Positions 1-36,880 of a stretch of 36,880 bases of DNA are shown here, one piece after another. Location: positions 1-36,880 of the forward strand of contig VGVY01000012.1 of assembly GCA_016873835.1 (NCBI GenBank), written 5' to 3'. This stretch comes from Ignavibacteria bacterium. Lineage in GTDB: Bacteria > Bacteroidota > Ignavibacteria > Ignavibacteriales > Melioribacteraceae. The position numbers were made by a program, and so were the translations under genes. The notes below the pieces were generated by a model. The model was not told the DNA's origin, did not search any database, and saw only the letters and a program-made list of their open reading frames with translations. The stretch's first letter is position 1, and each line of letters begins with the position of its first letter.

Positions 1-227
1 CCCATGTGCTTTTTTATCTCAGAATTACTATTTCATTAGAGATTTCATTTAAAATACCCTCATTTTTATGGCTCAATTCTTGAAAATATTTTTAAAATAC
101 CATTCAGTTAATTAAGCTTATAAAGATTGTTAATGTTATTAACAACAGAAATTTATATTTATTCCCACTGCGAGCAATTGAAAATTAAATTGTGTTTTAT
201 TAGATAATCATAAAGTAGGAGTAAGGT
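1..227. other. Upstream non-coding region
   Basis: No convincing gene is visible. The stretch is AT-rich. A short inverted repeat (GTTAAT-GTT-ATTAAC) lies at 129-143, and a purine-rich AGGAGTAAGG ribosome-binding site sits directly before the ATG at 228. The inverted repeat could be an operator, but nothing else supports that. Confidence 0.4.
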
Positions 228-1697
228 ATGAAATCTCTTTATACTTTTTTTGCTCTAGTTTTTTTAACATTTTTAACTTTTGCACAGACTACATCGATTG
301 TTGTTGATGATGTTGCCAATGTTGGGTCGATGTATTACTTCCACGGACGGCATGTTACCAGAACACCGAATGGTTTGTTGATGATTTTATGGACAGATAA
401 AACTTCTCAGGGGGGACAAGTAAATTATTCTGTTTACGATAAGGATTTTAAAATATGGTCTCCTGGAGCTCCAGTTTCTGCCGCGCAATATAATGCAATG
501 AATCCAGGAATCGCTGCAGATGAATTGGGTAATATTCATGCAACTTAGCAAGAGCGATCTTCATCATCAGCTGCCTATGTAATAATGTATTCCAAGTTCA
601 ATGGAGTGAGTTGGAGTACACCAAAGAAAGTTTCCCTATATGACTCTAAAGCATGTGAGGAACCATCAATTGAAGTCGATTCTAAAAATAACATTTGGGT
701 AGTTTATAATAATGATGGTGCTGGTTCACCAAATGAATTTGTTTTCATCGTTAGCAGCTCCGATGGAGGAAATACATGGAGCAGTACAGCCACACAACTT
801 TCAAAGAGCAGAAATATTGGAACATCAATATCCAATGGAAGATGTGCATTGTCTGCTGGTCCAAATGGTAGGTTAGTTGCAATTTGGCACGATGGACAGA
901 GTTGGAATCAAGATAGAAGAGAAATTTTTGCAAATCAATTTGATGGAACATCTTGGGCTGGAGAAGTTTTAATTTCTGATACAAAATTCTCAGATAGATC
1001 TGCAAATTGGTATCCTACAGTTGCAGTTGATAAGAATAGTAATATATATGCATTTTATCATACAAATGATAAACCAACAGACGCGGTACCAACAAGATAT
1101 GTTATCATGCAGAAAAAAACTTGGGATCAAAATTGGACACAATCAGTTAAAAAAGTTTTACATTCAGAAACTGCTTGTGACATGCTTTCAACTTCAGCTG
1201 TTGCAGATGAAGATGGTGTAATTCATTTTGCATTTCGCAAAGATGTGCCAGTTGATATGACTGGTATTGATGCTATCTATTATACTTTTCCAAAGGATGG
1301 CGGAAATACTTGGTCTAATCAAACTCGATTGGGCAGACAAAATCATGATGGTGGCTATGTTACTATCGCCAGCCGAGTAAGAAAACAATATGGAATTGAT
1401 TTTGCTTTCAGAAAGTCCAAGACTCCTTTTATTAATGATGAATCTATTACAACTGTTCATCATGTAAATGTACCTTATAGTTTTATAACAAATCTTTCAA
1501 AGGAAGATCCAATTCCAAATCAATTTGAAGTTATTACAAATTATCCGAATCCATTTAATCCTTAAACTACAATTCAATTCTCAATTCGTAATTCTGAAAG
1601 TATATGACATGCTCGGAAGAGAAATTGCAGTTTTGATAAATCAAGAATTACAGCCCGGAATGCATCAGATTTCATTTTCTTCAAGTGATTATGATTT
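228..1697 (+). pseudogene. Broken T9SS-sorted BNR/sialidase-like secreted protein
   Basis: The ATG at 228 has a good ribosome-binding site and begins a signal peptide (MKSLYTFFALVFLTFLTFAQ). The protein has BNR/Asp-box-like repeats such as SSDGGNTWS and PKDGGNTWSNQ, typical of sialidase-type beta-propellers, then a T9SS sorting-domain start (NYPNPFNP). The reading frame is interrupted by TAG at 546-548 and TAA at 1563-1565, both in the original frame. About four residues and the frame are then lost between TTIQFSI and VILKVYDMLGRE, so the rest of the sorting domain continues in another frame. The domain is cut after roughly SSDYD, where an unrelated sequence begins. The first 440 codons carry only one stop, so the decay looks recent. 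Expected role before decay: surface or secreted glycan-binding or glycosidase-like protein; substrate unknown. Confidence 0.8.
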
Positions 1698-1797
1698 ATT
1701 TTTTGGAGGTGCACAATTTGTAATTATTGATCCCAAAACTGGTCGTTATTTTGGCTCTGCCGATAGAAGAAGAGGTGGTGTTGCACTCGGTTATTAA
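1698..1797 (+). pseudogene. C-terminal remnant of gamma-glutamyltransferase
   Basis: About 33 codons ending in TAA match the extreme C-terminus of gamma-glutamyltransferases: an FFGGAQ stretch, a DPKTG turn, and the terminal A-D-R-R-R-G-G-V-A-L-G-Y, equivalent to the family's DPRRDGAAxGY ending. Nothing upstream encodes the rest of the enzyme. Instead the fragment is joined in frame to the end of a T9SS sorting domain. In poly-gamma-glutamate loci a gamma-glutamyltransferase-type enzyme (PgsD/CapD-like) often accompanies pgsB, so this is probably the tail of the gene that once preceded the pgsB relic. The family match is by recognition of the motif only. Confidence 0.72.
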
Positions 1798-1802
1798 TAT
1801 TA

Positions 1803-2336
1803 TTTAAGCATGATCAATTATCTATACCTACAATTCTAATATTATTAATAATAATTTTATGTCTGCTTGTATTTGAAAAGGTTACTATTTCTCGTAGTGT
1901 TTCTAAAATTCCACTGCGGATATTAGTTAATGAAACTCGCGGAAAATCAACTGTCGTAAAAAATATTTCTTCAATCCTACAATACAACAACTTAAATACA
2001 TTTCATAAGATTACCGGAACATTGCCTACGTACTCATTAAATGAAAAATCTTTCCAAATAAAAAGGAAAGGCGCTGCTAGAGTTACTGAACAATTTTAAA
2101 TGATTAAAAGAGCTGCCAAAAATAATGTAGATGCTATTATATTAGAGTGTATGTCGATCAAACCTGAATTACAAATTATTGAAAGCAAAGTATTGAATCC
2201 CCATTATTATGTTATTACGAATATTAGGGAAGATCATTTAGAAGAATTAGGAATATCAGAATAAGGAATTGATGTTTTAAATCAAGCTGTTCTGAGAAAC
2301 TCTGCAAGAATATTTATTCCGCAGAATCTTTCAGAA
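1803..2336 (+). pseudogene. pgsB: Poly-gamma-glutamate synthase PgsB/CapB relic
   Basis: One frame shows an N-terminal hydrophobic segment, then a Mur-ligase-like ATP-binding loop (VNETRGKST; family VNGTRGKS), KITGTLP, EQF, ILECMSIKPELQ (family VIECMAxxPE) and VITNIREDHLEELG (family ITNxRxDHLDxMG). These are the landmarks of PgsB/CapB, the ATP-dependent ligase that polymerises glutamate through gamma-carboxyl bonds at the inner membrane. The frame has no usable start codon (an ATG at 1810 is out of frame). It is broken by TAA at 2097-2099 and TAA at 2262-2264. The C-terminal part of the usual ~390-residue protein is missing; the sequence runs into a pgsW fragment near 2335. Confidence 0.82.
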
Positions 2337-2696
2337 TCAATACTCAAGAGAACAGAAATACTCGTAAATAATAATATCGATTTGTTAATAAATATTGGAG
2401 GAAATCAAGCTAGTATGGGGTCTTGCATTCATTCCGCATCAATTCCAATCGGATTGAATACAAGAGTGAAAAGTTGTAGTGATCCTGGCAGAGGAATTAT
2501 CAGCAGAATTTCAGAAAAAGAAATTCCAGTTATTCATCTATTAAATATCAAGAATATTTTATTAGAAAATACACTACACAATTCGAAAGAAAATAATGTT
2601 AGTGCACAAGTGCTGAGTATTATTTTTGTCTTAATAATTATTGTCTTGATATTTAACTATCATAGGCATCGAAAAAGAAATAGTGAGATTTATTAA
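2337..2696 (+). pseudogene. pgsW: C-terminal fragment of poly-gamma-glutamate system protein PgsW
   Basis: The frame continues from the pgsB relic into LLINIGGNQASMGSC, HSASIPIGL, SDPGRGIISR and VIHLLNIKNI. These resemble the conserved second half of the poly-gamma-glutamate system protein found beside pgsB-pgsC in spirochaetes and related loci. The end has a hydrophobic helix (VLSIIFVLIIIVLIF) followed by basic residues and TAA, so the original C-terminus seems intact. The N-terminal half and any pgsC are absent, which implies one deletion from inside pgsB to inside pgsW. An ATG at 2382 could start a 104-residue peptide, but it lacks the front half of the fold. The stop lies 5 bp from the convergent nagZ end. 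Confidence 0.7.
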
Positions 2697-2701
2697 TGTC
2701 C

Positions 2702-3766
2702 CTAAAACAATCCGAGATTGTGTTTTAATTGAAAGATGCGCTTGAATGACTCATCAATTCTTTGTTCGGTTAATTTCCCCTGAACGACCAAATTTATTAT
2801 AGCAGTTATTGTTTTATCTGAAAGTTCTGAATTAAAATCAACATTATTTCCTTGAATAATTATATCAACACCAGCGTTTAGAGCAAGACTTATAGCTTCT
2901 TCAAAAGAATAATGGTCGGTAATTGCTTTCATCATTAAATCATCAGAAAAAATTACTCCATTAAAACAAAGTTTTTCTCTTAGCAACCCAGTGATAATCT
3001 TTTTCGATAAAGTTGCCGGAAATTTATCATCTAGGTTTTTATTAAATATATGTGCAGTCATTATTGCATCAACCAAACCTTCTTTGATAAGTAATTTGTA
3101 TGGAAACAATTCTATTTCTGTCCATTGATTTGAAATATCTACAAATCCATTATGAGAATCGTGCAATGAACTGCCATGACCAGGAAAATGTTTCAAACAA
3201 GTTCCAATATTATTTTCTCTATGAGCTAAAATAAATTCTCTTGCATTATTGAAAACAACTTCGGGATTACTTGAGAAGCTTCTGCCTTTCAAACCAATTA
3301 TAGGACAATTCGGATTTACATTTATATCCACAACAGGAGCCAGATTCATATTTATCCCACATTCTCTTAAAATTGTCGCAATGTTATTTGCATTTTCTCT
3401 TGTTTTAGATAGATCATTCAGTTCACCGAAATACTGAGCACTTTGAAATTTCGGGAAACCGTATTTTTCTTTTAATCTAATTACCTCACCGCCTTCAGCG
3501 TCAATTGTTAGAAAAAGTGAATTACCGCTTAATGTTTGTAAATCAGAAGTCAATTTTTTCAATTGAGCTGCGGATTGGATATTCCCTATAATTGAATCAG
3601 CAGTTTTATCATTATCAACTAACCAAATATTTCTAAGATTAAACTTTTTTATCGAGTTAGTGATAGGGGAGAAATTATCAATTGATGATCCTCTAAAACC
3701 GGTCATCACCAGATGACCAATTTTCTGTTCAATACTGATTACTTGGTTATGATTTGATGCGTTCAA
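2702..3766 (-). CDS. nagZ: Beta-N-acetylhexosaminidase, glycoside hydrolase family 3 (NagZ-type)
   Basis: This 354-residue GH3 enzyme has the NagZ layout. TIDAEGGEVIRL lies at ~87-98, KHFPGHG at 192-198, the Asp-His acid/base pair DSH at 203-205, and the nucleophile motif SDDL at 274-277 (first Asp). NagZ removes GlcNAc from GlcNAc-anhydroMurNAc-peptides during cell-wall recycling. The length is that of single-domain bacterial NagZ (about 330-360). No signal peptide is visible, so it probably acts in the cytoplasm. The start is TTG: an in-frame TGA lies three codons upstream, and the next Met is residue 21, just before the conserved GFRG. It is the last gene of the leftward run, 25 bp after the diaminopimelate decarboxylase gene. 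This fits the salvage genes elsewhere in the window. Confidence 0.9.
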   Translation of the reverse strand: MNASNHNQVISIEQKIGHLVMTGFRGSSIDNFSPITNSIKKFNLRNIWLVDNDKTADSIIGNIQSAAQLKKLTSDLQTLSGNSLFLTIDAEGGEVIRLKEKYGFPKFQSAQYFGELNDLSKTRENANNIATILRECGINMNLAPVVDINVNPNCPIIGLKGRSFSSNPEVVFNNAREFILAHRENNIGTCLKHFPGHGSSLHDSHNGFVDISNQWTEIELFPYKLLIKEGLVDAIMTAHIFNKNLDDKFPATLSKKIITGLLREKLCFNGVIFSDDLMMKAITDHYSFEEAISLALNAGVDIIIQGNNVDFNSELSDKTITAIINLVVQGKLTEQRIDESFKRIFQLKHNLGLF

Positions 3767-3791
3767 ATAGAATCACCGCATATTTGATTTA

Positions 3792-5009
3792 TTATTGATG
3801 TTTCGAAGAAGAGAAAATTGATTGAGCAAGTTCTTCGTTTGTAGGCTTTTTGGTAATTAGTTTTTCAGTTCCATTCATAACTAAAAGTTCTGACGGCATT
3901 GCTCTTAAATTGTAAATGCTGCCCATAGAATAACAATAAGCACCAGCATTTTTAATAACTAATTTATCGCTTTCTCGAATTTCACGAATTGATCTTTGTT
4001 CAGCAAAACAATCGCCGGTTTCGCATAAGTTACCGCAAATATCATAATCATAAAATTTACCAGTCGGATTGCTTAAGTTTTCTATATGATGAAAAGAACC
4101 ATAGAGCAAAGGTCTTATTAAGTGATTAAATCCAGAATTTGTTCCAGCGATTAGTCTGCCCCGGTTATTTTTCAATGTGTTAACTTCAATAACTAAATAA
4201 CCCGATTCTGCAACCACATATTTACCAGGTTCAAAATACATATAAAGTTCTTTGCCATACACTTTACAGAATTTAGAAAATATAGAACTTATTTTTTTGC
4301 CGAAATTTGAATAATTAATTTTTTTTGTTTGCCTATCATATGAAACTTTAAATCCTCCTCCGAAATCAACAAACTCTAAATCTGGGAATAATTTTGGATT
4401 GGCAATTTCTAGGAGATTTGTCATACTCTCATAAACCTTTGCAGTTTCTCCTATTCCTGAACCAGTATGCTCATGGAGCCCAACAATTTTTAATTTATAT
4501 TTTTGTGAAATTTCATAAACTTGGTTTGCTTCAGAAAGCAAAACCCCGAATTTTGTAACTGAACCGGCCGTTTGAACATGTTTATGTTCGCCGGCATACA
4601 CATCTGGATTAAAGCGAATACAGACTTTGCTTCCAGGATAAGCGGCGCCAAATTTTTCTAAACTGCTTAATGCACCAATGTTGAATAAAACTCCAGTTTT
4701 TTTTACTTCGTGCATTTCATCATCTGTAATATTGTTTGAAGTAAAAAGTAAGTCTTCCTTATTGAAACCTAATTTTAGAGCTAGAAATACTTCAGCGGGA
4801 CTAACTGTATCGAGATAGGCTTTATGAGTACGCAATAATTTTAATATTCCAATATTATAATTGGCCTTCATGGCATATAGGATTTTTAGTTTTGGCCAAG
4901 TGATATATTTATAGAGTTCATTGTAACGTGCAATTATTTTATTGCCATCGTATATATAAATTGGCGTACCATACTTTTGAGAATATTTAAGAAGTAAATT
5001 CCTTTCCAT
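3792..5009 (-). CDS. lysA: Diaminopimelate decarboxylase (PLP fold-type III)
   Basis: This enzyme decarboxylates meso-diaminopimelate to L-lysine in the cytoplasm. The 405 residues carry an alanine-racemase-like PLP barrel with YAMKAN at 45-50 (Schiff-base Lys48), GLHEHTGS at 177-184, GGG at 217-219 and EPGKYVV at 260-266. They also carry the family substrate/dimer motifs CETGD at 329-333 and GAYCYSMGSIYN at 356-367. The length is normal for LysA. HEHTGS instead of the more common HxHIGS is a mild divergence, so a carboxynorspermidine- or other diamino-acid-decarboxylase role cannot be fully excluded, but CETGD favours LysA. ATG start, with a weak GGAA upstream. It sits 53 bp after the alpha-oxoamine synthase gene and just before nagZ; diaminopimelate is also a product of muropeptide breakdown. 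Confidence 0.85.
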   Translation of the reverse strand: MERNLLLKYSQKYGTPIYIYDGNKIIARYNELYKYITWPKLKILYAMKANYNIGILKLLRTHKAYLDTVSPAEVFLALKLGFNKEDLLFTSNNITDDEMHEVKKTGVLFNIGALSSLEKFGAAYPGSKVCIRFNPDVYAGEHKHVQTAGSVTKFGVLLSEANQVYEISQKYKLKIVGLHEHTGSGIGETAKVYESMTNLLEIANPKLFPDLEFVDFGGGFKVSYDRQTKKINYSNFGKKISSIFSKFCKVYGKELYMYFEPGKYVVAESGYLVIEVNTLKNNRGRLIAGTNSGFNHLIRPLLYGSFHHIENLSNPTGKFYDYDICGNLCETGDCFAEQRSIREIRESDKLVIKNAGAYCYSMGSIYNLRAMPSELLVMNGTEKLITKKPTNEELAQSIFSSSKHQ

Positions 5010-5062
5010 TATGTTCCGGTTAGTTAGTTTGCATTTATGAAAATATTTTTTGTGATTATCTG

Positions 5063-6166
5063 CTAAATGATTTTATTCAAATGAAAAATTAAATTATCTA
5101 TCTGTTCGAAAGTATGAGTGGAAAAAACAACAATTCGTAATGTACCTTCTGAATGAGAACCGATATAGTTTAAGTATTGTATTAGAATATTATTGCTCAT
5201 GAGTTTGTTCTTTATTCTTAACATATTCGCTTTATCATTTAATGTAAAAGCAACTATAGGTATTGGAGAATTATCAACGATAATTCCGATTTTGGACAGT
5301 GAAGTTTTTAAATGTTTAGTATTGCTGAAAAGCTTTTCCCTCAATTCAGAATTTGATTTAAATACTTTAATGCCAGTCAAGCTTGCAGCAATGGCAGAAG
5401 AAGGTGCTGGAGTTGCACCATTTAATAATTCACCATTTTTAATTGCAGTTATAAATTCTTTTTTACCTGGAATAATTCCGCCAAATCCACCAAATGCTTT
5501 AGAGAATGTTCCACCGTAGTAAATATTTTCTGAATTCAAATCGAAATGTTCATATGTTCCACGTCCATTTTTACCAATAACACCAATGCCATGAGCATCA
5601 TCAATCCATAAAAGTCCATCTATTCTTTCCACAATCTTCTTGTAATTAGCTGCCGGTGCAATCTTTCCGTTTAATGGAAATACTCCATCAGAGATAACTA
5701 ATGGTTTTTTGTGGCTCGTAAAGGTTATTTTCTTTTCAAGTTCCTCAAAATTAAGATGAGAAAATTTATAGACGGGTTTACGGCTTAACGTAGCAGCATA
5801 ATGATTACTATAGTGAGAAAATTCATCTATGAATATTGCGTCAAACCTATTTTCTTTTGTAAATATATTGAGCGCTGCCATATCAGTTAAAAAGCCAGAA
5901 GGCAAATAGACAGAATCTTCAGTTCCAAAAAAATCTGAAGCTTCTTTTTCTAAATCAAGCAATAATTGATTGGTGCCAAAACTGCTTCGGGAAGATGATG
6001 TGGTAATTCCGTACTTTTTTTGAGCTTCAGCCGCAGCATTTAGGACTTGATCATTTTTATGCAGTTCATAATAACTTGTGCCTCCAAAGTATGAGTATTC
6101 CACTCCAGCTATTTTAACAATTGCACCGGGGGCTCCTTCAAACATGTATTGCTTTTCGGTTGTCAT
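5063..6166 (-). CDS. Alpha-oxoamine synthase family PLP enzyme (BioF/KBL-like)
   Basis: This 367-residue fold-type I PLP enzyme condenses an amino acid with an acyl thioester in known relatives (8-amino-7-oxononanoate synthase, 2-amino-3-ketobutyrate-CoA ligase, serine palmitoyltransferase). Visible landmarks are His118 in FSHYSNHYA (PLP stacking), DDAHGIGVIG at 189-198, the Schiff-base lysine in GGTFSKAFGG (Lys223) and LRIVVFSTHT near the C-terminus. It is slightly shorter than the usual ~390 residues, and the N-terminal NDYLGL motif is replaced by GGTSYYEL. No other biotin genes are nearby, so bioF is not assigned. The start is 9 bp after the preceding oxidoreductase stop, indicating co-transcription. 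The acyl substrate cannot be read from the sequence. Confidence 0.8.
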   Translation of the reverse strand: MTTEKQYMFEGAPGAIVKIAGVEYSYFGGTSYYELHKNDQVLNAAAEAQKKYGITTSSSRSSFGTNQLLLDLEKEASDFFGTEDSVYLPSGFLTDMAALNIFTKENRFDAIFIDEFSHYSNHYAATLSRKPVYKFSHLNFEELEKKITFTSHKKPLVISDGVFPLNGKIAPAANYKKIVERIDGLLWIDDAHGIGVIGKNGRGTYEHFDLNSENIYYGGTFSKAFGGFGGIIPGKKEFITAIKNGELLNGATPAPSSAIAASLTGIKVFKSNSELREKLFSNTKHLKTSLSKIGIIVDNSPIPIVAFTLNDKANMLRIKNKLMSNNILIQYLNYIGSHSEGTLRIVVFSTHTFEQIDNLIFHLNKII

Positions 6167-6175
6167 TTTTTTGTA

Positions 6176-9115
6176 TTAATTTTTTATCAATGCATCATAA
6201 ATAACTTCAATTGGGTGAAATGCAATTTTATCAGTGCCATCTTTAATTTGATGACGGCAGCTAGTTCCCGAAGCACAAATTATGGTTTTATCGTCTTCAA
6301 CATTTCTGAGTAACGGAAAAAGTGAGAGTTCACCAACTTTCATTGAAATATCATAATGTTCGGCTTCATAGCCAAAAGCACCAGCCATTCCGCAACATCC
6401 AGAATCTATTTCAGCAACAGAATAATTTTTTGGTATTGATAAAAAGGATTTAGTTGCGATGGTACTTGCAATCGCCTTTTGCTGGCAATGACCATGTAAT
6501 AATATTTTTTTTGCTTCATCATGAAAGTAGTTTGAAGAAATCTTTCCTTTTTCAAATTCAGAAGCTAAAAATTCTTCAATTGTAAATGTTGAAGCGGCAA
6601 CTTTTTCTGCTGCGGCTCTCAAATGAGAATCTACTAAGTCAAGATATTCGTCTCTAAATGACAGTATTGCAGAAACTTCTATTCCAACTAAAGGAGTGTT
6701 AGGACCAATGATATTTTTTAACAAGTTAATATTTGCGATTGCAATATTTTTAGCATTACGCAATAATCCTTTAGTAATAAATGTTCTGGCGCTTTCAAAA
6801 TGTTTCGGAACTATTACTTCATAACCTAAAATTGATAGTAGTAAATAAGCTTTTATTCCAAGTCCAGCTTCATTGAAGTTTGTGAATTCATCTGCAAATA
6901 AATAAACTTTACCGTTTGCGTAATCAGTTTTATTATGTGAGGAAGAATTTTTTTTGTACCATTTTTCGAAAGTAACTTTTGATAATAGCGGAAGATTGCG
7001 CTTTGTAGTAAAACCGATTTTTTTTGCAAGCCATTTAGATTTAAAAAAGAAGTTACTAATACTCGGAAAAATTGATGCAATTGAATTTAACCTTGGCAAG
7101 TAGGCAATTAATTTAGTTCTAAGTGGAATACCATTGCTGTCATAATAATGTTGAAGAAATTCACTTTTCAATTTTGATATATCAACACCAGTCGGGCATT
7201 CAGATTTACATGCTTTACATGATAAGCATAAATCCATTACTTCATAAATTTCTTCATGATCAAATGGGTTTGCTTTATTTGATCGAGTTAAAAATTCCCG
7301 GAGTGTATTTGCACGAGCACGTGTAGTGTTTTTTTCATCTCTTGTTGCTCTGTAACTTGGGCACATAGTTCCGCCAATTAGAATCCCCTTTCTGCAATCT
7401 GCCGAACCATTGCACTTTTCTGCTGCTCGTAAAATCCCTTTTGCTGAAGAAAAGTCATAAATGGTAGAAATTTCTTTATGTGTTTTATCAGTTTCATATC
7501 TTAAACTGGAATTCATTGGAGCAGAATTGACAATTTTACCAGGATTGTAAATATTCTTTGGATCCCAAACCTTTTTAATTTCTTTGCATAACTGATAATT
7601 ATGTTCGCCAATCACAATCGGAATAAATTCTGCACGTAATCTTCCATCACCATGCTCACCACTTAAAGAACCTTTGTATTTTTTTACGAGATGCGCTATT
7701 TCCTTTGTGACGGAGTAAAATAATTTTACATCAAAAGAATCTTTCAAATTCATCATTGGTGTTAAATGGAGTTCCCCAGAACCTAAATGAGCATAATATG
7801 CGCTTTCAAGATTATTTTTTCTTAATACTTCTTGAAATTCCCGCATAAAGTCTGGTAAATCAATTGGTCTTACACAGGTATCTTCAATAAACTGTTCTGT
7901 TCTTTTATCTCCCGGAATGTTACCTAAAAGTCCAAGACCAGCTTTTCGCAATGCCCATACCTTATTAACATCCTCGTTGATAAGTAATGGATAATGGTAA
8001 CCGAATCCTTCTTTTATTAATTCAGCCTCTAAATTTTTGGCAATATATTCAATTTCTTGAATTGTATCTCTAGCAAACTCAACCACTACTAAAGCTGACG
8101 GATCTCCTTTAATAAAAAATCGATTTTTTTTCTGTTCAATATTTACTTTTGAATATTCTAAAATTTTTCCATCAATTAGTTCAACAGCTCCCGGATTAAA
8201 TTTTAATGCAATTAAATTTGCTTTGAATGCTTCTTCCAGAGTATTCATATGAATTGCAACTACACCAATATACTTGGGCGGCAATGGAATTAAGTTCAAT
8301 TTAATCTCAGTTGTGAAGGCTAAAGTTCCTTCAGAGCCGGCTAATAATTTACAGATATTAAAATTATCAGCACCAAAACCAAAAGTATTACATTTTAAAA
8401 GCTGATCTATAGAGTAACCGTTATTTCTTCTATTTATATCTTGTGAGGGGAATTCATTTATTATTTCATCTTGATTTTTTGTATTCGATAAGATCTCATA
8501 CAAATTTTTATATATTTTATTTTCGAGAGATTCACCACGGCATTTTTTAAGTAAGTCCTCTTTTCCAATAGGCATGAAAGTTACTTCTGAGCCATCACTT
8601 AAAATTACATTTGCTTCTAACACATGATCTCTTGTCGATCCGTAAAGAATTGAATGCGCACCGCAAGAATTATTCCCAAACATACCGCCAATATTGCATC
8701 TATTGCTTGTCGCTGTTTCAGGTCCAAATTGCAATCCATAATTTTTCAAAAATATATTTAACTCATCTAACACAACACCGGGTTCAACACGAACCCATTT
8801 TTCATTCTCGTTTAAATCAATAATTTTATTCATGTATTTAGAAACATCAACGACAATTCCATTTCCAACAACTTGACCGGCCAAAGATGTTCCGGCAGCT
8901 CTAGGAATAATAGGGAAGCTGTGTTTATCTGCAAACTCTACAATTTTTTGAATATCATTTTTATTCTTTGGAAGGACAACAGCGAAGGGTTTTTCTCTAT
9001 AAACAGAGGCATCTGTGGAATAAATTACACGCGTTAAATCATCAAGTAAAATATCTCCTTCGAATTCATTTTTCAATTCCAGAAGTTCTTTCAATATGTA
9101 GTTATTGCTTTTCAT
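6176..9115 (-). CDS. FAD-linked oxidoreductase fused to Fe-S (CCG) domain, YdiJ/GlcDF-like
   Basis: This ~979-residue fusion couples oxidation of a 2-hydroxy acid to an electron acceptor. The N-terminal PCMH-type FAD-binding domain (RAAGTSLAGQVVGNG) is followed by an FAD-oxidase C domain with HLGSGELHLTPM and SGEHGDGRLR. Next come GGTMCPSYRATRDEK, a 4Fe-4S motif CLSCKACKSECP around residues 626-637, and two C-terminal CCG-type clusters (HGHCQQ, SGCCGMAGAFGYE). The architecture and length match the YdiJ group (about 1000 residues), some members of which are D-2-hydroxyglutarate dehydrogenases; D-lactate or glycolate are alternatives. The ATG at 9115 is chosen. A TTG at 9124 would overlap the previous stop as TTGA and add only three residues. 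It lies in the six-gene leftward run. Confidence 0.85.
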   Translation of the reverse strand: MKSNNYILKELLELKNEFEGDILLDDLTRVIYSTDASVYREKPFAVVLPKNKNDIQKIVEFADKHSFPIIPRAAGTSLAGQVVGNGIVVDVSKYMNKIIDLNENEKWVRVEPGVVLDELNIFLKNYGLQFGPETATSNRCNIGGMFGNNSCGAHSILYGSTRDHVLEANVILSDGSEVTFMPIGKEDLLKKCRGESLENKIYKNLYEILSNTKNQDEIINEFPSQDINRRNNGYSIDQLLKCNTFGFGADNFNICKLLAGSEGTLAFTTEIKLNLIPLPPKYIGVVAIHMNTLEEAFKANLIALKFNPGAVELIDGKILEYSKVNIEQKKNRFFIKGDPSALVVVEFARDTIQEIEYIAKNLEAELIKEGFGYHYPLLINEDVNKVWALRKAGLGLLGNIPGDKRTEQFIEDTCVRPIDLPDFMREFQEVLRKNNLESAYYAHLGSGELHLTPMMNLKDSFDVKLFYSVTKEIAHLVKKYKGSLSGEHGDGRLRAEFIPIVIGEHNYQLCKEIKKVWDPKNIYNPGKIVNSAPMNSSLRYETDKTHKEISTIYDFSSAKGILRAAEKCNGSADCRKGILIGGTMCPSYRATRDEKNTTRARANTLREFLTRSNKANPFDHEEIYEVMDLCLSCKACKSECPTGVDISKLKSEFLQHYYDSNGIPLRTKLIAYLPRLNSIASIFPSISNFFFKSKWLAKKIGFTTKRNLPLLSKVTFEKWYKKNSSSHNKTDYANGKVYLFADEFTNFNEAGLGIKAYLLLSILGYEVIVPKHFESARTFITKGLLRNAKNIAIANINLLKNIIGPNTPLVGIEVSAILSFRDEYLDLVDSHLRAAAEKVAASTFTIEEFLASEFEKGKISSNYFHDEAKKILLHGHCQQKAIASTIATKSFLSIPKNYSVAEIDSGCCGMAGAFGYEAEHYDISMKVGELSLFPLLRNVEDDKTIICASGTSCRHQIKDGTDKIAFHPIEVIYDALIKN

Positions 9116-9120
9116 CAATC

Positions 9121-10122
9121 TCAATTATTTGTCAATAGTTTTTGTAATACATTATCAAAAAAATCCTTACTTATAGAAACTTGTTGAAATATGTCAATCA
9201 CTAATTCTTTGGTAATGTGTTTAAAATCTTCCTCTCTTGGGAAAATTAAAACTCCGCCAAAATCAACCGCAGCCGGGCTAATTAAAATCTGTTTGTCATT
9301 TTCCTCAAAAAAATATGAAGGTCTGTGCTTGCTTCGCGGGAAAATTAATATGGTCCATTCATTAGTATAGTTGCATATGATATTCAGCATCGGCTCTTCA
9401 GAGGAGCTATTATTTAATAATGCTGTGTAAATTTTGTCAAATTCAACTTTGAGATTTGAGATTTTATTTCCTTTTAACACAAAATAATTTCGCATTGAAT
9501 CTGAGACGATAAATAATTTAATCTCCGAATCAAAAAGAATCAATTGACCATATTTTTTGATGATAGATTCTAGTTCATTTTCGATAAGCATGAATCCGAA
9601 ATTGCCAGCTTGAAAATGCATATGATCTGGTGCAGAAGCGCCGCATTTAGGTCCATTATAAAACACCGAATAATTTTTACCGAGCAATGAAGAAAGATTT
9701 AGAAGACTTTCAAATTCTGCGTGAATTGATTGAGAAACATGTTTGAGTAAAGGAATTGTAAAATGTTTATTGAAAATTGGAAATGGATTAACAAGTAATA
9801 TATAATCATCAAATAATTTTACTGCTTTTTGTTCCTTGGGCAAGTTGGCTTGACATAAAAAACAAGGTCTTTGTTTTATTGATCTATCATCTACTTTGGC
9901 GGAAGAAGAAACTATTCTTCCGGCATTAAATTGCGCTTCGATAGAAAACCCATCGAACATAAATATTTTTTTTCTTACAGATTTTAAACTATTATAGCCA
10001 TCTGAAGCAAGTTTCCAATTTTGTAATTGGTCTTCAAATAACCTTGCGATAAGAATTAATAGGTCTTTTGAATTATCTTTGATCTCGAGATAAAAATTTT
10101 TTTCAGAGAACTCCGTTTGCAT
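9121..10122 (-). CDS. DUF4922 protein, HIT/GalT-like nucleotidyltransferase fold
   Basis: This ~333-residue protein resembles the DUF4922 family common in Bacteroidota. It carries RPCFLC (a CxxC near residue 86) and [16 protein letters not shown] near 160-172. The HxHxQ pattern resembles the active site of galactose-1-phosphate uridylyltransferase and Ap4A phosphorylase, and CxxC may bind metal as in GalT. The likely chemistry is nucleotidyl transfer or phosphorolysis of a nucleotide-sugar, but no substrate is known. The start is the ATG at 10122, because AGAGGAAA lies 7-15 nt upstream; a TTG at 10146 is possible but lacks a site. It overlaps the glycosyltransferase stop by 20 nt, so the two are probably translationally coupled. 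Confidence 0.72.
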
Positions 10123-11566
10123 TTCTATTTTTCCTCTGACGAGCAATTACTTCTATTGTTCTAATTCTGTCTTTGTATTCATTAAAGATATTCTGTTTTT
10201 CAATGCTCAATGCAGCATCTGAATTTCCTTCCCAACGTCTGCAAAGGTATATAGGCTCATAAATTCTTCCTATCTGATAATCACGTGAAATCATTAATCC
10301 AATTGCATAATCCTCACCATAGCTAACATTTGGAATTTTATACTCTCTAAGAAGAGGAGTATAAAAAGCACGAGGTGCGCCAAGTCCATTAATTCTCAAC
10401 GCATTATTTCTTCCGTTATCCGGAGTCCATTCTTTGTGGTCAATAATACCGGGCGGAATTTCTTGAAGATTGAAATTAGTCATCATATAAGTACCAATCA
10501 CCATAGCACATTTTTCTTTATTAAATGTATTAACAATTATTTGAACAGTATTTTCATTAGCATAAATATCGTCGCTGTCTAATTGCATAGCATACCTTCC
10601 GCATAATTTGTGATGAACTGCTTCATTCCAACAACCGCCAATTCCTAAATCTTGTCTTTTTGGAATAATGTGGATTAAACGAGAATCTTTTTTTGCGATT
10701 TCGCTTATCTTTTCAGTTGTTCCGTCAGTTGAATAATTATCAACAACTATTAAATTGAATTTAAAATCTGTTTTTTGCGACAACACAGAATTAATTGCAT
10801 CAGTAATTGTGTTAACTCTGTTTTTAACTGGTATAATTACTGAAGCTTCATATTCAAATTCTTCATCACCAAATTCAATTTGCTTAAAATTTGGATGGAG
10901 ATAAGCGCCAATTTTTTTTAGGTGTTCAGTGCAAGCGAGTTCCATTTCAATCTGCACTTTACGGTTTTTAGGATTCACATAGTCAAATTGTTTGGCACCG
11001 CTTTTTCTAGTATCAGTTTCAATTGTTGTATATAGAAATTCTGGTATTCTTATAAATTGCGATTCTCTAGAAAGATGAAGTCTTAAATTATATATACCAG
11101 CATATTTGTAGTCATTTTCATTTTTAAGTGATTTACACATCTGAGTATTTAAAAGTAGAACTGAGCCAAAATCAAAATCATCACGCAAACTCCCTATTTG
11201 GTAATCGTTCACTGGATGTTTTTCCAATATGTTTTCTTTAATCGTCATATAATCTGAATATACCAAACCAGTATTTGTTGAATTAATTACATTATAAAAT
11301 CTTTCGATTGCAAATTGACCTAATTGATATTTATTGTCTTGGGTGAAAAGTAAAATATATTCTTCTTGTGCTGCATCAATTATTTTTTCAATGGTTGAAG
11401 AGCTTCTAAGATCCATAACTTTAAGTAATTCACAATTATCCGGCACATTAATCGAATCATTATTAACTAGTAAAAATATTTTGGAAACTAGATTGCTGTT
11501 ATTTAATTCATTTATTAATTCTAAATTGTACTGCAATCCGCTGTAAGGTAAAAAAGCATTGATCAT
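10103..11566 (-). CDS. Family 2 glycosyltransferase, two GT-A-like halves
   Basis: This 487-residue cytoplasmic protein has a typical GT2 domain from about residue 240: [30 protein letters not shown] and the metal/nucleotide-sugar motif LDSDD around 329-333. The first ~200 residues also resemble a degraded GT-A unit ([34 protein letters not shown]), so the protein may be an internal duplication with one inactive half. No membrane segment is visible. It is the first gene of the leftward run, overlapping the DUF4922 gene. It could use a sugar nucleotide handled by that neighbour; acceptor and sugar are unknown. Confidence 0.8.
10130..10137 (-). promoter_or_regulatory. Ribosome-binding site of the DUF4922 gene
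   Basis: AGAGGAAA on the minus strand precedes the ATG at 10122, with 10 nt between AGAGG and ATG. It lies inside the end of the glycosyltransferase gene. It favours ATG 10122 over the TTG at 10146. Confidence 0.65.
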
Positions 11567-11670
11567 TTCTTAAAACTCCGATATGATATTTTTAATAATC
11601 GTTCTTATGTATTAACATCATTGAGATTCTAGTGAAAGAAAAATTAGAACTGGATGAGTATTTAAACAAT

Positions 11671-11702
11671 AAAAAAATCCCCTCTAGAATTTAGAGGGGA
11701 TT
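11671..11702 (-). terminator. Rho-independent terminator of the secretion cassette
   Basis: On the minus strand an 11-bp perfect stem (AATCCCCTCTA / TAGAGGGGATT; arms 11692-11702 and 11676-11686) with a 5-nt loop ends in a T-run at 11671-11677. It begins 14 nt past the stop codon of the T9SS propeller gene ending at 11717. It is the clearest terminator in the window and closes the five-gene leftward unit. It also separates that unit from the glycosyltransferase operon that starts at 11566. Confidence 0.92.
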
Positions 11703-11716
11703 AAAAACAAAATACA

Positions 11717-13018
11717 TTATTTAATTAACAGCATCTTTTTAGACAATGTTGTTTTGCTAGTATACAGAGTATACATGTAAACACCGCTTGCTAAATTTGA
11801 AGCGTTGAAATCTACTTCGTATGTGCCGCGTGTTTTAAATTCATTTACTAATGTGGCAACCTCTTGACCAACAGTATTATACACTTTCAAAGTTACAAGT
11901 CCTTCTTCAGGTATTGAAAACTTAATAAGTGTTGTTGGGTTGAATGGGTTCGGATAGTTTTGTGATAATGCATATCCAGTTGGTATTTCATCTAATGGTT
12001 TTACATCAGAACCAGATTTTGTAAGTTTTTGAACGAGTGGATATCCAGATCCACCAAAACATCCGATATACGCAGTATTACCATCAGGACTGAATGCCAA
12101 TGCTCTTGGCCTTTCTGCAGTTGCATTTGGGACAGTAAATGTCCACTTCAAACTATCAACAACTTTCTTTTGGTTAAAATCATAAGCGTACCAAGTGTTT
12201 GGTGTAAAAGGATGGTCTGGTTTATCATTATTTGAACCGCCAGAAATCCATAGATGATTAGTTTTTGGATGCCAGGTCATTGATTCACTATCTACACCAA
12301 TCATCATAGAGTCTTTTCGTGTAAATGAATCAAACTCAGTAGCTCTGTTATAAACGAACACTTTCCCATTTGTGTAACCAGCCCAATAGATAGTATTTCC
12401 ATCTTTAGATACTTCAAAACTTCTTGAAAAACCAACAGTTGAAGTTAACGCGTTTCCAATTAGTGTAAAATTTTGGTCATACATTTCCATTGGAGATGCG
12501 CCGGTTGCACTTGGGACGACGGGTGCAACAAAAATAATTCCTGGGGTTGTAGCAACAGCTGGAGCTGCAGCCGTATATTTTAGCTGAACCCTTTTCAGCG
12601 CTTGCCCAGTTTTATAATTCACCATATACATATAGTTAGGTGTTGGACTAGAACCAGTTAGAAAAAGAATATTTCCGTCTTTGTTCAATCTCATTCCACG
12701 GTTTGTAGTGAGTAGGGTATCAGTATAAGTAGAAGTTACAAATCGCCATATTGGAGAGAACGATGCTTGTGTTCCATTCGGATTGAAAACGTAAATTAAA
12801 TAAACGTTTTTCTTAAGTGTATCGCCAGGAGCAACAACATGTTTTACTGCTGGACCCCACCAGCCAACCCAAACTTTTCCATCCGGGTCAACTGCCATAG
12901 AGTGGTTTTGACCTTTGAAAGTATCATTTGGCCATGCACCTTGGTTAGTCCATTGTGCTTTGCTAATACTTGCCATAAGAAAAACAACTGCAAGTAATAA
13001 AGTTAATTTTTTTAACAT
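11717..13018 (-). CDS. Secreted beta-propeller protein with T9SS sorting domain
   Basis: This 433-residue protein starts at ATG 13018 with the signal peptide MLKKLTLLLAVVFLMASISKAQ. An in-frame upstream extension is possible, but a near-perfect AAAGGAGG sits 4 nt before this ATG. The middle has repeats of the type VDPDGKVWVGWWG, LNKDGNILFLTG, VSKDGNTIYWAG, HPKTNHLWISGG and FSPDGNTAYIGC, suggesting a WD40/SMP-30-like propeller. The last ~80 residues are a textbook T9SS type A domain: NYPNPFNPTT, LKVYNTVGQEVATLV, LASGVYMYTL and KKMLLIK. It should be exported by Sec, carried across the outer membrane by T9SS, and then cleaved or anchored. It is the last gene of the cassette. Ligand unknown. Confidence 0.88.
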   Translation of the reverse strand: MLKKLTLLLAVVFLMASISKAQWTNQGAWPNDTFKGQNHSMAVDPDGKVWVGWWGPAVKHVVAPGDTLKKNVYLIYVFNPNGTQASFSPIWRFVTSTYTDTLLTTNRGMRLNKDGNILFLTGSSPTPNYMYMVNYKTGQALKRVQLKYTAAAPAVATTPGIIFVAPVVPSATGASPMEMYDQNFTLIGNALTSTVGFSRSFEVSKDGNTIYWAGYTNGKVFVYNRATEFDSFTRKDSMMIGVDSESMTWHPKTNHLWISGGSNNDKPDHPFTPNTWYAYDFNQKKVVDSLKWTFTVPNATAERPRALAFSPDGNTAYIGCFGGSGYPLVQKLTKSGSDVKPLDEIPTGYALSQNYPNPFNPTTLIKFSIPEEGLVTLKVYNTVGQEVATLVNEFKTRGTYEVDFNASNLASGVYMYTLYTSKTTLSKKMLLIK

Positions 13019-13022
13019 AATG

Positions 13023-13030
13023 CCTCCTTT
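13023..13030 (-). promoter_or_regulatory. Ribosome-binding site fixing the start at 13018
   Basis: AAAGGAGG on the minus strand, 4 nt before ATG, is one of the strongest Shine-Dalgarno sites in the window. It rules against an upstream start in the same frame and places the signal peptide at the N-terminus. Confidence 0.8.
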
Positions 13031-13081
13031 TAGTGAGTTAAAAAGTTTGTTGTTTGATTTATTTAGAAAAAAAAACATTTG

Positions 13082-14278
13082 TTATTGTCTTCCAAAATAC
13101 GGTGCACCTAATTTCTGCATATCTACTCTAATCAAAGAATGAAAAATGGAAGTTCCCTCAATAAATTCTTTAATATAAAAAAGATTCTTATTGGTTCCCC
13201 AGGCTATTGACCGTGCATAAGGAGTTATTAATCCAGGATACATTGCGCTCGCATTTCCATTTTTGATTAAAATAAATGCGTCAGTTTGGTTTGTGCCTAA
13301 AATTAAATCTCCATCATCAGAAAAGGTAATTGCACCAATTTGAATTTTATTCAAACCATAAGCTGATCCAATATTAAAGAAAGTTTCTTTTGTTCCAAGT
13401 GATGTGTTTGAATTAATTTTATAACGGTAAATAGCCTCTTCATTATCTTTCTTACCAGCTAAATATAAATACCCATTGAATACTCTAACTGAAGTTACTG
13501 TATAGTCAATTGGGAATGCATTTATCTCTTTGTTAGGATTCACGCTATAAATATTTCCACCGCCGCCAGAGGCCCAGATGTTTTTACTCGCATCAAAATC
13601 GATAGAAATAATAGAAATTCCAGTAGGGAAGACTACATAAGTTGCACTTGGTGAACCTTGAGTAACTTGGAAAATAGCTCTGAGACTTCTTGTTCCGTAT
13701 AAAACATTATTAGGACCCATTTTCAAATCAAAGAAAAATGATTCGCCGCCTTTTGGTGCGAAGTCTGTCAACACTCCAGTTGGAGAAATTTTCTTTATTC
13801 CTTTATCCAATACAGATACATAAAGATTTTCAGACTTATCAACTGTAACAGTCATTGCTTCATCAACACTTTTTGTAAAAGCGTAATATACACCAACAGC
13901 TTCAAGCAAATTATATTTAGTAACATTACTGAAATTTTCTACTCCTTTAATAGCAACTTTTAAATCGAGCTGGTTCTTTATTAATGGTGGGGCTTTTACA
14001 ATAAGTTTTGTTGAAGTAGCTTCTAGAATGGTTCCTTTGGCAGTGCCAAAGTAAACAAAATTATCATCCTTGTTAGATGAAAAGTTTGACCCGTTTATTG
14101 TAACTTCGCTTACACCGGCTAAGGCTTCATTGGCTGGAACCACACTACTAACAACCGGAGTACCACCTTTCGATTCTATTTCGTATAAACTGGGTGCTGC
14201 CTCTTGGTTACAACCATAATAAATGAAACCAAGGAGAACTGTGATTAATAAATAATGAATGTGTTTATAATTTTTCAT
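13082..14278 (-). CDS. IPT/TIG-domain lipoprotein with NHL/propeller-like repeats
   Basis: The chosen ATG at 14278 gives a lipoprotein signal ending at Cys23 (LLGFIYYGC). An ATG at 14314 would add 12 residues; neither has a strong ribosome-binding site. Residues ~40-115 form an IPT/TIG immunoglobulin-like domain (PVVSSVVPANEALAGVSEV, TINGSNF, VYFGTAKGTI, LIVKAPP). The remainder has propeller-like repeats (VTVDKSENLYVSVLDKGIKKIS, MGPNNVLYGTRS, FDASKNIWASGGGGNIYSV, FSDDGDLILGTNQ). This pattern is common in Bacteroidota outer-membrane or surface lipoproteins that partner TonB receptors. It lies between the PorV-like gene and the T9SS propeller gene, with 63 bp before the latter. Binding partner unknown. 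Confidence 0.82.
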   Translation of the reverse strand: MKNYKHIHYLLITVLLGFIYYGCNQEAAPSLYEIESKGGTPVVSSVVPANEALAGVSEVTINGSNFSSNKDDNFVYFGTAKGTILEATSTKLIVKAPPLIKNQLDLKVAIKGVENFSNVTKYNLLEAVGVYYAFTKSVDEAMTVTVDKSENLYVSVLDKGIKKISPTGVLTDFAPKGGESFFFDLKMGPNNVLYGTRSLRAIFQVTQGSPSATYVVFPTGISIISIDFDASKNIWASGGGGNIYSVNPNKEINAFPIDYTVTSVRVFNGYLYLAGKKDNEEAIYRYKINSNTSLGTKETFFNIGSAYGLNKIQIGAITFSDDGDLILGTNQTDAFILIKNGNASAMYPGLITPYARSIAWGTNKNLFYIKEFIEGTSIFHSLIRVDMQKLGAPYFGRQ

Positions 14279-14325
14279 ATTCAATACCAATAAATTTTTT
14301 AAATGATTAATCATTTATCACATAA

Positions 14326-15333
14326 CTAAAAAGAAAAATTAAAAGAAAATCTGTGAACGTTTTTAAAAATTCCAAAAGGCTGATAAGCATAATCGATCCC
14401 AACGTTCATACCGGCAAAATTTCTATTAATACCAACACCAGCAGTAAAATCTCTTTCATCTGCCGGAGAAACAAAACCAGCTCTAACTGAGAATGTTTTA
14501 ATAAAAGTATATTCTGCACCAAGATAGATTTGTTCGCTAAAATCTCTTGGATGAACGGCATCAACAGAAACAAGTAGGGAGTGAGTCTCTTTATCAATAT
14601 TGAAAATATCCATTGCATCCATTGAAAGACCAATTCTAAAAGTTAACGGCAGCTGAAAAGTTTCCTCCTTATACTTTAACTCTTGCGAAAAGTTTTTGAT
14701 ACTCATTCCGAAGTTTAAACTCTTAAATCCGGTTCTGTAAAGAATACCAAAATCGAACGCCATTGCTTTCAGACCGTTATCTTCTTGAATGAAATTGCCG
14801 CTTGGATCCATATCAACTACACTGCTGCCAAGGTTCTGCTTAATGAATTTTATACTTCCGCCGACTGCAAATTTTAATGAAAGTTCTTTTGCATAACTAA
14901 AGCCAATTGCATATGAAGTTGGGGAATAAGTGCCAACGTCAACATATCCTTTTTCATTATTTGCAACTACTGTTCCGAAAAAATCACCATAGTCAACTGT
15001 CAAGAATGAGATTCCAAAAACTCCATAATCTCCATCGAACGGGGCAAAAGCAATTGCAGAATGAAGATAGTTTATATCTGCAATCCAACCCACATGTCCC
15101 ACTGAAAGGGAAGCAAAGTTCTTTAGTGATGCCATTGTAGATGGGTTATAAAACATTGCAGATGCCGATGATAAATCAACAGAAGTTGCAGCTTCAGAAA
15201 AACCAGTTGTTCGAGCGTCTGTTGATACACTAAGAAACTTCATGCCCGTTTGAGCAAGCTTTTTATCTTGCGCTTGAAGGGAATGAGTTAATAGTCCTAA
15301 TATCAAAATTGAAATGATTGTATAGTTTTTCAT
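14326..15333 (-). CDS. PorV/PorQ-family outer-membrane beta-barrel protein
   Basis: This 335-residue protein has a cleavable signal peptide (MKNYTIISILILGLLTHSLQAQ). It then shows the family opening: AQTGMKFLSVSTDARTTGFSEA, followed by SASAMFYNPSTMA. Alternating beta-strand patterns ending in FSFNFSF are consistent with a FadL-like 14-stranded barrel. PorV family proteins sit in the outer membrane; PorV itself shuttles T9SS cargo from the translocon to the surface attachment complex. Here it lies between two genes encoding sorting-domain proteins and a lipoprotein, so a dedicated helper role is plausible. It may be a paralogue rather than the core PorV. Confidence 0.82.
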   Translation of the reverse strand: MKNYTIISILILGLLTHSLQAQDKKLAQTGMKFLSVSTDARTTGFSEAATSVDLSSASAMFYNPSTMASLKNFASLSVGHVGWIADINYLHSAIAFAPFDGDYGVFGISFLTVDYGDFFGTVVANNEKGYVDVGTYSPTSYAIGFSYAKELSLKFAVGGSIKFIKQNLGSSVVDMDPSGNFIQEDNGLKAMAFDFGILYRTGFKSLNFGMSIKNFSQELKYKEETFQLPLTFRIGLSMDAMDIFNIDKETHSLLVSVDAVHPRDFSEQIYLGAEYTFIKTFSVRAGFVSPADERDFTAGVGINRNFAGMNVGIDYAYQPFGIFKNVHRFSFNFSF

Positions 15334-15352
15334 TTATCTACCCAAAATTATT

Positions 15353-17434
15353 TTATCTGATAATTGCAAATTTGGCGATATGATTTTCGCCCGTTTTTTT
15401 ATCAGTAATAACTGCAATGTAAATACCACTTACAATTATTTGATTTGATGAAGTAACTTGATACCAATATTCATCACCGCTTCCATTTGTATGTTCAATT
15501 GTTTTTATCAGTTCACCAATTTCAGAATAAATTCTTATTGTACATTCACCCGGAATATTATAAAAAGCAATTTTATCTTCATCAATTACTCCGGGGAAAC
15601 GAACAGATCCTTTTGCAGATGCATTAAAAGGATTAGGAACAATTCTAATATCAGTTAACTTGTCACCAGCCGCTCTTTGAAGATTTGCCGGATCGTACGT
15701 TTGAGTAAAATATCTTCCGCTTTCAAGTCTTCCGGCTGGAGTTCCGGGTCCGGCTGGTATTGGTGCTCCAACTGCAGTAATGTAATAATAATAATTGAAG
15801 CCCCTTACAACTGATTTATCAGCGTAAGTTCTTTCGCTTCCGCTTTGTGATTCGTATATCTTTGTATATTCTCCGTCAACATCGCCTAATGCTCTATAAA
15901 TTCTAAAAGAAGTTGGAGGATTAGGATCGTTTGAGTTAACATCCCATTTCAGTGAAATTCTATCGCCTCCGGAATTTACTTCAAAACTTGTAGGAGGCAT
16001 TGGAGCTAAAGGAATTTTCCAACCGCTGTTAAAATTTTCTGTTATTCTTTTAAATGTTAACATCAAAGAATCTTTCCCTTGCATTACTACTCGGTTTTTA
16101 GCTTCTGCAGTAATTTGACCTTTCTTATATTTTTCACCGGTTTCTAATTGCAGTTTTCTTCCAATTCCGTTTGCGGCTTCTGCAATAACTATTCTAACGC
16201 TTTCGCCAGGTTTAATTGTATAAGGTCCATAACCATTGTTGAATGAAATACCTCCGGATGCATTGCCAACGTTTGGTGCATTTTTTTGAATGGCAAAATC
16301 ACCGCTCGGTTCAACTGCATCTGCATGACGTGGAGCTTTATGACCAACAGACATTAATGCATATTCTTGAGTCATCCTATCTATATTAAGCGCATTAGCA
16401 CCGGCTAATAATAATGGATGGTCTGAATTTATATAATCTGTTGTTGTTGGCTGATTTGGATCATCAATTTTTTGCGTTGCAGATTTATCAGCATATAAAG
16501 TTAGTGTACCTAAAAATTGAGTACCGCCTAATCTTCCAACTGTATCTGCTGGGTTATTGTATCTTGCAGCATTTGCGTTGAGCGCCCAGATTGGTCCGCC
16601 AATATTATCGTACGGAACATCTTTGCCCGGAAAGAATCCATGCCAAGAAAATTGTGCTCTAAATCTTTCGTTAACTGGATCTGCTTTAACACCATCGCCT
16701 CTTGCATCATTCATAGTATTAATACCCCAACCAGCAGCATTACCGATTACATAACGAACAGATTGATTAACTGAATTTCTGTATGTAAACCAAAAGTAAA
16801 CTTCTTTAAGTGTTGTATTTGGGAGTTCAATTTCAGAGTCGGCATCAGTGTTTCCAGTATTAGTAAAAGTATATTCGTATACTATATAGTTATCATGATA
16901 CTGCTGAGAGAATTGGAAAATTTTTCTTGTCATAGTTAAGCCAAGCTGATTATTGACTACATTTTCAATCATTCTGTCATATGGTAATTTGTCGTCAACT
17001 TTGTCAACTTCAACATTTTTTTGATATGAAAGATTTCCGTCAACATAAACATTAGTCGGATTGAACTTAGAAACTAATTGCATTTTGATTGGATAGAAAG
17101 AATAAAATTGAGGATTTCTTGGTCCAACTGTTACAACTTTATAAGGAAAATTTTGACCTCTTTCATCAGTAAAATCCTTAGCTCCTATCCACATTCCTCT
17201 TGCTGCTTGCATGTCTTGATAATTATAGATTGCCGGCCATTGCATTCCAAACTGTTGTCTTCTAACAAATCCGGCTTCTTCTAATTCGGAACCGATTTCA
17301 GAATACCAGTTATGCAATGAACCTACAGACATGTAGACATTTTTAAATTGTCCCAAACTAATTGATTGTAATCCAAATAGTAAAAACAGAATAATTAGAT
17401 GACAATTTTTAATTCTGAAAAACGCTGAGTTCAT
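15353..17434 (-). CDS. Large secreted FnIII protein with T9SS-type C-terminus
   Basis: This 693-residue protein has a signal peptide (LIILFLLFGLQSISLGQ). A long N-terminal region of unknown fold includes VYEYTFTNTGNTDADSEIEL. A fibronectin type III domain lies at ~480-570 (PPTSFEVNSGGDRISLKWD, FRIYRALG, YYYYITAVG). The last ~90 residues form a T9SS-like sorting domain (IVPNPFNASA, IRIYSEIGELIKTIEH, SGIYIAVI, HIAKFAIIR). GAGGG precedes the ATG by 4 nt. It starts 17 bp after the TonB receptor stop, and the PorV-like gene follows 19 bp later. It probably forms the extracellular part of a surface complex with the receptor. I do not recognise a specific enzyme activity. Confidence 0.82.
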   Translation of the reverse strand: MNSAFFRIKNCHLIILFLLFGLQSISLGQFKNVYMSVGSLHNWYSEIGSELEEAGFVRRQQFGMQWPAIYNYQDMQAARGMWIGAKDFTDERGQNFPYKVVTVGPRNPQFYSFYPIKMQLVSKFNPTNVYVDGNLSYQKNVEVDKVDDKLPYDRMIENVVNNQLGLTMTRKIFQFSQQYHDNYIVYEYTFTNTGNTDADSEIELPNTTLKEVYFWFTYRNSVNQSVRYVIGNAAGWGINTMNDARGDGVKADPVNERFRAQFSWHGFFPGKDVPYDNIGGPIWALNANAARYNNPADTVGRLGGTQFLGTLTLYADKSATQKIDDPNQPTTTDYINSDHPLLLAGANALNIDRMTQEYALMSVGHKAPRHADAVEPSGDFAIQKNAPNVGNASGGISFNNGYGPYTIKPGESVRIVIAEAANGIGRKLQLETGEKYKKGQITAEAKNRVVMQGKDSLMLTFKRITENFNSGWKIPLAPMPPTSFEVNSGGDRISLKWDVNSNDPNPPTSFRIYRALGDVDGEYTKIYESQSGSERTYADKSVVRGFNYYYYITAVGAPIPAGPGTPAGRLESGRYFTQTYDPANLQRAAGDKLTDIRIVPNPFNASAKGSVRFPGVIDEDKIAFYNIPGECTIRIYSEIGELIKTIEHTNGSGDEYWYQVTSSNQIIVSGIYIAVITDKKTGENHIAKFAIIR

Positions 17435-17451
17435 TATTCCCTCAAAAAATT

Positions 17452-20400
17452 TTAATTAATATCGTAGTTAATTCTTAATCCCCAGAAAATAGAACGTGGG
17501 TTTAAAAATCCGCTGTATTCTAAATTCGGCATATCTATATAAGATTTGTTTTTTCTCCACTCTTCTTTTTGTGAGTCGCTTGCATTATTATCCCATGGTA
17601 TATAAGGTCCAGTTCTAATATCGCCCGGTTTATCATTACCAGCTATAAATGTGTAGTTGTTGCCAAACTCTCTATATTGTTCAGGAAGATGAAGTGATTT
17701 CATATAATCATCATAATCGTTCAAATCAATAAATCCGCCTCTGTAATCAAGTTGTTTTAGATTTAGAACATTATACATGTCTGCGAACAACTCTAAATTC
17801 AACCGACCGATATTAAATCCTTTTGAGATTCTTATATCTAGTCCGTAATAATCTTTCCATTGAATATTATTCTCAAATCCGGGCTTTACTCCACCAACGC
17901 CAGTCCAAGAGAAATATGTTCCGGCACGCCATACAGCTAATAAATTAATTCTTATATCTTCAAGCGGTTTCATTCCTAAAAATTCTGGTCCCCAATTAAC
18001 TGGGGTAAAGATATCAATGTTAGCTCTTGCGTAAGGTCTTGGTATTGGTTTGCTTTGCTCGAAGAAAGATTTATTTCTTAAGTTTTCACGTTGAATAGCT
18101 GGATTTTCAGAATTACTTCTTAATCCAAAATTACCGCTTGTGGAAACTTGATATGTATAATTAATAAAACCTCTAACCCATTCGCCTCTATTTTTTGTTA
18201 CAGTTGCTTCGAATCCTCTAATATCTTCGTAACTGACCGGTTCTGGAATAGTGTAATTAACTGAATTATCACGGCTTGTGTATGTAATTAATCTTGGTTG
18301 TTCTGATACATCTTTGTAATATCCAGCTAATCTTAAAAGATATTCATCAAATAAATTATGCTCATAACCTAATTCATATGCAATTGTTTTAGGAAGTGGA
18401 TTATTAGGATTTGCTAAACGAGTAATTGCTTGTGTAACAGAACTCCTTCTGACCAAATAAAGATCTTCTGGAAGCGGCATCGATCGGAAATGTCCATAGT
18501 TAAAAAATAGTTTGCTATCTACCGAAATAGGAAATGCAACACCCAATCTTGGGCTTACATCCAGAATTGCTTTTGTTGGTTCTTTTACAAGTATAGTATC
18601 AATACCAAGTGAAAAGGCACCTGAAAGTGCTTTCGTATAAGGATTATCAATCACATACCATTCGTCATTTGCATTGCTATATTCTAAACGCACACCAATG
18701 TTAGCAATCATTCCTTCGAATTCTAATTTGTCTTGTACATAAAAAGCACTTCTAACCGGATATGTTTGCCACTTAGATTGACTATTATTACTTGGCAAAG
18801 CCGGTTCTATAAGAGCATAATTTACTGCATTATTAGTATAAACAAATTCGAATCCGCTTTTTAAATTATTGTATTTATCAAGTTGACTTACAAAATCAAG
18901 TTTAATTGACCATGTAGTTACTTTGCTTGAATCTCTCGAGTTGCTAAAGCCAAGCCCCATGTTCATTGATGAACCAATTCCAGCACTTGTTCCGCTGAAA
19001 TATCCAAATGGAGCTTCATCAAATAAAATTCCCCCGAAGTCATAAATTTTATTTGTATTTCTATAATTGCCCGGATTGGTTTCGTACCTGGTTCCAAATT
19101 GATTTATATAAACGTCATAAAATGAAGAAGGACTTAAAACATGTGTAAGTTTGAAACCAAAGCCAGAAATATATTTTGCAGTTGGCGCCCAATAATCAGT
19201 TGCGAATACCCGTGCATCAAGATAACTTGCGCCAGAGCGAATATCTAATTGACTTGCAATTCCGCTCTCCGAACGAAAAATCCCGGGACCACCGCTTCTT
19301 GAACTTGTTGTGCCCCATTGTTTTCCAATTATTCCTTCTAAAGAAATTTTAATTGCCGGACTAATGTTGGATGTAAATTTCAATTGGTAGTTATTATCTC
19401 TATAACCATCAGTTGATAGTGGTACGAAATACATATCTTGAGTTGATCTGTATGAAAAAATAAATCTTAAATCGCCCAACAAATCTCCAACAACCGGAAC
19501 CGGACCGCTGAAGCTTAAATCAGCATCATAATCTGGTTTTGTTATATCTAATTGTCTTCTGTGCTGCCATAAAAATAATCTTTGTGCAGCTTCAGGTGTT
19601 AAGTCATTGGAAGGGTCATTATCGGCAACTAACTGTTCTGAAACTTTATTCCAACCTCTAAATGGCTGGTATTGCCGTTTTGTATAGTCATCCCAAGAAC
19701 CGTTATCAGTTCCAGTCCAAGCAACGGCATCATCAATATAAGGTCTAATCCAATACGAATTAGGTGAATTGATTGGATCACCAAAATGTTTTCTGGCAGC
19801 ACCTTTATATCTGCTTAAAACTGAAATTGAATATTTTTGTTTGTCGCCTTCTTTTGTCACTACATTGACTAAACCGGAACGGATATTTCCTGACTCGGCA
19901 TTAAAACCGCCAGTTTGCACTTGAATTTCTTTAACTGATGTAAAGCTAATTCCAATGTACGGTGTGTTATCGCGTTCATCGCGAAGTGTCATACCGTTTA
20001 GAACAAATGCAGTTTGATCTGCACCGCCGCCTCTAATTGCCGGACCAGATGCAGTTGCAAGTATTCCAGCTTGCAGATTCAGAACACTTTGAATAGTTGC
20101 AACTGGTAAATTCTCGAATTCTTCAGCGCTAAGATTAATTCTGCTTGATGAAACATCTTTTTGAACAATTGGTTGTTGAGCAATAACAATAACTTCACCG
20201 GCAAGAATTGCTTGTTCTGTTAATGCTACATCAAGGTTTGTCGTCTGGTCAATATTTACTCTTACATTTGTTATTGTTGAAGGGGAGTAACCTATGTAAG
20301 AAGCTTTTACAGAATATGTTCCCGGAGGAACATTCAATATTACATAGTATCCGTCAACATCAGTCGAAGCCCCTAAGTTAGTGCCCATAAGAATTACATT

Positions 20401-20529
20401 CACACCAATAAGAGGTTCTTTTGTTTGCGAGTCTATAATTGTACCAGAGATTTTTCCCGTTGTACCCGCAGCAAAATTAAGTGAAGCAAATAACAAGGTG
20501 AGAATAGTGAGAAGTAAAAATTTTCTCAT
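17452..20529 (-). CDS. TonB-dependent receptor with carboxypeptidase-regulatory domain
   Basis: This ~1025-residue outer-membrane receptor has a signal peptide, then a CarboxypepD_reg-like domain at ~25-110 (GKISGTIIDSQTKEPLIGVNV, DGYYVILNVPPGTYSV). The plug is at ~125-230 (FENLPVATIQSVLNLQAG, AIRGGGADQTAFVLNGM, IQVQTGGFNAESGNIRSGLVNVVTK). A long 22-strand-type barrel ends in FWGLRINYDIN, with a terminal aromatic pattern. No SusD partner is adjacent, so this is not a standard SusCD pair. The start is ATG 20529, with AGGAG 9 nt upstream. It is the first gene of the five-gene cassette. Substrate unknown; it might also be an adhesin or export-related member of the family. Confidence 0.9.
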   Translation of the reverse strand: MRKFLLLTILTLLFASLNFAAGTTGKISGTIIDSQTKEPLIGVNVILMGTNLGASTDVDGYYVILNVPPGTYSVKASYIGYSPSTITNVRVNIDQTTNLDVALTEQAILAGEVIVIAQQPIVQKDVSSSRINLSAEEFENLPVATIQSVLNLQAGILATASGPAIRGGGADQTAFVLNGMTLRDERDNTPYIGISFTSVKEIQVQTGGFNAESGNIRSGLVNVVTKEGDKQKYSISVLSRYKGAARKHFGDPINSPNSYWIRPYIDDAVAWTGTDNGSWDDYTKRQYQPFRGWNKVSEQLVADNDPSNDLTPEAAQRLFLWQHRRQLDITKPDYDADLSFSGPVPVVGDLLGDLRFIFSYRSTQDMYFVPLSTDGYRDNNYQLKFTSNISPAIKISLEGIIGKQWGTTSSRSGGPGIFRSESGIASQLDIRSGASYLDARVFATDYWAPTAKYISGFGFKLTHVLSPSSFYDVYINQFGTRYETNPGNYRNTNKIYDFGGILFDEAPFGYFSGTSAGIGSSMNMGLGFSNSRDSSKVTTWSIKLDFVSQLDKYNNLKSGFEFVYTNNAVNYALIEPALPSNNSQSKWQTYPVRSAFYVQDKLEFEGMIANIGVRLEYSNANDEWYVIDNPYTKALSGAFSLGIDTILVKEPTKAILDVSPRLGVAFPISVDSKLFFNYGHFRSMPLPEDLYLVRRSSVTQAITRLANPNNPLPKTIAYELGYEHNLFDEYLLRLAGYYKDVSEQPRLITYTSRDNSVNYTIPEPVSYEDIRGFEATVTKNRGEWVRGFINYTYQVSTSGNFGLRSNSENPAIQRENLRNKSFFEQSKPIPRPYARANIDIFTPVNWGPEFLGMKPLEDIRINLLAVWRAGTYFSWTGVGGVKPGFENNIQWKDYYGLDIRISKGFNIGRLNLELFADMYNVLNLKQLDYRGGFIDLNDYDDYMKSLHLPEQYREFGNNYTFIAGNDKPGDIRTGPYIPWDNNASDSQKEEWRKNKSYIDMPNLEYSGFLNPRSIFWGLRINYDIN

Positions 20530-20538
20530 ACTCAATAT

Positions 20539-20543
20539 CTCCT
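20539..20543 (-). promoter_or_regulatory. Ribosome-binding site of the TonB receptor gene
   Basis: AGGAG on the minus strand, 9 nt before ATG 20529. An in-frame TTG at 20535 is only 3 nt from this site, so ATG is the better start. Confidence 0.65.
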
Positions 20544-20647
20544 AAATTTCAGAAATTTTTATCAAAAGAATAATTTGTGGAACTACTACAATTACATTAC
20601 TATATTTATTAATAGAAATCAATTGCAAATAAATCCAATTCAAAGGT

Positions 20648-23080
20648 TTATTTAATAATAATCATTTTTTTACTCAATATTTGAGGACCAGACTGCAGAA
20701 CATATATATAAATTCCGCTTGGATAATCTCTTGCATTAAACTCAATAGTATAGTGCCCAGCTGCAAATTCATTATTTACTAACTCGCCAACTTGTTGTCC
20801 GAGAATATTATAAATTTTAATAGTAGCTAAACCAGCTTCCGGCAATGAAAATGAAATCTTTGTAGAAGGATTAAATGGATTAGGATAATTCTGATTCAAA
20901 ATAAATTCAGTTGGAATGTTTCCGTCATCAACATCAGAGATTAAAGTTTTAAATCCAAACTGTGAAGACCAGAAGCTAGTGCCATAATTATTTTTTGCAT
21001 TCACACGCCAGTAATGTATTTTATTCGGAGTCAATGCTGTCTTTATTGCATAAGTAGTATCGACTAATGTTGTATCAACAACGTAAGAACCGCTCTGGAA
21101 TTCAACCGTTGTTGAAACTTGAATTCTATATGAAGCAGCATCTAAGCATCGATTCCATTTGAATTCAGGTTTTAATGAAACATTATAAGTTGCATGAGCG
21201 GGCAATATTAACAGAGGAGGAAGCGGAATCCCCGATTGAAAACTAAAAACATCAGAATATGCGCTCTCACCAACTTGTCCGAAAGCTTTTACTCTCCAAT
21301 AATATTTTTCTCCAGGAACAACATTTCTAAAACTCAATTGAGTGCTTTGATACTCTGAAAGCAATAAAACAGTTTTTGAATTAAAAGAAGAATCTTTAGA
21401 AATCTCTGCAACATATCGTTCTGAGTTAGAATCACCCGACCAGGTTAAATTAACGGAAAGACCTAATTCACGATTGCCGTTAGCCGGTGAAGCGAGAACC
21501 GGTTTTTTTGGAATTAATGAAGGCAAATTAAATAAAACAACATTACTGACTTCTGATTCGTTGGAATATCTATTGATCGCAGTTACTGCATAATATGTAC
21601 CTTTAGTAACCGAATATTTTGCATAGTTAGAAGAAAGAGTGGTAAGTCCTGTCGTTCCAAAAAGATTAGAAGAATTTTCAATATCGGGGGAAGCATTTTC
21701 TGATCTGTACACAATATAGAAAAAAGCAGTGTCGCCGCTTGCAGCTTTAGTGGGTTTATCCCAATGCAACTCATACTTACCGGTTGATGAATTAATTTCA
21801 AATCTAAGATTGGTTGGTGCGTTAGGTTTGTTAGTGCTTCCTACTTTCCATTGCATCTTTGGAGCAATTGATGGACGAGTAAAGTATCGATATTTAAGAG
21901 TATCTGTAACGAAATTATAGTTATAAACAGTTAAACTCCGCGAACTAAAATAAACACCTCCGTTAATTGCTGGAGTATTTCTGTTGGTTGAAATTTCCCA
22001 AGCTATTTCACCAGAAGAAAATTCCCCATACCTATAAGCTGCTTGCCCAACATATAAATGTCTTCCATTAAGAAAAGAAGAACTTGACCAGTTAGTCAAA
22101 TAGCCGCTGTATTTTTCCCAATAAAGTTGAGGCATTATATAATCAATATAAGCTCCTCCAGTACGGAGAACACCAGTTGTGTCGGTGTATGTTCCGGCTA
22201 ACCAATCTCCGGGAGTAATAAAGATTCCGTTATTTACTGATGGATTACCTGAAGGACTAATACCAAACTTTACCCATGGTTTTATTACTTTTATGCTGTC
22301 GTCAATCATCTTTAAAAGTATGTTAACATTGTTTTTGCGCCATGCTGTTTTATTTGTAAAACCGTTGGGGTATTTTGTAAATGCGGCATCATCATTAAAT
22401 GTTCCATATTCTGCATAAGGATAAAAGTAATCATCAAAGTGAATACCGTCTACATCATACCTTTTAACTATATCTATCACAATTCCTAAAACATATTGTC
22501 TAACTTCTGGTAAACCGGGATTAAGAAAACGGTATTCAGTTCCATTACATTTGATAATCCAATTCGGATGCTTGTTAATCACGTGATTAGTTGATACCGG
22601 ACTACCACCAGATAATTGTGCGCGGTAAGGATTTAACCATGCATGAAGTTCCATTCCCCTTTTATGAGCTTCTTGAATAGCAAGTTTAAGAGGATCATAA
22701 CTTGTGTCAGAAGGGGCAACTCCTTGAGTGCCGGTTAAATAACTTGACCACGGTTCATAACTGCTTTTGTAAACAGCGTCGCAGATCGGGCGGATGTGGA
22801 AAAATATTGCATTTAAACCGTAGCTTTTATGCGAATCAAAAATACTAACAAGCTGGCTTTTTTGATTTTGAATATCAGCTGTACTTGTTCCTCTGGTAGA
22901 AGGCCAATCAATCCCTAACGATGCAATCCATACACCTCTCAATTCTCTTTTGGGAATGGAAGTTTGAGCTAAATTTGAAATTAAACTAAAAACGAAAAAA
23001 AAGATGATTAAGCAGATATTTTTTCTCTTCACGAGTAATATCCTGAAGGTTTTATAATCTTTTAAGGAATTGCATTTCAA
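20648..23080 (-). CDS. Secreted GHL10 (DigH/YddW-like) glycosyl hydrolase with T9SS domain
   Basis: The 810 residues comprise a signal peptide (NICLIIFFFVFSLISNLAQ) and a GHL10/DUF187 TIM-barrel at ~45-410. They continue with three FnIII-like domains (~425-715) and a T9SS type A domain (NYPNPFNPSTKISF, IYNILGQQVGELV, PSGIYIYVL, KKMIIIK). Barrel motifs include RGVWIASLGIDWPS, FHIRPICDAVY, GMELHAWLNPYRA and DGIHFDDYFYPY. In E. coli, DigH (YddW) of this family cleaves peptide-free peptidoglycan glycan strands. The barrel is paralogous to the lipoprotein at 27265. ATG 23080 lacks a ribosome-binding site; a GTG at 23032 with AGGA 8 nt upstream is a real alternative that still keeps the signal peptide. 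It follows the response-regulator gene on the same strand. Confidence 0.87.
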   Translation of the reverse strand: MKCNSLKDYKTFRILLVKRKNICLIIFFFVFSLISNLAQTSIPKRELRGVWIASLGIDWPSTRGTSTADIQNQKSQLVSIFDSHKSYGLNAIFFHIRPICDAVYKSSYEPWSSYLTGTQGVAPSDTSYDPLKLAIQEAHKRGMELHAWLNPYRAQLSGGSPVSTNHVINKHPNWIIKCNGTEYRFLNPGLPEVRQYVLGIVIDIVKRYDVDGIHFDDYFYPYAEYGTFNDDAAFTKYPNGFTNKTAWRKNNVNILLKMIDDSIKVIKPWVKFGISPSGNPSVNNGIFITPGDWLAGTYTDTTGVLRTGGAYIDYIMPQLYWEKYSGYLTNWSSSSFLNGRHLYVGQAAYRYGEFSSGEIAWEISTNRNTPAINGGVYFSSRSLTVYNYNFVTDTLKYRYFTRPSIAPKMQWKVGSTNKPNAPTNLRFEINSSTGKYELHWDKPTKAASGDTAFFYIVYRSENASPDIENSSNLFGTTGLTTLSSNYAKYSVTKGTYYAVTAINRYSNESEVSNVVLFNLPSLIPKKPVLASPANGNRELGLSVNLTWSGDSNSERYVAEISKDSSFNSKTVLLLSEYQSTQLSFRNVVPGEKYYWRVKAFGQVGESAYSDVFSFQSGIPLPPLLILPAHATYNVSLKPEFKWNRCLDAASYRIQVSTTVEFQSGSYVVDTTLVDTTYAIKTALTPNKIHYWRVNAKNNYGTSFWSSQFGFKTLISDVDDGNIPTEFILNQNYPNPFNPSTKISFSLPEAGLATIKIYNILGQQVGELVNNEFAAGHYTIEFNARDYPSGIYIYVLQSGPQILSKKMIIIK

Positions 23081-23105
23081 TTTGTAAACTATAGTTCTTT
23101 TTTTT

Positions 23106-23124
23106 ACTACCCTAATGTGTAGTT
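23106..23124. promoter_or_regulatory. Putative response-regulator operator upstream of GHL10 gene
   Basis: ACTACCCTAATGTGTAGTT contains an imperfect dyad (CTACCC-TAAT-GTGTAG, 5 of 6 positions symmetric). It lies 25 bp upstream of the ATG at 23080. Fifteen of its 19 positions match the site at 27154-27172, upstream of the other GHL10 gene. Dyads of this size are typical of NarL/FixJ-type regulators, such as the one encoded at 23212. Assignment is inference. Confidence 0.45.
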
Positions 23125-23211
23125 TTACGATATATAGGAATAATTGATATAAGAAATCTATTGAAAAAACAACTAATTGGGCTAAAAAATAATGATTTAG
23201 TTATTATTTTA

Positions 23212-23850
23212 TTACCACTTAGAAAGAATTCTAAGTTTCTGCCCTTTATTTACAGCTTCTGCTCTGCTATGGACATGCAGTTTTTCATAAATACTTCTAA
23301 TGTGATATTTTACTCCATCGACGGAAAGGAAAATCTCATCAGCAATTTTTTTATATGATTTCCCTTCGGCCAAAAGATTTAAAATAGTCGTTTCTTTGTC
23401 GGTCAAGTTTTCCTCAGAATGACCAAGATTATATTTATGGAAAGATTTTAAGACCCTTCGAGCAATTTGAGGCGTCATTGGTGAGCCACCTTTTATGGCC
23501 AAATTTATTGCATCAATCAATTCTTCTGGGGAAACAGATTTATGCAGATATCCAACGGCACCGGATTGAAGTGAACCAAAAATACTCTTATCATCATCCT
23601 TAATTGAAATCATAATGATAAGTGCTTTTTCATTAATACGTCTGAATAATTCTGCTCCTTCTATTCCAGATATTCCGGGTAAACCAATATCGAGTAGAAT
23701 AACATTACATTTTTTAATCAAACCAGAATCTAAAGCTTCTTCACAAGAACTATAAGCACCTAAAACAACAAAATTACTTTCTGCACTTAAGGCAGTTTCC
23801 CATGCAGTTCTTGCAAAATTATTGTCTTCAACAATTATTATCTTAATCAT
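23212..23850 (-). CDS. NarL/FixJ-type response regulator
   Basis: This 212-residue cytoplasmic regulator has a receiver domain with acidic pocket E8/D9, phospho-acceptor Asp54 (ILLDIGLPG), Ser82 and Lys104 (YLHKS). After a linker comes a LuxR-type helix-turn-helix at ~149-205 (LTDKETTILNLLAEGKSYKKIA, VDGVKYHIRSIYEKL). Such regulators bind dyad sites as dimers once phosphorylated. It lies 61-170 bp downstream of the propeller kinase gene on the same strand and is its obvious partner. The next gene is a GHL10 hydrolase whose upstream region holds a candidate operator. Confidence 0.93.
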   Translation of the reverse strand: MIKIIIVEDNNFARTAWETALSAESNFVVLGAYSSCEEALDSGLIKKCNVILLDIGLPGISGIEGAELFRRINEKALIIMISIKDDDKSIFGSLQSGAVGYLHKSVSPEELIDAINLAIKGGSPMTPQIARRVLKSFHKYNLGHSEENLTDKETTILNLLAEGKSYKKIADEIFLSVDGVKYHIRSIYEKLHVHSRAEAVNKGQKLRILSKW

Positions 23851-23911
23851 AATATTCTTTTTGCAAACTGAAAAATGTTACTATTATATTCACTACACAT
23901 TATGGTGAACA

Positions 23912-26900
23912 TCATACTTTTATTGAGAAGTGCCATTTTGTACCCTTATCAACCTCAGTAGTTAAATTGTAAATTGCTTTTAAAGCTTCGACTCGGTTTT
24001 TTATGTTAATCAATCCGTTATGGTAAATTTTTTCTGATTCGTTAAAACCAATTCCGTCATCTTCAACAAATAAATCAAGTGTTTTTCCATCAAACTGAAA
24101 CTTGACTTCCGCTTTTCTACATTGTGAGTGTTTAACGATATTCATAATTGTTTCTTTGCAGATACACCATAAATGTTGACGCTTTTCCATTGAGATGGAT
24201 TTATTAATGCTGCCGCTCGGCATTTCAATGTTGTAATTAATTCCTTTAGAATCAAATAGATCTGAAGCATATCTATTAAATTTTACAAAAAATTTTCCAA
24301 GTCCGTCTTCATCTGGATTTACTGTCCATATCAAATCTTTTATTTTTTCTTGAGCATCAGCAGAGCTGCTCATTATAAGATTTAAGTATTTGCTGGAATT
24401 TTGGGATTTGTCTTCACCAATTTCTTTTCCCATTGCTCTTACAAAATACTGAATACTAGAAAGTGTACCTCCAACCTCATCATGAAGATTGCGAGCAATT
24501 TTAGATCTTGTATGTTCAATACCTAAAAGTCTATTCAATCGAATTTCATAAAAAAGAAAAATCAACAGTAAAATTAATATCACAACAATAACTCTGAACC
24601 ACCATGTTTCCCAATACGGAGGCGTTATAATAATTGTAATAGATTTTTCGGTGTCGCCCCAAATACCGTCATTATTAGAGGCTTTTACCTTTAATGTATA
24701 TTTACCAGCCTCAAGATTAGTAAATTTTGCAACTCGATTATTTGCATCAACAATAATCCATCTATCATATAAGCTTTCTAATGTATAAGCATATTGGTTT
24801 TTTGACGGTATTGCAAAATGCAGCCCTGAAAATTCTATCCCGATAATTTTATCTTTATATGATAATTCAATTTCATCTAAATCATTTAATGGTTTTTGTA
24901 AAGGGGAATTTTCTCCTACTGATATTTCCTGATCCATAATGGTCAGTTTTGTGAACACTACTTTTGGTTTAAAATGATTGTCTTCTATTTCATTTGGGTA
25001 GAAGTAAACTAAGCCATTTGAAAACCCGAAGAAAATTTTTCCATCATTATTAGCAACAGAAATATTCCCATTCTGTTCCATGTTCGGAAGTCCATCGCTG
25101 CTTGAATATTTTTTAAAAATTTTATTTTTCGGATCAAATTTAGAAATACCATCATCTGTTCTTAGCCATAAGTTTCCTTTTGAATCTTCTTGAATACTTA
25201 AAATTGCATTATTAGTAAAGCCATATTCGGTTATAAATTGCTCAAAACTATCAGTCTTTTTATCATATTTATTTAAACCCTGATAAGTTCCGATCCAAAG
25301 TTCGCCAGACTTTGATTCATATATACTATAAATCCTATCATTTGAAATAGATGTTTTGCTATTAGGAACAACTCGGTAGTGTTTAAATGTTTCACTATTT
25401 TCATCAAACACATCAAGTCCACCGTAGGTGCCAACCCAAATAATACCATGGCTGTCCTCAAAAACACAGCTTACTCTAGAGTCTCCAAGTGAATTTATAT
25501 CAGCTTCATAATGGATAAATCTTTTATAGGTTTTTTTTGAGGGATCATAAAAATTAAGTCCGCCAGCCATTGTTCCAGCCCAAAACCGATTTTTATTATC
25601 AATGTAAAACCATCGAACAAAATTATTTCCTAATGAAGGAGTTCCATCATCAATGTATTGAACATTATGAAATTCATTTTTGATTCTATTGTAGTAATGA
25701 ATACCATCATAACTTCCGACCCATAAATAATTGTTCTCATCTAAATAAAAATTTGCTGATTGCGCAGTTTTAAAACCATTTCGAGAGTCAACATTTCCGA
25801 AAAATCTAATTGATCTATCTGCGCTTTTCAGAATTGTAGATTTTCCAGGTCCAGCCCATAAAATTTTTTCAGAAATAAAATTCTTTGGAACTTGATTTAG
25901 ATTGTCTAATAATGTTTGATAGTTATCATTAAAATTAACGACATGAAATTTTTTTCTTAAAGAATCGAATTTATTCAATCCAATAATAGTACCAACCCAA
26001 ATAACACCAGTAGCATCTTTAAAAAGCGATCTAATTTTATTGTCGTTAATAGTTTTTGGATCATTTGCGTTTGAATAAAGATCAGATTTATTAAAACTAT
26101 TTTTATCAAATCGGAAAAGACCATTGTATGTGCCAACCCAGATAGATTCATTATCCTCTAAAAGTTTTCTAACATTCAAGTTATCGGGTTTAATTGGAAA
26201 GGTGTTTTCACTTTTAATACTTCTAAATTTTTTTGTTTTTTTATCGAATAAATTAATTCCGCCGCCAAAAGTGGCAACCAAAAAATTTCCATTGGCATCT
26301 TCTAAAAATTCCATTACCTGATTATGACTAAGACTGTGCTTGTTTTTCGGATTGTTTTTAAAATGAATGAATCGATTTTCTGATTCAACATATAAGTTCA
26401 TTCCGCCATCAAAAGTACCAATCCAGAAATTTTTTTCTTTATCCTCATAAATGGCACTTACCATGTTGCTGCTGATGGAGTTAGAATTGTTTGGAGAATG
26501 TTGAAATCGAGTAAATTCTTCAGTTTCTGGATTAAATAAATTCAACCCACCGCCAAGAGTAGAAATCCAAATTCTTTTTTTTGAATCCCTAAAAACTTTG
26601 AAAATAATATTGCTGCTAATTGTTTTTTCGTTTTCTGGATCGTGAAGATAGCGCTTAAATTTTCCAGTTTTACTATTGAATTTATTTAATCCGCCGCCTA
26701 ACGTACCAACCCAAAAAACACTGTTTTTATCTTCAAGTAAACTGAAAACATGATTATAGCTTAAGCTATTTTCATCATTAACCTGGTTTTTATAATAAAC
26801 AAAATTATAACCATCATATCTGCTTAATCCATTTTCGGTAGCAAGCCACAAGAAACCAACACTATCTTGTATAATATCATTTATATTCCCAGGAACTAAT

Positions 26901-27019
26901 CCCTGATCTTTGCCTAGTCTTTCAAATGAAGTTTGTGATGGCTGTGCTGTAATTTTGATAGTTAGGTGAAGTATTATAAGAAAAATAATGAGAGTGTTTA
27001 TGATATTATTTTTTGGCAT
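23912..27019 (-). CDS. Propeller-type sensor histidine kinase (Reg_prop, Y_Y_Y, HisKA_3)
   Basis: This ~1035-residue inner-membrane kinase has a signal peptide, then two seven-bladed Reg_prop propellers. Thirteen blades of the FWVGTLGGGLNKF type can be picked out, and a degenerate one at ILWAGPGKST may be the fourteenth. A Y_Y_Y domain (YTLESLYDRWI, AGKYTLKVKASNNDGIWG), one membrane helix (VIVVILILLLIFLFYEI), HisKA_3 (ARNLHDEVGGTLSSIQ, phospho-His846) and an HATPase domain (VEDDGIGF) follow. This is the sensor layout of Bacteroides hybrid regulators that sense glycans, but it lacks a receiver and DNA-binding domain; those functions sit in the next gene. The start is ATG 27019; a TTG at 27058 would add 13 residues in front of the signal peptide. 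Confidence 0.92.
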   Translation of the reverse strand: MPKNNIINTLIIFLIILHLTIKITAQPSQTSFERLGKDQGLVPGNINDIIQDSVGFLWLATENGLSRYDGYNFVYYKNQVNDENSLSYNHVFSLLEDKNSVFWVGTLGGGLNKFNSKTGKFKRYLHDPENEKTISSNIIFKVFRDSKKRIWISTLGGGLNLFNPETEEFTRFQHSPNNSNSISSNMVSAIYEDKEKNFWIGTFDGGMNLYVESENRFIHFKNNPKNKHSLSHNQVMEFLEDANGNFLVATFGGGINLFDKKTKKFRSIKSENTFPIKPDNLNVRKLLEDNESIWVGTYNGLFRFDKNSFNKSDLYSNANDPKTINDNKIRSLFKDATGVIWVGTIIGLNKFDSLRKKFHVVNFNDNYQTLLDNLNQVPKNFISEKILWAGPGKSTILKSADRSIRFFGNVDSRNGFKTAQSANFYLDENNYLWVGSYDGIHYYNRIKNEFHNVQYIDDGTPSLGNNFVRWFYIDNKNRFWAGTMAGGLNFYDPSKKTYKRFIHYEADINSLGDSRVSCVFEDSHGIIWVGTYGGLDVFDENSETFKHYRVVPNSKTSISNDRIYSIYESKSGELWIGTYQGLNKYDKKTDSFEQFITEYGFTNNAILSIQEDSKGNLWLRTDDGISKFDPKNKIFKKYSSSDGLPNMEQNGNISVANNDGKIFFGFSNGLVYFYPNEIEDNHFKPKVVFTKLTIMDQEISVGENSPLQKPLNDLDEIELSYKDKIIGIEFSGLHFAIPSKNQYAYTLESLYDRWIIVDANNRVAKFTNLEAGKYTLKVKASNNDGIWGDTEKSITIIITPPYWETWWFRVIVVILILLLIFLFYEIRLNRLLGIEHTRSKIARNLHDEVGGTLSSIQYFVRAMGKEIGEDKSQNSSKYLNLIMSSSADAQEKIKDLIWTVNPDEDGLGKFFVKFNRYASDLFDSKGINYNIEMPSGSINKSISMEKRQHLWCICKETIMNIVKHSQCRKAEVKFQFDGKTLDLFVEDDGIGFNESEKIYHNGLINIKNRVEALKAIYNLTTEVDKGTKWHFSIKV

Positions 27020-27153
27020 AAAATCAGTTTTATTAAGAAAATTTAATTTCTTTTTCAATTGGAAATAAGTATTATCACAAGTAAATTAAATAGCGTTCTA
27101 TTTCAATATACTTATCTTTTTTATAAGAGAAAACTCAAATCCTATCTAATAAA

Positions 27154-27172
27154 ACCACCCGATTATGTAGTT
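27154..27172. promoter_or_regulatory. Putative response-regulator operator in divergent region
   Basis: ACCACCCGATTATGTAGTT aligns with the site at 23106-23124 (15 of 19 identical). A second partial copy, TACCCTAAT at 27183-27191, is identical to positions 23108-23116 of that site. Both lie between the kinase gene and the divergent GHL10 lipoprotein gene. The rest of the 27059-27264 region is AT-rich; I see no further structure in it. Confidence 0.45.
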
Positions 27173-27253
27173 AAATTTGTTTTACCCTAATTATTTTCGA
27201 TTGTAAACGGACAATTAATAAGCAAGATTCTGATTTCAAAGTTTTAATAAATG

Positions 27254-27259
27254 TAGGTG
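27254..27259 (+). promoter_or_regulatory. Ribosome-binding site for a TTG start
   Basis: TAGGTG lies 5 nt before TTG 27265. An upstream ATG at 27251 is followed at once by TAG, so TTG is the only sensible start that keeps the lipoprotein signal. Confidence 0.6.
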
Positions 27260-27264
27260 TAATT

Positions 27265-28812
27265 TTGGATATTAAAAAAGTTATTTTAGCCATTCCTTTA
27301 ATTCTAATATTTCTTTTCGGATGCGGCTCTGTAAAAATTGAAAATTCTGAAAAAGTAAATCAAAATTTACCTAAAGTGGAGCGTGAATTTCGAGGTACGT
27401 GGATTGCTACTGTTGCTAATATCAATTGGCCAAGTAAAAAAGGTTTATCATCAGAAGAACAGAAAAAAGAGGCAATATTTATTCTCGACAAATTGAGTGC
27501 ATGTAATTTAAATGCAGTTATATTTCAAGCTAGGCCTCAATGTGATGCAATGTACAAAAGTGAACTTGAGCCCTGGTCTTACTTTTTGTCTGGAAAACAA
27601 GGAGAAGCTCCTGAACCGTTTTATGACCCTCTTGAATTTTGGATAAAAGAAGCTCATGAGAGAGGAATGGAATTACATGTGTGGTTAAATCCCTATCGAG
27701 CTCATCATATTGATGGTGGTGAAGTTTCAGAATATTCAATAGTTAAAAAGCATCCGGATTGGGTTGTTAATTTAAAATCAGGATATTGGTGGTTAGACCC
27801 AAGTAATAAAGAAGTTCAAGATCATTCATTAAATGTAGTTCTTGACATCACAAAAAGGTATGATGTTGATGGAATTCATTTCGACGATTATTTCTATCCA
27901 TATCCATCATATAATGATGACATCGATTTTCCAGACGAAAAAAGTTGGAATACTTATTTGACATCCGGCGGAAAATTAAACAGATCGGATTGGCGGCGTC
28001 ATAATATCAATATTTTTATTGAAAGAGTTTATAATGGAATAAAAAATATCAAGCCACATGTAAAGTTTGGATTGAGTCCATTTGGAATTTGGAGACCAGG
28101 TAATCCTGAATCCATTGAGGGATTTGACCAATATGAAAAACTTTTCGCCGATGCAAAACTTTGGATTAACAAAGGTTGGGTTGATTATTGGTCGCCGCAA
28201 ATTTATTGGAAAATTGGTACAGTTAAACAAAGTTTCCCAGTAATATTGGGCTGGTGGAAAAATGAAAACTTAAAAGGGAGACACTATTGGCCGGGTATTA
28301 ATATAGTTAGAGAAAACAACGATTTGAATACTCAGGAAGCAATTAATCAAATAATGATAATTAGAGGAATGCTGCCTGATTCACCTGGAAATATTTGTTG
28401 GAGCGCTGGACCAATTCTTGAATTTAAAGAATTGTTTGATGCTCTAATAAATGGTCCTTACAATAGAAAAGCATTAATACCAGCAACAAACTGGTTTAAT
28501 AATTCTAAACCCGCAACACCAAGAGTAAATATTAGTTTTACCGATGATACAGCAAATGTAAATTGGAATTTGGAAGGCATGGAAAATGTTTTTTGCTGGA
28601 TCCTTTATTTTAAATATGATGGAAGATGGGATTACAAAATATTTAGTAAAGAAAAAAAATCATATGAAATTCCGCTGATTTCGGGAATTAAATTTTTCAA
28701 TAGCGACGGTAACGAAGTTGTTAGAAAATACAAATTAACTGAAATCGCAGTTTCCTCGGTAGATAGAATAAGCAATGAAAGTGTGCCGTCAATTCTACAT
28801 ATAAATAAATAA
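27265..28812 (+). CDS. GHL10 (DigH/YddW-like) glycosyl hydrolase lipoprotein
   Basis: This 515-residue lipoprotein is processed at Cys20 (LILIFLFGCGS). The GHL10/DUF187 barrel runs from ~40 to 410, with RGTWIATVANINWPS, FQARPQCDAMYKS, GMELHVWLNPYRAHH, DGIHFDDYFYPYPSY and FGLSPFGIWRPG. A small C-terminal beta-domain (~415-515) follows. The barrel is a clear paralogue of the T9SS-sorted enzyme at 20648 but lacks FnIII and sorting domains, so this copy should stay in the periplasm or on the outer-membrane inner face. Known family activity (E. coli DigH) is cleavage of denuded peptidoglycan. It is the first of five co-directional genes, although 191 bp separate it from the kinase gene. Confidence 0.87.
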   Translation: MDIKKVILAIPLILIFLFGCGSVKIENSEKVNQNLPKVEREFRGTWIATVANINWPSKKGLSSEEQKKEAIFILDKLSACNLNAVIFQARPQCDAMYKSELEPWSYFLSGKQGEAPEPFYDPLEFWIKEAHERGMELHVWLNPYRAHHIDGGEVSEYSIVKKHPDWVVNLKSGYWWLDPSNKEVQDHSLNVVLDITKRYDVDGIHFDDYFYPYPSYNDDIDFPDEKSWNTYLTSGGKLNRSDWRRHNINIFIERVYNGIKNIKPHVKFGLSPFGIWRPGNPESIEGFDQYEKLFADAKLWINKGWVDYWSPQIYWKIGTVKQSFPVILGWWKNENLKGRHYWPGINIVRENNDLNTQEAINQIMIIRGMLPDSPGNICWSAGPILEFKELFDALINGPYNRKALIPATNWFNNSKPATPRVNISFTDDTANVNWNLEGMENVFCWILYFKYDGRWDYKIFSKEKKSYEIPLISGIKFFNSDGNEVVRKYKLTEIAVSSVDRISNESVPSILHINK

Positions 28813-29003
28813 CGGCTTCAATTTTAGTGTTGTTCAAACTTTTTAACTGCTATTTATTCTTTCGTATATAATAGTTTGTAATTAATTTAGTCTCATAGAA
28901 TTAATCTCGTGAATATTTTTGAAAAGATATAATTCCTTGTAAAAATGATAATGGACTGAATTTAGAAATTAGTAACTTTATTTTACCAGTAATAGGAAAA
29001 TAG
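28813..29003. other. Intergenic spacer in the salvage gene run
   Basis: These 191 bp are AT-rich, with no gene or clear hairpin. The sequence TATAATAGTTTG near 28865-28880 resembles a promoter element but is not decisive. The kinase gene may therefore have its own promoter. Confidence 0.35.
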
Positions 29004-29948
29004 GTGGGTATAAATTATTTTATTGGATTGGACGGCGGCGGTACAAAAACTAAATGTGTTATTACCGATTATGATTGTAATCCGATTTATGAATGTATTG
29101 GAGGCCCCTCAAATTTTTTGATAATAGGAACTGAAAAAGTTTCTGAAAACATTCTTGCTTTAATCCTGGAATCAATTAATCATGTTAAAATAAAACAAAA
29201 TGAGGTTTCATCAATTTTTATTGGGACTACCGGTGCTGGCAGAGAGAGCGATGCAACGAAACTTAAAAATGACTTCCTCAACTTTTCTTCATCAAAAGGA
29301 TATAACTTTCCTTTGTTTCATGTAGATAGCGATGCAAGAATTGCACTTGAAGGTGCATTCTCCGGTAAAACTGGTGCTCTCCTAATTTCTGGAACCGGCT
29401 CAGTCATTTTTGGTAAAGATAAAAATAAAATAATTCATAGAGTCGGAGGGTTCGGTAGATTACTTGGAGACGAAGGGAGCGGAAATACAATTGGAAGAAA
29501 AGGATTGAATCAAGTAGCAAGATTTTTTGATGGAAGAGGGGATAAAACAGTTTTATCTGAATTGTTGAAAAGAGATTTTGGAATTGTTGATTCTGCACAA
29601 TTAATTTCTGAAGTGTATCGAAATAATTTTGATATTGCAGCATTTGCACCACTTGTAATTGAAGCAGCGCAGAATGGAGATAAGATTGCAGAAAAAATTC
29701 TCGAAAAAGAATCTGATGAACTTTTGCTGCATGTGGAAGCAATTTATAAATTGATCAATGAGCAAGAATTAAAACTTTGTTTAGTAGGTGGAACTATTGC
29801 AACCGATAATTATTATACAAAGAAGTTTCAAATTAAATTAAAAAACAAGTTGCCATATGTAAAAATTGTTAAAGCTGAATATCCTCCAGAATTAGGTGCT
29901 GCTTTTATGGCAAAGTCAAAACTATTATTTCAAAATTATCCAAATTAA
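29004..29948 (+). CDS. BadF/BadG-type amino-sugar kinase (GlcNAc/MurNAc kinase-like)
   Basis: This 314-residue ASKHA-fold kinase has the phosphate-1 motif FIGLDGGGTKTK at 6-17, DSDARIALEGAFSG, the adenosine/phosphate loop LLISGTGSVIFG and GGFGRLLGDEGSG. These are typical of N-acetylglucosamine kinases of the BadF/BadG/BcrA/BcrD family and of the MurNAc/GlcNAc kinase MurK. It probably makes GlcNAc-6-phosphate or MurNAc phosphate in the cytoplasm; the sugar cannot be decided from sequence alone. The start is GTG 29004, with AGGA 7 nt upstream. The AmpG-like transporter gene begins 12 bp after its stop, supporting uptake followed by phosphorylation. Confidence 0.85.
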   Translation: MGINYFIGLDGGGTKTKCVITDYDCNPIYECIGGPSNFLIIGTEKVSENILALILESINHVKIKQNEVSSIFIGTTGAGRESDATKLKNDFLNFSSSKGYNFPLFHVDSDARIALEGAFSGKTGALLISGTGSVIFGKDKNKIIHRVGGFGRLLGDEGSGNTIGRKGLNQVARFFDGRGDKTVLSELLKRDFGIVDSAQLISEVYRNNFDIAAFAPLVIEAAQNGDKIAEKILEKESDELLLHVEAIYKLINEQELKLCLVGGTIATDNYYTKKFQIKLKNKLPYVKIVKAEYPPELGAAFMAKSKLLFQNYPN

Positions 29949-29960
29949 TTCCAGAAAAAT

Positions 29961-31484
29961 ATGATGAAAGAAAAACCAACTTATAGAAATCCTTGGTCAT
30001 GGATTCCATCACTTTACTTTACCGAAGCAATACCATATGTAATGGTAATGACTGTTTCAGTAATGATGTATAAAAATCTGAATATCTCTAATACTGACAT
30101 TGCATTTTTTACAAGCTTGCTTTACTTCCCATGGTTCTTAAAATTTTTATGGGGTCCATTTATTGATATGTTCAAAACCAAAAGGTTTTGGATTGTTACT
30201 ATGCAATTTGTAATTGCAGTAACATTATTTGGAATTGCTATTGGACTTCCAACATCTTTCTTTTGGGGTATTACTCTTATTGTTTTTGCTATTATGGCAT
30301 TTGCTTCAGCAACTCATGATATAGCTGCAGATGGATTGTATATGTTAGGACTCGAGCAGCAGCAGCAATCTGCTTTTGTTGGTGTAAGATCAACCTTTTA
30401 TAGAATCGCGACAGTTTTTGGTTCTGGACTATTGGTTGTTATTGCCGGTGAATTAGCTCCAAGTATGGGTTTCAAAGGCGCGTGGTCAATTGTTTTTGTA
30501 ATTGCTGGAATTCTTTTTTTGCTTCTATTTTTTTATCATAAATTTATTTTGCCTTATCCAGTTGAAGATAAAGGCACGCTTTCAAGTAAAAAATTAAAAT
30601 CATCACAAATTGGATTTCTCTTCGGAGGTTTCTTTCTTTTTGCTGGTGCATTGTATCTCGCATTTTTGATAATCAGCTCTTTGTTAAACGTTATTGGGAT
30701 TGTGTCGCCCTGGAAAACTATCTCCTCAACAATTGCATTAGTTCTAGCAATAGTAATTCTGTTCAGAACTTTTGTTGCAAGGTATGTTGAGAATTTCGAA
30801 AAGTCTCCAACTCAAAATGAACTTCTTCTTCCATTCATCGAATTTCTAAAAGCATTTGTGATATTCATGAAGAAGAAAGATATCTGGAATATTCTAGGGT
30901 TTCTTTTATTTTTCAGATTTGCCGAAGCACAATTAGTAAAATTAGTACAGCCTTTCTTACTCGACCCAAGAAGCAGTGGGGGATTGGAATTAACAACCTC
31001 ACAAGTTGGAATTGTTTATGGTACAATTGGAATTATTGCATTAACAGCTGGCGGCTTGATTGGTGGTTATGTTATATCGAAACAAGGTTTAAAATGGTGG
31101 TTATGGCCAATGATAATGTCGGTTCATATCCCTGATCTAGTATTTGTTTATCTTTCGCAATATTTACCACATGATCTGTTGATCATTAATCTGGCAGTTG
31201 CATTCGAACAATTTGGATATGGGTTTGGGTTCACTGCTTACATGATGTTTATGATAATGATTTCAGAAGGCGAACACAAAACCGCCCACTTTGCAATCTG
31301 TACCGGAATAATGGCTTTAGGTATGATGATTCCGGGAATGTTCAGCGGTGCTCTTCAAGAGCAAATTGGCTATCAAAATTTCTTTTTGTGGATAATGGTT
31401 TCTACGATTCCAGGATTTATCGTAACAGCGCTTATAAAAGTTGATCCTCAATTCGGGAAGAAACAAAATAATTCTAAAAAGTAA
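29961..31484 (+). CDS. AmpG-like major facilitator transporter
   Basis: This 507-residue inner-membrane protein has about 12-14 hydrophobic helices. It begins with WSWIPSLYFTEAIPYVMVMTVSVMMYKNLNIS, then FLKFLWGPFID, ASATHDIAADG and SAFVGVRSTFYRIATVFGSG. This is the PAT/AmpG signature region: AmpG proteins import GlcNAc-anhydroMurNAc muropeptides with protons. The long middle segment around 190-290 adds two hydrophobic stretches, as seen in other AmpG homologues. The start is one of two adjacent ATGs (29961 or 29964). Position between an amino-sugar kinase and cell-wall peptidase/epimerase genes strongly supports a muropeptide or amino-sugar role over a general sugar transporter. Confidence 0.83.
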   Translation: MMKEKPTYRNPWSWIPSLYFTEAIPYVMVMTVSVMMYKNLNISNTDIAFFTSLLYFPWFLKFLWGPFIDMFKTKRFWIVTMQFVIAVTLFGIAIGLPTSFFWGITLIVFAIMAFASATHDIAADGLYMLGLEQQQQSAFVGVRSTFYRIATVFGSGLLVVIAGELAPSMGFKGAWSIVFVIAGILFLLLFFYHKFILPYPVEDKGTLSSKKLKSSQIGFLFGGFFLFAGALYLAFLIISSLLNVIGIVSPWKTISSTIALVLAIVILFRTFVARYVENFEKSPTQNELLLPFIEFLKAFVIFMKKKDIWNILGFLLFFRFAEAQLVKLVQPFLLDPRSSGGLELTTSQVGIVYGTIGIIALTAGGLIGGYVISKQGLKWWLWPMIMSVHIPDLVFVYLSQYLPHDLLIINLAVAFEQFGYGFGFTAYMMFMIMISEGEHKTAHFAICTGIMALGMMIPGMFSGALQEQIGYQNFFLWIMVSTIPGFIVTALIKVDPQFGKKQNNSKK

Positions 31485-31523
31485 AATAATAGTTTAACAC
31501 AAATATTATTTGTAGAGTAAATT

Positions 31524-32717
31524 ATGAAAAGATTATTTTCATTAATATTATTTCTTGTATTGTACTTTCCGTTATTAGCTCAGGATTTTAAAATGAATGA
31601 AATAATAAAAGTTATAGAAGACATAAAAAATGAATTTGCACCTGATAAAAGAACAGCAATTTTTCATGTCACAGTTGAGAATAATTCTGGGGTTTTAAAA
31701 TTTTCTGGCGAAACCAACTTAACTGAAGCAAAGCTAAATTTATTTAAAAGTGTAAAAGAAAAAGGATTTAGGTTCACAGATGAAATTATAATGCTTCCTT
31801 CTGAAGAATTTAAAGATAAAATTTATGGTCTAGTTAATTTGTCGGTTGCAAATATTAGAACAACTCCAGCTCATTCTGCCGAACTCGCTACACAAGCTTT
31901 ACTTGGAACACCAGTTAAAATACTTAAAAAAACTTCTGGTTTTTATCTAATTCAAACTCCTGATCAATACATTGCGTGGGTTGATGATGATGGAATAATT
32001 CCTATTAATAAAAATATGCTGGATGAATGGAACTTTTCTGAAAAAGTAATTTATTTAAATGAATATGGCTTTGCATTTTCAGAACCGAATGAAAATTCGC
32101 AGCGAGTATCCGATCTTACTGCTGGAAACATTTTAATTAAACTACAAGAAGAGAATAATTTCTGTAAAGTAAAGTTCCCTGATGGAAGAATTGCATTTGT
32201 CAATAAAATATTTTGTAAGAATTATTTAGAATGGTTAAATAAAGAACAACCAACCGGGGAAATAATAATTTCATCTGCAAAATCATTAATGGGAATACCA
32301 TATCTATGGGGAGGTACTTCTGCAAAAGGTGTTGACTGCAGCGGTTTTACAAAAACTATTTATTATTTAAATGGCATAGTTCTTTCAAGAGATGCTTCGC
32401 AGCAAGTTAATCAAGGTGAATTAGTAAACACTGAAAATGGTTTTGAGAATTTGCATGCTGGGGATTTGTTATTTTTTGGTTATCATGCAACAGACTCAAC
32501 AAAAGAAAGAATTACACATGTAGGAATCTATATAGGCAATTATGAATACATACATGCTTCTGGAAAAGTAAAAATTAATTCATTGGATAAAAACGCTCAT
32601 AATTTCAGCGAGTTTAGGCTAACACATTTTATTAGAGCAAAAAGAATTTTGGGTTATATTGACAATAATGGGGTTGATTCATTAAAACGGAATAAATTTT
32701 ATCTTGGGGAATTTTAA
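31524..32717 (+). CDS. Secreted SH3-NlpC/P60 gamma-D-Glu endopeptidase (YkfC-like)
   Basis: This 397-residue protein has a signal peptide (MKRLFSLILFLVLYFPLLAQ) and an N-terminal segment of unknown fold. Two bacterial SH3 domains follow (~101-160 and ~175-232), then an NlpC/P60 domain with the triad Cys272 (DCSGF), His332 (THVGIYIG) and His344 (YIHASG). The architecture matches the Bacteroides/Bacillus YkfC group, which cuts the bond after gamma-D-Glu in murein peptides, releasing L-Ala-gamma-D-Glu. Its stop overlaps the next ATG by 1 nt (TAATG). That gene encodes the L-Ala-D/L-Glu epimerase, the next step in the same pathway. Confidence 0.9.
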   Translation: MKRLFSLILFLVLYFPLLAQDFKMNEIIKVIEDIKNEFAPDKRTAIFHVTVENNSGVLKFSGETNLTEAKLNLFKSVKEKGFRFTDEIIMLPSEEFKDKIYGLVNLSVANIRTTPAHSAELATQALLGTPVKILKKTSGFYLIQTPDQYIAWVDDDGIIPINKNMLDEWNFSEKVIYLNEYGFAFSEPNENSQRVSDLTAGNILIKLQEENNFCKVKFPDGRIAFVNKIFCKNYLEWLNKEQPTGEIIISSAKSLMGIPYLWGGTSAKGVDCSGFTKTIYYLNGIVLSRDASQQVNQGELVNTENGFENLHAGDLLFFGYHATDSTKERITHVGIYIGNYEYIHASGKVKINSLDKNAHNFSEFRLTHFIRAKRILGYIDNNGVDSLKRNKFYLGEF

Positions 32718-33862
32718 TGAAGTGTGGTAGAAGGACATTTCTTTCAATAGCTGGATTACTTGGAGGTTTAATATTAACAAATAGTTTTAATAAAAATTTG
32801 TTCGGCAAAACATTTTCTATAAATAAAAAAAATTCTAAAATGAAATTGACATTTAAATCCTATACACTTGAATTGAAGCATGTTTTTACACTTGCTTCAA
32901 GCTCGCGTACAACAACTCCGGTTATGTTTACCCAAATTGAATTTGATGGTGTAGTTGGATATGGCGAGGCTTCAATGCCGCCATATTTGGGCGAGTCGCA
33001 AGAATCTGCAGCAAAGTTTCTATCTAAAGTTGACCTAACAAAATTTAATGACCCTTTTGAGATAGAAAGCATTTTGGAATATGTTGATAAAATTGAACCA
33101 AATAACCCAGCCGCTAAAGCATCAATTGATATTGCTCTACATGATTTAGTTGGGAAAATTATGGGTAAGCCATGGTATAAAATCTGGAACTTAGATAAAG
33201 AAAGAACTCCTTTCACATCTTTTACAATTGGAATTGATACAGATGAAGTTGTAAAGGAAAAAGTTACTGAAGCTGAAGAGTACAAAATCTTAAAAGTAAA
33301 ACTTGGAAGAGATTCAGATAAAAGAATGATTGAAACTATTCGATCTGTTACCAATAAACCAATTGTTGTTGATGTGAATCAAGGATGGAAAGATAAATTT
33401 TTTGCACTCGATATGATTAACTGGCTAAACGAACGCAATGTAAAAATGGTAGAACAGCCGATGCCTAAAGAGATGATAGACGATATGGCGTGGCTAACTG
33501 AAAAAAGTCCGCTTCCAACTTTTGGTGATGAATCGGTTCAGAGAATTCATGATGTAATTAAAGCACACGGAGTTTATTCCGGAATTAACATTAAACTGAT
33601 GAAATGTACCGGACTTCGTGAAGCAAATAAAATGATTAATCTTGCAAAGTCACTCGGGATGGAAGTAATGCTTGGCTGCATGACAGAATCTTCATGTGCT
33701 ATTTCTGCAGTGTCGCAACTCTCTCCCGGAATTCAGTGGGCAGACCTTGATGGCGCACTCTTAATAAGTAACGATCCTTTTGAAGGAACAAAAGTTATTG
33801 ATGGAAAAGTTGTTTTGTCTGATAGCCCCGGTATTGGTATAACAAAAGTATTGCCACATTAA
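32717..33862 (+). CDS. L-Ala-D/L-Glu (dipeptide) epimerase with Tat-like signal
   Basis: This 381-residue enolase-superfamily enzyme of the muconate-lactonizing subgroup converts L-Ala-D-Glu to L-Ala-L-Glu. Visible catalytic residues are Lys193/Lys195 (KVKLG), metal ligands Asp219 (VVDVNQGW), Glu246 (VEQPMP) and Asp271 (GDES), the second base Lys293 (IKLMK), and Asp343-x-Asp345 (DLDG), which contacts the dipeptide in this subfamily. The first ~35 residues look like a twin-arginine signal (GRRTFLSIAGLLGGLIL), so the enzyme may fold in the cytoplasm and act in the periplasm. An internal ATG at 32840 would give a cytoplasmic form beginning MKLTFKSY. The TAATG overlap with the peptidase gene supports the upstream start. 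Confidence 0.9.
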   Translation: MKCGRRTFLSIAGLLGGLILTNSFNKNLFGKTFSINKKNSKMKLTFKSYTLELKHVFTLASSSRTTTPVMFTQIEFDGVVGYGEASMPPYLGESQESAAKFLSKVDLTKFNDPFEIESILEYVDKIEPNNPAAKASIDIALHDLVGKIMGKPWYKIWNLDKERTPFTSFTIGIDTDEVVKEKVTEAEEYKILKVKLGRDSDKRMIETIRSVTNKPIVVDVNQGWKDKFFALDMINWLNERNVKMVEQPMPKEMIDDMAWLTEKSPLPTFGDESVQRIHDVIKAHGVYSGINIKLMKCTGLREANKMINLAKSLGMEVMLGCMTESSCAISAVSQLSPGIQWADLDGALLISNDPFEGTKVIDGKVVLSDSPGIGITKVLPH

Positions 33863-33871
33863 TTTGTATTG

Positions 33872-33921
33872 GTAATTCTCTTTTAGGAATTACGCTTAAC
33901 ACTAGTGATTTTATAAATCAC
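33872..33921. repeat. Two short hairpins between epimerase and transposase genes
   Basis: GTAATTC (33872-33878) pairs with GAATTAC (33887-33893) over an 8-nt loop. GTGATTT (33905-33911) pairs with AAATCAC (33915-33921) over 3 nt. The second overlaps the transposase stop. Neither is followed by a T-run, so they are not classic terminators but may act as 3'-end structures of the convergent genes. Confidence 0.45.
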
Positions 33922-34465
33922 AGATATTTTCATTATTCTCTTTTTCAATTTCCCATTTGAGTGGATTTCCCTCAATATACTTTCTGATATTATAAAGCTC
34001 TCTTTCATTCCGAATAATTCTATCATAAAAACGTGGCTGCCAAGAGAAATTGTTATAACCATTTTTATTTGCCCAGCGTGTAACTGCAGCTTTGAATTTT
34101 CCTACAACATCGCCAAGTGGTAAAGACGCCATAGATGGCGTCTCATTAATTTGTTTGTTGTGAGACGGCATATATGCCGTCTCTACGGCGGGATTGATTA
34201 TAATTATGCCATGCACATGGTTGGGCATTATTATATAATAATCTATTTCTACATTTACAAAATGTTTGGGTATTTCTTTCCAATAATGCTCTGCTATTTT
34301 CCCTAATTCATTCAATATCATTATTTCTTTTACAACTTTCCCAAAATGTCTAACATGATTTTTTGTATTGATTGTTATATAATAATACCACGGATTAGAG
34401 TAATCCCATTCTTTCAATCTTGAGGATTCAATGCGGAATGTATTTTTAAATTTTGTCATCAACAA
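33911..34465 (-). CDS. REP-associated tyrosine transposase-like protein (Y1/HUH, RAYT)
   Basis: This 184-residue single-strand nuclease of the IS200/Y1 fold has an HUH motif (MPNHVHGIIII, His-Val-His) and the catalytic-tyrosine helix region WQPRFYDRIIRNERELYNIRKYI ending in EGNPLKW. RAYTs are domesticated relatives of IS200/IS605 transposases that act on REP hairpins near their own gene. Between HVHGIIIINP and GDVVGKFKAAVTRW lies a ~25-residue segment encoded by two REP-like palindromes (VETAYMPSH and NETPSMASL). A third unit of the same design lies 19 bp upstream of the ATG. Catalytic residues look intact, so it may be active. No IS200-type ends were identified. Confidence 0.88.
   Translation of the reverse strand: MLMTKFKNTFRIESSRLKEWDYSNPWYYYITINTKNHVRHFGKVVKEIMILNELGKIAEHYWKEIPKHFVNVEIDYYIIMPNHVHGIIIINPAVETAYMPSHNKQINETPSMASLPLGDVVGKFKAAVTRWANKNGYNNFSWQPRFYDRIIRNERELYNIRKYIEGNPLKWEIEKENNENICDL
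34120..34146 (-). repeat. REP-like palindrome unit 3, inside the transposase gene
   Basis: A 27-nt unit, inverted relative to the other two: GTAAAGACG-N10-CGTCTCAT on the + strand, with core CCATAGATGG. It differs from the reverse complement of the consensus at two arm positions. It encodes NETPSMASL of the transposase and lies 13 nt from unit 2, making an inverted pair like a BIME. Confidence 0.75.
34160..34186 (+). repeat. REP-like palindrome unit 2, inside the transposase gene
   Basis: A 27-nt unit GTGAGACG-N10-CGTCTCTAC with core GCATATATGC; the arms and core form one continuous palindrome from 34162 to 34183. It encodes VETAYMPSH in the transposase on the minus strand. It has the same orientation as unit 1. 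Confidence 0.82.
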
Positions 34466-34483
34466 AATTAATTTTACAAAAAT

Positions 34484-34510
34484 GTGAGACGCCCGATCGG
34501 GCGTCTCTAC
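34484..34510 (+). repeat. REP-like palindrome unit 1, between NagB-LmbE and transposase genes
   Basis: A 27-nt unit GTGAGACG-N10-CGTCTCTAC with core CCCGATCGGG; the palindrome spans 34486-34507. It lies 9 nt past the stop of the NagB-LmbE gene and 18 nt before the transposase ATG, the usual place for a REP. It could also stabilise or end the upstream transcript. Confidence 0.82.
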
Positions 34511-34519
34511 AAATATTTT

Positions 34520-36865
34520 TTATTCTGTAACTTTTTTTAATTCTCTTGTATGTTTATAAAATTCATTAAGTGAAAGTTCTCTCAAAAATAGAATTCCTTT
34601 TGCTGAACGTATACGCGGATGCAGATGCGTGAGAAAAAACTCTTTGCCCAAACATTCTCTTATTGTATAGTATTGTTCAACATGTATTTTTTGAACGAGT
34701 CTATTGAAGGGACCATCATATTCCCAGCTAGGAAAACTTGCACCGCGCTGAGAACTGAAACTCTGTAAAAATGTATTTTCGAGTATTGCAAAAGAATTTA
34801 AACTAACCGGCACATAAATATTTGCTTCTGCCGGATGAAAACGATACCAAACATTTCGGTAGCCCCAAACTTTAATATTAGAATTACCCGAATGTTTTTC
34901 ATAAAGCTGAAGTGCCTCTGAGACTGCTTGCATTACTTTATAATGAGTATCGGGTCCGCTTCCTTCGGGGTCGAATGCAACAGTTACAATAGTTGGATTT
35001 ACTTTTTTCATCAAATTGAAAATTGGAATTACATCTCTATCAATTTCTGGCACTTCTGTAAAGATATCTCCTTGATAAAAACCAAGCCGCAAATGAGAAA
35101 CATCTTCAACACTAAATCCATAATAACCCCAAAAAATTTCGCTTTCAAATTCTCTTTGCATTCCTTTTAATTTCTGAACATAGGTAATATCTTTTTTGCC
35201 GGGGTATTGAGTTTTAAAGTAATTGATAAGTTCATTAACCCGATCTTTTATATACACCAAACTTTCTTCGTCATAAATATCCATTATGTTGCGAAGTAAT
35301 CTTCTTGCGAGCGCTTCGTTTTTAAGTGTGCGCGAATATCCGGCGACTCCATCAAGATAATGCATAACATCACGATTTTTTCCGTCAATGTTTTTTCTAT
35401 TGAAATAATTTTCATCGAATTTTTTTTGGAATAGTCCGGAGTTTATGAAGTTTAATAAATTCTCCATCAAGTTCAACATAAAAGAATTAGTAACAGCAGT
35501 AAATCCGCTCGTCAAATAAGAAAAGTGATGTTTGTTAAGAGGATTTCTTACTAAGTGAGTGATGTAAGGAAGATATGCTAATTCAATATCATCATGATGA
35601 GGAGCTGTGTGTAAAATCGTTTCATTCTCAATTACATTCATTCCTTTTTCGAGTCTGCTAATTAAACTTTGTTCGACTTCATTAGTTATTTCGTTAGTGC
35701 TTTTTTTAAGTTTATCCTTAATAAGGTTTGTGATTTTATTTTGGCTGAAATCAATTTCATCAAGCAGAGATAATTTTCTCGATTTTTCAACTACAAGGTT
35801 AATAATACTTCTTTCAATCGAATGCTGTGAAATTGGAGATTCATGTTCAACTTCTACAAATCTTCTTTCGCTTAATCTTAATGTAGCACCACGTGTTAAA
35901 AAGAATCTCGCATTCTTAAGTCGCTGTAATGCAGTGGCTGGATATTTATTTGATTCATCATTTTGTATTGAATCCCTAATTATGTTAGCTTTTGCTTCAC
36001 CTGCTGCAATAATAATTGCAGTTGCATCTCTATTATATGTTATTGTATCAAGACCAATTGTAATCACAAGTCTATTTCGAGCAACTTCAATTCCGCCTAA
36101 ATCCGTAGCTGCTGCTGCTTGTGTTTCATAATTTGTGTTAATGAGTCGTGTTGTTGAAAAATGGTCGCTTCCTTGAACATTAAATCCGATGTGCCCGTCA
36201 GGTCCTATTCCACCTAGGAAAAATCCAATTCCTCCAATTGCTCTAATCTGCCTTTCATAACTTGTACAATATTCATCTATTATTTCAATCGTCTCTTTTT
36301 GCAGTCTTTCAATTCTTGAACTGGCCCATCTTGTCCTTAGGGATAAATCAACTTTCTGATCCGAAAAAATTTCGTTAAGTGAAAGTTTTTCTGCAGTCGG
36401 AATTTTATTGATATTCATCAACAAGGCATTTTTTGCATTTAGACCCCACATCTTGAAATAATATTTTTGAATGTAATAATAAAAACTATTATGCTGATTA
36501 CTATCAATTGGATAAAACTCATCAATTTGAACAAACTTAAGTCCATCGAGTGATGGTTTTGAATTAACATTAATTTCGATATTGGAAATAATTTTTTTAA
36601 TCGGCTCAGTGTCCCACTCATTTAATATTTTTGCTACCCATTTGATGAAATGCTCGGGAGTTTTACCGGTTGGCAACGATATAACACCATTGGGATTATC
36701 AATTACCCATTCTATAAAACGAAGCGCAGTTAATTTTCCGAGTTCTGGAAAACTATCTACTTGTATAACTGGAATTTTTTCTGTCGGTTCATAAATTAAT
36801 TTTTTACCGGATGCTGATAAATAAAATTGCTCTACCTTAGAATCGGTATGCATTCGATTCTTCAT
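34520..36865 (-). CDS. nagB: Glucosamine-6-phosphate deaminase fused to LmbE/PIG-L deacetylase-like domain
   Basis: The 781 residues join two enzymes. The NagB domain (~30-335) has SLPTGKTP, QIDEF (Asp115, general base position), the insert around 145-200 and GGIGPDGHIGFN (Asp223-Gly-His225). NagB converts glucosamine-6-P to fructose-6-P and ammonia. After a helical linker, an LmbE/PIG-L domain starts at HTAPHHDDIEL (zinc motif, 421-426) and has a second motif GPDTHYKV near 640. That family removes acetyl groups from GlcNAc-containing substrates. Such long NagB proteins are known in Bacteroidota. ATG 36865 is 15 bp from the window edge, and the frame stays open upstream, so the true start could lie outside. 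No nagA is seen here. Confidence 0.85.
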   Translation of the reverse strand: MKNRMHTDSKVEQFYLSASGKKLIYEPTEKIPVIQVDSFPELGKLTALRFIEWVIDNPNGVISLPTGKTPEHFIKWVAKILNEWDTEPIKKIISNIEINVNSKPSLDGLKFVQIDEFYPIDSNQHNSFYYYIQKYYFKMWGLNAKNALLMNINKIPTAEKLSLNEIFSDQKVDLSLRTRWASSRIERLQKETIEIIDEYCTSYERQIRAIGGIGFFLGGIGPDGHIGFNVQGSDHFSTTRLINTNYETQAAAATDLGGIEVARNRLVITIGLDTITYNRDATAIIIAAGEAKANIIRDSIQNDESNKYPATALQRLKNARFFLTRGATLRLSERRFVEVEHESPISQHSIERSIINLVVEKSRKLSLLDEIDFSQNKITNLIKDKLKKSTNEITNEVEQSLISRLEKGMNVIENETILHTAPHHDDIELAYLPYITHLVRNPLNKHHFSYLTSGFTAVTNSFMLNLMENLLNFINSGLFQKKFDENYFNRKNIDGKNRDVMHYLDGVAGYSRTLKNEALARRLLRNIMDIYDEESLVYIKDRVNELINYFKTQYPGKKDITYVQKLKGMQREFESEIFWGYYGFSVEDVSHLRLGFYQGDIFTEVPEIDRDVIPIFNLMKKVNPTIVTVAFDPEGSGPDTHYKVMQAVSEALQLYEKHSGNSNIKVWGYRNVWYRFHPAEANIYVPVSLNSFAILENTFLQSFSSQRGASFPSWEYDGPFNRLVQKIHVEQYYTIRECLGKEFFLTHLHPRIRSAKGILFLRELSLNEFYKHTRELKKVTE

Positions 36866-36880
36866 ATCGTTTTTGATTTC

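Follow-up and report, generated by a model that had tools for sequence, protein, structure and literature searches.

In-frame REP palindromes in a loop of a candidate subclass 2.4 RAYT transposase and their turnover among its relatives

The window analysed here, a stretch of 36,880 nucleotides from an Ignavibacteria bacterium, includes a gene on the minus strand (33911 to 34465) for a 184-aa protein that is identified, from its motifs and modelled fold, as a RAYT of TnpAREP subclass 2.4 with an inverted pair of its own REP class translated within a loop. Among its relatives, double-foot REPs have repeatedly landed in this loop and turned over there, and the core of the inner REP often changes jointly with the REPs that flank the same gene. 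The best explanation, to which a probability of about 0.68 is given, is that REPs of the element itself are repeatedly inserted or converted into a tolerant loop and are filtered by reading frame. The basic phenomenon is not new, as it was published in 2018 for subclass 2.4 (Quentin et al. 2018, PMC6006769). The main-text passages of that paper describe REPs within tnpAREP genes that leave the frame undisrupted and sit, as a rule, in a peripheral extension between HuH and Y, and treat in-frame REPs at this place as a hallmark of the subclass. The two-frame rule, the match of inner REPs to their own flanks, the turnover between sister genes and the half-gene breakpoints reported below were not found in those passages and are the additions made here.

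The RAYT gene and its palindromes

The frame is open throughout. An open reading frame tool places its start at a TTG codon at 34465; the ATG two codons later, at 34459, is favoured by homologues and is the probable start. The HUH motif is formed by His83-Val-His85 of IIMPNHVHGII (codons at 34211–34219), and NHVH at residues 82–85 fits the subclass 2.4 motif NH[IFV]H. The conserved pair W142 Q143 (34037–34042) is the WQ that characterises the subclass and has been linked to recognition of the GTAG foot (PMC6006769). Tyr163 (33977–33979), presumed by homology to be catalytic, lies in YIEGNP; as compared with YIxNNP of subclass 2.4, YI and NP are kept and the fourth position is G, not N. The key residues of NHVH, WQ and YIEGNP are invariant or nearly so in an alignment of 44 relatives. 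Features shared with the passages on subclass 2.4, which corresponds to RAYT group 4 of Bertels, include NHVH, WQ, YIxxNP and GTAG REPs that flank the gene (PMC6006769).

The structure model of the protein (mean pLDDT 85.6) gave IS200/IS605 Y1 transposases as its top matches in Foldseek, including ISDra2 (E = 1.7e-6) and the E. coli TnpAREP-REP complex (PDB 4ER8, E = 3.4e-6). The E. coli enzyme would share both the fold and the HUH/Y chemistry; it belongs to subclass 2.2, and for that subclass no insertion separating the HUH strand from the following helix is listed in the literature. The assignment is based on motifs, fold and REPs, because curated models score under their cut-offs: NCBIfam NF047646 (REP_Tyr_transpos) gave 49.4 bits (E = 4.1e-13) against a cut-off of 80, and Pfam Y1_Tnp gave 22.7, just below its cut-off of 23.

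In the model, residues 91–116 (34118–34195) form a loop between the HUH strand (83–90) and the next helix (117–134). This loop, which holds the REP-encoded residues, is predicted to be disordered (pLDDT about 50–66 by blocks). An insertion of variable length with REPs in frame is described at this position, between β3 and αC, in subclass 2.4 (PMC6006769).

Inner REP 1, GTAGAGACGGCATATATGCCGTCTCACA, occupies 34159–34186 on the minus strand including its GTAG foot, contains a perfect 22-nt palindrome at 34162–34183 and is read as VETAYMPSH (residues 94–102). Inner REP 2, AATGAGACGCCATCTATGGCGTCTTTA, is the inverted partner at 34121–34147 on the same strand; its palindrome at 34124–34143 has 20 nt (a stem of 9 and 2 unpaired) and is read as NETPSMASL (residues 107–115). 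The coordinates thus bear out the original prediction that two REP-like units are translated in frame between the HUH motif and the catalytic tyrosine; the size of 27 nt that it gave for the palindromes is replaced by 20–22 nt. The two units make up an inverted dimer with GTAG-like feet pointing outwards and, judged from this arrangement, look like a REPIN. A third unit, the upstream REP GAGACGCCCGATCGGGCGTCTC (34486–34507, no strand assigned), is a perfect 22-nt palindrome that extends to 34510 with one GTAG foot. It has the RAYT start on one side and the stop codon (34520) of a neighbouring 781-aa gene on the other and, being 12–13 nt past that stop codon, may double as the 3' hairpin of that gene.

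All three palindromes have GAGACG...CGTCTC in common, inner REP 2 lacking the outermost pair, and their cores are unlike one another (GCATATATGC, CCATCTATGG and CCCGATCGGG). They are therefore one class and not one sequence, and the claim that the inner pair repeats the same palindromes as those upstream holds for the class only. Between the inner and flanking cores in the window the similarity is only 0.75; hence an origin of the inner REPs as plain copies of the upstream unit is unsupported. The core of inner REP 2 resembles both the inner and the flanking cores of a related locus, L065. Feet are single on the window REPs and double (GT[AG]G...C[TC]AC) in most relatives. The inverted dimer, the unlike cores and the single feet distinguish this gene from subclass 2.4 as presented in the passages of PMC6006769.

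A chance origin of the inner palindromes is excluded. When the RAYT protein was recoded synonymously in 2000 trials, 0.45% of them yielded a palindrome with an 11-bp stem and 0.05% yielded two palindromes. A genome search for the class pattern with N10 between the half-sites, as proposed with the original prediction, gave 9 occurrences in 2.75 Mb when up to three mismatches were allowed, and none for the reversed control. In RNA folding of the inner-REP region, the hairpins were far more stable than those of shuffled sequences (z = -6.4).

Inner REPs among relatives and their turnover

Genes with their flanks were gathered at 113 loci from the same genome, from relatives up to the phylum and from three outside loci (a KSB1 bacterium, a Parcubacterium and a Moraniibacteriota bacterium), the other homologues being relatives within one lineage. 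The parser called 80 loci intact, and the other 33 were counted separately. A palindrome lies in the HUH–Y loop of 62 of the 80 intact homologues, the remaining 18 having no recognisable intact inner REP, and also in many of the 33. Its density in the loop is 74 times that in the remaining coding DNA (69 palindromes in 7,269 bp versus 5 in 39,057 bp). The loop is 17–62 aa long with a REP (median 33.5) and 13–38 aa without (median 19), which, together with the modelled disorder, agrees with its description as tolerant. Where a REP could be recognised in the loop (about 64 loops), a decayed look was seen in just two, L036 and L104. In pairs sharing a core, inner REPs are better conserved as DNA, a comparison given no weight because the pairs were chosen after the cores were seen.

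Several genes show other arrangements. In L170 (G048, contig C1, 559145) the RAYT loop displays a tandem expansion of half-REPs, so that VETGHA recurs about five times. RAYT genes with GGAA-type palindromes at their flanks are mostly without an inner REP (6/9, namely L010, L023, L034, L040, L054 and L056, versus 12/71 of the others; p = 0.003), and none of the 69 loop palindromes is of the GGAA type. L009, a second RAYT of the window's own genome (contig C114, 213–689), has a different inner REP, GTAGTGGATGCAAAGTTTGCATCCACTAC, and no further copy of this type (GTGGATGC...GCATCCAC) was found in that genome.

The relation to the flanks was assessed at 34 loci having an inner REP plus any palindrome within 1 kb, using a half-site of 12 positions. 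At 16 of the 34 the inner half-site equals that of its own flank at 11 or more positions, as compared with about 1/33 (~3%) for the flanks of other loci, and the mean match to the own flank was reached by none of 20,000 permutations. Hence, across relatives, the REP in the loop belongs to the class flanking the gene. An inner REP also resembles its own flanks more closely than its counterpart in the nearest homologue (mean 0.78 versus 0.67, Wilcoxon p = 0.015), a modest result given that taking the best of several flanking palindromes against one or two inner ones favours the flanks. The original prediction that the enzyme inserted its own substrate repeats into a tolerant loop thus gains in the tolerance of the loop and in the REP class, and loses in the mismatch between inner and flanking cores in the window itself.

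Gain or loss of the inner REP is frequent: on a protein tree built with the loop left out, its presence requires 13 changes, and well-supported branches force at least 8 of these. Cores are unlike in the well-supported sisters L066/L091, which differ in frame too, and L073/L100. No pair of an empty and a filled site was found in near-identical strains.

The preferred explanation is that REPs would enter the loop either as single strands inserted by the RAYT or through recombination with the REPs at the flanks, that copies breaking the frame or the fold would be lost, and that the disordered loop would make the remaining copies nearly neutral, so that the gene would permanently hold a repeat of the substrate type. 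Against it, the inner cores of the window are unlike its flanking core, and the near-universal inner REP could mean selection for the REP and not neutrality.

The joint change of cores could equally stem from recombination between REPs. The alternative that homologous recombination or gene conversion exchanges flanking with inner REPs and so drives the turnover, in place of RAYT transposition, is unlikely. It accounts for the match of inner REPs to their own flanks, and a deletion from an upstream to the inner REP would leave C-terminal half-genes with the inner REP at their start. Such half-genes exist: L117, L042 and L059 start at the inner REP and are preceded by unrelated DNA, and these starts, three cases only, suggest deletion or cleavage at the REP. 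However, the matches extend over about 28 bp, which is short for efficient homologous recombination, and similar REPs in unrelated genes would demand a route beyond local exchange.

Rather improbable is the proposal that selection maintains the inner REP as a control element, a hairpin that, when met by the enzyme or the ribosome, lowers RAYT expression or activity, or that links enzyme and substrate in horizontal transfer. The stable hairpins noted above could be encountered in the gene's own mRNA or in single-stranded copies of the gene, and those in the mRNA may have a regulatory role. Most homologues keep the inner REP despite large protein divergence, almost none of these REPs are decayed, and L009 keeps one of a type otherwise absent from its genome. 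On the other hand, the 18 intact homologues lacking a recognisable intact inner REP, the variable core, frame and copy number, and the presence of some REPs in unrelated genes of these genomes all speak against control. The related view that the inner REP is a maintained self-address or an autoregulatory hairpin is doubtful.

Reading frame of the inner REPs

In intact loci, 42 GTAG feet are read in frame 0, giving V-E-T..., 16 are read in frame 1, giving R-D..., and none is read in frame 2; the corresponding numbers in loci not called intact are 20, 1 and 0. Frame 2 is excluded because GTAG there reads as the stop codon TAG. The use of both available frames, and never of the third, indicates that the DNA palindrome rather than the peptide is maintained. 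Frame 0 peptides are alike (VET...SL), and frame 1 gives RD...VST from identical DNA; L091 and L011 have an identical core in different frames. The case that would have spoken for a coincidence of protein sequence, homologues with the same loop encoded by non-palindromic DNA, was not encountered: the homologues have different peptides in two frames and palindromic DNA. The idea that a protein motif like VETxxxxSL produces the palindromes by coincidence, which the predominance of frame 0 and its similar peptides might favour, is ruled out for practical purposes by the frame 1 peptides, the recoding null, the 74-fold enrichment in the loop and the L091/L011 pair.

REPs in other genes and significance

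In-frame REPs (V[EK]T...SL) also recur in C-terminal sorting domains of type IX secretion, at two homologous places, one after the NYPNPFNP...SVP strand and one in the G-Y-x-x-T-F segment. They were observed in L165 and L166 of the window's own genome (contigs C85 and C30), in L147, L148 and L149 (G132), in L152 and L155 (G220), and in L177 and L178 (G041). The six proteins tested passed the cut-off for the sorting domain, and sorting domains account for 3 of the 9 REPs of the window's own genome, about 0.05 being expected. In L147, L148 and L155 the native segment appears to be replaced by the REP with the length unchanged. Genome G041 has at least 12 identical copies of GTAGAGACGTCATATATGACGTCTCTAC on contigs C1, C3, C6 and others; both copies that were examined fall in type IX sorting domains, and the spread of the copies may thus be due to duplication of the domain and not to movement of the REP. 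Nothing relevant on REPs in these domains, and no relevant later work on inner REPs, was found in the open-access literature, which is weak evidence.

REPs of the GTAG/CGTC kind inside many genes were described by Di Nocera et al. (2013, PMC3733652), who likewise place them in frame in protein genes and presume them harmless in loops. The hosts named in the relevant passages are genes for DNA repair, replication and other functions, whereas here the host is the transposase itself. Rickettsia palindromic elements, cited there, are likewise palindromic repeats in frame in many proteins; they differ from the present case in that those passages name no linked transposase and in sequence class (CGTC-tagged) (PMC3733652).

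The inner REP is a readable record of the REP class with which a RAYT has recently dealt and offers a means of matching enzymes to their substrates in genomes. It illustrates that a repeat can turn into protein under a simple frame rule, that no TAG be read from GTAG. Because inner REPs match flanking ones, it becomes testable whether an enzyme renews its own inner copy. If the inner REP were a self-address, each subclass 2.4 gene would contain a specimen of the REP family it recognises, and the inner copy would be renewed whenever the core of the family changes.
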